From contig NZ_JAEMTA010000020.1 in NCBI RefSeq assembly GCF_016462545.1, positions 28,079 through 92,078 on the forward strand: a stretch of 64,000 nucleotides of DNA. Direction: 5' to 3'. Below are positions 1 through 64,000 of the stretch, piece after piece. Numbering within the stretch: the stretch's first letter is position 1; each line of letters starts with the position of its first letter. A program made the position numbers and the translations under genes. A model generated the notes under the pieces. It did no database searches. It saw nothing but the letters and a program-made list of their open reading frames with translations, and was not told the DNA's origin. This stretch comes from Mycolicibacterium sp. Lineage in GTDB: Bacteria > Actinomycetota > Actinomycetes > Mycobacteriales > Mycobacteriaceae.

Positions 1-168
1 ACCGACGTCGCCATGGAGGCCATCCAGCTGTTCGGAGGCAACGGCTACATGACCGAATACCGCGTGGAGCAACTCGCCCGCGACGCCAAGTCGCTGATGA
101 TCTACGCCGGGAGCAACGAGGTTCAGATCACCCATGTCGCGCGTGGGCTGCTCAACGATCCTCGATGA
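1..168 (+). CDS. Acyl-CoA dehydrogenase, C-terminal fragment (5' end outside window)
   Basis: Frame 1 reads TDVAMEAIQLFGGNGYMTEYRVEQLARDAKSLMIYAGSNEVQITHVARGLLNDPR*, the typical acyl-CoA dehydrogenase C-terminus (QxFGGxGY...YxG.nEvq). Confidence 0.9.
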   Translation, partial: TDVAMEAIQLFGGNGYMTEYRVEQLARDAKSLMIYAGSNEVQITHVARGLLNDPR

Positions 169-328
169 TGAATTGCGCTGCGCGCGCCGAACGTGGCACA
201 TCGAATGCCGGTCGGGCCCGCCCGCCTCGACGAGGAGCACCCTTCGTGCGGGAGTCGGCCGACATGCGGTTGGCCAGTACGCAACCGGCAGAGCCGGCAC
301 CCGCGATGATGTCGTCGTATCGGGTCAT
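165..328 (-). pseudogene. Truncated, frameshifted GMC oxidoreductase (choline dehydrogenase-like) N-terminal remnant
   Basis: From ATG at 328: MTRYDDIIAGAGSAGCVLANRMSADSRTK (FAD GxGxxG motif). The next recognisable motif VLLVEAGGPDRH is in another frame, then the homology stops. Confidence 0.7.
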
Positions 329-354
329 CGAGTCGGACGGGACACCCGGTGTCG

Positions 355-1132
355 CTATTTCCGCCGCGCCGCCCGCGAACTCTGATAGAGGCAGATCGCC
401 GCTGCGGCAGCGACGTTGAGGCTCTCGGCGCTGCCCACCATCGGGATCCGAACGCGCGCGTCGGCGAGCGCCGCGATCTCGGGCGCGAGCCCGTGGGCCT
501 CGGCGCCGAAGAGCCAGGCGGTGGGCGTGGACAGGTCGGCGTCGTCCAGGGACACGTCGGCGTCGAGGGTGGTGGCGAGGACCTGCAGACCCGCTGCGCC
601 GAGCGCGTCGATCAACGCTGCGGTATCGGGCACTTCGAGCACGGGTAGGGCGAAGATACTTCCCGCCGAAGCGCGTAGGCACTTGCCGTTGTAAGGATCG
701 ACGCTGTGCCCGGCAAGGACGACGGCATCGGCACCCATGGCGTCGGAGAGTCGGATCAAGGTGCCGGCGTTCCCGGGCTCGGAGGTCTCGACGGCGACCG
801 CGATCAGCCGCGGTGATGTCGCCAAGACGTCTTCGAGGTTGGGGGTCGGCATCGCGCACACTGCGACAAGGCCGACGGGAGTCACCGTGTCGGACAACGA
901 CTTCGCCGCCTTCTCGGTGACGAGGTGCACGGGCGTCGACTGAAGCATCCCGTCGTAGCGGTCGAGCGCGGACTCCGTCGCGTAGACGTCGAGCACCAGG
1001 CCCCGCGCCAATGCGGCCTCGACCAGGTTGGCGCCTTCGGCCAAAAACGTGCCGGAACGTTTACGGCCCACGTGGCGCAGCAGCTTGGCTGCCGCGACCA
1101 CGCGGGCCGAACGTTCGGTGAGAGGTGCTATC
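355..1132 (-). CDS. tsnR: 23S rRNA (2'-O) / SpoU-family RNA methyltransferase
   Basis: ...LTERSARVVAAAKLLRHVGRKRSGTFLAEGANLVEAA...VETSEPGNAGTLIRLSDAMGADAVVLAG...PMVGSAESLNVAAAAAICLYQ; downstream of rplT. Exact start uncertain. Confidence 0.85.
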
Positions 1133-1520
1133 AGGCGGCTTCGCCCGACGGCGCATTGACGTCGCTGGGAAGAGCGGCCCTGGCGACCTCGACCAGCGCG
1201 GTGAACGCGGCCTCGTCGCTGATGGCGATCTCGGAGAGGTTCTTGCGGTCGACCTCGACGCCAGCCAACTTCAGGCCCTGGATCAGCCGGTTGTAGGTGA
1301 TGCCGTTCGCACGGGCCGCAGCGTTGATCCGAGTGATCCACAGCTTGCGGAAGTCGCCCTTGCGCGCCTTGCGGTCACGGTAGGCGTAGGTCAACGAGTG
1401 GAGCTGCTGCTCCTTGGCCTTGCGATAGAGGCGCGACCGCTGGCCGCGGTAGCCCTTCGAGGCCTTCAGTACGGTACGCCGCTTCTTTTGGGCGTTGAGT
1501 GCGCGCTTCACGCGTGCCAT
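1131..1520 (-). CDS. rplT: 50S ribosomal protein L20
   Basis: [38 protein letters not shown]... Confidence 0.97.
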
Positions 1521-1562
1521 GAGGTGTTCCTAAATTTCTCGTACGGACAGGGAGAGCTGCGG

Positions 1563-1757
1563 TCAGCCGTTCAGCATCTTGTTCACGCGGCTGGCATCGT
1601 TCGCCGCGACGACGGTGCGGCCGTCGAGACGACGGGTGCGCTTGGTCGCCTTGTGCTCGAGCAGGTGGCGGCGGCCCGCCTTCTGGCGCACGATCTTTCC
1701 GGTGCCGGTCTTGCGGAAGCGCTTGGACGCTCCGCTGTGAGTCTTGGCCTTGGGCAT
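1563..1757 (-). CDS. rpmI: 50S ribosomal protein L35
   Basis: [36 protein letters not shown]... Confidence 0.97.
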
Positions 1758-1786
1758 GAGTCCTCAGTTCTCGTGGTGGATCAGTT

Positions 1787-2416
<630 letters not shown>

Positions 2417-2458
2417 GGGGCCTCCTATGTAGTCTTCGAGGAGGCCACGCCATCGACG

Positions 2459-2500
2459 CACTGCGCAATGACGCAGTGAGGCCCTGCACAATGCAGGGCC
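2459..2500 (-). promoter_or_regulatory. Two tandem stem-loops in infC 5' leader
   Basis: CACTGCG-caatga-CGCAGTG (2459-2478) and GGCCCTGCA-caa-TGCAGGGCC (2480-2500), both perfect stems. Confidence 0.55.
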
Positions 2501-2665
2501 CGATGCCGACCGATCACGACTCGCGTCGCCTGCGTGAAACGCAGAACACACACCTGACGGTGTCTGTGACCGGACCGCTGTGCCGAGTTGGCCAGCGGTG
2601 GGAGCGGGACTCCACTTGCTGTCCTGGCGTATGCCGGGACGGTCGCGCGTGCCAGTCTAGCAGTC

Positions 2666-3028
2666 ATGACCGATGTTCCTGAATCGCCCGACTCGGCGCC
2701 CCAGACGACCGTCCGTGAACTCGCCGAGATACCCGCCGTCGAGGTGATCACCAGGGCGGCCGTGATGCTGATGAGTGCGGCCGCCGAGAAGTTGGGGCTC
2801 TCGGAGGACGACCCCGACGAGGCTCCGCATCGCGATCTGGACGAAGCACGCCGGCTGATCACGGCGCTGGCCGGGCTGGTGAAGGCATCCGCCGAATACC
2901 TGGGACCACACGCCGGGCCGGTCCGCGATGGCCTGAAACAACTCCAGTTGGCGTTTCGCGAGTCCTCCGCGTTCCCCGACGAACCCGGCCAAGGGCCTGG
3001 CGAGAAGTACACCGGTCCGGTCTGGTAG
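2666..3028 (+). CDS. DUF1844-family protein
   Basis: MTDVPESPDSAPQTTVRELAEIPAVEVITRAAVMLMSAAAEKLGL...; conserved position next to infC. Confidence 0.75.
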   Translation: MTDVPESPDSAPQTTVRELAEIPAVEVITRAAVMLMSAAAEKLGLSEDDPDEAPHRDLDEARRLITALAGLVKASAEYLGPHAGPVRDGLKQLQLAFRESSAFPDEPGQGPGEKYTGPVW

Positions 3029-3100
3029 CCAGTCGATGCGCACTCCCCGCAGCCTGCAGTCTCAACCATTTCCCGGCTGGAGCGAATATCCTCGCGGCCT

Positions 3101-6100
3101 ATGACGCTGACCACGCCGAAGCAGCTTCGAAAGTCGACTTTCCGGTGGGTGCCCGCCGCCGCGGGCTGGCTCGTCGGCGTCATTGCGACACTGTCGCTGA
3201 TCGCGAGCATCTCGCCGTTGGTGCGGTGGGCCATCAAGGTCCCGCGCGAGTGGGTCAACGACTACATCTTCAACTTCCCGGACACCAGCTTCGCCTGGGC
3301 GTTCGTGCTGACACTGCTCGCGGCAGCGCTGGCGGCCCGCAAGAGCGTGGCGTGGTGGATTCTCGTCCTCTACATGGTCGCCGCGATCGGCTGGAACGTC
3401 GCCGACCTGTCCACCGGCCCCGAGTCGGTCATGGAGGACGTCGGTGAGGTCATCGGCCTCGGCTTTCACGTCGCGGCAATTGCCTTCCTGGTGCTGGCGC
3501 GCAAGGAGTTCTGGGCCCGGGTCCGCCGCGGCGCCCTAATCAAGGCCGCCGCGACACTGGCGGCCGGTATGGCGATCGGCATCCTGATCGGCTGGGGACT
3601 GCTCGAGATGTTCCCGGGATCCCTCGACCGCGACGAGCGCCTGCCGTACGCCGCCAACCGGGTCGTGGTCTTCGCCGGGGTCGACGCCGACGCGTTCTCC
3701 GGTCACCACCCGCACGTCTTCGTCAACGCACTGCTCGGCCTGTTCGGCGCCCTGGCGCTCATGGTGGCAGCCATCGTGCTGTTCCAGTCGCAGCGGGCCG
3801 AGAACGCACTGACCGGTGAGGACGAGTCCGCCATCCGCGGAATGCTCGAAGTGTGGGGCAAGAACGACTCACTCGGATACTTCGCCACTAGGCGGGACAA
3901 GTCGGTGGTCTTCGCGCCCAACGGCCGAGCCGCCATCACCTACCGGGTCGAGGTCGGCGTGTGCCTCGCCAGTGGCGATCCCCTCGGTGATCCGCGAGCC
4001 TGGCCAGCCGCCATCGGTGCCTGGCTCACGCTGTGCCAGTCCTACGGCTGGGCACCCGGGGTGATGGGCGCGAGCGCGACGGCCGCCCAAGCCTTCCGCG
4101 AGGCCGGTCTCAACGCCCTCGAACTCGGCGACGAGGCCATCCTGTACCCCGACCGCTTCAGGCTGTCCGGACCCGACATGAAGCCGGTGCGCCAAGCGGT
4201 CACCCGCGCACGACGCGCAGGGCTCACGGTGCGCATCCGCCGCCACCGTGACCTCCTGCCGGAGGAAATGGCCAGGGCCACGCAGCGCGCGGAGGATTGG
4301 CGCGACACCGAGACCGAACGCGGATTCTCGATGGCGCTGGGCCGACTCGGCGATCCGGCCGACGGCGACTGCATGCTGGTCGAAGCCGTCGATCAGCAGG
4401 ACGAAGTGGTCGCCATGCTGTCGCTGGTGCCGTGGGGCACCAACGGCGCGTCGCTGGATCTCATGCGGCGTTCGCCCCAGTCGCCCAACGGCACGAACGA
4501 GCTGATGGTCAGCGAGCTGTGCCTACAGGGCGAGGACATCGGCATCAACCGAATCTCGTTGAACTTCGCCATGTTCCGCTCGGCGTTCGAGGAAGGCGCG
4601 CAGCTGGGTGCAGGTCCGGTCGCGCGGCTGTGGCGTGCCCTGCTGGTGTTCTTCTCGCGCTGGTGGCAACTCGAGACGCTGTACCGATCCAACATGAAGT
4701 ACATGCCCGAATGGGTGCCGCGCTTCGCCTGTTACGAGGATGCCCGACTGGTCCCCCGCGTCGGCATCGCATCGGTGATCGCCGAGGGATTCCTGGTGCT
4801 GCCCTTCAGCCGGCGCACCAAACAGCATACGGGTCAACACATCTCGGCACCCGAGACGCTGGTCAACTCCGGCCGATTACAGCACGATGGTAGCGCGCCC
4901 GACCTGACCGGACTCGGACTCGAAGGGCCGGCCGACGAGGTCGTCCACCGGCTCCCGGAGCAGGTCAGAGTCCGGATGGCCAAGCTAAAATCGTTGCAGG
5001 ACAAGGGCATCGATCCCTATCCCGTCGGCAGGGCACCCAGCCACACCGTGGCCCAGGCGCTGGAGACCTCCGGTCAGGAGGTCACCGTGTCCGGTCGCAT
5101 CCTGCGGCTCCGCGACTACGGTTCGGTGCTGTTCGCCGATCTTCGCGATTGGTCCGCCGAAACCCAACTTCTGTTGGACAACTCGCGGCTGACCGACGGC
5201 AACACCGCCGACTTCACCAACGCCATCGACCTCGGCGACCTCGTCGAGGTGACGGGCACCATGGGTGCCAGCAAGTCCGGCACCCCGTCTTTGCTGGTGG
5301 ACCGTTGGCGGCTGATCGGCAAGTGCCTTCGCCCGCTGCCCGACAAATGGAAGGGCCTCACCGATCAGGAGGCGCGGGTCCGCACCCGCTACGTCGACCT
5401 GGCCATCAACACCGAATCCCGCGACCTGATCCGGGCTCGAAGCAACGTCCTGCACGCGATCAGGGAGACGTTGTTCGCCAAGGACTTCCTGGAAGTCGAG
5501 ACCCCGATCCTGCAGCAGATCCACGGCGGCGCGAACGCGCGTCCGTTCATCACCCACATCAACGCCTACGACCTCGATCTCTACCTGAGGATCGCGCCGG
5601 AGCTCTACCTCAAGCGGCTTTGTGTCGGTGGTGTGGAACGAGTCTTCGAGCTTGGCCGCGCCTTCCGCAACGAAGGCGTCGACTTCAGCCACAACCCCGA
5701 GTTCACGCTCCTGGAGGCCTATCAGGCGCACGCCGACTACAACGTGTGGATCGACGGCTGCCGCGAGCTGATCCAGAATGCGGCATTGGCGGCCAACGGA
5801 TCACACGTCGTGATGCGGCCACGGGAGGACGGCAGCCTCGAGCCCGTCGACATCTCCGGTGAGTGGGCCGTCAAGACCGTGCACGGCGCCGTCTCCGAGG
5901 CGCTCGGTGAGCACGTCGACACCGACACCGATCTGACGACCCTGCGCCGCTATGCCGACGCCGCCAAGATCCCGTACCAGACCCACTGGGACCCGGGCGC
6001 CGTCGTCCTCGAGATGTACGAGCACCTCGTCGAGGACAGCACTGAGAATCCCACGTTCTACAAGGACTTCCCCACGTCGGTGTCGCCACTGACCCGACCG

Positions 6101-6403
6101 CACCGCAGCCTGCCCGGCGTGGCGGAGCGATGGGATCTGGTGGCCTGGGGCGTCGAGCTCGGGACCGCCTACAGCGAGTTGACCGATCCCGTCGAGCAGC
6201 GCCGCAGGCTTCAGGAGCAGTCCTTGCTCGCCGCGGGCGGGGACCCGGAGGCGATGGAACTCGACGAGGACTTCCTGCAGGCAATGGAGTACGCGATGCC
6301 GCCGACCGGCGGTCTCGGCATGGGCGTCGACCGGGTGGTCATGCTGATCACCGGTCGCAGCATCCGCGAAACACTGCCCTTTCCGCTGGCGAAGCCGCGC
6401 TAA
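3101..6403 (+). CDS. lysX: Bifunctional lysyl-phosphatidylglycerol synthetase / lysyl-tRNA synthetase-like protein
   Basis: N-terminal multi-TM region plus DUF2156-like domain fused to class II LysRS domain ([32 protein letters not shown]). Confidence 0.95.
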
Positions 6404-6501
6404 GGGGAAGTTACCAGCGTGTTACCAGGAACGGCAGTCACCATGTCGTCGTGACACTGTGGTCGGCAGCCGGAGACTTTCGGCAACAACATCTCTCGTT
6501 G

Positions 6502-7878
6502 ATGCACGGCTGGCTGCCGTTGACGATTCAGGCCATCACCGTGGTCGTTCTCCTGGCCGCGATCGGCTGGCGCACCCGCCGCTGGCGGCTGGTGTGGCTG
6601 CCCGTGGCGCTGTTCGTCGGCGGTGCTTTGGCGGCAGCGTCCTACTGGTTCATCTCGTCGCAGGGCATGTCGGACGACCCAGCTCCGAATTTGCTGTGGG
6701 TTTGGCTCGTCGTCACCGGTGCCGCCGCGGTGGTGCTCGTCGCCGGCTGGCGCAACGCCCTCTGGTGGCGTCGGGCGGCCTCGGCCGCGGGACTGCCGCT
6801 GTGCCTGCTGTGCGCGGCGCTGGCGCTAAACCTCTGGGTCGGCTACTTCCCTACCGTCCAGACGGCGTGGAACCAACTCACCGAGGGGCCTCTGCCCGAC
6901 CAGACCGACCAGGCGACCGTCGTCGCCATGCAGACCAAACATCAGATCCCGGCCAGGGGCGTCGTGGTTCCGGTCAACATCGGCTCTGCCTCGTCGGGCT
7001 TCAAACACCGCGGCGAATTGGTCTACCTTCCGCCCGCCTGGTTCGCGACGAACCCGGCTCCGCACCTGCCGACGTTGATGATGATCGGCGGCGAGTTCAA
7101 CACCCCCGGTGACTGGCTGCGAGCCGGCAATGCAATCAAGACCGTCGACGACTTCGCGGCCGCCAATCGCGGCAACGCCCCCGTTCTCGTGTTCGTGGAC
7201 ACCGGTGGCGCGTTCAACAACGACACCGAATGCGTCAACGGGTCGCGCGGCAACTCCGCGGACCACCTCACCAAGGACGTGGTGCCGTTCATGGAGTCGA
7301 CGTATGGCGTGAGCGCCAACCGTGCCAACTGGGGCCTCGTCGGCTGGTCGATGGGAGGCACCTGCGCGGTGGATCTGGCGACCATGCATCCAGACATGTT
7401 CAGCACCTTCGAGGACATTGCCGGCGACCTGGCGCCCAACTCCGGAAACAAGCAGCAGACCATCGACCGGTTGTTCGGCGGCAACGCCGCGGCCTACGCC
7501 GCCTTCGACCCCACCACGGTCATCACCAGGCACGGCCCGTACACCGGGGTGTCCGGATGGTTCGACATCAACGGATCGGGGCCGACGAACGGCCCAACGG
7601 TGGTGAACGCGGTCAATGTCAACGGCACCGGACTGGGCGGCAAGGATGCCGCGGCCCACGTCAGCGATCAGGCGGCTGCGGCGAACTCACTGTGCGCCCT
7701 CGGCGCCGCCAACGGCATCAGCTGCGCAGTGGTGATGCAACCGGGCAAGCATGACTGGCCGTTCGCCGACCGCGCCTTCTCCGCCGCGCTGCCGTGGCTG
7801 GCAGGCCAGATCCACACACCCGGCATCCCGGTGCAGGCACTGCCGGGCCCGGCGCCGACGTTGTCGCACATTCAGTAG
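6502..7878 (+). CDS. Membrane-anchored esterase (PF00756-like / alpha-beta hydrolase)
   Basis: Four hydrophobic N-terminal segments; nucleophile elbow GWSMGGTCA; late ...QPGKHDWPFADRAF. Confidence 0.75.
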   Translation: MHGWLPLTIQAITVVVLLAAIGWRTRRWRLVWLPVALFVGGALAAASYWFISSQGMSDDPAPNLLWVWLVVTGAAAVVLVAGWRNALWWRRAASAAGLPLCLLCAALALNLWVGYFPTVQTAWNQLTEGPLPDQTDQATVVAMQTKHQIPARGVVVPVNIGSASSGFKHRGELVYLPPAWFATNPAPHLPTLMMIGGEFNTPGDWLRAGNAIKTVDDFAAANRGNAPVLVFVDTGGAFNNDTECVNGSRGNSADHLTKDVVPFMESTYGVSANRANWGLVGWSMGGTCAVDLATMHPDMFSTFEDIAGDLAPNSGNKQQTIDRLFGGNAAAYAAFDPTTVITRHGPYTGVSGWFDINGSGPTNGPTVVNAVNVNGTGLGGKDAAAHVSDQAAAANSLCALGAANGISCAVVMQPGKHDWPFADRAFSAALPWLAGQIHTPGIPVQALPGPAPTLSHIQ

Positions 7879-8966
7879 TCGGACTCGGCTGCGACCAGCT
7901 CGGCGAGGAACGCGTCGGGTCCGGGTTGGGCGAGCCGCGCCCTGGCGACGTCGCGGACGCGCTGCCGAAGCTCCGCGGCGGCACTGGAGTCGGCGGTCAC
8001 GGCGCGCTCGGGACCTATGGCCACGCTGGTCGCCGACCAGTCGTGATCCCACGCCTGGTTCTCACTCACCTCGCGGCCGTCCCCGTCCACCACCGTCACG
8101 GCGGCCGCTCCGTTCGCGTCGAGAGCACCTGTGCCGCTGAGCTTTCCGGAGCGCACCCTGACGTCGATGCCCCGGGCCGACGCCCGGCCGGTGAGCGCGA
8201 CACGCACCGTGACGATCACCGACGAGTCGGCGGTCTCGACCGACCAGTCGATCGTGCGGTCCGCCGCGTCGAACATCCCCTGCGGCACGGCCACCCAGTC
8301 GACGGACCCGGCGCCGCGGGCGATCGCGCCCTGCGCACGGTCGCCGTCTCGGCCCGCCGCCAGCGCGTAGTCGTCACGTCGCCCGCGCACCGAATCGCCT
8401 GTTGCTGCCGACGATTGCCCTGACCAGGCGCCGACCTCGTCGGCCAGATCGGCGCAGCGCGCCGCCAATTCGCTGACTCGCGAATCGTCCGCCGACCCGC
8501 TGGCAAGGAGCGCGGCGCGGTGCGGCGCGAGCAGTCCTCCGACGTCGGCGTCCAGCGCGTCGTCGGAGAAGAACTCCTGTGCCGCGCTCAGCAGAACCGC
8601 CAACTCGCCGTCGAGCAGCGCGCGGTCCAGTGGCACGATCCCGTCCCGGCGGCTCTCGGGCCACCACCGGCGAAGCCAGTGCCCGATGGCGAGCCGCCGC
8701 AACGGCTCCACGGCCTCGGGCAGCAACTCGACGTCGATCGGTGTGAGATCCGACGCAATCAGGGCGTGCGCCGCCGGCCCCACCACGCGCCACAGCCACT
8801 CTGCGGCATCGAGATTTGTGATGGTCATTCTGGTCGCAGCCACGCCGTCCGGATCGTCCACCGTCCATTCGAGTACCGCACCGCTGACGTCGAGCACCGC
8901 CACCGCGGGAGGCGCGGAGACGGCCGGCCCGACGACCCGCAGACCGGAGTCGGATACCAGCCTCAC
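7872..8966 (-). CDS. Hypothetical protein (partner of TPR-CHAT cassette)
   Basis: GTG start at 8966 overlaps the stop of the upstream gene (GTGA); VRLVSDSGLRVVGPAVSAPPAVAVLDVSGAVLEW... Confidence 0.7.
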   Translation of the reverse strand: MRLVSDSGLRVVGPAVSAPPAVAVLDVSGAVLEWTVDDPDGVAATRMTITNLDAAEWLWRVVGPAAHALIASDLTPIDVELLPEAVEPLRRLAIGHWLRRWWPESRRDGIVPLDRALLDGELAVLLSAAQEFFSDDALDADVGGLLAPHRAALLASGSADDSRVSELAARCADLADEVGAWSGQSSAATGDSVRGRRDDYALAAGRDGDRAQGAIARGAGSVDWVAVPQGMFDAADRTIDWSVETADSSVIVTVRVALTGRASARGIDVRVRSGKLSGTGALDANGAAAVTVVDGDGREVSENQAWDHDWSATSVAIGPERAVTADSSAAAELRQRVRDVARARLAQPGPDAFLAELVAAESDY

Positions 8967-10312
8967 CGGGCCACCTCGTACTCCTGAAGTTCCAACATCG
9001 ACTTGATGCGCTGGCGGTGGTCCAGGCTCACCGACCGCGCGACACCCTCGAGCAGCGACCGCAGATCGTCGACGTCGGCACACGGCTCCTGCCAGACGTC
9101 GCGGCCGTGTAGCCGGGCCCAGAGCCTTCGGAGATACGGGCGTGCGAAGGCGGACAGCTCATCGATCACCTGTCGCTGGCGGGGATGAACCGGTCCACCA
9201 TCGACGAGGTAGCGCCGCGCGTGTAGCACGTAGGCCTCCTTGCGCAGCCGGGCCTGGATGCCGCCCGACAGCGCGTAGCGGGTGGGCTTGGCATCGCTCA
9301 GCGGGTCGAGGTCGACCGCGACCTCGATGCCCGTGATCAATGCCGCCTGCTTGTCCTCGCCGAGCAGACCCCATGGCGCGCACGCCCGATCGACCTCTTC
9401 GGCACACAGCAGCGGAATCTCGGGAAGCTCGTCGCGGTCCAGGGCCCGACGCAACGTCGCATGCACGCGATCCACCACACTACGGTTCAGCGGAGGATCC
9501 CCGTCGACACTCCGCATCACGGGCGGCGGCGGTTGCGGGGCAACTGAACTCAGCCCGATGTCGACGATCGACCATGGGAGTTCGGCCCCGCCGACGCGGG
9601 CCTTGGCACCGAAGTTGTAGGGCGTCGCGTCCGCGACGAGAGCCGACCACACCCGCTGCCTGGCCATCGCGGCGTTGTGGCCCGCGTCGGCTCCGAGCAC
9701 CGTGGTGAGGCCGGCCAGAAATGGCCCGGCAATGGTGTCACCCGGCCCTACGTCGCGCCAGCTGCGCTCGAGCTGGCGGGACAGCCGAGCCACGACGTGC
9801 GCATCCCCCACGTAGCGGTTGAGCACCTCGATGCCGGTCCGGTCGCGGTCGTCGTGGACGCCACGCAGTACCGACTCGGCGGTGGCCCGGTCATCGGTGG
9901 CCGGTCGGCCTCGAGTGACCGCAAGCTCGAAGCACAGGGGAAAGTAGAGCTCCTGGGCGTTGCCAGACGTGATGCGCATGCGGCGGCGCTCGAGCTTCAA
10001 CACCGCGAACCACGCTGCAGCAGAGCGCAGTTGGGGTGCATGATCGAGAATCAAGTGTCGCATCGCGGTGCCCGTCTCCGATGTGACGACGGGCGCGGAG
10101 TACTGCGGGTTGGCGCGCAGCCGAAGTATCAGCGGGTCGAGAATCCGCTTGACGGTGCGGCGCAGCGGAGCGCCGTCGATGCCACTGAGGACCTCGACGC
10201 CCGGTCCGATCGCGCGCCACGCCTCGTCGATCACCATGCGTCGCGGCAGCACCGCACCCTCCCGCACTGCAGGGGTGCCGGCGTCGGTCACCAGGCGAGG
10301 AGCCGTGGTCAT
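8963..10312 (-). CDS. Hypothetical protein (partner of TPR-CHAT cassette)
   Basis: 449 aa ORF; TATTCT-6 nt-ATG upstream; MTTAPRLVTDAGTPAVREGAVLPRRMVIDEAW... Confidence 0.75.
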   Translation of the reverse strand: MTTAPRLVTDAGTPAVREGAVLPRRMVIDEAWRAIGPGVEVLSGIDGAPLRRTVKRILDPLILRLRANPQYSAPVVTSETGTAMRHLILDHAPQLRSAAAWFAVLKLERRRMRITSGNAQELYFPLCFELAVTRGRPATDDRATAESVLRGVHDDRDRTGIEVLNRYVGDAHVVARLSRQLERSWRDVGPGDTIAGPFLAGLTTVLGADAGHNAAMARQRVWSALVADATPYNFGAKARVGGAELPWSIVDIGLSSVAPQPPPPVMRSVDGDPPLNRSVVDRVHATLRRALDRDELPEIPLLCAEEVDRACAPWGLLGEDKQAALITGIEVAVDLDPLSDAKPTRYALSGGIQARLRKEAYVLHARRYLVDGGPVHPRQRQVIDELSAFARPYLRRLWARLHGRDVWQEPCADVDDLRSLLEGVARSVSLDHRQRIKSMLELQEYEVAR

Positions 10313-10395
10313 CCGCCCAGAATAGGCGGTACCTCGACGAATGCCGCATACGAAACTTGGGTTCGGTAGCAGAGTCCGGGTCGGATCCTGGTGGC

Positions 10396-11037
10396 ATGTC
10401 CGACGCCCTGGTGATCGCCCTCGTGTTCCTCCTCTCCGTTGCGATCGGCGCAGTGCTGTGCGCTCACCTGTCGCATGTCACCCGCGCGCCGTCCGAACTA
10501 CTTCCGGTCCGCAAGGCGACAGGGGTGGGCATTGGCACCGTGCGCGCCGTCGATGGGTTGATCACCGTCGACGTGGAGAGCGTCTCGGGACAACACTTCG
10601 AAGGACGCCTGCATCGACGGGACGACGACGGGTCGCTCGGCGGATTGCAGCCCGGTGTCCTGCTGTTGGTCACTTTCGATCCGGCTATGCGCGAACGACT
10701 TTCGCTCGCAGACGACATGGCGGCGGTGCGAGCGGCCTTCGACCGGATGCTCGTGCGCAAGGGCCTGGTGACACCGGCACAGGTAGACCTGATCAGGAAT
10801 GGCATCAAGTCCCGTGGTGTCGTGACTGCGATGAGGACGACGGGCGTAGCTCGCGAGGACTACCGCGAGATCGAACTCGACCTGATGGTCCGCAGGCCAG
10901 CGGGCGGGCAGTTTCCCGCGCACGAGACCACGCTGATACCCGAGTCGGCACTCGCCAGGGTCGCGCCGGGTTCGGTGGTCGACGCCTATTACGCAGACGA
11001 CGAATCCGTCGTCACCGTGTCGGTACCGCCCGGCTGA
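10396..11037 (+). CDS. Single-TM membrane-anchored hypothetical protein
   Basis: MSDALVIALVFLLSVAIGAVLCAHLSHV... one N-terminal TM, then soluble domain; opposite strand between cassette genes. Confidence 0.65.
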   Translation: MSDALVIALVFLLSVAIGAVLCAHLSHVTRAPSELLPVRKATGVGIGTVRAVDGLITVDVESVSGQHFEGRLHRRDDDGSLGGLQPGVLLLVTFDPAMRERLSLADDMAAVRAAFDRMLVRKGLVTPAQVDLIRNGIKSRGVVTAMRTTGVAREDYREIELDLMVRRPAGGQFPAHETTLIPESALARVAPGSVVDAYYADDESVVTVSVPPG

Positions 11038-11041
11038 ACCC

Positions 11042-12271
11042 TCACCGCGCACCGTCGACGGCAAACGTGACCAGCGCCGCCCAGTACAGCGGATGTGCGC
11101 TCGCGTCACCGGAACGCCACTGCCGCATACGGTTGCGCTGCCATCGATTCACCGCGCGGCCGCCCTCGTCCTCGTCGTGTGCGTCGTCCACGGCGACCAC
11201 GAGCTCGGCCATGGGATCCTCTGCTCCACCGGTGAACTGCCGATAACCGGCCGTCGTCGGCAGCGACCACAGTGTCGCCGTCACCAGTTGGGCGCCGCAG
11301 AGGACCATCGCGGCGACCAATCCCGTCGCCTCGTCGAACCGGTAGTCGCCACCGGACGCGCATGCGATGAGTGCCACCCGCGGCGGCATCGACATTCGTC
11401 GGGACATGATGGTCGCCGCGGTGAGCGGAGCCTCCTCCGCCAGATGCAACGCCGCCTGGTCGGCACGGCCCGACTGATCCTCGGCGGCGCTCGCGTGACC
11501 GACGTAGAGGAGCCGACGAGGTTCCTCGGTCAACATCGCGACGAGCCATTCCCGGTCGGCGTCCGTGCGCCGGAACAGTTCAGCCGTCGCGGACACCCTG
11601 GGCAGCACCTGTCGCGAGGTGACGTCTTCGGCGAAGTGCCGAGCCACCCGCGTGTCGGGTGACGGTCGACCGAGGACCGAGCCCAGCGCCGAGTCGGCAC
11701 GTTGCCCTGGCACTCGCGGGTCGAGGATCACCAGCGGCAGGCGGTGACGCCGCTCGGCCCATGTCGTGCGCGGCCGCCGCGCGTTGACGATGTTGGGCGG
11801 AATGGCCAACAACACGTCCACCAGTTCCATCAGCCGATACGACTCCGTCTCGGAGTCGACGGGCAGCGCGAGCAGGCCCCACGGCACGCGCCCCAATCTC
11901 GCGCTGGGCGAGATGAACAGGACGGGCCGCGGCGCGGACACGCCGTCGGACAGGAGGCGCCATGCGGCATCGGAGAGCAGCGCCGCCCCGAGCCGTCTGG
12001 CCAATGCCATCTCGGTGTCCCGGGTCGCGAAGGGCCCCTGCGTGAGGGCTCTGGCGACGGCGTCGGCGATGGACTCACCCCCGGTCGGTTCGGGGAGCGC
12101 GACCGCGAGTTCGTCGAGGCATTCGCGGATCTGCGGTGCCTGCACCACCCAGGTCACCGTTCGGGACGGGTCCCCCACCACCCGCAGGCTGGCGTAGGTG
12201 GCCACCCCGACGTCCGCGAAGCGCAGTACGAGAGTGCGAGAAGTCAGGACCCCTTCTCCCATGTCTCCCAT
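11042..12271 (-). CDS. CHAT-domain (caspase-like) protease
   Basis: CHAT His/Cys motifs: RRLLYVGHASA and PPRVALIACASGGDYRFDEATGLVAAMVLCGAQLVTATLWSLP. Confidence 0.85.
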   Translation of the reverse strand: MGDMGEGVLTSRTLVLRFADVGVATYASLRVVGDPSRTVTWVVQAPQIRECLDELAVALPEPTGGESIADAVARALTQGPFATRDTEMALARRLGAALLSDAAWRLLSDGVSAPRPVLFISPSARLGRVPWGLLALPVDSETESYRLMELVDVLLAIPPNIVNARRPRTTWAERRHRLPLVILDPRVPGQRADSALGSVLGRPSPDTRVARHFAEDVTSRQVLPRVSATAELFRRTDADREWLVAMLTEEPRRLLYVGHASAAEDQSGRADQAALHLAEEAPLTAATIMSRRMSMPPRVALIACASGGDYRFDEATGLVAAMVLCGAQLVTATLWSLPTTAGYRQFTGGAEDPMAELVVAVDDAHDEDEGGRAVNRWQRNRMRQWRSGDASAHPLYWAALVTFAVDGAR

Positions 12272-13983
12272 ATCGATTCAGCCGCGGTGACACACTGCCC
12301 GTAACGCTGCGACGCCAGCTCACGGTAGCGATCGAGCACCGGGCCCGTGGTCGGATCCATCCGCAGCGGAGGCAGCGGGCCCAGCCGCGTGAGTCCGGTG
12401 CCGTCGGTGATCGGCGGTCCTGCGGCGACCAGGGCCAGCTCATCGACGTCGGTGATCGGGGCGGCCGCCGTGGAGACACTCGACCACTCGGTCGATCCGC
12501 CCTCGACTCTCTCGGCATTGAATGTGCCACGTGCGCTGTGGTATTCGACCAACTGACTGACCAGATCCGCGTTCTCCCACTCCAAGCAGACGGCGAAGGC
12601 GCCGGCCAGCATCGGCGCCGACACGCACCTCGCCCACTGCGCACGCGCCTCGGCGTCGGCAACCGAGTACCGCACCGAATCGACGGCCAGGGACGCGGGA
12701 ACCTTCAGTTCGGCGGCGCGTTCCAGCTTCTCCATCGCTTCTGCGAACTTCGCGGTGCCGGGTTCGGGACTCATCGCCCCCGAACCCGAGCGGTAGCTCT
12801 CCTCCACAGCTTCCCAGTCCGCGTCGGGATCACCTGCGCCGTCGAAGCCCAGATCGGCCAGCGCCTCGGCCCGCCACACGTTGCCGAGGTGATCGTCGAG
12901 CCTGGCATAGGCCAACCAGCTGCTGCGGGGCGAGGAGTCCAGACATGCGCGTGCCTGCGCCACCATGTCGACGGCCTCGGCGTAGCGGCCGCGAAAGATC
13001 GCGATCCAGCTGCGCTGCAAAAGAATTCGGTGGATGTGCAACGGTTTGCCGAGCTCACGCCAATGACGCTCGGCGTGCTCCCAGCACTCGTCGGCGACCT
13101 TGAGGCCACCCGCGGACATTCTGGTCAGTCCGAAGAACAGCCAGCACCGCGAGACGTCGTTGGCGCGGGCGTAGCGCGCGATCACCGGGTAGGCCTCGTA
13201 CATGAGGGCCTCGGTAGCCACTCGGTCGCCTGCGGACCAACTCGCCGCGCCGCGTTCCAATCGAGCTCGCGCCGTGGCCAGTTCCCACCCACGCGCCTCC
13301 GCCCGGGCCTCGGCACGTCGCAACCACGGGGTGGCCTGGTCGAGCCTGCCGGTCTCGATGCAAAACCTGGCGTAGCCGATGCTGCCGAGCACCCGCAGAT
13401 TGTCGGCCGATTCGTCACCGGTCGAGGACGTTTCGATGTGGCGGATGACGTTGTCCCACAACGAGACCGACCGCACGTGCAGGTCGTCGTCGCACAAACC
13501 CTCCGCGCAGACGATGCGAGCATAGATCGACAGATACGTGTGTTCCTCGGCGAGATCCGCGAACTCTTCGTCGTCGTCGTCCAGCGCGGCGAGTGCTATC
13601 GCGGCCCCTTCGTGGTCGCCGATGGCGGCAGCCAAGCCGATCTCCAGGAAGCCGGCCCGTCGTCGGTAACGGCACACCAGATGACGCACCTCGTCGGTCG
13701 TCATCGTGCACTGTCCGAGCACCTCCGGCGCCGCGGTGCCCGCGAGGATCGACGAGTAGATGGCAAGGCACTCCCCCATCCGACGAGACGCCTCCCGCAC
13801 CCCGTCGTAGGCCGTCCTCACCAGGTAGAGCTCACCGAGCTGGGCCAAGGCCTCGAGCATCCAGCCGTCCCGGTCGGCCGCCTCGATCTGCGGCATCAGC
13901 GACAGCAGCAGCTCCTTGGCCGCCGTCTCGTCGGAGGCCAGAGCCAGGTGACGGGCCCGCTCCAGCTCCCCGGGGATCGACAC
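12244..13983 (-). CDS. TPR-like helical repeat protein coupled to CHAT protease
   Basis: 579 aa alpha-helical repeat pattern (e.g. SIGYARFCIETGRLDQATPWLRRAEARAEARGWELATARARLERG); overlaps the CHAT start by 28 nt; TATGAT-6 nt-GTG. Confidence 0.75.
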   Translation of the reverse strand: MSIPGELERARHLALASDETAAKELLLSLMPQIEAADRDGWMLEALAQLGELYLVRTAYDGVREASRRMGECLAIYSSILAGTAAPEVLGQCTMTTDEVRHLVCRYRRRAGFLEIGLAAAIGDHEGAAIALAALDDDDEEFADLAEEHTYLSIYARIVCAEGLCDDDLHVRSVSLWDNVIRHIETSSTGDESADNLRVLGSIGYARFCIETGRLDQATPWLRRAEARAEARGWELATARARLERGAASWSAGDRVATEALMYEAYPVIARYARANDVSRCWLFFGLTRMSAGGLKVADECWEHAERHWRELGKPLHIHRILLQRSWIAIFRGRYAEAVDMVAQARACLDSSPRSSWLAYARLDDHLGNVWRAEALADLGFDGAGDPDADWEAVEESYRSGSGAMSPEPGTAKFAEAMEKLERAAELKVPASLAVDSVRYSVADAEARAQWARCVSAPMLAGAFAVCLEWENADLVSQLVEYHSARGTFNAERVEGGSTEWSSVSTAAAPITDVDELALVAAGPPITDGTGLTRLGPLPPLRMDPTTGPVLDRYRELASQRYGQCVTAAESIWETWEKGS

Positions 13984-14039
13984 TGCTGCATCATAAGTCG
14001 CGGCGGACGCGAGGTGTGGAAGTCGGAAATGGCGAAGAC

Positions 14040-14064
14040 GGCGGACGTGCCAGGCACGTCCGCC
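14040..14064 (-). terminator. Stem-loop / terminator downstream of the LpqH-like gene
   Basis: Near-perfect palindrome GGCGGACGTGCC-a-GGCACGTCCGCC immediately after the stop at 14085. Confidence 0.65.
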
Positions 14065-14084
14065 GCCCCCCGCAGGATGACCCG

Positions 14085-14582
14085 TCAGTTGCAGGTCACC
14101 TTGATCTCGAACTTCTTCGTGATCATTCCGGCCATCGGGTTCTTCATGTCGGCACCCTGCGCCTCACCGGTGATGGTGTAGGTGCTGCCGTCGACCGCCA
14201 CGTCCGCCGAGCCGGACTTCATCCCACCCATCTGGGCCACGGCCAGCGCGTTGCCGTCGACGACCAGGCCCAGGGACTCCACCGCCGGCGGTGTTGCGTC
14301 GCTCATCACCACCGCGACGCCCTGCTGCCCGCCGACGGCTCCGCTGGCCACGTTGATCTTGCCGCCGGCCTTCACGCAGGTGACGGAGTTGAGGTCCAGG
14401 CCCGCCAGATCCTGACCCTCGACCTTGACCTGGGTGTTGCCGCTGGTGCTGACCTGTGTGCTGCTGCTGCCGCCGGCAGCAGGTGTGCTGGACCCCGGCG
14501 TCGAGCCCTTGTCATCAGAGCAGCCCACCAGAACCAGGGCGGCCGCCGCGATGCCGATACCCGCCGTCACGATCTTCTTCAT
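14085..14582 (-). CDS. LpqH (19 kDa antigen)-like lipoprotein
   Basis: MKKIVTAGIGIAAAALVLVGCSDDKGS (lipobox LVGC), ...VKVEGQDLAGLDLNSVTCVKAGGKINVASG...KKFEIKVTCN. Confidence 0.85.
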   Translation of the reverse strand: MKKIVTAGIGIAAAALVLVGCSDDKGSTPGSSTPAAGGSSSTQVSTSGNTQVKVEGQDLAGLDLNSVTCVKAGGKINVASGAVGGQQGVAVVMSDATPPAVESLGLVVDGNALAVAQMGGMKSGSADVAVDGSTYTITGEAQGADMKNPMAGMITKKFEIKVTCN

Positions 14583-14718
14583 TTCTTCGGTTCCCTTCGT
14601 TCGCAACGCCGGAGATGACGTCGTCGTGAGGCAAGTACACGAGGGGTGCGGCGCTACCGATCCCAACTTCTGGGTCGATGCGCGCTCGGCGGGCCGGACG
14701 CGTGACGGCTCGGCCAGA

Positions 14719-16389
14719 TCACAGAGACCCCGAGACCACCCGCCCTTCGAATACGACGGCGTCGCACTTGATGCCACTCAGCGACTCCGCCGGGACGTCG
14801 AACGGCGAGCCGTTCAACACGAGGAGGTTCGCCACCTTGCCGACGGTGAGCGAACCCAGTTCGTCCTGCAGGCGAAGCTGGGTAGCCCCGTTGATGGTGT
14901 AACCCTCCAGCAGCAGGTCGCGCGGCAACTGGGCGTCGGCTGCGGGCCGGACGCTGCCCGGGTAGGTCGCCGGGTCCAACGGATACTCTGGGTCCACGCG
15001 CGTGACGGCGATCTGCATGCCGAACATCGGGTCGGCCCTGTGCAATTCGTAACCGCTCACGACGTCGCTGCCGAAGGTCACGGTGGCGCCGCTGGCGGCG
15101 ATCTCGTTGAATCGGTACATCCGGTTCCAGCGTTCCTCGCCGAGGTGCTCCTTGGCTTCATCGCCGAAGTATCCGCCTGACCAGTGCGTGGTCCAGTTGA
15201 CCAAAATGCCCAACTCGGCTGGCCGCACCATGTCGGCCGGGTCGACCAGTTCGCAGTGCGCCAGCGTCACCTGAATTCGCCATGCGTCGCCTTGTGTCGC
15301 GAGCCGTCCCCGGGCAGCCTCGACGGCGTCGCAGGCCACCCGGAAGGCGCGGTCGCCCACCAGGTGAACGTGTACGTCGACGTGAGCGGTGTTGCACAGC
15401 AGCAGGCACTGCTCGAGTTCGTCGGTTTCCATGCCGATCTCGCCGAAGTGTTCCTGCGCATGACTGCACAGTGGGGCGATCACCGCGCTGTTGCCGCTCT
15501 CGTTGGTGCCGTCCAGGAACAGCTTCACGGCGTTGACGCCGATGTGCGGGCGGCCGAATCTGGATTGCAGGTCGGCTATTCGGACCAGCACGGCCGGGAG
15601 ATCCGTCGAGTTCGTGAACTGAACGGCGCCTTGGTAATAGACGTTCAGCTCGCCGCGCTCGTCGAGTTCGACGAGCGACTCGAGAATCTGCTCGTCGTCG
15701 AGCAGCGCCTCGAACACCGTCGTCACCCCGTGGTCGGTCATGAAGTCGAAGAACGGCTTGATGCGTGCCGGGGTGAGCTCCCGCGGCGGGCTCCACCCGA
15801 TGCGCTCGTACATCGCGTCGAGGAAGTGCCGATGGACGAGTTCGCGCAGCAGCCCGGTGGGCTCGCCGTTCTCGTTGCGCACGAACATCTCCAACCCCGG
15901 CACCGGATCCGGAGTGTCCTTGGTGACGCTCATTAGGTCCAGCATCTTGCTGTTGACCCAGTGTTCGTGTTCGCTGAAGTCCTGACACAGCACCGGTCGG
16001 TCGGGCACCACGGCGTCGAGCAGTTCCTTGGTGGGGCCGCCGTCGCGGAACGTCGCGCTTGGGTAGTACTCGAAGTACAGAAACGGTGCCTCCGCCACCG
16101 GATGTGCAGCGGCGTACTCGGCGATGAATCGCAGGATCTCGTCTACGTCGGTCGTCCACGGGAGGCGCACGTGCCAGAAGCTCTGCGACACCATCGACGG
16201 GTGGGTGTGGGCATCTACGATCCCCGGAATCACCGTCCGCCCGCCGAGGTCGAATACCGTCAGCTCCCCGGCGTCGGGGCGCGTGCGGCGCTCGCCCACG
16301 TAGGTGATCACTCCCCCTTCGACCACGACGGTGTCGGCCAGCGGTCGTCCCGCATCGGCGGTGTGCACCCGCGCGTTCGTCAACACCAT
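14719..16389 (-). CDS. Amidohydrolase family 3 protein (YtcJ-like)
   Basis: MVLTNARVHTADAGRPLADTVVVEGG...VIPGIVDAHTHPSMV...; C-terminal NLLVLNGSPFDVP. Alternative start at 16410. Confidence 0.85.
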   Translation of the reverse strand: MVLTNARVHTADAGRPLADTVVVEGGVITYVGERRTRPDAGELTVFDLGGRTVIPGIVDAHTHPSMVSQSFWHVRLPWTTDVDEILRFIAEYAAAHPVAEAPFLYFEYYPSATFRDGGPTKELLDAVVPDRPVLCQDFSEHEHWVNSKMLDLMSVTKDTPDPVPGLEMFVRNENGEPTGLLRELVHRHFLDAMYERIGWSPPRELTPARIKPFFDFMTDHGVTTVFEALLDDEQILESLVELDERGELNVYYQGAVQFTNSTDLPAVLVRIADLQSRFGRPHIGVNAVKLFLDGTNESGNSAVIAPLCSHAQEHFGEIGMETDELEQCLLLCNTAHVDVHVHLVGDRAFRVACDAVEAARGRLATQGDAWRIQVTLAHCELVDPADMVRPAELGILVNWTTHWSGGYFGDEAKEHLGEERWNRMYRFNEIAASGATVTFGSDVVSGYELHRADPMFGMQIAVTRVDPEYPLDPATYPGSVRPAADAQLPRDLLLEGYTINGATQLRLQDELGSLTVGKVANLLVLNGSPFDVPAESLSGIKCDAVVFEGRVVSGSL

Positions 16390-16432
16390 TCCCACGTCGA
16401 CTCTCCTCACTCGTCGTGGGAAAGCTACCCAC

Positions 16433-16462
16433 GGCGGCGCGGCGGAACAGCGCCGCGCCGCC
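16433..16462. repeat. Perfect 12-bp inverted repeat between divergent genes
   Basis: GGCGGCGCGGCG-gaacag-CGCCGCGCCGCC. Confidence 0.8.
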
Positions 16463-16538
16463 GATTGAGCGTCATCGTCATGCCGGTCGAGCCGAATCGT
16501 GCTGTCGCGGTGGCCCCGCCAGTCCCTACATTTGCCGG

Positions 16539-17915
16539 ATGACCGAACTCAAGCGGCTTTTGACACTGCGACATCTGGTGGTGTTCGGCCTGGCATACCT
16601 CGCGCCGACGGTGGTGTTCAACTACTTCGGCATCGTGACGACGCTGACCGGCGGCATGATGGCGCTGGCCTACGCCGCGACCACGGTGGTCATGTTCTTC
16701 ACGGCCTACAGCTATGCCACGATGGTGCGGGCCTTCCCGGTGGCCGGCTCGGCGTACACCTACGTGCGCATGGCAGTTCACCCTCACCTCGGCTTCCTCA
16801 CCGGTTGGGTGATGCTGCTCGACTATCTGCTCCTGCCGATGGTGTGCTACCTGCTGGTCGCCATCTACATGAACGAATTCGTCCCCGCCGTACCCGTGTG
16901 GGCGTGGATAGTGCTCGCCGCCGCCCTCGGGGCCATCACGAACGTCTTCGGCGTCAAGATCGCCGGCCGCATCAACTCCGTCGTGATTGGCGCGCAGATC
17001 CTATTCTCGGTCGCCCTGGTCGTCATCGTCGCTGTGTACGTCACCGGAGGGCAGGGCGCCGGCACGCTGCTCGACGGAGCGGCGGTATTCGACGCCGCGA
17101 ACTTCGACGCGTCGAAGGTGCTGTGGGCCGCGTCCATCCTGGCCGCGTCCTTTCTAGGCTTCGACGCCGTCTCGACGATGGCCGAGGACACCGTCGACCC
17201 AGCCAAGACGGTGCCGCGCGCCGTCTTGCTCGTCCCGATCGCCGCGGGCATCGGCTTCTCGGTCATCTCCTACTTCATGCAGCTCGCCTGGCCGAACGCC
17301 GCCACCGAGATTCAAGACCCCGACTCGGGAATCTTCGAACTGCTCGGCCGACTCGGTGGCAATACCCTGTCGACGGCGTTCCTGGTGACCGACAACCTCG
17401 CGAGTATGGTGTGCGCGATCGCCGGCCTGGCCGCGGCGTCGCGAATTCTGTACGGGATGGGCCGCGACGGTGCGCTCCCCCGCCGCTTTTTCGGCGCGCT
17501 CAACGAACGCTTCCAGACGCCGGTGAACAACATCCTGCTCATGACCGCGATCGCGTTGACGGCGATCTTCTACGCGGACAATCTGATGGCCGCCGCGTCG
17601 CTGGTCGCCTTCGGCGCGCTGTGCGGCTTCGTGCTGGTCAACTATTCGGTCATCAGTCACTTCTTCATCCGCGGTCGACGCCGCTCGAGCAGCGACGTGA
17701 TCCGCTACCTCGTCGTCCCCGGTCTGGGCATGGTCGTCTGCGCTGCACTGCTGGTCAACGTCGACGTCTCGGCCAAGATCCTCGGTGGCGTCTGGCTCGT
17801 GCTCGGCATCGTCTATCTCGGCTTCTCCACCAACGGCTTCCGGCGCCCGCCCGCCGAGATCGACATCGCCGAGGACGACGAGGTGACGGCGTCGACGACG
17901 GAATCCGTGGGCTGA
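16539..17915 (+). CDS. APC-family amino acid permease
   Basis: MTELKRLLTLRHLVVFGLAYLAPTVVFNYFG...; about 12 TM segments; ASFLGFDAVSTMAEDTVDPAKTVPRA. Confidence 0.85.
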   Translation: MTELKRLLTLRHLVVFGLAYLAPTVVFNYFGIVTTLTGGMMALAYAATTVVMFFTAYSYATMVRAFPVAGSAYTYVRMAVHPHLGFLTGWVMLLDYLLLPMVCYLLVAIYMNEFVPAVPVWAWIVLAAALGAITNVFGVKIAGRINSVVIGAQILFSVALVVIVAVYVTGGQGAGTLLDGAAVFDAANFDASKVLWAASILAASFLGFDAVSTMAEDTVDPAKTVPRAVLLVPIAAGIGFSVISYFMQLAWPNAATEIQDPDSGIFELLGRLGGNTLSTAFLVTDNLASMVCAIAGLAAASRILYGMGRDGALPRRFFGALNERFQTPVNNILLMTAIALTAIFYADNLMAAASLVAFGALCGFVLVNYSVISHFFIRGRRRSSSDVIRYLVVPGLGMVVCAALLVNVDVSAKILGGVWLVLGIVYLGFSTNGFRRPPAEIDIAEDDEVTASTTESVG

Positions 17916-17959
17916 TCGGTTGCGTCGCGACCGGGGCTCGGCAGGACTACGTTTGACCG

Positions 17960-19309
17960 ATGTTCGACGTGGTGACGGACTACGCGTCCGGCGCCCGGGT
18001 GCGCACGCACGTCCAGGCCGTCCGCGGCACCGCGCTGCACGCCCATCCCAACGCGCTGGAGATCGTGTACGTGCTCTCGGGTCGCCTGCACGTACGAGTC
18101 AGCAGCGAGGACTTCGACCTCGACGCGGGTGACTACGTCGTGGTCAACCGGCTCGATCCGCACCTACTCGAGGGTGACGACGAAAACGTCACGGCGGTAA
18201 TGCATCTCGACCTCGCAGCGTTTGCCGACGTCGACCCGTTCGCCGATCAGATCATGTTCGCGTGCGAGTCCTTCGACCTCCCCCGGTATCGACGGCAGGA
18301 GGAGCTACTGAGGGGACTCCTGCTCGACGTCGTCGACCTCGCCGTGATCACGCCGTCCGCTTCCCGGCTCGACGCGCGAGCGACCGACCTCGTCCGACTG
18401 CTCTGTACCGGGTATTCGATCGAGAACTACTACCAACGGGATCGGGACCCGAGCGCGGCTCAGCGGGCCAAGCTGCACGGCATGGTTGCGGTCATGCGGA
18501 GGAATCTGGCCAGTCGTGATGCCCTCGAGGACGTCGCGGTCGCGCATCACTACTCGAAGTCCTACGTGTCCCACTTCGTGAAGAACACGGCGGCCTTCAG
18601 CTTCAGCAGTATGTTGACCGCCACGCGGGTCATGCACGCCGAACGATTGCTCCTGCTCACCGACGACACCGTGCGAGACGTGTCGACGCAGTGCGGGTTC
18701 TCCGACGTGAAGTACTTCACGCGATCCTTCGCCGATTGGTTCAAGCAAACCCCGGCGGAGTACCGCGCCCAGTACCGCCCGCTCACCTGGCGCGACAACA
18801 CGTACGAGGACGTCGACGCGGCCACCACCGCCGTCCTCGTCGGGCAGCACCGCAGCCGCGTGGCCTCACCAAGCGACCCGCCGCGGCTCTCCATCACGCC
18901 GATCGTGCTCAAGAACGTCGGCTCGCGCGCCGACCTCTTCGCCAGGATCGGCACGTTCGACTCAGCCGAAGAAGTGCCCGTCAGCTCGGCTCCCGCGACG
19001 CCGCCGCGCCGCCACCTGATGCCGATGCGCGTCCGCGACACCGACCTCGACGGCGACCACCTCGTCCAGATCCTCGCGTCTTCCACCGGAAACGACGCCA
19101 CGCCCTGTCTGGTGATCGAGTACTCCGGTCGAACGTCCACCATCGACGCCCTCGCGAAGCTGGCTGCGCTACTTCTCCGTGTCGGCGACGTCGACGTAGA
19201 GGTATGGCTCTTCTACTCCGGAGTTCGGGCGCGGGTCGCCGTGGACGAGGTGATCGACGTCGTCGAGCGGGAGTATGGGCTGCTGCCGCAGGCCGTGATG
19301 GTCACCTGA
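17960..19309 (+). CDS. AraC-family regulator with N-terminal cupin and C-terminal extension
   Basis: Cupin (HAHPNALEIVYVLSGRLHV), AraC HTH (TRVMHAERLLLLTDDTVRDVSTQCGFSDVKYFTRSFADWFKQTPAEYRAQYR), then about 170 extra residues. Confidence 0.8.
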   Translation: MFDVVTDYASGARVRTHVQAVRGTALHAHPNALEIVYVLSGRLHVRVSSEDFDLDAGDYVVVNRLDPHLLEGDDENVTAVMHLDLAAFADVDPFADQIMFACESFDLPRYRRQEELLRGLLLDVVDLAVITPSASRLDARATDLVRLLCTGYSIENYYQRDRDPSAAQRAKLHGMVAVMRRNLASRDALEDVAVAHHYSKSYVSHFVKNTAAFSFSSMLTATRVMHAERLLLLTDDTVRDVSTQCGFSDVKYFTRSFADWFKQTPAEYRAQYRPLTWRDNTYEDVDAATTAVLVGQHRSRVASPSDPPRLSITPIVLKNVGSRADLFARIGTFDSAEEVPVSSAPATPPRRHLMPMRVRDTDLDGDHLVQILASSTGNDATPCLVIEYSGRTSTIDALAKLAALLLRVGDVDVEVWLFYSGVRARVAVDEVIDVVEREYGLLPQAVMVT

Positions 19310-19340
19310 CTGACGCGATCCGGTCGGCCGCGGCGGTACC

Positions 19341-19631
19341 GTGACAGGCGTGGGAGACTCCGACGAGATCATCGATGCCGAGATCGTGCCGGACCCATCA
19401 CCCGCGACGCCGCCGGACACCGGCTACACCTCGGGCGGCGTGCCGACGTTCGAGTCGGTCAGGGAGAAGATCGAGACCCGATACGGCACCGCCATCGGGT
19501 CAGCGGAGCTGGCCTCGGAGACCGCCGAGGGCCGCGATGTCGAGCAGCAGTACGAGGACAGGCAGCGCGCCGCCCACGATCGCCTCGAACAGATCCGAGC
19601 CTCGATGCGGGACGAGACGGACGAGGCCTGA
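19341..19631 (+). CDS. Small acidic hypothetical protein
   Basis: 96 aa ORF MTGVGDSDEIIDAEIVPDPSPATPPDTGYTSGGVPTFESVREKIETRYG... Confidence 0.6.
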   Translation: MTGVGDSDEIIDAEIVPDPSPATPPDTGYTSGGVPTFESVREKIETRYGTAIGSAELASETAEGRDVEQQYEDRQRAAHDRLEQIRASMRDETDEA

Positions 19632-19635
19632 CGCC

Positions 19636-20817
19636 TTGCGTTCGTTCTCCGTCGCGGAACGGCGCACACGGCTGGCGCGACGCCACCTCCTCGCCGAGGC
19701 CTCCGACCAGCCGGTGGTCGACGTCGCCGGCTCGTTCGTCGGTCTGCACGCCACCGACCCGGCCACCCCGTATCTATCTCTCTGGGCACGCCTCGACGGG
19801 TTCCGCGTCGCCGACTTGGACGCCGCCATGTATCAGGACCGGACGGTGGTCAAACACCTCGCCATGCGGCGCACGCTGTGGGTGTTCGACGTCGGCGACC
19901 TGGCTGCCGTGCAGAGCGCCGCAAGCGATCGGGTGGCAGGCGCCGAGCGCAAGAAGCTGATCGCCGACGTGGTGAAGGCCGGTATCGCCGCCGACGGCGG
20001 AGCGTGGCTCGACGAGGCGTCGGCGGCCGTTCTCGCACACCTGCGCGACCACGGCCACGCCAGCGCCCGGGAACTGCGAGAGGCGCTGCCCCAGTTGGCC
20101 GGTACCTACGACGCGGCACCCGGAAAGCCTTATGGCGGTGCAGGTCCCATTTCACCGCGGGTGCTCACCGTGCTCGGCGCCGAGGGACGGCTGGTGCGCG
20201 GCCCCAACGATGGCGGCTGGACCACGTCGCGCCCGAAGTGGACCCCCGCGGCGCACTGGCTCGGCGCGAACGAACCGACGGAGCCCGGTGCCGCGCGGGC
20301 GACCCTGATCCGGAGATGGCTGCGCGCGTTCGGGCCCGCCACCGTCACCGACGTGAAGTGGTACTTCGGCCATACCCTCACGTGGGCCCGTGATGGTCTT
20401 CGTGACGTCGGCGCCGTCGAAGTGGACATGGACGGGACCGCGGGATTCGTGCTGCCCGACGATCTGGAGCCCGAACCCGCGGTCGACCGGTGGTGCGCCC
20501 TGCTCCCCGGACTGGACGTGACGACGATGGGCTGGAAGGACAGGGACTGGTATCTCGGCGAGCACGAGGCACAGGTGTTCGACCGCAATGGCAACGGCGG
20601 GCCGACCGCATGGTGCGACGGTCGAATCGTGGGCGCGTGGACTCAGGACGCCGACGGCCGCGTGGTGCCGCGGTTGACCGAGAAGGTCGACGCCAGGGCC
20701 TCGAAGGCGTTGGCGCGCAAGGCCGAGGAGCTCACCGACTGGCTCGATGGGACGCGCGTCGCCGCACGATTTCCCTCTCCCCTGTCGAAGTCGCCGTCGA
20801 AGGCGACTCCCGGTTAG
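19636..20817 (+). CDS. Winged-helix DNA-binding domain protein (HTH_42 / AlkZ-YcaQ superfamily)
   Basis: [22 protein letters not shown]...[30 protein letters not shown]...[25 protein letters not shown]_42 pattern. TTG start inferred. Confidence 0.8.
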
Positions 20818-23702
20818 GAGACCTTGCGCCGCTTCTTCGCGGGCGCGGGAGCGGGCAGCATCTCGGCGAGGAACTGGCCGGTGTAGCTCTCCGAGACCGC
20901 CGCCACGTCCTCGGGTGTGCCCTGCGCGACGACCGTGCCGCCGCCGCCGCCGCCCTCCGGGCCCATGTCGACGATCCAATCCGAGGTCTTGATGACGTCG
21001 AGGTTGTGTTCGATGACGATGACGGTGTTGCCCTTGTCGACCAGGCCGTTGATGACCTTGAGCAGTTTGCGAATGTCCTCGAAGTGCAGACCGGTGGTCG
21101 GCTCGTCGAGGACGTAGACCGTGCGACCCGTCGACCGCTTCTGTAGTTCGGCGGCCAACTTCACCCGCTGTGCCTCGCCGCCGGACAACGTCGGGGCGGG
21201 CTGACCCAGTCGGACGTAGCCGAGGCCGACGTCGACGAGCGTCTTCAGATAGCGGTAGATCGAGGTGATCGGCTCGAAGAAGTCCGTCGCCTCCTCGATC
21301 GACATGTCGAGGACCTCGGAGATGGTCTTGCCCTTGTAGTGCACCTCTAGGGTTTCCCGGTTGTACCTGGCGCCGTGGCAGACCTCGCACGGCACGTAGA
21401 CGTCCGGCAGGAAGTTCATCTCGATCTTGATGGTGCCGTCACCCGAGCACGCCTCGCAGCGGCCGCCCTTCACGTTGAAGGAGAACCGTCCCGGCTGGTA
21501 GCCCCGCACCTTGGCCTCGGTGGTGGCAGCGAACAGCGTCCGGATCTTGTCGAAGACACCCGTGTACGTGGCCGGGTTGGAGCGCGGCGTGCGTCCGATC
21601 GGTGACTGATCGACTCGCACCAGTTTGTCGAGTTGGTCGATGCCGTTGATCCGAGTGTGACGGCCGGGCACCTGACGCGCGCCGTTGAGCTTGTTGGCCA
21701 GCACCGCCGCCAGGATGTCGTTGACGAGGGTGGACTTTCCGGACCCCGAGACACCGGTCACCGATGTCAGCACGCCCAGCGGGAAGGACACGTCGATCTC
21801 GCGCAGGTTGTTCTCGCGGGCGCCGACCACCGTCAACTGGCGCTTACGGTCGATGGGCCGGCGGATGGCAGGCACTTCGATGCTTTCCTTGCCGGAAAGG
21901 TATGCGCCAGTGATGGATTCGGGATTGGTCAGAAGGTCGGCGTAGGTGCCGCTGTGCACGATGTGGCCGCCGTGCTCACCGGCTGCCGGTCCGATGTCGA
22001 CGACCCAGTCGGCGTGCGCGATGGTGTCCAGGTCGTGTTCGACGACGATCAGCGTGTTGCCGAGATCCCGCAGTCGAACCAGGGTGTCGATGAGGCGGCG
22101 GTTGTCACGCTGGTGCAGACCGATCGACGGCTCGTCGAGCACGTAGAGCACCCCCGCGAGGCCGGAGCCGATCTGCGTGGCGAGCCGAATGCGTTGCGCC
22201 TCACCGCCGGAGAGCGTGCCGGCGGCGCGGGACAGCGTCAGGTAGTCCAGCCCGACGTCGAGTAGGAAGCCCAGCCGCGACTGGACCTCCTTGAGCACCT
22301 GCCCGGCGATGGCATGCTCGCGCGTGCCGAGGGTGAGCCCGTTGAGGAACTTCGAGCAGTCGGCGATCGACAACTCACAGACCTGCGCGATGGACTTCGC
22401 GTCGTCGTCCGCGGCCAGCGTGACGGCCAGGATCTCCGGCTTGAGTCGAGTGCCCTCGCACACGGGACACGGGACGTCGCGCATGAAGCCGTCGTAGCGT
22501 TCCTTCATCTGCTCGGACTCGGTCTGCTCCATGCGGCGGTGCAGGAACGCCATCACGCCCTCGAAGTCCGCGTAGTACGAGCGGGTGCGGCCGTAGCGAT
22601 TCTTGTACCTGACGTGGACCTGCTCGTCGCAGCCTTCGAGGATCGCCTTGCGCGCCTTCGCGGGCAGCTTGCGCCACGGCGTGTCCACGTCGAATCCCAA
22701 GCTCTCGCCAAGGCCTTCGAGCATCCGCGTGAAGTAGTCGGCGGTGTGGCCCATGGCCCAGGGAGCAATGGCGCCCTCGGCGAGCGTCAGATCCGGGTCG
22801 GGTACGACGAGGTCGGGATCGACCTCCTTGCGGATGCCCAGACCGGTGCACTCGGGACAGGCGCCGTAGGGCGAGTTGAAGGAGAACGACCGCGGTTCGA
22901 GGTCGTCCACCGCCAGGGCGTGACCGTTGGGACACGCGAGCTTCTCGGAGAACCGCTGCTCCCGCTGCGGGGCGTCCTCGTCCTCGTCGACGAACTCGAG
23001 CACGAGGATGCCGTCGGCGAGCCCGAGCGCCGTCTCGACCGAGTCGGTCAGGCGTTGCTTGGAGCTGGCCTTGACGCTGAGACGGTCGACGACCACCTCG
23101 ATGTCGTGCTTCTCCTGCTTCTTGAGCTTGGGCGGATCGGTCAGGGTGTGCACGACCCCGTCCACGCGGACGCGGCTGTAGCCCTGAGAGTTCAGCTTCT
23201 CGAAGAGGTCGACGAACTCACCCTTTCGGGTGCGAACCACGGGAGCCAGCACCTGGAAGCGAATTCCCTCGTCCATCGCCAGCACCTGGTCGACGATCTG
23301 CTGGGGCGTCTGCCGCGCGATGCGCTCACCGCAGACGGGACAGTGCGCGGTACCGGCGCGGGCGTAGAGCAGTCGCAGATAGTCATAGACCTCGGTGATG
23401 GTGCCGACCGTCGAGCGGGGGTTGCGGTTGGTGGACTTCTGGTCGATCGACACCGCAGGGGACAGGCCCTCGATGAAGTCGACGTCGGGTTTGTCCATTT
23501 GCCCCAGGAACTGCCGCGCATAGGCCGACAGCGACTCCACGTAGCGGCGCTGCCCCTCGGCGAAGATCGTGTCGAACGCCAGCGACGACTTGCCGGAACC
23601 GGACAGGCCGGTGAAGACGATCAACGAGTCGCGCGGCAGGTCTACGTCGATGCCTCGAAGGTTGTGCTCGCGCGCTCCCTTGACGATCAGCCGGTCAGCC
23701 AA
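20814..23702 (-). CDS. uvrA: Excinuclease ABC subunit A
   Basis: [75 protein letters not shown]... Confidence 0.98.
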
Positions 23703-23776
23703 CTGAATCCTCTTCCTTCAATTCAATACCGCCGGTTTCACAGCGCTTCCAAGCCCGCAGAAGGCAGTCCGCGCCC

Positions 23777-23799
23777 ATGTTATGTCCCACCCCCGACAA
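23777..23799 (-). promoter_or_regulatory. RecA-NDp/PafBC-type promoter upstream of uvrA
   Basis: Minus strand: TTGTCGGGG-N8-TAACAT (consensus TTGTCRGTG-N8-TANNNT; one mismatch). Confidence 0.65.
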
Positions 23800-23818
23800 G
23801 CCCGCTACCGTGGCGGAC

Positions 23819-24496
23819 ATGACAGTCGTCGAGGACAACTACACCGGCCACGTCGAGTCGGGTACCGCCGCGCGCCGCACGCTTCCCGGGGCGTCGATCG
23901 TGAAGGCGTCCGTGGGCCCCATGGACAACAACGCCTACCTGATCACGTGTTCCCACACGGGCGAGACGCTACTCATCGACGCCGCAAACGACGCTCCGAT
24001 CCTGCTCGACCTCATCGATCGGTACGCGCCGAAGCTCGTGCTCATCGTCACCAGCCACCAGCACGGCGACCACTGGATGGCGCTCGACGAGGTCGTCAAG
24101 GCCACCGGTGCGCCGACTGCCGCCCACCGACTCGATGCCGCGCCGCTGCCCGTGACGCCCGACCGCATCCTGGCCCATGGCGACACCATCGACATCGGCG
24201 ACCTCGTGTTCGACGTGATCCACCTACAGGGCCACACCGAGGGCTCCGTCGCACTGGCCCTGGCGGGCTCCGCGGCGGGCGACGTGGTTCACCTGTTCAC
24301 CGGCGACTGCCTGTTCCCCGGCGGAGTGGGCAAGACCTGGAAGGACGGCGACTTCGAGCGTCTGCTCGGCGACGTCACCACGCGAATCTTCGACGTCTAC
24401 CCCGACTCGACCGTCGTCTACCCGGGGCACGGCGACGACACCACGGTCGGCGCCGAGCGGCCGCATCTCGCGGAGTGGCGCGAACGCGGGTGGTGA
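23819..24496 (+). CDS. MBL-fold metallo-hydrolase
   Basis: VTSHQHGDHW, LQGHTEGSVALAL, LFTGDCLFPGGVGKTW, VYPGHGDDTTVGAERPHL. Confidence 0.88.
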   Translation: MTVVEDNYTGHVESGTAARRTLPGASIVKASVGPMDNNAYLITCSHTGETLLIDAANDAPILLDLIDRYAPKLVLIVTSHQHGDHWMALDEVVKATGAPTAAHRLDAAPLPVTPDRILAHGDTIDIGDLVFDVIHLQGHTEGSVALALAGSAAGDVVHLFTGDCLFPGGVGKTWKDGDFERLLGDVTTRIFDVYPDSTVVYPGHGDDTTVGAERPHLAEWRERGW

Positions 24497-24589
24497 TCCC
24501 GGAGCAACCCCGGCACCGAATGTGACGCCACTGCGACATTTCGCACATTTCGTCGCAGTGAGGTCACGCGCGCCGGAAGGATTGAACCC

Positions 24590-25090
24590 ATGAGCGGATG
24601 GCCCACGCCGGACAAGGTTGGTCCCGGACAGGAATCGGTGTGGGACTACCCCCGACCGCCGAGGCTGGAGACGTTCGCCGGCTCGATCACGATCGAATTG
24701 GGCGGCCGGATCATCGCGTCCACCGATCGCGGGTGGCGGGTGCTGGAGACCAGCCACCCGCCCACCTACTATCTACCGCCGTCCGCGTTCGACGACGGCG
24801 TCTTGCGCGAGGCAGCGGGGTCGTCGTGGTGCGAGTGGAAGGGCGTCGCGTCCTACTACGACCTCGTCACCGAGGGTCGCGTCGCAGACCGTGCCGCTTG
24901 GACCTACCTGCAGCCCACGGGCGGCTTCGAACCGATCACCGGAGCAATCGCCGTGATGGCGGCAGAAGTCGACCGCTGCACCGTCAACGGTGAACAGGTG
25001 CAACCCCAACCGGGTGGCTTCTACGGCGGCTGGGTGACCAGTTGGGTCAAGGGCCCGTTCAAGGGCATTCCGGGGTCGAGGGGCTGGTAG
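24590..25090 (+). CDS. DUF427-domain protein
   Basis: VWDYPRPPRLETFAGSITIELGGRIIASTDRGWRVLETSHPPTYYLPPSAFDDGVL..., SSWCEWKGVASYYDL. Confidence 0.8.
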   Translation: MSGWPTPDKVGPGQESVWDYPRPPRLETFAGSITIELGGRIIASTDRGWRVLETSHPPTYYLPPSAFDDGVLREAAGSSWCEWKGVASYYDLVTEGRVADRAAWTYLQPTGGFEPITGAIAVMAAEVDRCTVNGEQVQPQPGGFYGGWVTSWVKGPFKGIPGSRGW

Positions 25091-25100
25091 CCCCCGGACA

Positions 25101-25544
25101 TCAGGACGTGTGGACGATCAGGACGTCGGACTTGGACCGGCGAGCGACGTTGGCGGGCACCGATCCGAGCAGTCGACCGGCGATGGTGCTCAGGCCGACG
25201 TTACCGACGACCAGAAGGTCTGCCTTGATCTCCTCAGCCAGATCGACCAGGGCGTCGACCGGAGCGCCGACGACGGCCTTCTCCTCGACGTCCTTGGCTC
25301 CCGCCGTATGCGCCCGGTCCCTGGCCTCACGAAGGATTGCGTAGATGGGGGCATTGCCCGCCATCTTGTAGCCCTCGTCCTTGAGGACGTCGGCAGCCCG
25401 CGCGTCCTCGCTCTGGGGGAAGTACGCGGTCGCCACGATCAACTTCGCGCCCGCTCCCCCGGCGATCTGCGCAGCCCGGTCTACCGCACGCAGCGATGAA
25501 TCCGAACCGTCAGTGCCGACCAAAACGGTCTGATAGGCGCCCAT
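25101..25544 (-). CDS. Universal stress protein (UspA family)
   Basis: MGAYQTVLVGTDGSDSSLRAVDRAAQIAGGAGAKLIVATAY...DLLVVGNVGLSTIAGRLLGSVPANVARRSKSDVLIVHT. Confidence 0.92.
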   Translation of the reverse strand: MGAYQTVLVGTDGSDSSLRAVDRAAQIAGGAGAKLIVATAYFPQSEDARAADVLKDEGYKMAGNAPIYAILREARDRAHTAGAKDVEEKAVVGAPVDALVDLAEEIKADLLVVGNVGLSTIAGRLLGSVPANVARRSKSDVLIVHTS

Positions 25545-25815
25545 TCATGCCCTCCAGTGTCGATTGCCAAGCCACCCGAGACAGTAACCCGTCGTTCGAA
25601 GAACAGGGGCCAATTCGCTCGGATGACACGCGTATTGCCGGGACTGATCCTAACCTCGGGTCCGGCGCCGAATGCGAGGTTGGTGAGCAACGGTACGCCC
25701 GCCGCGCCCGGAGGCCCCGGCTCGCATCCGGGGCGCCAACGTGACGTGGGTCATTGACGGCACCGTCGACGCGACCGAAGTCGTTCCGCCGCAAGGGAAT
25801 AGACGGGTTGCCGAC

Positions 25816-27447
25816 TCACTCCCGGTGCCTCGGGTCGAAGTTGGACGGCGCGGCCTCTTCCGCGCGCACCGCAAAGTCGGTGTCGGAGAACGTGTAGCGG
25901 TACCAGGGCTCGTCATCGCAGCGTCCGAGTTGGTGACGGAGATTGCTGAACGCTCCGTAGAGGGCGCGGTACGGCTGCCCGTGGAAGTGCTGCAGAATCT
26001 CCTTCCACGTCCGAGGAGCCTCGCGAATGAGCGCTGCCATGTCACTGGTCAGCTCATCCTCCGACTTGACGACGACGTCCGGCGGCGGGTCGCCGAGTTC
26101 GAACACCGTGCTGCGGTCGAAGTGCGATCGCACGAACTTGGGGCTGATCGGGATGGTGCAGTCGAGGCCGATCTTCGACGCCGTTCCCGGCGCCGCGTCG
26201 TCGGCGATCATGGGGTCGACCGTCATCGTGTTTCCGTTCGGGATGGTCACCGTGTCCAGGTGCGGCATGTACCTGAACGCCATCGCGAACTGCACGGCGT
26301 TGTCGTCCCAGATGTCGACGTCCTCGTCGAAGACCATCGCGATCTTCGGCAGGCCCTGCTTCGAGCAGGTCAGCATGACTCCGAGCGCCTGCTTCGAGTC
26401 ACCGGCGCCGCGGGTGTTGATCTTCGCGTAGGCAATGTTCGACAACCCGCCCAGCGGCGCGCGCACCTCCTTGACGTCGATGCCCGCCATCGCCAGGCCG
26501 CCGTACAGGTCGGACTCGATCATGGGCAGCTGCAACATGTTGTCGGTGTACCAGGGGTGCGTACCGCCGATCGTGGCGTGCTGGAAGATGCCTCCCCTGC
26601 GGAACGTCATGGCCTTGACGACGGCCCGGTAGTTGGCCTTGATCCCGCCGCCGTACATGCCGGTGAACTCGCCGTAGGGGCCCTCGTCGTGAGTCAGCCC
26701 CTCCGTGCACATCAGCTCGCACTCGAGCACGATCTCGGCATTGGCGGGCACCAAGAGGTCGATGGTCTCGCACTTCACCAGCTTCGCGGGGTGGCCGTAG
26801 AAATTCCCGAGCACCTCGAAGTCGTCGGTGCCCGGCGGTACGCCCGTCAGCGCGGCCACCTTGTCGACGAGCGGCCCGCCGAGCACGATCGCGAGCTCGA
26901 GGTTGTGGCCCTTCGCTTGCGCCGCTTGGGCATTCAATCGCGCACGATGCGATGTGCACGTCATGTCGAAGTTCTTCTCGTTCTTCGTCCGGAACATGCT
27001 GCGGTAGATGCCCCAGTCGTAGACACCGGTGTCAGGGTGCTTGGTCACCACCAGGTTGTCGTTGGTGTACGCGTGGCCGTCTCGGTCATGGTGAAGGAAC
27101 AGCGGCAATCGCGTCAGGTCGACGTCGTCGCCGGTGAGGATGACCTCCTTGCACGGCGCGGTGTCGACCACCTCGGGCTTGATCCGGCCCTTGCCGAGTT
27201 CGACCATCCGGCGGCCGGTTTCGCTCTTCTCGCACCCCAGTGCCCACGCCGTCTGATCCTGATTCGAATAGGCGTTGGCCAGGAACTGGAACTCGCAGTC
27301 GGTCACCTTCTCGACCAGGACCGCGGTCAGCGGATGGGCCTCCATGACGGCGGGCAACTCATCGACCCGCTTCTCTTCGGTGACGCGGACCAGCAGGCCC
27401 GCCTTCTCCATGTCGTCGACGAAGTCTCTCAGACTCTGCTGGGGCAT
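25816..27447 (-). CDS. UbiD-family decarboxylase (paralog 1)
   Basis: MPQQSLRDFVDDMEKAGLLVRVTEEKRVDELPAVMEAH...GPYGEFTGMYGGG...; UbiD-type architecture. Confidence 0.88.
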   Translation of the reverse strand: MPQQSLRDFVDDMEKAGLLVRVTEEKRVDELPAVMEAHPLTAVLVEKVTDCEFQFLANAYSNQDQTAWALGCEKSETGRRMVELGKGRIKPEVVDTAPCKEVILTGDDVDLTRLPLFLHHDRDGHAYTNDNLVVTKHPDTGVYDWGIYRSMFRTKNEKNFDMTCTSHRARLNAQAAQAKGHNLELAIVLGGPLVDKVAALTGVPPGTDDFEVLGNFYGHPAKLVKCETIDLLVPANAEIVLECELMCTEGLTHDEGPYGEFTGMYGGGIKANYRAVVKAMTFRRGGIFQHATIGGTHPWYTDNMLQLPMIESDLYGGLAMAGIDVKEVRAPLGGLSNIAYAKINTRGAGDSKQALGVMLTCSKQGLPKIAMVFDEDVDIWDDNAVQFAMAFRYMPHLDTVTIPNGNTMTVDPMIADDAAPGTASKIGLDCTIPISPKFVRSHFDRSTVFELGDPPPDVVVKSEDELTSDMAALIREAPRTWKEILQHFHGQPYRALYGAFSNLRHQLGRCDDEPWYRYTFSDTDFAVRAEEAAPSNFDPRHRE

Positions 27448-27457
27448 GGCACGCCTT

Positions 27458-27874
27458 TCACTCGAATGCCGTTACGGCGTCACCGGTTTCGACGTAGTCG
27501 CGGAGGTGGTGCAGGAGGACGCCCCATGTCGTGTTGCACTTGCGGAAGTTGCCGTGGGTGCCGGGCCAGCCGGCATGCCGAACCGTCAGCAGGGTTCGGG
27601 TGTCGGCCGCCGTGACGGTGAACGTCGCCGTGGTGCCGACTGAGTCGCCCGGCCCCCGGGTGCATCGCCAGATGACTCGATCCGGCTCTGAAGTGACTAT
27701 CTCCCAGGCGAATTCGGGGTGGTTGGCGTACCGGAAGACCCATTCGGTGCCAACCTCGCCGCTGCCCGTCGCATGGGGCGTATGCCAGGCCTTGACGCCG
27801 TCGGGCGTCGACAGGGCCGCGAAAACCTGCTCTGGCGTCGCGTCGATCTTGAGTTCGTGGTCGATCTCGGGCAC
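27458..27874 (-). CDS. SRPBCC (AHSA1-like) domain protein
   Basis: MPEIDHELKIDATPEQVFAALSTPDGVKAWHTPHATGSGEVGTEWVFRY... Confidence 0.8.
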   Translation of the reverse strand: MPEIDHELKIDATPEQVFAALSTPDGVKAWHTPHATGSGEVGTEWVFRYANHPEFAWEIVTSEPDRVIWRCTRGPGDSVGTTATFTVTAADTRTLLTVRHAGWPGTHGNFRKCNTTWGVLLHHLRDYVETGDAVTAFE

Positions 27875-27880
27875 GTCGTC

Positions 27881-29332
27881 CTACCTCTGGTCGAGTTCGG
27901 GAAAGTCGTAGTCACGCCAACCGGGCACGTCGGCCACTTCGAGAAACTCCTTGCCGTGCTCAGCCACCGAGGGTCCACAGGCATCACCAGCAACTTTGAT
28001 GACCGTGCCGTACGGGTAGGTCGCATCGATGCCGAGGGCGGAGCCGGTCCGCTGATCCAGCGGAATCGAGTCGTCGATCGACGGATCCAAGGGTCCGGCC
28101 CCCAAGCCGTCGACCACGATCACGTCGCGGGCGGGTTGGCTGCGGAATGCCGTCGCCCACTCGACCTGATCGGGGTTCTGCACGTCGATGTCGGGATCGA
28201 CGACGATGACGGTCTTCGGCCGTACGTTCGTCGCCATCGCGGCCAGGATCGCGGCTCGGGCTTCACCCGCGTAGCGCGGGCGCATCGCGATGACGACGTA
28301 GAACGACACACCGCCGGAGGCCGGGATCGCCACCCGCTCGATGGTCGGGAACTGCTGTCGCATCATCTGCAGGAACGACGCCTCGAAGGGCAACTGCTTG
28401 AGGGTGTGGTTCTCGGTGGGAGGTACGCCGGTGAGCAGAGCCTGGAAGTGAGCGCCGTCGCGGTGGGTGATCGCGGTGGGCCGCGCGATCGGCTTCATCG
28501 AACCCGGCGTGTAGTAGCCGGTGTACTCGCCGAGCGGGCCCTCCATGACCTCCGTTTCGAACTGCACCTCGAACTCGATGACGAACTCGGCGTGGGCCGG
28601 TACCTCCACGTCGTTCGTCTTGCATTTCACCAGCTCCACCGGCGCCCCGCGCAGACCACCGGCTACCTCGAAATCATCGGTGTCGTCGGTGGTTTGGACC
28701 GGACACGTGTAGGCGAGCATGGGATCGACACCGATCACCAGCGCCGCCCGGAAGGTCTTCTGACCGGCCCGCACCGCCTTCGCCAGGTTCTTGCCGAACC
28801 GGTGGAAGGGTTGCGCCATGAAGGACAGCGTGTGAGCGTCGATGATTTCGAACCGGTAATGCCCCATGTCGGGAATCCCGGTCTCGGGATCGCGACTGAC
28901 GACGATCCCCGGCGTGATGTACGGGCCGCCGTCGTCGGGGCTGTACCTCGGGACCGGCAGGGTGGTCAGGTCGATGTCGTCGCCGAGGATCACGTTCTCG
29001 TGGACCGGGGCGTCATCGACGAGAACTGGCGGGATCGGATTCGCCAGCCCGTCGAGGATGTGCTGCATCACGGTGTCCTCGGTGCAGCCGTAGGCGATGA
29101 GCGCCTTGGCCCGCGAGTTGTAGACCCCGCCGACCAAGGGAAAATCGGTCCCGTCGTCGGTGAACACGATCGCGGGGCCGCCGACGGCCGCGCTCTTGCG
29201 CATCGCCTTGGCCACCTCGAGGTCGAGGTTGACGGGGCGGTTCACGTCGATGAGCTCACCGCGGGCGCGCAGCGCATCGAGGAACTCGCGGAAATCTTGG
29301 AACGGCATGGCGGGATGCCCCATACTCTGCAA
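27881..29332 (-). CDS. UbiD-family decarboxylase (paralog 2)
   Basis: MPFQDFREFLDALRARGELIDVNRPVNLDLEVAKAMRKSAAVGGPAIVF...EGPLGEYTGYYTPG...; start may be 29308. Confidence 0.9.
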   Translation of the reverse strand: MQSMGHPAMPFQDFREFLDALRARGELIDVNRPVNLDLEVAKAMRKSAAVGGPAIVFTDDGTDFPLVGGVYNSRAKALIAYGCTEDTVMQHILDGLANPIPPVLVDDAPVHENVILGDDIDLTTLPVPRYSPDDGGPYITPGIVVSRDPETGIPDMGHYRFEIIDAHTLSFMAQPFHRFGKNLAKAVRAGQKTFRAALVIGVDPMLAYTCPVQTTDDTDDFEVAGGLRGAPVELVKCKTNDVEVPAHAEFVIEFEVQFETEVMEGPLGEYTGYYTPGSMKPIARPTAITHRDGAHFQALLTGVPPTENHTLKQLPFEASFLQMMRQQFPTIERVAIPASGGVSFYVVIAMRPRYAGEARAAILAAMATNVRPKTVIVVDPDIDVQNPDQVEWATAFRSQPARDVIVVDGLGAGPLDPSIDDSIPLDQRTGSALGIDATYPYGTVIKVAGDACGPSVAEHGKEFLEVADVPGWRDYDFPELDQR

Positions 29333-29406
29333 ACGAAGGTGGCCAGCAAATCACGTTTGATCGTGCCACATCATTGCTGGCCTGTGGCCCCGGCACACGG
29401 AGTTCG

Positions 29407-29925
29407 ATGACAGACTCGCGAGACGACCTCCGAAGTTTTGCGTTGAACGTCCATGGATGCGACGGCGTCGCCTCGGCGTGTGTCCTGCTGCAGGACCGCT
29501 GCGGCGTCGACGTCAACGTGCTGCTCCTGGCGGCCTACGTGGGTGCGGTCAAGGGAGCGTCGGTCACCCCCGCCGACGTCGCGGCGGTCAGCGCCCGCAC
29601 CATGCCGTGGCAGCGCGACGTGATCGGTCCACTTCGAGCCGTTCGAACGGGGCTGAAAGTCGGTCCGCCACCCGCCCCGAACGACGCCACGGCAGCGCTG
29701 CGAGACGCCGTCAAGGCCGTCGAACTCGAGGCCGAATTGATCGAACTGAACGAACTGGCCGCCCTCGTCGCATGTCTCGATGCGCCCGCAGCGCCGGGAA
29801 GCGCCCGCGACCGCGCGGCGGCGGCGATGCTCGTCGTCACCGGAGCCTGCCGCGGCCTCGGCGCTGGCGAGCGTGCGGCGATCGACACAATCGCCTCGGC
29901 GGCAGCAAGATTCGGCAAGGAGTGA
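29407..29925 (+). CDS. TIGR02444-type protein
   Basis: MTDSRDDLRSFALNVHGCDGVASACVLLQDRCGVDVNVLLLAAYVGAVKGA...MPWQRDVIGPLRAVRTGLK. Confidence 0.7.
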   Translation: MTDSRDDLRSFALNVHGCDGVASACVLLQDRCGVDVNVLLLAAYVGAVKGASVTPADVAAVSARTMPWQRDVIGPLRAVRTGLKVGPPPAPNDATAALRDAVKAVELEAELIELNELAALVACLDAPAAPGSARDRAAAAMLVVTGACRGLGAGERAAIDTIASAAARFGKE

Positions 29926-29929
29926 TGAC

Positions 29930-30526
29930 GTGAGACGTATCATCGTCGCGATCACCGGCGCATCGGGGGCGATCTACGGCATCCGCGCGCTGGAGATGCT
30001 GGGCAAGGTCGAGGACGTCGAGACCCACCTGATCGTGACCCCGTCGGGTCAACGGACCATCGCGCACGAGACCGACTACGGACCCGATGAGGTCCGCGCG
30101 CTGGCCGATCGCCACTACCACCCACGCGACATCGGCGCGGCGGTGTCGTCGGGCTCGTTCGTCACGACCGGCATGTTGGTGGCACCGTGCTCGGTGAAGA
30201 CCCTCAGCGGAATCGCCAACTCCTACAACGACGAGCTGGTGGTGCGCGCGGCGGACGTGTGTCTGAAGGAGCGACGCAGGCTGGTCCTGATGCTGCGCGA
30301 GACTCCCCTGCACGCCGGACACATCGACCTGATGGCCAGGGCGACGACCAGCGGCGCGATCATCATGCCGCCCGTCCCCGCGTTCTACGCGATGCCGCGC
30401 ACCCTCGACGACGTCGTCACCCAGACGGTGTCACGGGCTCTCGAACTCCTGGACGTCGTCATTCCCGGGATCCAGCGCTGGGATGGCAGGTCCGTGGTTC
30501 CGGACGAGGGTCTAGCCGGTCCGTGA
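29930..30526 (+). CDS. ubiX: UbiX-family flavin prenyltransferase
   Basis: VRRIIVAITGASGAIYGIRALEML...PCSVKTLSGIANSYNDELVVRAADVCLKERRRLVLMLRETPLHAGHIDLM...GAIIMPPVPAFYAMP. Confidence 0.92.
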   Translation: MRRIIVAITGASGAIYGIRALEMLGKVEDVETHLIVTPSGQRTIAHETDYGPDEVRALADRHYHPRDIGAAVSSGSFVTTGMLVAPCSVKTLSGIANSYNDELVVRAADVCLKERRRLVLMLRETPLHAGHIDLMARATTSGAIIMPPVPAFYAMPRTLDDVVTQTVSRALELLDVVIPGIQRWDGRSVVPDEGLAGP

Positions 30527-31369
30527 CCGGCCGAAGTACAGCTCCTGGGTGGCGATGCACACCACCTGGCCCGTGCGGTTGAACATCGTGCCGGTGGCGA
30601 GGCCGCGACCACCGATTCCACTGGGCGAGAACTGATCCGAGAGCACCCAGTCGGACAGGTCGATCGGTCGATGGAACCAGAGGGCATGGTCGATCAGAGC
30701 GTTGAAGGTCGTCGCGGGCGTGGCGCGCCGCATGGCGACCGCCGTCTCCAACATCGTCGTGCCCGTCAGGTAGGTCAGCAGCGCGCTGTGCAGAACTTGG
30801 TCGTCGGGCACGGGCTCGGTCGGCTTCCACCACATCCGAATGCGTGGCGACGGCTCAGGCAGATCCACGGCCACTCGCGGCGGCGGGTCGACGTAGCGTC
30901 GTTCGAAGGGCTGCGGGCACACCCAGAAACCCCCGAGTTCGTCGGCGTAGAGAGCGAGTTGCTCGTGGACCGGCGGAAGCGACTCCGGTGCGGGAACGTC
31001 GGGCATGGGAGCGTGATAGTCGGCGCCCTCGACCGGGATGCTGAACGACGCGAGCGCTTCGAGCAGCACGTCGCCATCCTGGCTCGCGGTGATCTGCCTG
31101 GTGGACAGCGTTCCCCCATCGCGGGAACGAACGACCTGGAAGTCCACCGGTCGCGCGGCGTCCCCCGCCCGCAGGTAGTACACGTGCACGCTGTGGGGGG
31201 TGCGGCCCGGTGCCGTCCGACCCGCGGCCATCAGTGCTTGCCCCGCGATGTGCCCGCCCACGATGTGATGGGCGGGGTTGTCGAGCTGGGTGGCCACGAA
31301 GCGGTCATCGTCGGCCTGGTCGACCTGCAGGGTGGCGACGATGTCGGCCAGCGCGGGTACGTATGTCAC
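30512..31369 (-). CDS. Acyl-CoA thioesterase II (TesB-like)
   Basis: VGGHIAGQALMAAGRTAPGRTPHSVHVYYLRAGDAARPVDFQVVRSRDGGTLSTRQITASQDG; DHALWFHRPIDLSDWVLSDQ. Confidence 0.88.
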   Translation of the reverse strand: MTYVPALADIVATLQVDQADDDRFVATQLDNPAHHIVGGHIAGQALMAAGRTAPGRTPHSVHVYYLRAGDAARPVDFQVVRSRDGGTLSTRQITASQDGDVLLEALASFSIPVEGADYHAPMPDVPAPESLPPVHEQLALYADELGGFWVCPQPFERRYVDPPPRVAVDLPEPSPRIRMWWKPTEPVPDDQVLHSALLTYLTGTTMLETAVAMRRATPATTFNALIDHALWFHRPIDLSDWVLSDQFSPSGIGGRGLATGTMFNRTGQVVCIATQELYFGRSRTG

Positions 31370-31433
31370 CCCGGCATCATGCCGCAGCGCGGACGGTCGA
31401 CACCGAGCGAGTCGATGCAACGCTCGGCGGAGA

Positions 31434-32702
31434 TCAGTACGCGTCCGGATTCTGCTGAACTGCGAGCGGAACGGGATGCTGGTAGAGCCGTGACGCGTTC
31501 TCCCACGTCACCTTCCGCACGATGTCGTCGGGCAGCCCGTTGATTTGCTCTCCGATGATGCGCTGGGTGTGTGGCCATGTCGAGTCGCAGTGCGGATAAT
31601 CGGATTCGAGCAGGATGTTGTCAGCTCCGATCCGCTCGTACTGGACGAATGACGATTGATCCTCCACCGCGCAGAACCAGAAATTCCGCGTGAACACCTC
31701 CGCGGGGGTCAGGGTCTCCCCCAACTCCCGCCACGTGCCGTACATGTCATGGTAGCTGAGCATGTGGTCGAGTCGATCGAGAAGTCCTGCTACCCAACCG
31801 ATTCCACCCTCGGACATGCAGATCTTCAGATCCGGGTGCCTGGTGCATACACCGGAGTACAGCCAGTCCACCGCGGCGGAGATCGCGTAGGCGAAGAACA
31901 GCACGCCCTGCACGTCGGGAGGTGCGTCGGCGGTGGTCGACGGCGACGTGCCCGAGGACCCGATGTGGAGATTCACCACCGTCCCGGTCTCGGCGCACGC
32001 GGCCATCAGCGGTTCCCAGTAGCCGGAATGGATGGTCGGCAGGCCCAACATCGCCGGGTTCTCACTGAACGTCACCGCGTGGAAGCCACGGTCGGCGTTC
32101 TCGTGGATCATCGTCGCGGCGACGTCCGGATCGAGCAGCCACGGCAGTTGGCACGGAATGATCCTTTCTGGATAGGCGCCGGCCCAGGCCTCGATGTGCC
32201 AGTCGTTCCACGCCCGTACCGACGCCATCGCGAGGTCGCGGTCGCTGGTCACCTGCTGAAGTCGCTGACCGGCGAAGCCCGGCAGGAACGAGGGGAAGTT
32301 CAGCGACGCATACACTCCGTTGAGGTCCATGTCCTTCACTCGCGCATGGATGTCCCACGCGCCGCGCCGCATCTCGTCGAATCGCGTCGGCTCGAAGCCG
32401 TACTCGGACACCGGCCTGCCCACCACCGCATTGAAGCCCACGTTGGGCAGTGACTGACCGTCGTACATCCAGGTTTGGCCGCCCCCTTCGGTGTCGACCA
32501 CCCGCGGGGCGCGGTCGGCGAACCTCCGCGGTACCCGCCCCTCAAAGCTATCGGGCGGTTCCACGATGTGGTCGTCGACGGAGATCACCGTGTACTGCCG
32601 CGCGGCCCGTTCGGGCTCGGGCAGGAACGTGACCGTTCGGTCGGCCCCGGTCCCGGCGGTGGTGAAGCTGAGGTTCGCCGACATCTCGTCGATGGAAGCC
32701 AT
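31434..32702 (-). CDS. Amidohydrolase-family (metal-dependent, ACMSD-like) protein
   Basis: YTVISVDDHIVEPPDSFEGRVP...ICMSEGGIGWVAGLLDRLDHM...DNILLESDYPHCDSTWPHTQ. Confidence 0.88.
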   Translation of the reverse strand: MASIDEMSANLSFTTAGTGADRTVTFLPEPERAARQYTVISVDDHIVEPPDSFEGRVPRRFADRAPRVVDTEGGGQTWMYDGQSLPNVGFNAVVGRPVSEYGFEPTRFDEMRRGAWDIHARVKDMDLNGVYASLNFPSFLPGFAGQRLQQVTSDRDLAMASVRAWNDWHIEAWAGAYPERIIPCQLPWLLDPDVAATMIHENADRGFHAVTFSENPAMLGLPTIHSGYWEPLMAACAETGTVVNLHIGSSGTSPSTTADAPPDVQGVLFFAYAISAAVDWLYSGVCTRHPDLKICMSEGGIGWVAGLLDRLDHMLSYHDMYGTWRELGETLTPAEVFTRNFWFCAVEDQSSFVQYERIGADNILLESDYPHCDSTWPHTQRIIGEQINGLPDDIVRKVTWENASRLYQHPVPLAVQQNPDAY

Positions 32703-32735
32703 GCGCTCGATCTCCCTCTCTCGTAGTCGATCACG

Positions 32736-33509
32736 TCACTCAAGGACGCTGCGGTCGGCCTTGATCGTCATTCGCGCCGCGCCTGCCCAGTACACGTCGG
32801 CCGCCCGTTCGATCAGCGACGCCCGCATCCCCACCATGTCGCCGCGGTTCATCCTGGACGGTGTCCGACCGGTGACCAGCACGTCGTAGGCCAGCCGGCA
32901 CACCCGCTCGATGGAGACCGCCCGGTACACCGCTTGCGCGAGGTTGCCGCCGGTCGCGATCACACCGTGATTCGCCAAGATCACCAGATTCGCCGCACCG
33001 ACTTGGCCGGCGAGCTCACTCGCCCGCCACGGCGCATCGATCTCGCCGTCGTACTCGGGCACCAGATACATGTCGTCCAGAAAGAGCGCACCGGTCTGGT
33101 GAACCAACTCCGGCAGCATGCCGAGGGCGGCGATCAAGCTCACGTAGTACGGGTGATTGTGGATCACCACCCGGGCGTCGGGTCGCTGCCGGTGCAGTTC
33201 GGTGTGCAGGTGGATGGCAGGCGTCACGTCCCAGCGTCCGCTGACCACCCGTGCGTTCTCGTCCACGACGCAGATGTCCGAGGCGGTGAGCTCCTGCCAC
33301 CACAGGCCCCAGGGATTGACGAACATGTCGGAGCGATCGTCGAGCTGCCAGGTGATGTGGCCGGCCATGTTCTCGGCGAACCCGACGTCGGCGAGATGAC
33401 GGAACGCCACGGCCATCTTCTGCTCGTCGGTGAGGTCCACCCCGATGGGGGGCACCTTCGACGGCGCCCAGACCCCCAAGCCGCCCTGCCTAACCTGTTT
33501 TGTGGTCAT
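32736..33509 (-). CDS. Class II aldolase/adducin family protein
   Basis: AGHITWQLDDRSDMFVNPWGLWWQELTASDICVVD...HLHTELHRQRPDARVVIHNHPYYVSLIAALG...NHGVIATGGNLAQAVYRAVSIERVC. Confidence 0.9.
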   Translation of the reverse strand: MTTKQVRQGGLGVWAPSKVPPIGVDLTDEQKMAVAFRHLADVGFAENMAGHITWQLDDRSDMFVNPWGLWWQELTASDICVVDENARVVSGRWDVTPAIHLHTELHRQRPDARVVIHNHPYYVSLIAALGMLPELVHQTGALFLDDMYLVPEYDGEIDAPWRASELAGQVGAANLVILANHGVIATGGNLAQAVYRAVSIERVCRLAYDVLVTGRTPSRMNRGDMVGMRASLIERAADVYWAGAARMTIKADRSVLE

Positions 33510-35107
33510 GGCTCCAGTGTCGATCGGATGTCCTCGCGAAGTTGGCCTTTGGCGATCTTGCCGCCCGAGGAACGTGGCAGTTCGTCGAGGATCTCGAGTC
33601 GTTCCGGGAGCAACTCCTTGGAGACGCCCATGCCCAGCAGGTGCTCGATGAGCGCAGGCAGGTCGATGACGCCGTCACGCTTCAACTCGACGAACGCGCA
33701 GACCCTTTCGCCGAAGACGGGGTCCGGCATCGCCACCGCCGCGGCCACTGCCACGGCGGGATGGGTCGCGACGACTTCCTCCACCGCGACGGCGCTGATG
33801 TTCTTTCCGCCGCGCAGGATGAAGTCCGACGTCCGCCCGGTCAGGCTGAGATAGCCGTCGGCGTCGAGTTCGCAGATGTCACCCATCCGCATCCCGCCAT
33901 CCTGTGTGAACAACTGGTCGTGGTCGGTGCCGTCGAGATAGCCGAGACTGGTTGCCGGACCACGGCAGACAGGTTGTCCTCGACCCGATTCCGTGACGTC
34001 GAGATCGCCGTCGAACAGTCGGACCTGCATCTCCGGCACGATTCGCCCAGCAGTGCGAAGTCGGCGGTGCAAGGTGTCCGCCACGGTGGTAGCGCTCAAC
34101 ATGCCGGTTTCGTTCGATCCGTAGAACTGCAAGATCTTCACCCCCGTCAGCTCTTCGAACTGCGCGGCCTGTGTATAGGGCAGCGGCTCACCGCCGGTGA
34201 ACACGATGCGCAGGCTGCTGAGATCGCGGGCGCGGGCGGCGGGGCTTGCCAGGATCATGGCCAATTGAGTACTGACGCAACATAGTACGGTCGCCCGGTG
34301 CCGCTCGATCGCGGCACAGGTGGAGGCGGGATCGAAGCGCTCGATCCTGACCGTCGTCGCGCCCAGATGGTTGGGCGTGGTGTGCGAGGTCCAGATTCCG
34401 AAGCCGAATGGCGTGGGAATGACGGGCAAGAAGACGTCGTCGGCGGTGAGTTCACCATTGGCGACGGCTTTCTGGTGGAAGTAGTACCAGCGATTCTGGG
34501 TGTGCACCACACACTTTGGCAGGCCGGTCGTGCCCGACGTGGAGTTGATGAGGAACACGTCGTCGGGTCGGAGGGGCGATAGTCGCGCATCGGCACCCGG
34601 TCTGTCGACTGGGTCGACGACGACCTCGCCGGAACTCTGGTCGAGAAGGACGGAACGAAGTGTCGGGTCGGCGTCGGCGGCCGCCCGTGCTGCCGCCTCG
34701 TGTCGCCCGGCATCGCTGACGAGCAGCGACGGTTTCGCCGTGCGCAAGATATGGGTCACTTCGCGAACACCGGCGCGCGCCCCGAGTCCCACCGCGACCG
34801 CGCCGCAGCGTTCGATCGCCATCAGTAGTACGTGGATCTCCGAGCTGTCCCGGTGCCACATCGCCACCCCGTCACCGGCCGACACGCCCAAGTCGCGGAG
34901 TTGGCAGGCGAGGTTCGTGGCGGCGTGGTCGAACTCCGACCATGTCAAGGTGCGGCTGGACGAGTCGAGAAGGAAGTCCACGAACGCCGATTTGTCCGGC
35001 GCGGACAGGGAGTTGTGTCGAACGCGCTCCGAGAGCGTGGTGTCCGACCACCACCCGGCGGATCGATACTGCGCGGCCTCCTCGCTGGTGACGGCGATGG
35101 TGACCAT
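33506..35107 (-). CDS. AMP-dependent acyl-CoA synthetase/ligase
   Basis: INSTSGTTGLPKCVVHTQNRW; GRTSDFILRGGKNISAVAVEEVV; SSGGKIAKGQLRED; ATGA overlap with aldolase. Confidence 0.93.
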   Translation of the reverse strand: MVTIAVTSEEAAQYRSAGWWSDTTLSERVRHNSLSAPDKSAFVDFLLDSSSRTLTWSEFDHAATNLACQLRDLGVSAGDGVAMWHRDSSEIHVLLMAIERCGAVAVGLGARAGVREVTHILRTAKPSLLVSDAGRHEAAARAAADADPTLRSVLLDQSSGEVVVDPVDRPGADARLSPLRPDDVFLINSTSGTTGLPKCVVHTQNRWYYFHQKAVANGELTADDVFLPVIPTPFGFGIWTSHTTPNHLGATTVRIERFDPASTCAAIERHRATVLCCVSTQLAMILASPAARARDLSSLRIVFTGGEPLPYTQAAQFEELTGVKILQFYGSNETGMLSATTVADTLHRRLRTAGRIVPEMQVRLFDGDLDVTESGRGQPVCRGPATSLGYLDGTDHDQLFTQDGGMRMGDICELDADGYLSLTGRTSDFILRGGKNISAVAVEEVVATHPAVAVAAAVAMPDPVFGERVCAFVELKRDGVIDLPALIEHLLGMGVSKELLPERLEILDELPRSSGGKIAKGQLREDIRSTLEP

Positions 35108-35235
35108 GACGAGATCATAGGAATAGCGGGGGCACCGTCACTGGGAATCGGGCGAGTGCGGGGATTCGATTAGGGCAGGCGGGCTCTGGCAGGAGTCGAT
35201 GGTGTCGTAATCGCAGTGGACCACGTGCACGGATG

Positions 35236-35255
35236 TGAGGGACCAAAGTCCTTAG
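35236..35255. promoter_or_regulatory. Partial DosR-box-like palindrome upstream of heme oxygenase
   Basis: tgaGGGACcAAAGTCCttag; core matches GGGACTWWAGTCCC at 12 of 14 positions. Confidence 0.35.
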
Positions 35256-35377
35256 GCACGATGCATTCTCAGCTTTCCACGTGCCAACTGCCATCGCAGT
35301 GGACAATCGTGCCCACGGGGCCGGATGCGAGACGTTCGAAACGCAGCGAAGGCGGGACATTGGCCGGTACGTGGACG

Positions 35378-35995
35378 ATGCGTGAAAGTGCGGCGCCGCT
35401 TGCCGCCCTTCGTCGTGCGACCGCCGCGGATCACGAATCGGTCGATCAGCTGATTCATCCGCATCGGCTCGTCGACATCGGTTACTACGCTGCCGTCGTC
35501 CGCGGGCTGATCGAGGCCGCCGAGCGCGTCGAGGTGACGTTGCCACTGATCCCGAGCGAGCTGCATGCCGAGGGGCTTTCCCCGTCAGAGGTCTCCAAGC
35601 GGTTGGCGCTCGACGACGAGTCGACGTTCTTGGACGGGCTCGCTGGAGCCTGGTCGCTTCGACGACCGTCTGGCCTGCAGGAACCACTGCTCGGATCGGG
35701 TCCGCACCCGCGCGCCACGATGCTGGGACTCCTCTACGTCTACGTCGGATCCGGACTGGGCGGTCTGCGCCTGTTGAGGGTTGCCCGAACCGCGCCCTGG
35801 TGGCAGCGCGAACGCGTGCACCTGCTGCTCCGGCCGTACGGCGCCCACCTCGACGATCGTTGGCGAGCGGTGCTGACCGCCCTCGCGCGACTGGACTCCG
35901 ACGAGACGAACGCTGCTGCGACGGCCGCACGTGTCTGCTTCGACCTGCACCGTCGGTCTCTCGTCGACCACCTTTCGGTCGGACGCGGCGGATGA
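35378..35995 (+). CDS. Biliverdin-producing heme oxygenase (BphO-type)
   Basis: LAALRRATAADHESVDQL (heme-ligand His motif) ...ATMLGLLYVYVGSGLGGLRLL; directly precedes a bacteriophytochrome with ATGA overlap. Confidence 0.82.
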   Translation: MRESAAPLAALRRATAADHESVDQLIHPHRLVDIGYYAAVVRGLIEAAERVEVTLPLIPSELHAEGLSPSEVSKRLALDDESTFLDGLAGAWSLRRPSGLQEPLLGSGPHPRATMLGLLYVYVGSGLGGLRLLRVARTAPWWQRERVHLLLRPYGAHLDDRWRAVLTALARLDSDETNAAATAARVCFDLHRRSLVDHLSVGRGG

Positions 35996-38805
35996 GCGAG
36001 GGCTCCGAGGCACTGTGGAAGGTAGTCGGCCACGAGGGCTGCGAATCCGAGCCGATCAGCAAGCCCGACGCCATTCAGGCGCGCGGATGGCTGCTCGCCG
36101 TCGACCTCGCGACGCGGCGCGTCTCCCACGTGTCGTCGAACCTGGACGCTCCGATCGGCGCCGTCCTCGATACTCCCACCGTCTTGGGATCGACGCTCGA
36201 AGACGTCGCGTGTGGACTGCAACTCCCCGACGCTGCAATGCGATTCGAGTCCATCGCGGGTTGGCAGACCGAGATGCCCTGGCTGATCTCCGATCCCTTG
36301 ATGGTCACTGCCCACTCGACGAGTGACCACTACGTCCTCGAACTCGAGCGCGACATTCCCTCCGTCGCTTCGGATCCGACCGCGATGATAGCCACGCTGC
36401 TGGAGGCGCCGAGTTGGCAGGCGTTCTCCGAGCAGACGGTGAAGGCCCTGGGACAGATGTTCGGCTACGCACGCACCATGGCCTACACGTTTCATCCCGA
36501 CCATCACGGTGAGGTGACCGCCGAGTACCTCAACCAGCCCGACTTGGAACCGTTCCTGGGGCTGCACTATCCCGCCTCGGACATCCCGCGCCAAGCCCGT
36601 CGGCTGTACGTCATGCAATTGGTGCGGGTCATCGATGACGTCGATGACCCGACCGTTCATCTTCTCGGATCGGCTCCCGATGGCGAGCCCGCGCCGGCAC
36701 TCGATCTCAGCTTCGCGAACCGGCGCGCTGTCTCACCGGTACACCTGGAGTACACGCGCAACATGGGGGTCGCAGCCACCGCAACTGTGTCCATCGTCCA
36801 GTTGGAACGGCTGACGGGCATGTTCGTCATGCACCACACCGAGCCCCGATCACTCAGCCTGAGTGATCGTCTGGCGCTCGCCACCGTCAGCCGCATTGCC
36901 TCGTTCGTCGCAGCGAAGATGGACGAGAAGTCCTTCGGAACCCGTCGTGCTCGGGTGAGCACGCTCGCCGAAGAACTCCGCCGAAACCTAACCGCCGGTG
37001 ACGATTTCATCCGGTGCATCGAGGCGATGGGTGATGAAGTCCTGACGGCAGTGGAGGCCGACGGAGTGGTGGCCCGGCTGGATCGCGAGGTGTTCCGCCT
37101 CGGCGCCGTACCGGAACAGGACATGATCGATCAGCGAGTGCGCGAGTTGAGCTCGACTGGAGCCGAACTCGTACAGACGACCGACTGTCTCGCAGCAGAC
37201 ATGCCCGAACTCGCCGACCCCGACATCTGCGCGGGTGCGATCGTGGCCAGGCTGCCCGGCACACCTGAGGGGTACGTGGCATGGTTCCGTCGACCGTTCC
37301 TCGACTCCGTCCGATGGGGCGGGGAGTTGACCGCACTGGTCCGCAAAGACGAGTTCGGACGGCTGCACCCACGTGGCTCGTTCGATGAGTTCGTCGAGAA
37401 CGTCACCGACCGTAGCCGCCAGTGGTCCGATCACGATCGGATGGTCGCCGAAAGTCTCTATCGCGCTCTGCAATTCGGCCTAACCGAGTGGGCGTATCGG
37501 CAGCTCGCGGTCCTAGCGACCATCGATCCGCTCACGGGCCTCGGCAACCGTCGCTCGCTCTCACAGGCGATCGACGGCGCGATGCCAACCCGCTCGGCGT
37601 TGCGCCGCCCGGCGCTGCTGTACCTCGACCTCGATCGCTTCAAGCAGATCAACGACGCGTTCGGGCACCACATGGGAGACCTGGTCCTTCAGGCAACCGC
37701 TGACCGGCTCGAGCGGGAGGCGTTCCATCTGGTCGGTCGGTTCGGCACCGTCTACCGCCTCGGCGGCGACGAGTTCGTCGTGCTCCTCCGCGACGCCACG
37801 CCCGAAATGGTCTCCGGTCTCGCCGACGGAATCCTCGCAGCGTTCCGGGATCCGGTGATCGTCGACGGCGCGAGCAACGTGGTCAACGTCAGCATCGGAG
37901 CCGTCGCCGATGCCGATTACGTCGACTCCGACGAAATGCTTCGGCGCGGAGACCTGGCCATGTACTCGGCCAAGCGGGCCGGAGGGTCCCGTGTCACGTT
38001 CTATCAGGACGACTTCTCACACGCGGCGGTGCGTCGGTCGACGCTCGAACAGCAGCTTTACCAGGCGATCGAACACGATGAGCTGATTCCGGTGTTCCAA
38101 CCCATCGTCTCGCTACGAACCGGTCAGATCGTGGGTGCGGAGGCACTGGCGCGCTGGCGCCAGCCCGTCGGGGGCGTCCTTCTGCCTGCCGAGTTCATCC
38201 TGCTCGCCGAGGAGACCGGGCAGATCCGCCAGGTCGATCGACGGGTCACCGAGCGCGCCGTGGTGGAGTGCCGCGGGTTGTTGCGCGAACCTTCGCGGGA
38301 ATTCCACCTGGCGATCAACGCGAGCGCCAAGACGGTGGATGCGGAGTACGTCGACTACCTCGCTGAGCTGATCGCCCGCTACGGCCTCCTCCCCGAACGG
38401 TTGACCATCGAGCTGACGGAGTCTGCAATGGTTCACGAATCGGGCCGCCTTCGTCAGACGCTGAGCGACATCCGGTCGCTCGGAGTGAAGGTGGCCATCG
38501 ATGATTTCGGGACGGGTTACTCCTCGCTCGCCCACCTGCAGAACCTGCCGGTCGACATGGTCAAGCTGGATCGCACGTTCGTCGAGCGGCTGCGCGGCGA
38601 CGAGGGCGCCAACGTAGTCGCCCGGTGGGCGATCCAACTGGTATCGGAACTCGGACTGCAGATGATCGCAGAGGGTGTCGAGACCCGCGATGAGGAGGAG
38701 GCCCTGCGATCGCTCGGTTACGACTGGGTGCAGGGCAACCGATACGGCACTCCGAAACTGGCGCCACCCCGCACCAGTGACCTCCCGAGCGACAAGTCGC
38801 CGTAG
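35992..38805 (+). CDS. Bacteriophytochrome (PAS-GAF-PHY) fused to GGDEF and EAL domains
   Basis: N-terminal Cys motif EGCESEPISKPDAIQARG, GAF PASDIP and SPVHLEYTRNMGV...HH, PHY PRGSF, RLGGDEFVVLL, GAEALARW, DDFGTGYSSL, EGVET. Confidence 0.93.
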   Translation: MSEGSEALWKVVGHEGCESEPISKPDAIQARGWLLAVDLATRRVSHVSSNLDAPIGAVLDTPTVLGSTLEDVACGLQLPDAAMRFESIAGWQTEMPWLISDPLMVTAHSTSDHYVLELERDIPSVASDPTAMIATLLEAPSWQAFSEQTVKALGQMFGYARTMAYTFHPDHHGEVTAEYLNQPDLEPFLGLHYPASDIPRQARRLYVMQLVRVIDDVDDPTVHLLGSAPDGEPAPALDLSFANRRAVSPVHLEYTRNMGVAATATVSIVQLERLTGMFVMHHTEPRSLSLSDRLALATVSRIASFVAAKMDEKSFGTRRARVSTLAEELRRNLTAGDDFIRCIEAMGDEVLTAVEADGVVARLDREVFRLGAVPEQDMIDQRVRELSSTGAELVQTTDCLAADMPELADPDICAGAIVARLPGTPEGYVAWFRRPFLDSVRWGGELTALVRKDEFGRLHPRGSFDEFVENVTDRSRQWSDHDRMVAESLYRALQFGLTEWAYRQLAVLATIDPLTGLGNRRSLSQAIDGAMPTRSALRRPALLYLDLDRFKQINDAFGHHMGDLVLQATADRLEREAFHLVGRFGTVYRLGGDEFVVLLRDATPEMVSGLADGILAAFRDPVIVDGASNVVNVSIGAVADADYVDSDEMLRRGDLAMYSAKRAGGSRVTFYQDDFSHAAVRRSTLEQQLYQAIEHDELIPVFQPIVSLRTGQIVGAEALARWRQPVGGVLLPAEFILLAEETGQIRQVDRRVTERAVVECRGLLREPSREFHLAINASAKTVDAEYVDYLAELIARYGLLPERLTIELTESAMVHESGRLRQTLSDIRSLGVKVAIDDFGTGYSSLAHLQNLPVDMVKLDRTFVERLRGDEGANVVARWAIQLVSELGLQMIAEGVETRDEEEALRSLGYDWVQGNRYGTPKLAPPRTSDLPSDKSP

Positions 38806-38822
38806 GCGGGGAACACACGCGA

Positions 38823-38892
38823 GCGGATGACGGGATTCGAACCCGTGTAAACGGCTTTGCAGGCCGGTGCCTAGCCACTCAGCCACACCCGC
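38823..38892 (-). tRNA. tRNA-Cys (GCA)
   Basis: Minus strand GCGGGTG...CCGGCCTGCAAAGCCG...ACGGGTTCGAATCCCGT...CATCCGC; acceptor, T arm and anticodon loop CTGCAAA recognised. Confidence 0.9.
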
Positions 38893-38988
38893 GTTGACGC
38901 CGACTGTGCCATCGCGGCGAGTTCCATCCCATCCTTTCGATCGGCGTGATTGCTTCGAACAGCACGCCGGTCGCGATACCTTGTCCGG

Positions 38989-39693
38989 ATGCAACACTGG
39001 CTGGCCGACCCACCCTTCTTCGGCGGCCCGGGTCAAGGCCCCCGACAGATCATCGAGCTGTTCGTCGCATTCGGCTTGACGGCACTGATCGGTCTCGAGC
39101 GCGAGATACAGGGCAAGAGCGCCGGGCTGCGGACGCAGACCATCGTCGGCACCGCGGCGGCACTGATCCTTCTGGTCAGCAAGTACGGATTTCAGGACGT
39201 GTTGGTCGACGGTCTCGTCGTCGTCGACCCGTCCCGCGTCGCGGCCCAAATCGTCTCGGGGATCGGCTTTCTCGGCGCAGGCATCATCATCTTCCGACGC
39301 GGCTCGGTCCACGGTCTGACGACGGCGGCCGCAGTCTGGGAGTCGGCGGCCATCGGCATGGCCGCAGGCTCGGGCCTGCTGCTACTCGCCTGCACCGTCA
39401 CGGCGATGCACTTCCTGATCATCCTGGGATTCATGCCATTGGCCAAGCTCCTGGCCTCCCGGCTGAGCGGTTCGATCCGCATCCACGTGACCTACGCGGA
39501 GAATCGCGGCGTCATGAGCGCGCTCCTGCAGGCCTGCGAGCGACGCAACTGGCAGTTGGCCGAGCTGGAATCGGATCCGACGGGCGGGGTGCTGCTGACG
39601 TTGTCGGGCAACGGAATACTGACCGCGCCGACCCTGCTGGCCAGCATCGACGGCGTGACCGCGATCCGCCAGCTCGACGACGACCCCGACTAG
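38989..39693 (+). CDS. MgtC/SapB-family membrane protein
   Basis: IGLEREIQGKSAGLRTQTIVGTAAALILLVS...SGIGFLGAGIIIFRRGSVHGLTTAAAVWESAAIGMAAG. Confidence 0.92.
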   Translation: MQHWLADPPFFGGPGQGPRQIIELFVAFGLTALIGLEREIQGKSAGLRTQTIVGTAAALILLVSKYGFQDVLVDGLVVVDPSRVAAQIVSGIGFLGAGIIIFRRGSVHGLTTAAAVWESAAIGMAAGSGLLLLACTVTAMHFLIILGFMPLAKLLASRLSGSIRIHVTYAENRGVMSALLQACERRNWQLAELESDPTGGVLLTLSGNGILTAPTLLASIDGVTAIRQLDDDPD

Positions 39694-41087
39694 CCTCGGC
39701 CGCGACTGGCGCGGTAGGAGGCGACGGACCCGACCGCGGCGACGGCAGCCATCACCGCGAACAGCCACCTCGCGGCAGTCGCGTCACCACTGTCAGTGAG
39801 GTTCACGACGATGCCTGCGAGGCCCGCACCGAACGCACCGCTGATCAGCTGCACGGTGTTGATGGCCGCGGCCGCCGTTCGCCCTTCGTCCGGATCGTCG
39901 CTGCTGCCCATGGCCCACGCCGACAGGTGGGGCCACGCCATTCCCACACCGGTGCCGGTGATCACCAGTGCCACCACCCATACCGCGATGACGAGACCGA
40001 AGGCGTCGTCGATCTGACTGACCGCGGCGATTCCCAGCCCGACCGCCATCACCAATGGCGCTACGGCGACGACCCGAACGATGATGCGCGTCTTCGTCAG
40101 CGATGCACTGACGATCTCGCTGATGGTCCACCCGACTGCCACCGAGACGCCGAGGAATCCCGCTGCCACGGGCACCAGGTGCGCCAGCCGCTGCCCGAAC
40201 AACGGCACGTACATGTCGGCCATCGTCGCGGCCATCAAGATTCCGAGCGTGAGGTAGATCCACTTCAACGGCCCCGGCCGAAAGGCCATGGGCGGCAGGA
40301 CCGACGCGCTCGTCCGTCGGTCCACGACGAGGAACACCCCTACCAGTGCGACGCCCACGACGAGCAGACTGCCGGTCACGGCGAGACTGCGCGCGATGCC
40401 TGCCACGCTGACCGCCAGCGCAGCCACGCCGAGCAGCATCAACGACCACACCGGAATGCGATCGGCGCTCGGACGATCCTCACCCGGGGTCCGACCGGGC
40501 AGCGCAAACGGCACCAGTGCCGCCATGGCCGCCGTCAACAGCGCCAGCAGACCGAAGGCCCAACGCCACGAGCCGAATTGGGCGAACAGCCCACCTGCGG
40601 CCGGCCCGACCAACGTTCCTACTCCCCACATCGCGGACACCAGCGCCGACGCCTTGGTCCATAGCGACTGCGGCAGTGCGGCATTGATGACGGCGTATCC
40701 CAGACCGGCGAGCAGACCGCCCGCAGCGCCCTGCACCACGCGACCGAACAGAAGAAACTCCATGCTCGGTGCCACGGCGCACAGCACGCTGCCGACGCCG
40801 AACACGCTGAGGCCCGAGACGTAGGCCCACCTCGGCCCGAGCTTCGTCAGAACCGGGCCCACGGTGGTGGCCGCCACCACCGATGCGACCAGGTAGACGG
40901 TCGTCACCCAGGCATAGAGTCGTTGGCCGCCGATCTCCGCAACGGTGCTCGGCAACAGGCTGATGGTGAGGAACTCGTTGGTCGCGTACAGCGCGACACC
41001 ACCAGCCAGAACTGTCGAGGCGCCGAGATGCTTGGGTCCCAGCAGTTCTGCCCAACTACCGTTCGGGGGGCTGTCGGTCCGCGTCAC
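39690..41087 (-). CDS. MFS multidrug-type efflux transporter
   Basis: 14-TM-like pattern; MTRTDSPPNGSWAELLGPKHLGASTVLAGGVALYATNEFLTISLLPSTVAEIGGQRLYAWVTTVYLVASVVA... Confidence 0.9.
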   Translation of the reverse strand: MTRTDSPPNGSWAELLGPKHLGASTVLAGGVALYATNEFLTISLLPSTVAEIGGQRLYAWVTTVYLVASVVAATTVGPVLTKLGPRWAYVSGLSVFGVGSVLCAVAPSMEFLLFGRVVQGAAGGLLAGLGYAVINAALPQSLWTKASALVSAMWGVGTLVGPAAGGLFAQFGSWRWAFGLLALLTAAMAALVPFALPGRTPGEDRPSADRIPVWSLMLLGVAALAVSVAGIARSLAVTGSLLVVGVALVGVFLVVDRRTSASVLPPMAFRPGPLKWIYLTLGILMAATMADMYVPLFGQRLAHLVPVAAGFLGVSVAVGWTISEIVSASLTKTRIIVRVVAVAPLVMAVGLGIAAVSQIDDAFGLVIAVWVVALVITGTGVGMAWPHLSAWAMGSSDDPDEGRTAAAAINTVQLISGAFGAGLAGIVVNLTDSGDATAARWLFAVMAAVAAVGSVASYRASRGRG

Positions 41088-41094
41088 GCGACTA

Positions 41095-41125
41095 ACCGTA
41101 GGAGCTCAACCATGGTTGAGATCAA
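41095..41125 (-). promoter_or_regulatory. MerR-type promoter/operator of the MFS gene
   Basis: Minus strand TTGATC-N19-TACGGT, with palindrome CTCAACCATGGTTGAG (41105-41120) inside the 19-bp spacer. Confidence 0.6.
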
Positions 41126-41142
41126 GACGTCGCGAACGTGGC

Positions 41143-43305
41143 TCACTTCAGACCGGCGGCATCCATGCCGCGAAGCTCCTTCTTCAGGTCGGCGATCTCG
41201 TCGCGGATCCGGCCGGCCAGCTCGAACTGCAGGTCGCGGGCCGCGGTCATCATCTGCGCGGTGAGGTCCTTGATGAGATCGGCCAGCTCCGCCCGCGGCA
41301 TGTTCGCCATGTCGCGTCCCTCGACGATGCCCGCACTGACGGCGCGACCTGGTTCGCCCTGCGCCCGTCGACCGCGCGAGGCGTTGCGACCGGAACCACC
41401 TACGTCGACGGTGGCGTCGGTGTCGTCGGCCTCCCGATAGACCTGATCGAGGATGTCGGCAATCTTCTTTCGAAGCGGTTGCGGGTCGACGCCGTGGGCC
41501 TCGTTGTACGCAATCTGCTTGGTCCGGCGACGGTCGGTCTCCTCGATGGCCTGCGCCATCGAGTCGGTGATCTTGTCGGCGTACATGTGCACTTCGCCGG
41601 ACACGTTGCGCGCGGCGCGACCGATCGTCTGGATGAGGCTGCGCGCCGAGCGAAGGAAACCCTCCTTGTCGGCGTCGAGAATCGACACCAGCGACACCTC
41701 GGGGAGGTCGAGCCCCTCACGCAGCAAGTTGATGCCGACCAGCACGTCGTATTCACCGAGCCGCAACTGCCGCAGCAGCTCGACCCGGCGCAGGGTGTCC
41801 ACCTCGGAGTGCAGGTAGCGGACCCGGATGCCGAGCTCGAGCAGATAATCGGTGAGATCCTCGGCCATCTTCTTGGTGAGCGTGGTGACCAGGACGCGCT
41901 CGTCGAGTGCCGTGCGCTTGCGAATCTCCCCGATCAGATCGTCGATCTGACCCTTCGTCGGCTTCACCACCACCTGCGGGTCCACCAGGCCGGTCGGGCG
42001 GATGACCTGCTCGACGAACTCGCCAGATGACTGACTGAGTTCATAGGGTCCCGGTGTCGCCGACAGATACACGGTCTGTCCCACGCGGTCGGCGAACTCT
42101 TCCCACGTCAGCGGCCGGTTGTCGACCGCCGAGGGCAACCGGAACCCGAAGTCGACCAGGTTGCGCTTGCGCGACATGTCGCCCTCGTACATGCCGCCGA
42201 TCTGAGGCACCGTGACGTGTGACTCGTCGATGACCATCAGGAAGTCTTCCGGGAAGTAGTCGAGCAGCGTGGCGGGCGACGTGCCGGCCGCGCGACCGTC
42301 GATGTGCCGTGAGTAATTCTCGATGCCCGAGCAGAATCCGACCTGCTTCATCATCTCAACGTCGTAGTTGGTTCGCATCCGAAGTCGTTGCGCCTCAAGC
42401 AGTTTGCCCTGCCCTTCGAGCTCGGCAAGGCGCTCTTCCAGCTCCTTCTCGATGCTGGAGATGGCCTGCGCCATGCGCTCCGGGCCTGCGACGTAGTGCG
42501 TCGCGGGGAAGACGCGCAGCGAGTCGACCTTGCGCACCACGTCACCGGTCAGCGGGTGCATGTAGTAGAGCGCCTCGATCTCGTCGCCGAAGAACTCGAT
42601 GCGAACCGCGAGTTCCTCGTAGCTCGGAATGATCTCGACGGTGTCGCCCCGCACCCGGAACGAGCCTCGGGTGAAGGCCATGTCGTTGCGGGTGTACTGC
42701 ACGTCGACCAGAAGACGGAGCAGTCCGTCGCGCGGCACCTCGTCACCCACGGTCAGTTCGACGGAGCGATCGAGATACGACTGCGGGGTACCGAGGCCGT
42801 AGATGCAGGACACCGACGCCACCACCACCACATCGCGGCGGGACAGCAGATTGGAGGTGGCGGAGTGCCGGAGTCGCTCGACGTCGTCGTTGACCGAGCT
42901 GTCCTTCTCGATGTAGGTGTCGGTCTGCGCGATGTACGCCTCGGGTTGGTAGTAGTCGTAGTACGACACGAAGTATTCGACGGCGTTGTTGGGCAACATC
43001 TCTCGGAGTTCATTGGCCAACTGTGCAGCCAGCGTCTTGTTGGGCGCCATGATGAGGGTGGGCCGCTGGAGTCTCTCGATGAGCCACGCCGTGGTCGCCG
43101 ACTTGCCGGTACCCGTGGCGCCCAACAGCACCACGTCGCGCTCTCCGGCGTTGATGCGGCGCTCCAACTCGGCGATGGCGGCGGGCTGATCACCGGCCGG
43201 CGAATGCTCGCTGACCACCTCGAAGGCGCCGCCCGTACGCACGACGTCATCGACGGCTCGGTATTCCGAGTGCGCCACGACGGGATATTCGGTAGCGAAA
43301 GCCAT
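41143..43305 (-). CDS. uvrB: Excinuclease ABC subunit B
   Basis: [77 protein letters not shown]... Confidence 0.98.
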
Positions 43306-43312
43306 GTTCACC

Positions 43313-43335
43313 AGGTTAGAACCAACCACCGACAA
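43313..43335 (-). promoter_or_regulatory. RecA-NDp/PafBC-type promoter of uvrB
   Basis: Minus strand TTGTCGGTG-N8-TAACCT, full match to TTGTCRGTG-N8-TANNNT; start codon 7 nt after the -10. Confidence 0.8.
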
Positions 43336-43374
43336 GTGCTGTTCCCGCCCACCGGTGGACATTATTGTGACGCC

Positions 43375-43677
43375 ATGTCCGAAGCCCTGCGGATCACGCT
43401 GCGCCTGCTCGGCCTGGCGCTGCTGGCCATCTGCGTGACGTGCGTGGTGCTGCTGTTCCGTCCCGGTCCCGCGGGAGTCGCCGAGGCGATGGGTGTCACC
43501 TGCGGGAACGACCGCTACAGCGCCGAGTCCTATCAGTGTTCTTCCTTCGACGCGGTGAGCGTGCTGTGGACGGTCATCTCGGTCTCCTTCGTCGCGGGGG
43601 TGGCACTGCGGATCGGCACGCGGCCCAAGGGCCGGGCGCCCAGGACGTTGGACCTGCGGTGGCTGCGGGCACGATGA
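43375..43677 (+). CDS. Small two-TM membrane protein
   Basis: [28 protein letters not shown]...[19 protein letters not shown]. Confidence 0.7.
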
Positions 43678-44192
43678 CCGTCGACCTTCACCCGCCCAAG
43701 CGCGAGACCTTCGACGTGGCGGCCCACACGAACACCGACCCCAAGGGCGTCGTGCGCGACGTCGACGTCTACGACGTGCATCCGTGGGGGCTCTACATGG
43801 CCCGGCCGACACCTGGGCGCGCACAGTTTCACTACCTGGAGTCGTGGCTGCTGCCGTCGTTGAGCCTGCGTGCGTCGATCTTCCACTTCAATCCCGGTTA
43901 CGAACGCGATCAGGACGTCTATCTGGACATCGGCCCGATCGTCGTCGACGGCCAGGTCTGGCGCACCCAAGACCACTACCTCGACCTCGTCGTCCGCACC
44001 GGTACAGACGTCGAGCTCATCGACGTCGACGAACTGTTCGAGGCGGTTCGGCTGGACCTGATCACGCCGGATACCGCTCGCGTGGCGGTGCAGACGGCAG
44101 TTGCCGCCGTCGACGGTTTGGCCCGCCACGGATACGACCTCGGACGGTGGTTGGCGGACCACGAAATGGTTCTCACCTGGCGGGCAGCGTAA
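43674..44192 (+). CDS. DUF402-domain protein
   Basis: [44 protein letters not shown]...[32 protein letters not shown] overlap upstream. Confidence 0.78.
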
Positions 44193-44782
44193 TGTCTGCT
44201 TTCATGAGCTTGACTAAGCGTGGGCTGCTGACGGGCGTCGCGGCGACCGCTCTGCTGTTCAGCGCGCAGCTGCTGCCTGCCCCTGCGCAGGCCGATCCCG
44301 GCGTCCCGACCGGACCCGACGCCAGCGAGCAGGCGGCCGATACGCCGCCTCCCCCGCCCGAAGCGAAGACCGACTTCGGCCCCGGACCGTACAACGTGGT
44401 CTACCGGGCCCGGGTCGACGGCGTGTCCCGGGGCGCGACGATCAGCTATGCGATGGCAGACGATCAGGTCAACACCGCGGAGCCGACGATGGTCCCGGGC
44501 CGCACGTTCGAGGCGACGGGTGTGGTGACGCAGACCCAGAAGGCCGGCATGCAGGTGGCCATCCAATGGCCGTACTCGGCGAGTCTGCACTGCGAGATCC
44601 TCGTCAACGACCAGATCATCGCCGAAGCCGATCAGTTCGTCGCGCCGCGGCTCACGCCCCAGCACAACGACCCGGGCTACGGCGTGCTCAGCTGCGGAAC
44701 GGTGACCAACTTCCCGACCGGTAACACGGCGCCGATCGACGCGCCCGCACCTGCCCCCGCCGACTCCGCTCCCGCCGCCTGA
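44192..44782 (+). CDS. Secreted hypothetical protein (signal peptide, mycobacterial)
   Basis: [41 protein letters not shown]...; Pro/Ala-rich tail. Confidence 0.75.
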   Translation: MSAFMSLTKRGLLTGVAATALLFSAQLLPAPAQADPGVPTGPDASEQAADTPPPPPEAKTDFGPGPYNVVYRARVDGVSRGATISYAMADDQVNTAEPTMVPGRTFEATGVVTQTQKAGMQVAIQWPYSASLHCEILVNDQIIAEADQFVAPRLTPQHNDPGYGVLSCGTVTNFPTGNTAPIDAPAPAPADSAPAA

Positions 44783-44789
44783 CGCCGAC

Positions 44790-45968
44790 TCAGGGCCGCC
44801 AGCCCGTGGCGTCGGCCCACGCCCACGCGCGTCGGTAGGCGTCCTCGAACCACGGCTCCTTGGCGTCGGCGTAGGCGGCCGTCGTGTGGTGACCCTGCGA
44901 CGCTACGTTGCGCTTGAGTTCGAGGTACTCGTCGCGCACCGCGGGCTCGGCGGTGACCCAGTCTCGGAACAGCAGAGCGAACTGCTGCCCCGGCGAGCCA
45001 TCGACGCGCACGTGTACGTTGGTGGGGCGACCCGGATCGGCAGAGGCGTGAAAACGCTTGTGCCACAACGCCCCACGGTCGCCGTGGGCGACGTCCTCGG
45101 TGATCTCGTCGATGCGCGGATACCCCGCGGCGAGGAGCCCGTCGACGAGCTCGTCAGCGACCGCGAGTGACGGGACGGTCACCTGGACGTCGATCACGTC
45201 CTTGGCGTCGAGACCGGGAACGGCCGTCGACCCCACGTGGTCGATGCGCACGGCCCGATGACCGCAGACGGTGTTCAGTCGCTTCAGGATCCGGTCGGCC
45301 TGGTCTGCCCACGTGGGATCGGCCGGGACCAGTCGCGGCTCGACGATCGCAGGCACGCCCGCGTCGAGGTTGCGAGCGAACGGCACGATGCGGCCGTGCC
45401 ACAGCTCCACCGCGCTGCGCTTGAGCTCGTCGGAGCCACCGTGATTCTCCAGCCAGACGTCGGCCACCAGTCGGCGGTCGGCCTCCGTCGCCTGCGCGGC
45501 GATCCGCGCCCTGGCGTCGGCCTCGGTGAATCCGCGGTGCTCGACGAGACGCGCGACACGCGTCTCCTCGTCGGCGTGCACGATGACCACCAGCGGGAAC
45601 ATCGGCGCCATTTGCGACTCCACCAGCAGCGGAATGTCTTCGATGATCACGGCGTCCGACGGCGCCTCGTCGATCAGCTCGGCGCGCCGCTTGCCCACCA
45701 GCGGGTGCACGATGCCGTTCAGAGTCTTGCGTGCGTCGTCGTTGGAAAAGGCCACTGCCGCCAAGGCGGGGCGGTTCAACGCGCCGTCGGGAAGCAGAAT
45801 CTCCGAGCCGAACGCCTCCACCAGCGCGGCCAACCCCTCCGTGCCGGGCTGGACCACCTCCCGTGAGATGACGTCTCCGTCGACGACGATGCCGCCAAGT
45901 TCACTGAATGTGGAGGACACCGTTGACTTTCCGGCGCCGATGCCGCCGCTCAATCCGATACGAAGCAC
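44790..45968 (-). CDS. coaE: Dephospho-CoA kinase fused to GrpB/UPF0157 domain
   Basis: MLRIGLSGGIGAGKSTVSSTFSELGGIVVDGDVISREVVQPGT...; C-terminal DHVGSTAVPGLDAKDVIDVQVTV. Confidence 0.95.
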   Translation of the reverse strand: MLRIGLSGGIGAGKSTVSSTFSELGGIVVDGDVISREVVQPGTEGLAALVEAFGSEILLPDGALNRPALAAVAFSNDDARKTLNGIVHPLVGKRRAELIDEAPSDAVIIEDIPLLVESQMAPMFPLVVIVHADEETRVARLVEHRGFTEADARARIAAQATEADRRLVADVWLENHGGSDELKRSAVELWHGRIVPFARNLDAGVPAIVEPRLVPADPTWADQADRILKRLNTVCGHRAVRIDHVGSTAVPGLDAKDVIDVQVTVPSLAVADELVDGLLAAGYPRIDEITEDVAHGDRGALWHKRFHASADPGRPTNVHVRVDGSPGQQFALLFRDWVTAEPAVRDEYLELKRNVASQGHHTTAAYADAKEPWFEDAYRRAWAWADATGWRP

Positions 45969-45999
45969 GGCACCAGTGTGTCAGGGCGCCGACACGACG

Positions 46000-46029
46000 A
46001 ACGCCCCGGCTCGGGTGAGCCGGGGCGTT
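46000..46029 (-). terminator. rpsA terminator hairpin
   Basis: Perfect 13-bp stem AACGCCCCGGCTC-gggt-GAGCCGGGGCGTT just beyond the rpsA stop. Confidence 0.75.
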
Positions 46030-46042
46030 GGTCGTACTGAAT

Positions 46043-47497
46043 TTAGGCGTTGCCTGCGAGCTTCTCCCGCAGCGCGGCCAGCTGAGCATCGCTGGCCAGC
46101 GTTCCGCCGGAGGGCTCGCCCGAGCTCGACGACGACGACGAGGAGCCATTGGCGGTGGCGGGCCTGCTGGCCGCCTCCGCGTCGGCTGCCGCGAACTTCT
46201 CCATCTGCGCGGTGTGCATCTTGTGGCGGCGCTCGGCCTCGGCGTACCGGGCCTCCCACTCGTCACGCTGCTTCTCGAAGCCCTCGAGCCATTCGTTGGT
46301 CTCGGAGTCGAAGCCTTCCGGGAAGATGTAGTTGCCCGCTTCGTCGTAGCTGTCGGCCATGCCGTACTTCGACGGATCGAACTCCTCGGTGTAGTCCTCG
46401 TTGGCCTGCTTGAGGCTCAGCGAGATCCGACGACGATCCAGGTCGATGTCGATGACCTTGACCATCGCGTCGTCGCCGACCTGGACCACCTGGTCCGGGA
46501 CCTCGACGTGGCGCTCGGAGAGCTCCGAGATGTGCACCAGGCCCTCGATGCCCTCTTCGACGCGGACGAACGCACCGAACGGGACCAGCTTGGTGACCTT
46601 GCCGGGAACGATCTGCCCGATCGCGTGGGTGCGCGCGAAGTGGCGCCACGGATCTTCCTGAGTTGCCTTGAGCGACAACGAAACCCGCTCGCGGTCCATG
46701 TCGACGTCGAGAACCTCGACGGTGACCTCGTCACCCACGGTGACGACCTCGGACGGGTGGTCGATGTGCTTCCAGGACAGCTCGGAGACGTGCACCAGGC
46801 CGTCGACGCCGCCCAGGTCCACGAAGGCACCGAAGTTGACGATCGAGGAGACGACGCCCTTGCGGACCGCGCCCTTCTGCAGCTGGTTGAGGAACTCGCT
46901 GCGCACCTCGGACTGCGTCTGCTCCAGCCATGCGCGACGCGACAGCACCACGTTGTTGCGGTTCTTGTCGAGCTCGATGATCTTGGCCTCGATCTCCTTG
47001 CCGATGTACGGCTGGAGATCGCGGACGCGGCGCATCTCGACCAGCGACGCGGGCAGGAAGCCACGCAGGCCGATGTCGAGGATCAGGCCGCCCTTGACGA
47101 CCTCGATGACGGTGCCCTTGACGGCCTCGTCCTTCTCCTTGAGCTCCTCGATCGTGCCCCAGGCGCGCTCGTACTGAGCGCGCTTCTTGGACAGGATCAG
47201 GCGGCCTTCTTTGTCCTCCTTGGTGAGGACCAACGCTTCGATCTCGTCGCCGACGGACACCACCTCTGAGGGGTCGACGTCGTGCTTGATCGAAAGTTCA
47301 CGGGAAGGGATGACCCCTTCAGTCTTGTAACCGATGTCGAGCAAGACTTCGTCGCGGTCGACCTTGACGATGGTGCCTTCGACGATGTCGCCATCGTTGA
47401 AGTACTTGATGGTCTTGTCGATCGCGGCCATGAAATCCTCGGCCGAGCCAATGTCGTTGATGGCTACTTGCGGCGAGGTGATGGAGGGGCTTGGCAT
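46043..47497 (-). CDS. rpsA: 30S ribosomal protein S1
   Basis: MPSPSITSPQVAINDIGSAEDFMAAIDKTIKYFNDGDIVEGTIVKVDRDEVLLDIGYKTEGVIPSRELSIKHD...; repeated S1 domains. Confidence 0.97.
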   Translation of the reverse strand: MPSPSITSPQVAINDIGSAEDFMAAIDKTIKYFNDGDIVEGTIVKVDRDEVLLDIGYKTEGVIPSRELSIKHDVDPSEVVSVGDEIEALVLTKEDKEGRLILSKKRAQYERAWGTIEELKEKDEAVKGTVIEVVKGGLILDIGLRGFLPASLVEMRRVRDLQPYIGKEIEAKIIELDKNRNNVVLSRRAWLEQTQSEVRSEFLNQLQKGAVRKGVVSSIVNFGAFVDLGGVDGLVHVSELSWKHIDHPSEVVTVGDEVTVEVLDVDMDRERVSLSLKATQEDPWRHFARTHAIGQIVPGKVTKLVPFGAFVRVEEGIEGLVHISELSERHVEVPDQVVQVGDDAMVKVIDIDLDRRRISLSLKQANEDYTEEFDPSKYGMADSYDEAGNYIFPEGFDSETNEWLEGFEKQRDEWEARYAEAERRHKMHTAQMEKFAAADAEAASRPATANGSSSSSSSSGEPSGGTLASDAQLAALREKLAGNA

Positions 47498-47658
47498 GTG
47501 GTGGGTGGCTCCGGACAGGTTTTATCGTAGGGACAGTTGGTATTGGTGTGCACCGGTGTTGAACGCGGTCACGCGCGCACACGGGTACCCGAAGAGACTA
47601 CTCGACGGGGTACACGCTGGACAAACCTGGGTCGCTGCCCGCCCGCTAGGCTGCGTTC

Positions 47659-48816
47659 GTGTCGCACGCCTCCGCGCCTTCGTCGCCGCGTCCGCTCGGC
47701 CCTCCGCTGCCACGCAAGATCCGCAAGGTCGGCGCGCCGCTCGGAGCCATCATCGCGATGGGCATCGTCGCGGGCCTGTCGGTGATCCTGCTGACCGCCG
47801 TCAACCCCGTGGGCACCTCGATCGGATTCGTGCTCGCCTCCGTGGCGGTCGTCATCGTGCTGCTCGCCTATCTGTGGCTGGACCGATGGGAGCCGGAGCC
47901 ACCGCGACTGCTGGTCCTCGCGTTCGCGTGGGGCGCGTCGGTGGCGATCATGGTCTCGGTGATCCTGGAGATCGTCTTCGGGTCGCTGCTGGCTACCGGT
48001 GCAGCCGCGACCGATGAGTTCTTGGGCCTCGCCGTCGTGGCGCCGATCGTCGAAGAGGCCGCCAAGGGCGCGTTTCTGCTGATCATGATGACCGGCAGGC
48101 GCCGTCACGAGCTCAACTCGCTGACGGACTGTCTCGTCTACGCCGGCATCACCGCGGCGGGTTTCGCCTGGTTGGAGAACATCGGGTACATCGGCGGCGG
48201 TGAATCGCTGGGCGGGTCGCTCGTCACCGCAGGGCTGCGTCTCATCATGGGTCCCTTCGCTCACCCGCTGTTCACGACGATGACGGCGATCGGCGTCTAC
48301 TTCGCCCTACGACGCAGGGGACCTCTCGCCAAGGCAGGCTGCGTGCTGCTTGGCTACGCCGGCGCCGTCCTCATGCACGCACTGTGGAACGGTTCGTCGT
48401 TCTTCGGCATCGAGACGTACTTCCTCGTGTACTTCCTCTGGATGGTGCCCGTCTTCGGAGTCGCGATCGCCCTGGCCATCGGCAGCCGCCGTCGGGAACA
48501 GCGCATCGTCGCCGCCAAGCTGCCCGGCATGGTGGCCGCCGGCGTGGTGACCCCGAACGAAGCCACCTGGCTGGGCTCGATCCGCACCCGCAAGCAGGCG
48601 ATCACGGAGGCGACCAGGCTCGCAGGAAAGCCGGCGGGCAAGGGAGTGAAGAACTTTGCGGCCGCGGTGATCGAGCTGGCGTTCGTCCGGGACCGCATCG
48701 ACCGCGGTTTCGGCGATCCGAGGGTGCATGCGCTGCTGAACGAGGAGACCTACGGGGTGTACTCCGCGAGAGCTGCCGCCCCGAGCTTGCAGTCGCTGGC
48801 CGCATATCGCGTTTGA
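47659..48816 (+). CDS. PrsW-family intramembrane metalloprotease
   Basis: VVAPIVEEAAKGAFLLIM (EEaxK), multiple TM, HPLFTTMTAIGVYFAL, MHALWNG. Confidence 0.88.
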   Translation: MSHASAPSSPRPLGPPLPRKIRKVGAPLGAIIAMGIVAGLSVILLTAVNPVGTSIGFVLASVAVVIVLLAYLWLDRWEPEPPRLLVLAFAWGASVAIMVSVILEIVFGSLLATGAAATDEFLGLAVVAPIVEEAAKGAFLLIMMTGRRRHELNSLTDCLVYAGITAAGFAWLENIGYIGGGESLGGSLVTAGLRLIMGPFAHPLFTTMTAIGVYFALRRRGPLAKAGCVLLGYAGAVLMHALWNGSSFFGIETYFLVYFLWMVPVFGVAIALAIGSRRREQRIVAAKLPGMVAAGVVTPNEATWLGSIRTRKQAITEATRLAGKPAGKGVKNFAAAVIELAFVRDRIDRGFGDPRVHALLNEETYGVYSARAAAPSLQSLAAYRV

Positions 48817-48838
48817 CGCGCTGCGGGATACTTACCCG

Positions 48839-49477
48839 ATGCAACTGCAGCACGTCCTCGACGTCCTGCCGGCGTTCGTGCTGGCGAGCGTGATTCTCGC
48901 TGCACTTCCCGGTCCGGCGACGGCGTTGTTCCTGCACCGCTCGATCCGCGACGGCAGGGCCGCCGGTTTCGCCGCCGTCGCGGGCAACGAGATCGGCATC
49001 CTGAGCTGGACGCTGGCCGGCGGGGCCGGCTTGTCGGTGCTACTGATGGCCAATCACGCACTATCGGTGGTGTTGCACGTCGTCGGCGCGGCAATCCTGA
49101 TCTGGCTGGGAATCAGCGCCTGGCGGAACGCGAAGCTCCCCGCACAGATCGACGTGCCGCTGGCGCCGAAGGGACGGACGCCCGCCGCGGCCTTTCGGGC
49201 GTCCCTGATCTCGATCGCCGCCAATCCGAAGGCGGCGGCATTCGGCATCGTGGTGCTGCCGCAGTTCCTACCGTCCAGCGGCCCGGTACTCGCTACGTTG
49301 CTGCTGTTGGCGGCGATTCAATTGGTGATCGACACGGCCTGGTGCGCAAGTGTCGTGCTCATCGCCGATCGAGCCCGAAAGATGCTGAGCCAGAATCATG
49401 TTCGGCGCCGTATCGAACGCACGATGGGCGCGATCCTGATGGTCCTGGGGCTGGGTCTAGCCGCCGATCTGCGCTAG
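48839..49477 (+). CDS. LysE/RhtB-family translocator
   Basis: FVLASVILAALPGPATALFLHRSIRDGRAAGFAAVAGNEIGIL...FRASLISIAANPKAAAFGIVVLPQF. Confidence 0.9.
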   Translation: MQLQHVLDVLPAFVLASVILAALPGPATALFLHRSIRDGRAAGFAAVAGNEIGILSWTLAGGAGLSVLLMANHALSVVLHVVGAAILIWLGISAWRNAKLPAQIDVPLAPKGRTPAAAFRASLISIAANPKAAAFGIVVLPQFLPSSGPVLATLLLLAAIQLVIDTAWCASVVLIADRARKMLSQNHVRRRIERTMGAILMVLGLGLAADLR

Positions 49478-52170
49478 TGCGCTGCGGCGTCCCAGCTGCG
49501 CCCGTACCCGACCGATACCTCCAGGGGCACCTCGAGCGGGTAGGCCCCGCCCATGTTGTCGCGCACCAGTTCGTCGAGTTTCTCCCGCTCCCCCTCTGCG
49601 ACCTCGAACAGCAATTCGTCGTGAACCTGAAGCAGCATCCGGGACTGCAGCCCCGCCTCACGAATGGCGTTGTCGGTGTTGATCATCGCCACCTTGATGA
49701 TGTCCGCCGCACTGCCCTGAATGGGCGCGTTGAGTGCCGCCCGCTCGGCCGCTTCCCGAACGTTGCGGTTGCTGCTGTCCAGCTCCGGCAGGTAGCGGCG
49801 CCTGCCCAACACGGTCGACGTGTACCCGTCCTTGCGCGCCTGCTCCACGACCGACTGCAGGTAGTCGCGCACCCCGCCGAAGCGTGAGAAGTAGGCGTCC
49901 ATCTGCACCTTGGCCTCCTCGGTGGAGATCTTCAGCTGGGCCGCAAGACCGTAGGCACTCAGCCCGTACGCCAGCCCGTAGGACATGGCCTTCACCCGTC
50001 GGCGCAACTCCGCGGTGACCTCGTCGATCGGCACCCCGAACGCTCGGGAGGCGACGAACGAATGCAGGTCCTCTCCGGTGTTGAACGCCTCGATGAGCCC
50101 CTCGTCGCCGGACAGGTGCGCCATGATCCGCATCTCGATCTGGCTGTAATCCGCCGTCATCAGCTCGGCGTAACCGTTCCCGACGACGAAACCCTCGCGG
50201 ATCTGCCGGCCCGCCTCCGTCCGGATTGGGATGTTCTGCAGATTCGGCTCGGTGGACGACAGCCGTCCGGTCGCCGCGATGGTCTGGTTGAACGTGGTGT
50301 GAATGCGTCCGTCGGAGCCGACCGCATTGAGGAGCCCGTCGACGGTGACCTTGAGTCGGGTGGCGTCCCGATGCGCGAGCAGGTGCTGCAGGAAGGGGTG
50401 CCCGGTCTTGTCGAACAGGCCCTGCAGGGCGTCGGCGTCGGTGGTGTAGCCGGTCTTCGTGCGCTTGGTCTTCGGCATTTCGAGCTCGTCGAACAGCACG
50501 ACCTGCAGTTGCTTCGGTGAACCGAGGTTGATCTGCTTGCCGATCACGGCGTAGGACGCCTCGGCCGCGTCGCGGATGAGATTCGCGAACTGACTCTGCA
50601 GCTGACCCAGCAGGTCGAGGTCGATCGCGATACCCGTGGTCTCCAGCTGGGCGAGTACGCGCTGCACCGGTAGTTCCATGTCACCCAGCAGCGCCGCGGA
50701 GTCGATCCGCTCCAGTTCCTGGTCGAGCGCGTCGGCGAGATCGGCGACCGCCGACGCCCTCAGCAGCAGCGTCTGCACCGCCTGGTCGTCGACGCCCTCA
50801 TCGTCGTCGAGCAGCGAAAGCTGTTGCTGCTCGGGGTTTTCCGCTCGCAGTTCGCGCTTCAGGTAGCGAACGGCGAGATCGTCCAATGCGAAGCTCCGCT
50901 GCCCGGGCCGCACCAGGTAGGCGGCCAGTGCGGTGTCGGAGGTCACGCCCTTGACGTCCCAGCCGCGGCCGGCGAGGTCGTGCATCGCGAGCTTGGCCTC
51001 GTGGAGCGCCTTCGGCACGGCGGGGTCAGCCAGGAACGCTGCCAGTGCGGCCTCGTCGTCGGGGCTCAGCGACGACGTGTCGACGTAGCAACCCTCACCG
51101 TCTGCGGAGACGATGGCGAGCGCGGTGGCGTCGGAGTCGAAGGAAAGGTGGGTACCCACGACGGCGAGGCCGAAGCGCTGGCCCGTTTCGTGTTCGGCCA
51201 GCCACGCCGCGAGTTGGCCCCGCTCCAGGACACCACCGCGTACGTCGAAGCCCTGCTCGACCTCCGGATCGGCGGATGCGAGTGTCTCGAACAGCCGGTC
51301 GCGGAGGACGCGGAACTCCAGGTCGTCGAACAGTCGGTGGATCTGGTCGCGGTCCCACGGCATCATCCGCAACGTGTCTGGCGTCTGCGCCAACGGGACG
51401 TCCTTGACGAGTTCGGTGAGGTCGCGGTTGAGGATCACGTGGGAGAGGTTGGCGCGCAACGACTCCCCAACCTTGCCCTTGACGGTGTCGACCTGGTCGA
51501 CGAGCGCCTGCAGGGACCCGTACTCGACGATCCACTTGGAGGCGGTCTTCTCCCCCACCCCGGGGATGCCTGGCAGGTTGTCGCTGGGATCGCCCCGTAG
51601 GGCCGCGAAGTCCGGGTACTGGGTCGGCGTCAACCCGTACTTCTCGACGACGGCGTCCGGGGTGAACCGCGTCAGCTCGGACACACCCTTGCGCGGGTAG
51701 AGCACCGTGACGTCGGGACTGACGAGCTGCAACGCATCGCGATCGCCGGTGACGATGAGCACGCGGTAGCCCTCGGACTCGGCCTGGGTCGCCAGCGTCG
51801 CGATGATGTCGTCGGCCTCGAACCCCACCTCGGCGAGGGCCGTGATGCCGAGGGCGACGAGAACTTCCTTGGTGATGTCGATTTGGCCGCGGAACTCGTC
51901 GGGCGTGGCGGAGCGCCCCGCTTTGTACTCCGGGTACTTCTCGGCCCGGAACGTCTGACGAGAGACGTCGAAGGCCGCGGCGATGTGCGTCGGCTGCTCG
52001 TCACGGAGCAGGTTGATCAGCATGGCCGTGAACCCGTACACCGCGTTGGTGGTGAGGCCGCCCTGAGTCTTGAAGTTCTCCGCGGGCAGGGCATAGAACG
52101 CCCGAAAGGCCAGCGAATTGCCGTCCAACAGCATCAATGTGGGCTTGGTATCGGTCTTGGCTGGGCTCAC
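49474..52170 (-). CDS. polA: DNA polymerase I
   Basis: MSPAKTDTKPTLMLLDGNSLAFRAFYALPAENF...; RLSSTEPNLQNIPIRTEAGRQIREGFV; MTADYSQIEMRIMAHLSGD; LLQVHDELLFEV. Confidence 0.98.
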   Translation of the reverse strand: MSPAKTDTKPTLMLLDGNSLAFRAFYALPAENFKTQGGLTTNAVYGFTAMLINLLRDEQPTHIAAAFDVSRQTFRAEKYPEYKAGRSATPDEFRGQIDITKEVLVALGITALAEVGFEADDIIATLATQAESEGYRVLIVTGDRDALQLVSPDVTVLYPRKGVSELTRFTPDAVVEKYGLTPTQYPDFAALRGDPSDNLPGIPGVGEKTASKWIVEYGSLQALVDQVDTVKGKVGESLRANLSHVILNRDLTELVKDVPLAQTPDTLRMMPWDRDQIHRLFDDLEFRVLRDRLFETLASADPEVEQGFDVRGGVLERGQLAAWLAEHETGQRFGLAVVGTHLSFDSDATALAIVSADGEGCYVDTSSLSPDDEAALAAFLADPAVPKALHEAKLAMHDLAGRGWDVKGVTSDTALAAYLVRPGQRSFALDDLAVRYLKRELRAENPEQQQLSLLDDDEGVDDQAVQTLLLRASAVADLADALDQELERIDSAALLGDMELPVQRVLAQLETTGIAIDLDLLGQLQSQFANLIRDAAEASYAVIGKQINLGSPKQLQVVLFDELEMPKTKRTKTGYTTDADALQGLFDKTGHPFLQHLLAHRDATRLKVTVDGLLNAVGSDGRIHTTFNQTIAATGRLSSTEPNLQNIPIRTEAGRQIREGFVVGNGYAELMTADYSQIEMRIMAHLSGDEGLIEAFNTGEDLHSFVASRAFGVPIDEVTAELRRRVKAMSYGLAYGLSAYGLAAQLKISTEEAKVQMDAYFSRFGGVRDYLQSVVEQARKDGYTSTVLGRRRYLPELDSSNRNVREAAERAALNAPIQGSAADIIKVAMINTDNAIREAGLQSRMLLQVHDELLFEVAEGEREKLDELVRDNMGGAYPLEVPLEVSVGYGRSWDAAAH

Positions 52171-52346
52171 GCCCTCACTCTATTCACCCGTCCCGACACG
52201 CAGGAGCTCCCGTGCCATCTACCCGAGGACACGGGTGGCCGAGCTCATCGGCCCGGTGGCGGCGCAGGCCTGATCGGTGATGGATTCGGCGCGACAACGC
52301 CGAGGATCTCCTTCGAATACTGCTCGATGCGGGTCGTCGGTAAAAC

Positions 52347-52360
52347 TGCAACACGTTTCA
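52347..52360. promoter_or_regulatory. KstR-type operator
   Basis: TGCAACACGTTTCA matches TNNAACNNGTTNNA; 34 nt upstream of the DUF35 start. Confidence 0.7.
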
Positions 52361-52393
52361 GTTCACCCGTCTCGATCGCGTAGTCTCAGGCCC

Positions 52394-52843
52394 GTGCCAG
52401 GAACAACGGACGCTCAAGCGCAACTGCCTGCGATCGACGGGTGGTTCGCCGCCGACGACGCCGGAATACCCCATCTGATCGCCGGAAAGTGCACCCAGTG
52501 CAGCACGTACGTGTTTCCACCGAGGGCCAACAGCTGCCCGAATCCGGCCTGTGACGGCGACACCCTCGAGCAGGTGCCGCTGTCTCGCCGCGGGAGGGTG
52601 TGGAGTTACACCGAGAACCGGTATCCGCCGCCGGCTCCATATCCGGCCGCAGACCCGTTCGAGCCGTTCGCCATCGCCGCCGTCGAACTCGCCGACGAGG
52701 GCCTGATCATCCTGGGCAAGGTCGTCGACGGCACTCTGGCGGCCGATCTGAAGGTCGGCATGGAGATGGAGCTGACCACGATGCCGCTGTACACCGACGA
52801 GGACGGCTTCGTGCGCAGCGTCTACGCATGGAGGATCGCATGA
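52394..52843 (+). CDS. DUF35/OB-fold Zn-ribbon acyl-CoA-associated protein
   Basis: LIAGKCTQCSTYVFPPRANSCPNPACDGDTLEQVPLSRRGRVWSYTENRYPPPAPY... Confidence 0.87.
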   Translation: MPGTTDAQAQLPAIDGWFAADDAGIPHLIAGKCTQCSTYVFPPRANSCPNPACDGDTLEQVPLSRRGRVWSYTENRYPPPAPYPAADPFEPFAIAAVELADEGLIILGKVVDGTLAADLKVGMEMELTTMPLYTDEDGFVRSVYAWRIA

Positions 52844-54120
52844 GCATCAGCCCGCCGGAGACATCCCCCGAGTCGCTCCGCTCCGGCCCGCCGGAGACAT
52901 CCCCCGGGTCGCTCCGCTCCGGCCCGCCGGAACCCCTCTACATCCTCGGCGCAGGCATGCACCCGTGGGGCAAGTGGGGCCGCGACTTCACCGAATACGG
53001 CGTCGTCGCCGCGCGGGCAGCACTCGCCGAGGCGGGCCTCGACTGGCGTCAGATCCAGCTGGTGGCGGGCGCCGACACCATCCGCAACGGCTACCCCGGC
53101 TTCATCGCGGGATCGACGTTCGCCCAGAAGCTGGGGTGGAACGGCGTTCCGGTCAGCTCGAGCTATGCGGCCTGTGCCAGCGGATCGCAGGCCCTGCAGA
53201 GCGCCCGCGCCCACATCCTCGCGGGGTTCTGCGACGTCGCCCTCGTCATCGGTGCCGACACCACCCCGAAGGGTGCGTTCGCGCCGGTCGGCGGCGAGCG
53301 CAAGAACGACCCGGATTGGCAACGCTTCCATCTGATCGGAGCCATGAACCCGGTGTACTTCGCGCTGCTGGCCCGGCGCCGGATGGACCTCTACGGCGCG
53401 ACGTCCGAGGACTTCGCGCAGGTGAAGGTCAAGAACTCCCGCCACGGCCTGCAGAACCCGAACGCCCGCTACCGCAAGGAATCCGCAGTCGACGACGTGC
53501 TGGCCAGTCCCGTGGTCTCCGACCCGCTACGCCAACTCGACATCTGCGCCACCTCCGACGGCGCCGCCGCGCTGATCGTGGCCAGTAAGTCGTTCGCGCA
53601 GAAGCATCTCGGGTCACTCGAGGGCGTGCCGTCGGTGCGCGCGGTGAGCACCGTAACCCCGCGCTACCCGCAGCATCTCCCCGAATTGCCGGACATCTCC
53701 ACGGATTCCACCGCCGTCGTCGCCGCTCCCGATCGGGTGTTCAAGGACCAGATCCTCGATGCCGCCTACGCCGAAGCGGGCATCGGGCCCGAAGACCTCA
53801 GCCTGGCGGAGGTGTACGACCTGTCGACCGCCCTGGAACTCGACTGGTACGAACACCTCGGCTTGTGCGCCAAGGGTGAGGCCGAGTCCCTGCTGCGCAG
53901 TGGCGCCACCACCATTGGTGGTCGGGTGCCGGTCAACCCGTCGGGTGGTCTCGCATGCTTCGGCGAAGCCATTCCGGCCCAGGCGATCGCGCAGGTCTGC
54001 GAGCTCACCTGGCAGTTGCGGGGCCAGGCCATCGGCAGGCAGGTCGAGGGCGCCACCGTCGGCGTCACCGCCAACCAAGGCCTCTTCGGCCACGGCTCGT
54101 CCGTGATCGTCGCGCGCTGA
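52840..54120 (+). CDS. Thiolase-like lipid-transfer protein (Ltp family)
   Basis: PLYILGAGMHPWGKWGRDFTEYGVVAARAALAEAGLDW...SSSYAACASGSQALQSA...NPSGGLACFGEAIPAQAIAQVCEL; ATGA overlap with DUF35 gene. Confidence 0.9.
   Translation: MSISPPETSPESLRSGPPETSPGSLRSGPPEPLYILGAGMHPWGKWGRDFTEYGVVAARAALAEAGLDWRQIQLVAGADTIRNGYPGFIAGSTFAQKLGWNGVPVSSSYAACASGSQALQSARAHILAGFCDVALVIGADTTPKGAFAPVGGERKNDPDWQRFHLIGAMNPVYFALLARRRMDLYGATSEDFAQVKVKNSRHGLQNPNARYRKESAVDDVLASPVVSDPLRQLDICATSDGAAALIVASKSFAQKHLGSLEGVPSVRAVSTVTPRYPQHLPELPDISTDSTAVVAAPDRVFKDQILDAAYAEAGIGPEDLSLAEVYDLSTALELDWYEHLGLCAKGEAESLLRSGATTIGGRVPVNPSGGLACFGEAIPAQAIAQVCELTWQLRGQAIGRQVEGATVGVTANQGLFGHGSSVIVAR
52850..52931 (+). repeat. 36-bp in-frame tandem repeat (about 2.3 copies)
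   Basis: gcccgccggagacatcccccg(a/g)gtcgctccgctccg x2 plus gcccgccgga. Confidence 0.9.
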
Positions 54121-54204
54121 GCGTGCGCGTTGCGCCGGAACTGCTCGGCGTGTCGCGTGCAGACACGCACGCTCGCGCTGGGGAGGGGTGGCGGCCGGCG
54201 GGAG

Positions 54205-54972
54205 TCAGGCGACTCCGAGGTAGGCGGCCCGAATGCTGTCGTCGGCCAACAGGTCTCGCGCGTTGCCGGCCCGGGTGACCGAGCCAGTCTCCAAGATGTA
54301 GGCGCGGTCGGAGCGGCTCAGCGCCTGTTGGGCGTTCTGCTCGACCAGGAGCACGGTGGTGCCCTGCTGGTTGATCTCGGAGATGATCTTGAAGATCTGC
54401 GAAATGATCATCGGCGCCAGCCCCATCGACGGTTCGTCGAGCAGGAGCACCTTGGGTCGTGCCATCAGCGCCCGACCGATGGCGAGCATCTGCTGCTCGC
54501 CGCCCGACAGCGTGCCGCCCACCTGGCTGCGACGCTCGGCGAGCCGCGGGAAGGTCTCCAGGACCCAGTCGAATCGCTCGCGATGTTCGGCCTTGCTCGG
54601 GAACTTGCGCCCGTAGCACCCCATCTCGAGGTTCTCGACGACCGTCATGCCCGGGAAGACGCCACGTCCCTCCGGCGCTTGGATGAGCCCGTCGGTGACC
54701 CGCCGGTGCGCCTTCACCCGCGAGATGTCCTGACCGTCGAAGAAGACCGAGCCCGACGTGAGCGGTCGCAGCCCGGAGATCGCCCGCATCATCGTGGTCT
54801 TGCCTGCACCGTTGGAGCCGAGCAGCGTGACGAGCTCACCCTCGTGCACCTTCAACGAAACACCGTGCAGCGCTTGAATTCTGCCGTAGTGCACGACGAC
54901 GTCTCGAACTTCGAGTAGCACCGGCCGCGGATCGGCGTCGGTGCTCTGGGTCGACTCAGCCGAGTTCGTCAT
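54205..54972 (-). CDS. Branched-chain amino acid-type ABC transporter ATP-binding protein (LivF-like)
   Basis: LLEVRDVVVHYGRIQALHGVSLKVHEGELVTLLGSNGAGKTTMMRAISGL...LSGGEQQMLAIGRALMARPKVLLLDEPSMGLAPM. Confidence 0.93.
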   Translation of the reverse strand: MTNSAESTQSTDADPRPVLLEVRDVVVHYGRIQALHGVSLKVHEGELVTLLGSNGAGKTTMMRAISGLRPLTSGSVFFDGQDISRVKAHRRVTDGLIQAPEGRGVFPGMTVVENLEMGCYGRKFPSKAEHRERFDWVLETFPRLAERRSQVGGTLSGGEQQMLAIGRALMARPKVLLLDEPSMGLAPMIISQIFKIISEINQQGTTVLLVEQNAQQALSRSDRAYILETGSVTRAGNARDLLADDSIRAAYLGVA

Positions 54973-55807
54973 CGGGTACTCCCAGGTAGGCGGCGACGAC
55001 TTTCGGGTCCTCGCGGATCTCGGCAGGCAGACCGTCGGCGATCTTGCGCCCGAACTCGAGCACCACGATGCGGTCGGTGACACCCATGACCAGTCGCATG
55101 TCGTGTTCGATGAGCAACACCGTGTAGCCGTCGTCGCGGATCGCCTGGATCAGCTCGATGAGTGCCGACTTCTCACTCGGGTTGAAGCCGGCGGCAGGCT
55201 CATCGAGGCAGAGCAGCTTCGGCTCGGTGGCCAGGGCCCTGGCGATCTCGAGCCGACGCTGATCTCCGTATGGCAGGTTCTTCGCCTTCTCGTCCGCCCG
55301 TTGCGAGATTCCCACGAATTGCAGTAGGGCGGCGGCCTTCTCGATCGCCGACTTCTCCTCGCGCCGGTGCCGGGGTGTGCGGATGAGGGCGCCGGGGACC
55401 GACGTCTCGTGCCGGGCGTCCGTGCCGACCACGACGTTCTCCAGTGCCGTCATCTCGCCCCAGAGCCGGATGTTCTGAAACGTTCTGGCGATACCGCGCC
55501 GGGTGATCTCGTGCCGCTTGATCTTTCCCAACGGCGCGCCGTCGAAGATCACCGTGCCCGACGTCGGTCGGTACACCCCCGTGATGGCGTTGAAGCACGT
55601 CGTCTTGCCCGCACCGTTGGGACCGATCAGACCTAGGATCTCACCGCGTTTGATGTCGAAGGTCACCGCATCCAGCGCGGTGAGCCCGCCGAATTTGACG
55701 GTCAGATCCGTTGTCGCCAAGAGCGTCTCACCCTCGGCGGCCTTCACCTCGCGGTGCAGGGCGGCGAGTTCCTCGTCGACCGCTACCGCTTCCTGATCGT
55801 CGGTCAT
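54956..55807 (-). CDS. ABC transporter ATP-binding protein (LivG-like)
   Basis: LLATTDLTVKFGGLTALDAVTFDIKRGEILGLIGPNGAGKTTCFNAITGVY...LPYGDQRRLEIARALATEPKLLCLDEPAAGFN. Confidence 0.93.
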   Translation of the reverse strand: MTDDQEAVAVDEELAALHREVKAAEGETLLATTDLTVKFGGLTALDAVTFDIKRGEILGLIGPNGAGKTTCFNAITGVYRPTSGTVIFDGAPLGKIKRHEITRRGIARTFQNIRLWGEMTALENVVVGTDARHETSVPGALIRTPRHRREEKSAIEKAAALLQFVGISQRADEKAKNLPYGDQRRLEIARALATEPKLLCLDEPAAGFNPSEKSALIELIQAIRDDGYTVLLIEHDMRLVMGVTDRIVVLEFGRKIADGLPAEIREDPKVVAAYLGVPDDELG

Positions 55808-57012
55808 GCCGCCGCCTTCGAATCGTCGGCCTTGCTCAACAACTTTCGCGCCGACGACGCGTAGGCGAGGAGCTGCTGACGCACCGGGAACAACCCCTGC
55901 GGACGGAAGATCATGAGCACCACCAGCGCGAGCCCGAAGAACAGGTACTTCAGGTCGCCGAGATTGACGCCGAACAGTTCCACGCCGAGCAGTCGGTTGG
56001 GCAGGTAGACGATGATGAACGCACCGAAGATGACGCCCAACTTGTTGCCCTGACCACCGAGCACGACGGCGACCAGGAACAGCATCGAGTTGATGATGTT
56101 GAAGTTGGTCGGCGCGACGTACTGCACCTGACCGGCGTAGAGCGCACCCGAGAGGCCACCGATGCCGGCGCCGATGACGAAGGCCCACAGCTTGAAGCGG
56201 AACGTGTCGACGCCCATCACCTCTGCGGCGTCCTCGTCCTCCCTGATGGCCACCCACGCGCGGCCGACCCGACTGCGTTCCAGGTTGCCGACCAGCAGGA
56301 GGATGCCGATCATGAGCAGCAATCCGAGCCAGAACCACCAGGTGCCGTAATTGGCGTCACCCGCGGAGTTTCCGCTCGAGAAGACTCCGTTGGGCAGGCG
56401 TTCGCTCTCCCCCACCCGCGGGTAGGCGATCTGGTTCAGGCCGCGCGATCCATTGGTGATGTCGGAGAGATTGTCGGCGAGCAATCGGATGATCTCACCG
56501 AACCCGAGCGTCACGATGGCGAGATAGTCACCGCGCAACCGCAGCGTCGGTATGCCGAGGATCAACCCCGCGAGAGCGGTGACCGCCATCGCGATGGGTA
56601 CGCAGGACAGCCAGGCCCAGTCCTTGCTGAAGAACCCGGTGGCACCGACCTTGTTCCACGGGCTGTCCGGACTCGTGAGCAGCGCCACCGTGTAGGCACC
56701 GACGGCGTAGAAGCCGACGTAACCCAGGTCGAGCAGACCGGCCTGACCGACGACGACGTTGAGGCCGATGGCGATGATCGCGATCATCGCGAACTGAGCC
56801 ATCACGCCGCCCATGCTGATCCCGGTCGTCGCGATCCACGGCGGGGGAAACAGCGGCAGAAGCGCCAGCAGGCCGAACCCGACGACGCCGAAGATCCACT
56901 TCTGCGGACGGCCCAGCCCGGACCACCACTGTCGCAGTCCGTCACCGGGGGCGAGGAGTCGCTGCGTGGGCGTCATGCCCTTGCGGGTGTGCGGTTCCGC
57001 CTGATGGCTCAT
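55804..57012 (-). CDS. ABC transporter permease (LivM-like)
   Basis: NVVVGQAGLLDLGYVGFYAVGAYTVALL...GDYLAIVTLGFGEIIRLLADN... Confidence 0.92.
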   Translation of the reverse strand: MSHQAEPHTRKGMTPTQRLLAPGDGLRQWWSGLGRPQKWIFGVVGFGLLALLPLFPPPWIATTGISMGGVMAQFAMIAIIAIGLNVVVGQAGLLDLGYVGFYAVGAYTVALLTSPDSPWNKVGATGFFSKDWAWLSCVPIAMAVTALAGLILGIPTLRLRGDYLAIVTLGFGEIIRLLADNLSDITNGSRGLNQIAYPRVGESERLPNGVFSSGNSAGDANYGTWWFWLGLLLMIGILLLVGNLERSRVGRAWVAIREDEDAAEVMGVDTFRFKLWAFVIGAGIGGLSGALYAGQVQYVAPTNFNIINSMLFLVAVVLGGQGNKLGVIFGAFIIVYLPNRLLGVELFGVNLGDLKYLFFGLALVVLMIFRPQGLFPVRQQLLAYASSARKLLSKADDSKAAA

Positions 57013-58019
57013 GCGCGTGCCTTCCCGAGGCTCTCACCGAGGATGCCGGTCGGGCGGATGAGCAGAACGAGGACCAGCAGTACGAACGCCACCACGTCGC
57101 GCCACTGGGTGCCGAAGACCGCCTGGCCGTAGTTCTCCATCACGCCAAGGATGAGACCACCCAGCAGCGCGCCGCGCAGGTTTCCGATACCGCCGAGGAC
57201 CGCAGCCGAGAACGCCTTGATGCCGAGCAGGAATCCGCCGGAGTAGATGATGCCCTGCGGCACTTTCAGCGTGTAGAGCAAGGCGGCGGCACCGGCCAGC
57301 AGACCACCGATCAGGAAGGTGGTCATGATGATGCGCTCGCGGGAGACGCCCATCAGTGTCGCGGTGGTCGAGTCCTGTGCCACCGCCCGAATGCCGCGAC
57401 CGAACTTGGTGCGGTTGATCGCGATGTCCGTCAGGAGGGCAAGCACCAGCGCCGCCACGATGATCACCAGCGTGACGTTGGAGACCGTCGCTCCGAAGAT
57501 GGTGAACTGGGCCTTGGGCTGCACCAGGGTGATCGGCTGCTGGGCATTGGATCCGCCGTAGCCCTTGATGATGCGCGGCAGAATGAAGTGCACGAACTCC
57601 TGCAGCACGAACGACATGCCGATCGCGGTGATCAAGAAGGTCAGCGGCCGCGCGTTCCGCCGGCGCAGCGGTCGGTACGCGATGAACTCCAAACCGACTG
57701 CGGCCGAACCGGATACCAGCATCGCGAAGGCCATCGCGATCGCCAGGTAGACGATCGTCAGGAGAACGCCCTTGTTGTAGGCGTTTCCGCTCGGGGTGAA
57801 CCCCAGGATGAGGTCGAGACAGAAGTAGGTGCCGAACATGCCGAGCATGAAGATCTCGGAGTGGGCGAAGTTGATCAGCCGCAGCACGCCGAACACCAGC
57901 GTGTAGCCAACGGCTACCAAGGCGTAGATGGCACCCCACGACAGGCCGTCGATCGTCAACTGCCAGAAGCCATTCAATAGGCCATCGACGTTGAAGTTGA
58001 TGTTGGCAGCCATTAACAC
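57009..58019 (-). CDS. ABC transporter permease (LivH-like)
   Basis: LTIDGLSWGAIYALVAVGYTLVFGVLRLINFAHSEIFMLGMFGTYF...GGIGNLRGALLGGLILGVMENYG. Confidence 0.92.
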   Translation of the reverse strand: MLMAANINFNVDGLLNGFWQLTIDGLSWGAIYALVAVGYTLVFGVLRLINFAHSEIFMLGMFGTYFCLDLILGFTPSGNAYNKGVLLTIVYLAIAMAFAMLVSGSAAVGLEFIAYRPLRRRNARPLTFLITAIGMSFVLQEFVHFILPRIIKGYGGSNAQQPITLVQPKAQFTIFGATVSNVTLVIIVAALVLALLTDIAINRTKFGRGIRAVAQDSTTATLMGVSRERIIMTTFLIGGLLAGAAALLYTLKVPQGIIYSGGFLLGIKAFSAAVLGGIGNLRGALLGGLILGVMENYGQAVFGTQWRDVVAFVLLVLVLLIRPTGILGESLGKARA

Positions 58020-58048
58020 CGGCGGCGGCTCCTCCTGGGTAAAAGGAT

Positions 58049-58090
58049 ACGAGGCGCGCCCGAGACGTGTGGGCCTCGGACGCGCCTCGT
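58049..58090 (-). terminator. Intra-operon stem-loop between substrate-binding protein and permease genes
   Basis: ACGAGGCGCG-c-CCGAG...CTCGG-a-CGCGCCTCGT, 15 bp plus one mismatch. Confidence 0.6.
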
Positions 58091-58098
58091 GTCGACGA

Positions 58099-59298
58099 CT
58101 ACTGGACCTTGAAGATCCAGATCAGGTTGGTGGTGAGCTCACCGTTGGGCGACCACTGGTAATTGCGCGCCACACCCTGGCCGTTGTAGTTCTTGACGTA
58201 ATCCAGCAGCGCCGGTCGGGTGATCGCACCCGAGTCGATGCCCTTCAACAAGATGGTGCCGAGGTCGTAACCCTCGGTGCTGTAGGTGCCGGGTTGCTGA
58301 CCGAACTTCTTCGTGTACTCGTCGGCGAACGTTCCGGTGGCCGGGCCGCACGGGCAGGACAGGATCGAGCCCTTCGACGACTCACCGGCCTGCTTGACGA
58401 ACTCCGGGTCCTTCGTGCCGTCGGCGCTGACGAAGGTCGCCTCGACCCCGCCGTCCTTCAGCTGCTGGACGAACGGCGCGGCTTCCGAGTAGTAACCGCT
58501 GTAGAAGACGGCGTCCGGGCTGACGCCCTTGATCTGAGTGACGGCGGCCGAGAAGTCCTTGTCGCCCTTCTTCACCTGGATGTTGCAGGCCGAATCGGCG
58601 ACCGGTCCCAGTGTTTCGCGAATCGGGACGGCCAGTCCCAGCCCGTAGTCGGTGCTGTCGTCGACGACGCAGATCTTCTTGTAGCCGAGGGTGTTCTTCA
58701 GGTAGTTGGCCACGGATGGCCCCTGCACCCCATCATTGGCGAGACCGCGGAAGAAGGTCTTCCACCCGTTCTCGCTCAGCGTCGGGTTGGTGGCCGACGC
58801 CGTGGCCGCGACGAGCCCGGCCTGATCGAACACCGTGCCGGTGGCCTTGGTCTCGCCGGAGAACGCGGGCCCGACCAGTCCGATCGTGTACTGGTCGTCG
58901 ACGATCTGAGGGGCAACCGCGGTGGCCTTCTGAGGATCGCCCTCGGTGTCGAACGGCTTCAGCTGCACCTGGCAGCCGGGGTTGGCGGCGTTGTGCTTGT
59001 CGATGGCGAGCTGTACGCCGTTCTTGATGTTGATGCCGAGCGCGGCGTCGGGGCCGTTGAGAGCGCCGGCCATCGCGATCGACACCGGCGGGCAGGTTGC
59101 CTTGCCGTCGCCAGTCGGATCGGCCGGCTTCGCGCCCTCTGCCGCCTTGACCTCGGCGCCGTTCTCGTCGATCTGGACCTGCTCGACGATCTTCAGGTCA
59201 GACTGCGACGAACTCTGCTCCGGCGCCGACTGGCTGCAGCCAGCGATCCCGAGCACGAGCAAGCCCGCGCTTCCGAGAGCAAATGCATTACGTGCCAT
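58099..59298 (-). CDS. Branched-chain amino acid-type substrate-binding lipoprotein (LivJ/K-like)
   Basis: MARNAFALGSAGLLVLGIAGCSQSAPEQ (lipobox), ...PVSIAMAGALNGPDAALGINIKNGVQLAIDKHNAANPGCQV... Confidence 0.92.
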   Translation of the reverse strand: MARNAFALGSAGLLVLGIAGCSQSAPEQSSSQSDLKIVEQVQIDENGAEVKAAEGAKPADPTGDGKATCPPVSIAMAGALNGPDAALGINIKNGVQLAIDKHNAANPGCQVQLKPFDTEGDPQKATAVAPQIVDDQYTIGLVGPAFSGETKATGTVFDQAGLVAATASATNPTLSENGWKTFFRGLANDGVQGPSVANYLKNTLGYKKICVVDDSTDYGLGLAVPIRETLGPVADSACNIQVKKGDKDFSAAVTQIKGVSPDAVFYSGYYSEAAPFVQQLKDGGVEATFVSADGTKDPEFVKQAGESSKGSILSCPCGPATGTFADEYTKKFGQQPGTYSTEGYDLGTILLKGIDSGAITRPALLDYVKNYNGQGVARNYQWSPNGELTTNLIWIFKVQ

Positions 59299-59488
59299 GC
59301 GACCGCGCACGTGTCACCTCCGTGTCAACGTTGTCAGGGGCATCGACGGCGCAGGTCACGTGACCCAGGCCCGCCGGTGCTTCCGGTAGAACATAGCCAA
59401 CACATCGCGCCGGTGCGTGATGTTGACGAACGCGGACTGAGTGTCGCCTGTGTGATCGGGTGAAACAGCGCGTCAGGAAACGCACTTG

Positions 59489-60103
59489 TTACGTCTCAGG
59501 TGTGTCCAAGGTTTCCAGGACGACCTCGGCGACACGCCTCATGGTGGTGCGACGATCCATCGCCGCGCGCTGAATCCACTTGAACGCCTCCGGCTCCGAC
59601 ATCTTCTGCTTGGCCTGGAGCAAACCCTTTGCGCGCTCGACGAGTTTGCGCGTCTCGAGCCGGTCCGACAGCGAGGCGACTTCCAGTTCCAGCGCGGAGA
59701 TCTCGCCGAATCGGCTGACCGCCAACTCGATCGCCGGAATGAGATCGGTGATCGAGAAGGGCTTCACCAGATACGCCATGGCGCCGGCGTCGCGGGCTCG
59801 CTCGACGAGCTCACGCTGGGAGAAGGCAGTCAATATCAAGATCGGTGCGATCCGCTTCGTCGCGATCTCGGCGGCCGCATCGATGCCGTCGCGGCGCGGC
59901 ATCTTGACGTCCATGATCACCAGATCGGGCCGCAGGCTCTCGGCGAGCTCCACCGCCTCCTGTCCGTCACCGGCCTCGCCCACCACCTCATAACCCTCTT
60001 CGCGAAGCATCTCCGCGAGATCCATGCGGATGAGAGCTTCGTCCTCGGCGATGAGGACACGGTGCGGCTTGGCAGTGTCGGTCGTGGACCCGGTCATGAC
60101 CAC
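59489..60103 (-). CDS. pdtaR: ANTAR-domain response regulator
   Basis: HRVLIAEDEALIRMDLAEMLREEGYEVVGEAGDGQEAVELAESLRPDLVIMDVKMP...; ANTAR C-terminus ERAKGLLQAKQKMSEPEAFKWIQRAAMDRRTTMRRVAEVVLE. Confidence 0.93.
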   Translation of the reverse strand: MVMTGSTTDTAKPHRVLIAEDEALIRMDLAEMLREEGYEVVGEAGDGQEAVELAESLRPDLVIMDVKMPRRDGIDAAAEIATKRIAPILILTAFSQRELVERARDAGAMAYLVKPFSITDLIPAIELAVSRFGEISALELEVASLSDRLETRKLVERAKGLLQAKQKMSEPEAFKWIQRAAMDRRTTMRRVAEVVLETLDTPET

Positions 60104-60191
60104 ATTGTCGCGTGAGTAGCGCAGAACAGCGACCGCGGGGCCGTGACGGTCCCCTGGGCCGATCCTCTATGGTGGGAAACCGCAGCGCGAG

Positions 60192-60268
60192 GCCCTCGTA
60201 TCCCAATTGGCAGAGGAAACGGATTCAAAACCCGTGCAGTGTGAGTTCGAGTCTCACCGAGGGCACCA
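60192..60268 (+). tRNA. tRNA-Leu (CAA), short variable arm, encoded CCA
   Basis: GCCCTCG TA ... ACGGA TTCAAAA CCCGT GCAGT GTGAG TTCGAGT CTCAC CGAGGGC A CCA; acceptor stem pairs perfectly. Confidence 0.85.
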
Positions 60269-60360
60269 GAAAGAGCTGATCACAGCGTGTATCGACTCCC
60301 GCCGAACAGCCCACACACCGACCCAGCCCGCAGACAGCCCGCAGGAACTAAGATGCGGGC

Positions 60361-61695
60361 ATGTCGACGACCAGGCGCGGATCCCGTGCAGGAGTAGAGG
60401 ACCGCTGGCACCGGCCAGCCCGTAGGAGCGAGGAAGTCCGGTATCCCGCCGACGTCAGTCCAGGTGAGCCGACGTGGTGCATGGACGCCAAGCACGGCAC
60501 CCCCGGCACCCTGGTCTGCACGGGTCGTCACGGACAGGGCCACCGCTGGCAGGCCCGTTGGGTCGGCGAAGGCGTGGAGCGGTCCAAGAGCTTTGCCAAG
60601 AAGGCCGATGCTGAGAGGCAGTTACGCGGCGTGGTCGCCGACCTGGAAACCGGCACCTACGCCGACCCCCAGCGCTCCGCAGTGACGTTCGAGACCGTGG
60701 CCGAGTCCTGGCTCAAGACAAAGCAAGCCACCAACCGCGCACCCAAGACCATCGCCGGATATAGAGGTCTCCTCGACGTCGTCATCCTGCCCAAGTGGCG
60801 TGACGAGCGCCTGCGCGACATCACCCATGAGCGCCTTCAGGACTGGACCACCTGGTTGGCCTCCGACCCGACGGCACGTCAACACAAGAAGAAGGGGAAG
60901 GAGGATGCCGGCCTGTCCCCTGCCCGCGTGATCCAGGTTCACCAGGTGGTGTCTCAGGTCCTCGGCTTCGCCCTGCGGTCCAAGTATGTCGCCACCAACG
61001 CTGCCGACCACATCGAGCTGCCGAGCAAATCGCAGAGCAAGGACCTCGCCCTGAGTCACGATCAGGTGCACCGTCTGGCCGAGGAAACGGCCAACGCCGA
61101 GAAGGCCGTTCGCTACCGCAGCGACACCACCTCGCCCCAGACACCCCCTCAGGCCCTCGGCACCATGGTGCGATTCCTCGCCTACACTGGACTGCGCTAC
61201 GGCGAGTGCACCGCACTTCGGGTCAGCGACGTCGACACGACCAAGCGCCGCGTAACGGTCGGCAAGTCAGTGACCCAGGTACGCGGCCAGGGGCTCGTCG
61301 AGGGTGACACCAAGACTCACCAGCGCCGGTCCGTACCGATCCTGACCACCGCTCTAGTCGAGGAGTTGCGCTTACTCGTCGAGGATCGTGACCCCTCGGA
61401 GTACCTGTTCCCCGGTCCCGACGGTGGCCCGATGGCCATCGGGTGGTTCCGGGTGCGGTTCGACCGGGCCGTCCGCAAGCTCGGCGTGCCTGGTGTCACC
61501 CCGCATACGTTGCGACACTCCGCCGGGTCACTTGCATTGGCCTCCGGTGCCTCCATCGCCACAGTGCAGAAGCTCCTGGGTCATCGGAACGCCACGACGA
61601 CGTTGAACGTCTACAGCCACATGCTGCCCGACGACTTCGACAACCTCGCCGCTGCGATGGACTCCGCTGCCCGCAAGGCCTCGACCAGCGCCTAG
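60361..61695 (+). CDS. Tyrosine site-specific recombinase (integrase)
   Basis: AYTGLRYGEC, PHTLRHSAGSLAL, LLGHRNATTTLNVYSHM catalytic motifs; next to tRNA-Leu. Confidence 0.95.
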   Translation: MSTTRRGSRAGVEDRWHRPARRSEEVRYPADVSPGEPTWCMDAKHGTPGTLVCTGRHGQGHRWQARWVGEGVERSKSFAKKADAERQLRGVVADLETGTYADPQRSAVTFETVAESWLKTKQATNRAPKTIAGYRGLLDVVILPKWRDERLRDITHERLQDWTTWLASDPTARQHKKKGKEDAGLSPARVIQVHQVVSQVLGFALRSKYVATNAADHIELPSKSQSKDLALSHDQVHRLAEETANAEKAVRYRSDTTSPQTPPQALGTMVRFLAYTGLRYGECTALRVSDVDTTKRRVTVGKSVTQVRGQGLVEGDTKTHQRRSVPILTTALVEELRLLVEDRDPSEYLFPGPDGGPMAIGWFRVRFDRAVRKLGVPGVTPHTLRHSAGSLALASGASIATVQKLLGHRNATTTLNVYSHMLPDDFDNLAAAMDSAARKASTSA

Positions 61696-61761
61696 AGCGT
61701 CATAAGTAACAGCTCCTGGAACGAAATGCACTGCAGCGCAACCGTATTGAGGCGGACCACC

Positions 61762-61790
61762 TTGTCCCGTTGCACGCTTTGACGTAGACT
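61762..61790 (+). promoter_or_regulatory. Putative promoter for excisionase-like gene
   Basis: TTGTCC-N17-TAGACT, about 92 nt upstream of the ATG at 61883. Confidence 0.4.
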
Positions 61791-61882
61791 CGGACACGCG
61801 GTTCCCCTGGAATCGGCAACACCCTCGAAGTCGTGCCACTGGCGCGAGTTGGTTTGCCGTTTCTAGAGGAAGGTCCCGCGCC

Positions 61883-62131
61883 ATGGGTGCACACCCAATT
61901 TCGTCGCACTGCCCGCACTGCTCCCAGGTCGATCCGCCCGACCGCATGACTACGGGCGAAGCCGCCCGCTATACAGGCGTGGCCGAATCGACACTTCGTT
62001 ACTACCGGCACGCCGACATCGGCCCCGCGTCCTACGCGATCCGCACCAAGGTGTTGTACGACCGCGCCGACCTCGATGCGTGGATTGCCGCGCAGAAGGC
62101 CGCGAGCCTCCGTGGCGGTGACGTCGCGTGA
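61883..62131 (+). CDS. Excisionase/AlpA-like helix-turn-helix protein
   Basis: MTTGEAARYTGVAESTLRYYRHADIGPASYAIRTKVLYDRADLDAWIAAQK: HTH_17-like pattern. Confidence 0.82.
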   Translation: MGAHPISSHCPHCSQVDPPDRMTTGEAARYTGVAESTLRYYRHADIGPASYAIRTKVLYDRADLDAWIAAQKAASLRGGDVA

Positions 62132-62253
62132 ACGCCTCCCCCCTCACACAGGCCGACCGTGACGTCGTCGAGGACGTCGGCCTGGCCGACCTCGACGACC
62201 GCGTCGGTCAGGGTCCGCACGCCGTGCACGCCGAGGAGGCGATGCCGTCGTGA
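62128..62253 (+). CDS. Small hypothetical protein of the integrated element
   Basis: GTG overlaps the upstream TGA: VNASPLTQADRDVVEDVGLADLDDRVGQGPHAVHAEEAMPS*. Confidence 0.4.
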   Translation: MNASPLTQADRDVVEDVGLADLDDRVGQGPHAVHAEEAMPS

Positions 62254-62384
62254 CTGAACGAACGAGCCGCCCCGGCGAGGAGATCACCGGAGCGGCCCAG
62301 ATGCCCGAGTCAGGAGCTATCCGCAATCTTACCCCCCAGGGGTATGCGTGGGCACGGTTGGTGGTGGCCCATGTCCGAACTTGA
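62250..62384 (+). CDS. Small hypothetical protein of the integrated element
   Basis: GTG overlaps the upstream TGA: VTERTSRPGEEITGAAQMPESGAIRNLTPQGYAWARLVVAHVRT*; overlaps the ATPase start. Confidence 0.35.
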   Translation: MTERTSRPGEEITGAAQMPESGAIRNLTPQGYAWARLVVAHVRT

Positions 62385-63885
62385 ACACAAGGTCCTGTCC
62401 CGGATGCTGGACCCAGGCGACATCGCCACCGTGGCCGCAGCTGGCATGTCCTCCAAGGCATTCGAGGACCTCAGCTGCCGCGCCGCCTATGGATGGATGC
62501 TCGAACGCTGGCGGGCGGATGGGACGCCGCCCACCACGATGATGATGGGCAATGAGTTCCCTACGTTGAAGCTCGACGCCAAGGTCGACGAGCCCGTCGG
62601 GTGGATGGTCGCCGCGTTGCAGCAGCGCTACACCGTCAATCAGGCCCAGGACGTCATGCTGACCGCGTCCAAGACTCTCGACGCCGATCCTGAGGCTACC
62701 GTCGTGGGCCTGCGCAACGCCCTAGACGACGTTCTGAGACAGTCGGGGACTGCACCCGGCCCGACGCTCTACACCGACGTGGGGGCGATGCTGGACGACG
62801 CCCTGCCTGAGGCTCCGCACCCCGAGGTGCTGACCCGCGCCGACGGGGTGCCCCTGTTCTATCGGGGTGAGGTCAACTTGTTGTTCGGTGACCCCGAGCA
62901 CGGCAAGACGTGGATCGGCCTGGCCGCGTGCGCCGAGGTGCTGGCCTCCGGTGGCCGCGTCCTGGTGGCCGACATCGACCACAACGGCGCGCAGGCCATC
63001 GTGTCGCGCCTGTTGCTGCTCGGCGCGCCGAAAGAGTCTCTGCGCGATCGTGACCGGTTCCGGCACTGCGAGCCCGCCGAGGTTCCCGACGTCGTGCGGA
63101 TGGTCGCCGACTGCGCCAGCTGGACACCCGACGTCGTGATGGTCGACTCCACCGGCGAGTTGCTGCCGATGTTCGATGCCAACAGCGACTCCGGCGACGA
63201 CTTCACCCGCGTGCACGCCCGTGTACTGCAGCCGCTGGCCGACCTCGGCGCGGCGGTGCTGCTCGTGGACCACTTGGCCAAGGGCAAGGACTCACGCGCA
63301 CTCGGTCCCGGCGGCACGATGGCCAAGCGCCGCACCGTAGGTGGCCTCTCGCTGCGCGTCGTGCGAGAGCGTCCGTTCACCCGCACCGGGGGCGGATCGG
63401 CGCGCCTGTTGGTCAACAAGGACCGCCACGGCGGGGTGCGCGACCACTGCGCCGCCCCACGCCCTGGCAAGGACAACGACGAGCAGCTGGCCGGGACGTT
63501 CGTACTGGACGCCAACGCCGACGGCTCCACGTGGCTTGTGGCACCCCCGCAGGCCGACGCCAGCGGAGCCGGTGAGGAGTTCCGGCCCACGCTGCTGATG
63601 GAGCGTGCCAGCCGCTTGGTCGAGGACAGGCCACGAGCGTTGACGCGCAACCAGATCGCCGAGGAGACGCAGGGCAAGAAGGCCACGTTGCTGCTAGCCG
63701 TGGACCTCTTGGAGCGCGAGGGCCACTTCACCAAGAGCGAGGACAGGCCGCAGAGATACACCTCGGCGAGGCCCTACCGGCAAGCCGAGGACCCACGGGC
63801 GCAGTCCCACATGCCGATGGCAGACCGCCTGCGGCGACACCAGGGCGACCAGGAAGAGCAGACCGGAGGCCAGGACGATGACTAG
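62371..63885 (+). CDS. RepA-like/RecA-fold AAA ATPase
   Basis: GEVNLLFGDPEHGKTWIGLAACAEVLASGGRVLVADIDHNGAQAIVSRLLLLG...PDVVMVDSTGELLPMF...AAVLLVDHLAKG: Walker A/B; winged-helix-like C-terminus. Confidence 0.85.
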   Translation: MSELEHKVLSRMLDPGDIATVAAAGMSSKAFEDLSCRAAYGWMLERWRADGTPPTTMMMGNEFPTLKLDAKVDEPVGWMVAALQQRYTVNQAQDVMLTASKTLDADPEATVVGLRNALDDVLRQSGTAPGPTLYTDVGAMLDDALPEAPHPEVLTRADGVPLFYRGEVNLLFGDPEHGKTWIGLAACAEVLASGGRVLVADIDHNGAQAIVSRLLLLGAPKESLRDRDRFRHCEPAEVPDVVRMVADCASWTPDVVMVDSTGELLPMFDANSDSGDDFTRVHARVLQPLADLGAAVLLVDHLAKGKDSRALGPGGTMAKRRTVGGLSLRVVRERPFTRTGGGSARLLVNKDRHGGVRDHCAAPRPGKDNDEQLAGTFVLDANADGSTWLVAPPQADASGAGEEFRPTLLMERASRLVEDRPRALTRNQIAEETQGKKATLLLAVDLLEREGHFTKSEDRPQRYTSARPYRQAEDPRAQSHMPMADRLRRHQGDQEEQTGGQDDD

Positions 63886-63908
63886 GGCCAGAAGCCTTCT
63901 GATGCCAG

Positions 63909-63993
63909 GACGTTCCCCGTTCCCAAGACGTTCCCCGACGTTCCCAGGAACGCCCAACCCCGAGGCGTTCCCCCTATAGGGGTGGGGAACGCC
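63909..63993. repeat. Iteron-like GACGTTCCC(C) direct and inverted repeats
   Basis: gacgttcccc at 63909 and 63927, gacgttccca at 63937, inverted ggaacg at 63947, then GGCGTTCCCC (63964-63973) facing GGGGAACGCC (63984-63993). Confidence 0.75.
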
Positions 63994-64000
63994 CTATGGG

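What the first reader, a model, noticed from the sequence alone, without database searches (positions are those of the whole stretch)
7872..13983. TPR + CHAT-protease cassette with three uncharacterised partner genes: candidate undescribed protease-effector system
Seen: a TPR-like protein (12244-13983) overlaps by 28 nt an ORF with clear CHAT His (YVGHAS) and Cys (IACASGG) motifs. Two more minus-strand genes follow, coupled to each other by a GTGA overlap (8963-10312, 7872-8966), with a one-TM protein (10396-11037) on the opposite strand between them. Established: CHAT proteases are caspase-like, are often paired with TPR sensors, and include the TPR-CHAT subunit of type III-E CRISPR and gasdermin-activating defence proteases. 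Inference: the TPR protein senses a cue and gates the CHAT protease, whose substrate may be a neighbouring protein. No Cas or gasdermin-like gene was recognised here, so this would be a distinct context.
Basis: partly seen in the sequence, partly recalled or inferred. Interest (0 to 1): 0.76.

Follow-up and report, generated by a model that had tools for sequence, protein, structure and literature searches.

The report
Caspase-like protease cassette with own regulon
A caspase-like protease, its sensor protein and two unknown partner proteins are inherited together as one unit across actinobacteria, and genomes that carry the unit, and almost only those, also carry a matching promoter sequence scattered in front of genes for small secreted and membrane proteins, so this looks like an undescribed protease-linked gene-control system rather than a simple defence toxin.

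Summary
The five ORFs are real, and the CHAT His259/Cys304 dyad is invariant in all 125 complete homologues. The genes form a unit: all 80 best Mycobacteriaceae loci found through the 8963-10312 protein (Y) also carry the 7872 gene (X), with a 4-nt NTGA overlap in 80/80; 79 carry CHAT, 77 TPR, 76 the TM gene. In other families the core is an operon Y-X-TPR-CHAT, with TPR and CHAT sometimes fused. X and Y match no Pfam, PADLOC, NCBIfam or PDB entry, by sequence or predicted fold.

New: a 14-bp element TTGGGWTCGGTAGC, followed 13 nt later by a -10-like box, lies before TM (start codon at the predicted transcription start), before 19kDa-TPR-CHAT, and before dispersed genes, mostly for small secreted or membrane proteins. 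Of 61 Mycobacterium genomes, 44/44 with Y carry it; 14/17 without Y have none. Two satellite gene families also occur only in Y+ genomes. Best model: a protease-gated transcription switch, working like CRISPR III-E Csx29-Csx30-sigma but not a member. Which protein reads the element is unproven. Loci lie at stable chromosomal sites; no sign of a phage-defence island.

The parts
11042..12271 (-). CHAT caspase-like protease (409 aa), dyad His259/Cys304
   Evidence: Pfam PF12770 4.4e-15; dyad invariant 125/125
12244..13983 (-). TPR-like sensor/scaffold (579 aa), 28-nt overlap with CHAT; fused to CHAT in some other families
8963..10312 (-). Y, 449 aa, all-helical, family unknown; core gene, next to the promoter element in nearly all lineages that have the element
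   Evidence: no Pfam/PADLOC/NCBIfam, no PDB fold
7872..8966 (-). X, 364 aa, acidic (pI 4.5), alpha/beta, family unknown; GTGA overlap with Y
   Evidence: no PDB fold
10396..11037 (+). TM gene (213 aa from ATG): one N-terminal TM and an OB-like duplicated region (fold inferred by eye); predicted leaderless start
14085..14582 (-). 19-kDa (LpqH-family) lipoprotein, PF05481; start corrected to ATG 14582
   Evidence: Pfam 2.8e-30; present in 71/80 loci; sequence
10357..10370 (+). promoter element TTGGGTTCGGTAGC; -10-like GATCCT at 10384-10389; ATG 25 nt after the element
   Evidence: 76 sites in 80 loci
14653..14666 (-). promoter element TTGGGATCGGTAGC; -10-like TGTACTT at 14639-14633; ATG 14582
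   Evidence: 71 sites in 80 loci

Best explanation
A cassette (19kDa lipoprotein, TPR, CHAT, TM protein, Y, X) that works as a protease-gated gene-control switch. Shown: co-inheritance of the genes, an intact protease dyad, a dedicated two-part promoter element before two of the cassette's transcription units and before dispersed genes (largely secreted/membrane products), and dependence of both the element and two satellite gene families on presence of the cassette. Inferred: the coupled pair Y-X is a DNA-reading regulator with its acidic partner; the TPR protein senses a cue, most likely at the envelope, and lets CHAT cut X or Y, switching the regulon on or off. In mycobacteria TPR-CHAT is itself under the element, which would give feedback.
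For: Co-occurrence and fixed order: 80/80 Y-X, 79 CHAT, 77 TPR; operon Y-X-TPR-CHAT, partly TPR-CHAT fusion, in other families; Y and X found in nearly the same genomes in independent class-wide scans; dyad 125/125. Element: exactly 2 in the window; 0 outside the two cassette promoters in 1.5 Mb of mycobacterial loci; conserved upstream of Y across genera, incl. Streptomyces megaplasmids. 44/44 Y+ Mycobacterium genomes have it (about 5.3 copies each), 17 Y- genomes have 3 copies in total, the reversed-pattern control 12 in 61 genomes (Fisher 3e-11). Promoter geometry: 13-nt spacer, -10-like box, start codons clustered at +25/26 (predicted leaderless) or +66-76. Satellites: 2-TM family 15/23 Y+ vs 0/22 Y- (plus one weak fragment), GGPS family 8/23 vs 0/22. 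Precedent: TPR-CHAT Csx29 cuts Csx30, an inhibitor of a sigma factor (PMC10028731).
Against: No DNA-binding or sigma domain is recognisable in Y or X. Y is basic in the window (pI 8.9) but not across the family (median 6.7). Four genomes of family f22 with the core operon lack the element. A regulator encoded elsewhere that is lost together with the cassette cannot be excluded. Genomes are related, so Fisher values overstate independence. No cleavage evidence.
Confidence: 0.5

Rival explanations
1. A separate transcription factor or sigma factor, encoded elsewhere and gained/lost with the cassette, reads the element; the protease cassette is only one of its targets and does another job.
For: X and Y show no DNA-binding domain; Y-X themselves are not behind the element; f22 genomes have the core operon without it.
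Against: Y lies next to the element in nearly every lineage that has it, including Streptomyces megaplasmids; the element vanishes with Y; no regulator gene was seen linked to the loci.
Confidence: 0.25
2. A conflict system: TPR senses phage or damage, CHAT is an effector protease that cuts X, Y or host proteins and stops growth; the regulon is secondary.
For: CHAT/TPR and caspase-like proteases are often parts of conflict systems (PMC7159879, PMC10028731); presence is patchy in Mycobacterium (128/199 genomes) with broken copies; fast evolution relative to UvrA/LysX.
Against: Loci sit at a few stable chromosomal sites, no phage or viral-contig copy, no PADLOC match, one copy per genome, and a dispersed secreted/membrane regulon that a suicide protease would not need.
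Confidence: 0.15
3. An envelope quality-control or maturation protease: CHAT processes products of the regulon (small secreted, 2-TM, lipoprotein, OB-like proteins), and the element simply co-expresses enzyme and substrates.
For: The regulon is rich in envelope/secreted proteins (34/59 vs 83/335 with a hydrophobic N-terminus); 19kDa and TM genes are linked to the cassette.
Against: CHAT and TPR have no visible signal peptide or TM, so exported proteins would be reached only before export; Y and X are left unexplained.
Confidence: 0.1

Closest known systems
Type III-E CRISPR protease Csx29 (TPR-CHAT, Craspase) with Csx30 and CASP-sigma
   Same: TPR plus CHAT protease with partner genes and a promoter motif in its own locus and elsewhere in the genome (PMC10028731)
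   Different: No Cas7-11, no crRNA, no sigma gene, no Csx30 match here; X and Y are unrelated by sequence to anything in the libraries searched; TPR and CHAT are usually separate genes
CHAT family, Pfam PF12770
   Same: Profile match and His/Cys dyad
   Different: A distinct actinobacterial lineage; at least one member of another family (L180) is found by our profile but not by the Pfam model
Caspase-linked ternary conflict systems (VMAP, iSTAND, CATRA)
   Same: Caspase-like protease with conserved unknown partners
   Different: No MoxR, vWA or STAND component in the operon; the CATRA paper was not available to compare directly
PafBC-type promoters of mycobacteria (from memory)
   Same: A long element upstream of a -10 box, no classical -35
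   Different: Different element sequence; X and Y have no WYL/HTH match

Membership tests
CHAT proteases (PF12770) | CHAT domain with His-Cys dyad | tested here: met
   Pfam 4.4e-15; dyad 125/125
Type III-E CRISPR TPR-CHAT (Csx29) | TPR repeats with a CHAT domain | tested here: met
   separate overlapping genes here, single ORF in L180, L181
Type III-E CRISPR TPR-CHAT (Csx29) | Cas7-11/gRAMP and crRNA array in the locus | tested here: not met
   no such gene in the cassette or among the conserved neighbours; CRISPR arrays were not searched for separately
Type III-E CRISPR TPR-CHAT (Csx29) | Csx30/Csx31 and ECF sigma factor | tested here: not met
   X, Y without family matches; no sigma gene among the conserved genes
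Gasdermin-activating bacterial proteases | adjacent bacterial gasdermin | tested here: not met
   no Pfam or PADLOC match in partners
VMAP/iSTAND ternary systems | MoxR ATPase plus vWA protein | tested here: not met
   not among conserved operon genes
CATRA ternary systems | CATRA-specific partner domains | not tested
   defining paper not held; no Pfam match of X or Y
Protease-gated transcription switch (works like) | protease cuts an inhibitor or activator that controls a regulon | not testable with these tools
   regulon and protease linked by co-occurrence only

The most novel reading that the evidence does not exclude
An undescribed signalling system of actinobacteria: a caspase-like TPR-CHAT protease gates a new type of transcription regulator (Y-X) that reads a new promoter class and controls scattered secreted and membrane proteins, some of which exist only together with it.
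Probability: 0.4. Interest if true: 0.87.

Novelty: new variant of a known kind. Interest (0 to 1): 0.76.

Why it matters
CHAT proteases are known as immune effectors, and in one CRISPR subtype as controllers of a sigma factor. Here is a CRISPR-free, widespread actinobacterial case with two protein families that match nothing known, tied by sequence evidence to a specific promoter and a gene set. That makes the question of what non-CRISPR TPR-CHAT proteases control directly testable by reporter, knock-out and cleavage assays in harmless mycobacteria. It also gives a regulon, and so a first functional context, to several families of unknown secreted proteins.

Tried and rejected
Known-family assignment of X, Y and TM by Pfam, NCBIfam, PADLOC and PDB sequence profiles: nothing. 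AlphaFold models (X pLDDT 86.5, Y 81.6) against PDB: no match at E<0.1. Homology of X and Y to the two genes that accompany CHAT in the divergent 'type B' loci (L050, L052, L053, L057, L058): not supported by hhalign, whereas the L186 homologues are (X 99%, Y 93%). Mobile-element reading: no phage or viral-contig copy; plasmid copies only on Streptomyces megaplasmids and a Nocardia replicon labelled plasmid. Literature search for the element and for mycobacterial CHAT: nothing relevant. Y as sigma factor: no support. Y as a generally basic protein: not so across the family.

Full report
Observation. CHAT (11042-12271, minus) matches Pfam CHAT at 4.4e-15. The TPR protein is weak in Pfam, but its family profile matches kinesin-light-chain TPRs. 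Y (8963-10312) and X (7872-8966) have no match in Pfam, PADLOC or NCBIfam. The TM gene starts at ATG 10396. Upstream of TPR on the same strand is a 19-kDa-family lipoprotein (PF05481) whose start I place at ATG 14582.

Where it is from. The closest loci are Mycolicibacterium hodleri and other mycobacteria. In the window the cassette lies between lysX with its neighbouring esterase and uvrA. In two Mycobacterium genomes without the cassette (L187, L189) and in one that carries it elsewhere (L190), lysX and uvrA lie close together without it. Of 94 cassette loci, 45 are at the lysX-uvrA site; many of the others share a second neighbourhood that includes dnaX (gene name by sequence inspection).

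One unit. In the 80 best loci (all Mycobacteriaceae) found through Y alone, 80 have X, 79 CHAT, 77 TPR, 76 TM and 71 19kDa, in one order; several loci are cut short by contig ends. Y and X overlap by NTGA in 80/80. Class-wide scans with Y (35 of 395 genomes) and with X (36 of 395) hit essentially the same genomes. In other families, and on Streptomyces megaplasmids, the genes are a straight operon Y-X-TPR-CHAT; in L180 and L181 TPR and CHAT are one ORF. The CHAT dyad is invariant in 125/125 complete copies. Distances of the four proteins correlate at 0.86-0.92 over 111 loci; among mycobacteria at the lysX site they also follow LysX and UvrA but evolve faster. Of 199 Mycobacterium genomes 128 have Y, some broken, so the unit is dispensable and appears to have been lost repeatedly.

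The unknown proteins. AlphaFold models: X 86.5 mean pLDDT, an N-terminal strand/helix part and a C-terminal beta-rich part; Y 81.6, all helical. Neither matches a solved structure at E<0.1. X is acidic throughout the family (pI 4.3-4.9).

The promoter element. While reading TM starts I saw a repeated string. TTGGGWTCGGTAGC occurs exactly twice in the window, at 10357-10370(+) and 14653-14666(-). With up to one mismatch it occurs 147 times in 1.53 Mb of the 80 loci: 76 between CHAT and Y pointing to TM, 71 before 19kDa (five of these were labelled 'else' by the script but lie at the same place, upstream of TPR, by their coordinates), none elsewhere. In Nocardia, Rhodococcus-like genera, other families and Streptomyces plasmids CTGGGATCGGTAGG or a close variant lies just upstream of Y, pointing away from it, towards a 19kDa-type lipoprotein gene or a gene of the TM/OB type.

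A regulon that goes with the cassette. The window's genome has five exact copies, three outside the cassette, each 57-72 nt before a small ORF. In 61 Mycobacterium genomes the 44 with Y hold 233 copies and the 17 without Y hold 3; the reversed pattern gives 12 in all 61. Outside Mycobacterium the same holds with exceptions: 34 of 41 genomes with core loci have an exact copy, 2 of 27 without; four f22 genomes, one of g24, one of g9 and the variant G472 lack one. Around 67 extra-cassette sites from 14 genomes the element is followed after 13 nt by a T-rich box (T27 76%, A30 67%, T32 85%; in the 19kDa promoters TGTACTT is nearly invariant). Start codons lie at +25/26, where transcription should start, or at +66-76. 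An ORF starts downstream in 59/67 sites against 30/67 in the opposite direction. Products: WCPG...WDxNVCH secreted proteins, a 2-TM family, a GGPSTRSV family, lipoproteins, PE-like proteins and TM-gene-like proteins (families named by eye); 34/59 have a hydrophobic N-terminus against 83/335 control ORFs. The 2-TM family is in 15/23 Y+ and 0/22 Y- genomes apart from one weak fragment, the GGPS family in 8/23 and 0/22. These are sequence predictions; no transcript was seen.

Mechanism. Shown: the gene unit, an intact protease, a shared element, and a dispersed gene set that depends on the unit's presence. Inferred: regulation by Y-X and gating by TPR-CHAT. The precedent is Csx29, a TPR-CHAT protease that cuts Csx30, an inhibitor of a sigma factor whose motif lies in its own locus and elsewhere (PMC10028731). 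It works like that system at most; it is not a member, since Cas7-11, Csx30 and the sigma gene are absent. Rivals are a separate regulator, an effector protease in defence, and an envelope maturation protease.

Limits. The genomes are related, so the statistics overstate independence. The extra sites were taken from genomes chosen by hand. ORF calls in GC-rich DNA are approximate.

Noticed in passing
L049, L050, L052, L053, L057, L058: A divergent second kind of locus: CHAT about 30-35% identical, accompanied by two unknown ORFs of about 450-570 aa that are not detectably related to X and Y, with TPR proteins, ThiF-like and PaaK-like genes and an OmpA-type lipoprotein near by.
   Followed up: partly
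L186:3827-10871: Variant locus in another family: Ser/Thr kinase-TPR protein divergent from CHAT, followed by a Y homologue (hhalign 93%) and an X homologue (99%), without the promoter element.
   Followed up: partly
L199, L244-L246, L277-L288: A diverse family of small secreted proteins with WCPG and WDxNVCH motifs behind the element; genome G646 alone has at least six.
   Followed up: partly
L193:15744 and 16069: Two further elements facing apart on a Streptomyces megaplasmid; at least one precedes a relative (MGVFDRRRRSREEK...) of the element-driven gene next to Y in L192.
   Followed up: no
G000:C36:13510-13911: A second CHAT-domain gene in the window's own genome (Pfam 1.8e-10), on another contig than the cassette.
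   Followed up: no
L041:7793-9103: A DUF222-HNH endonuclease-type ORF inserted between CHAT and the TM gene in one g11 genome.
   Followed up: no
L174-L177: Family f22 loci have the core genes but no element; another well conserved stretch (GGAAGTACTCTTCTCCCCATGG) lies before the divergent gene.
   Followed up: no
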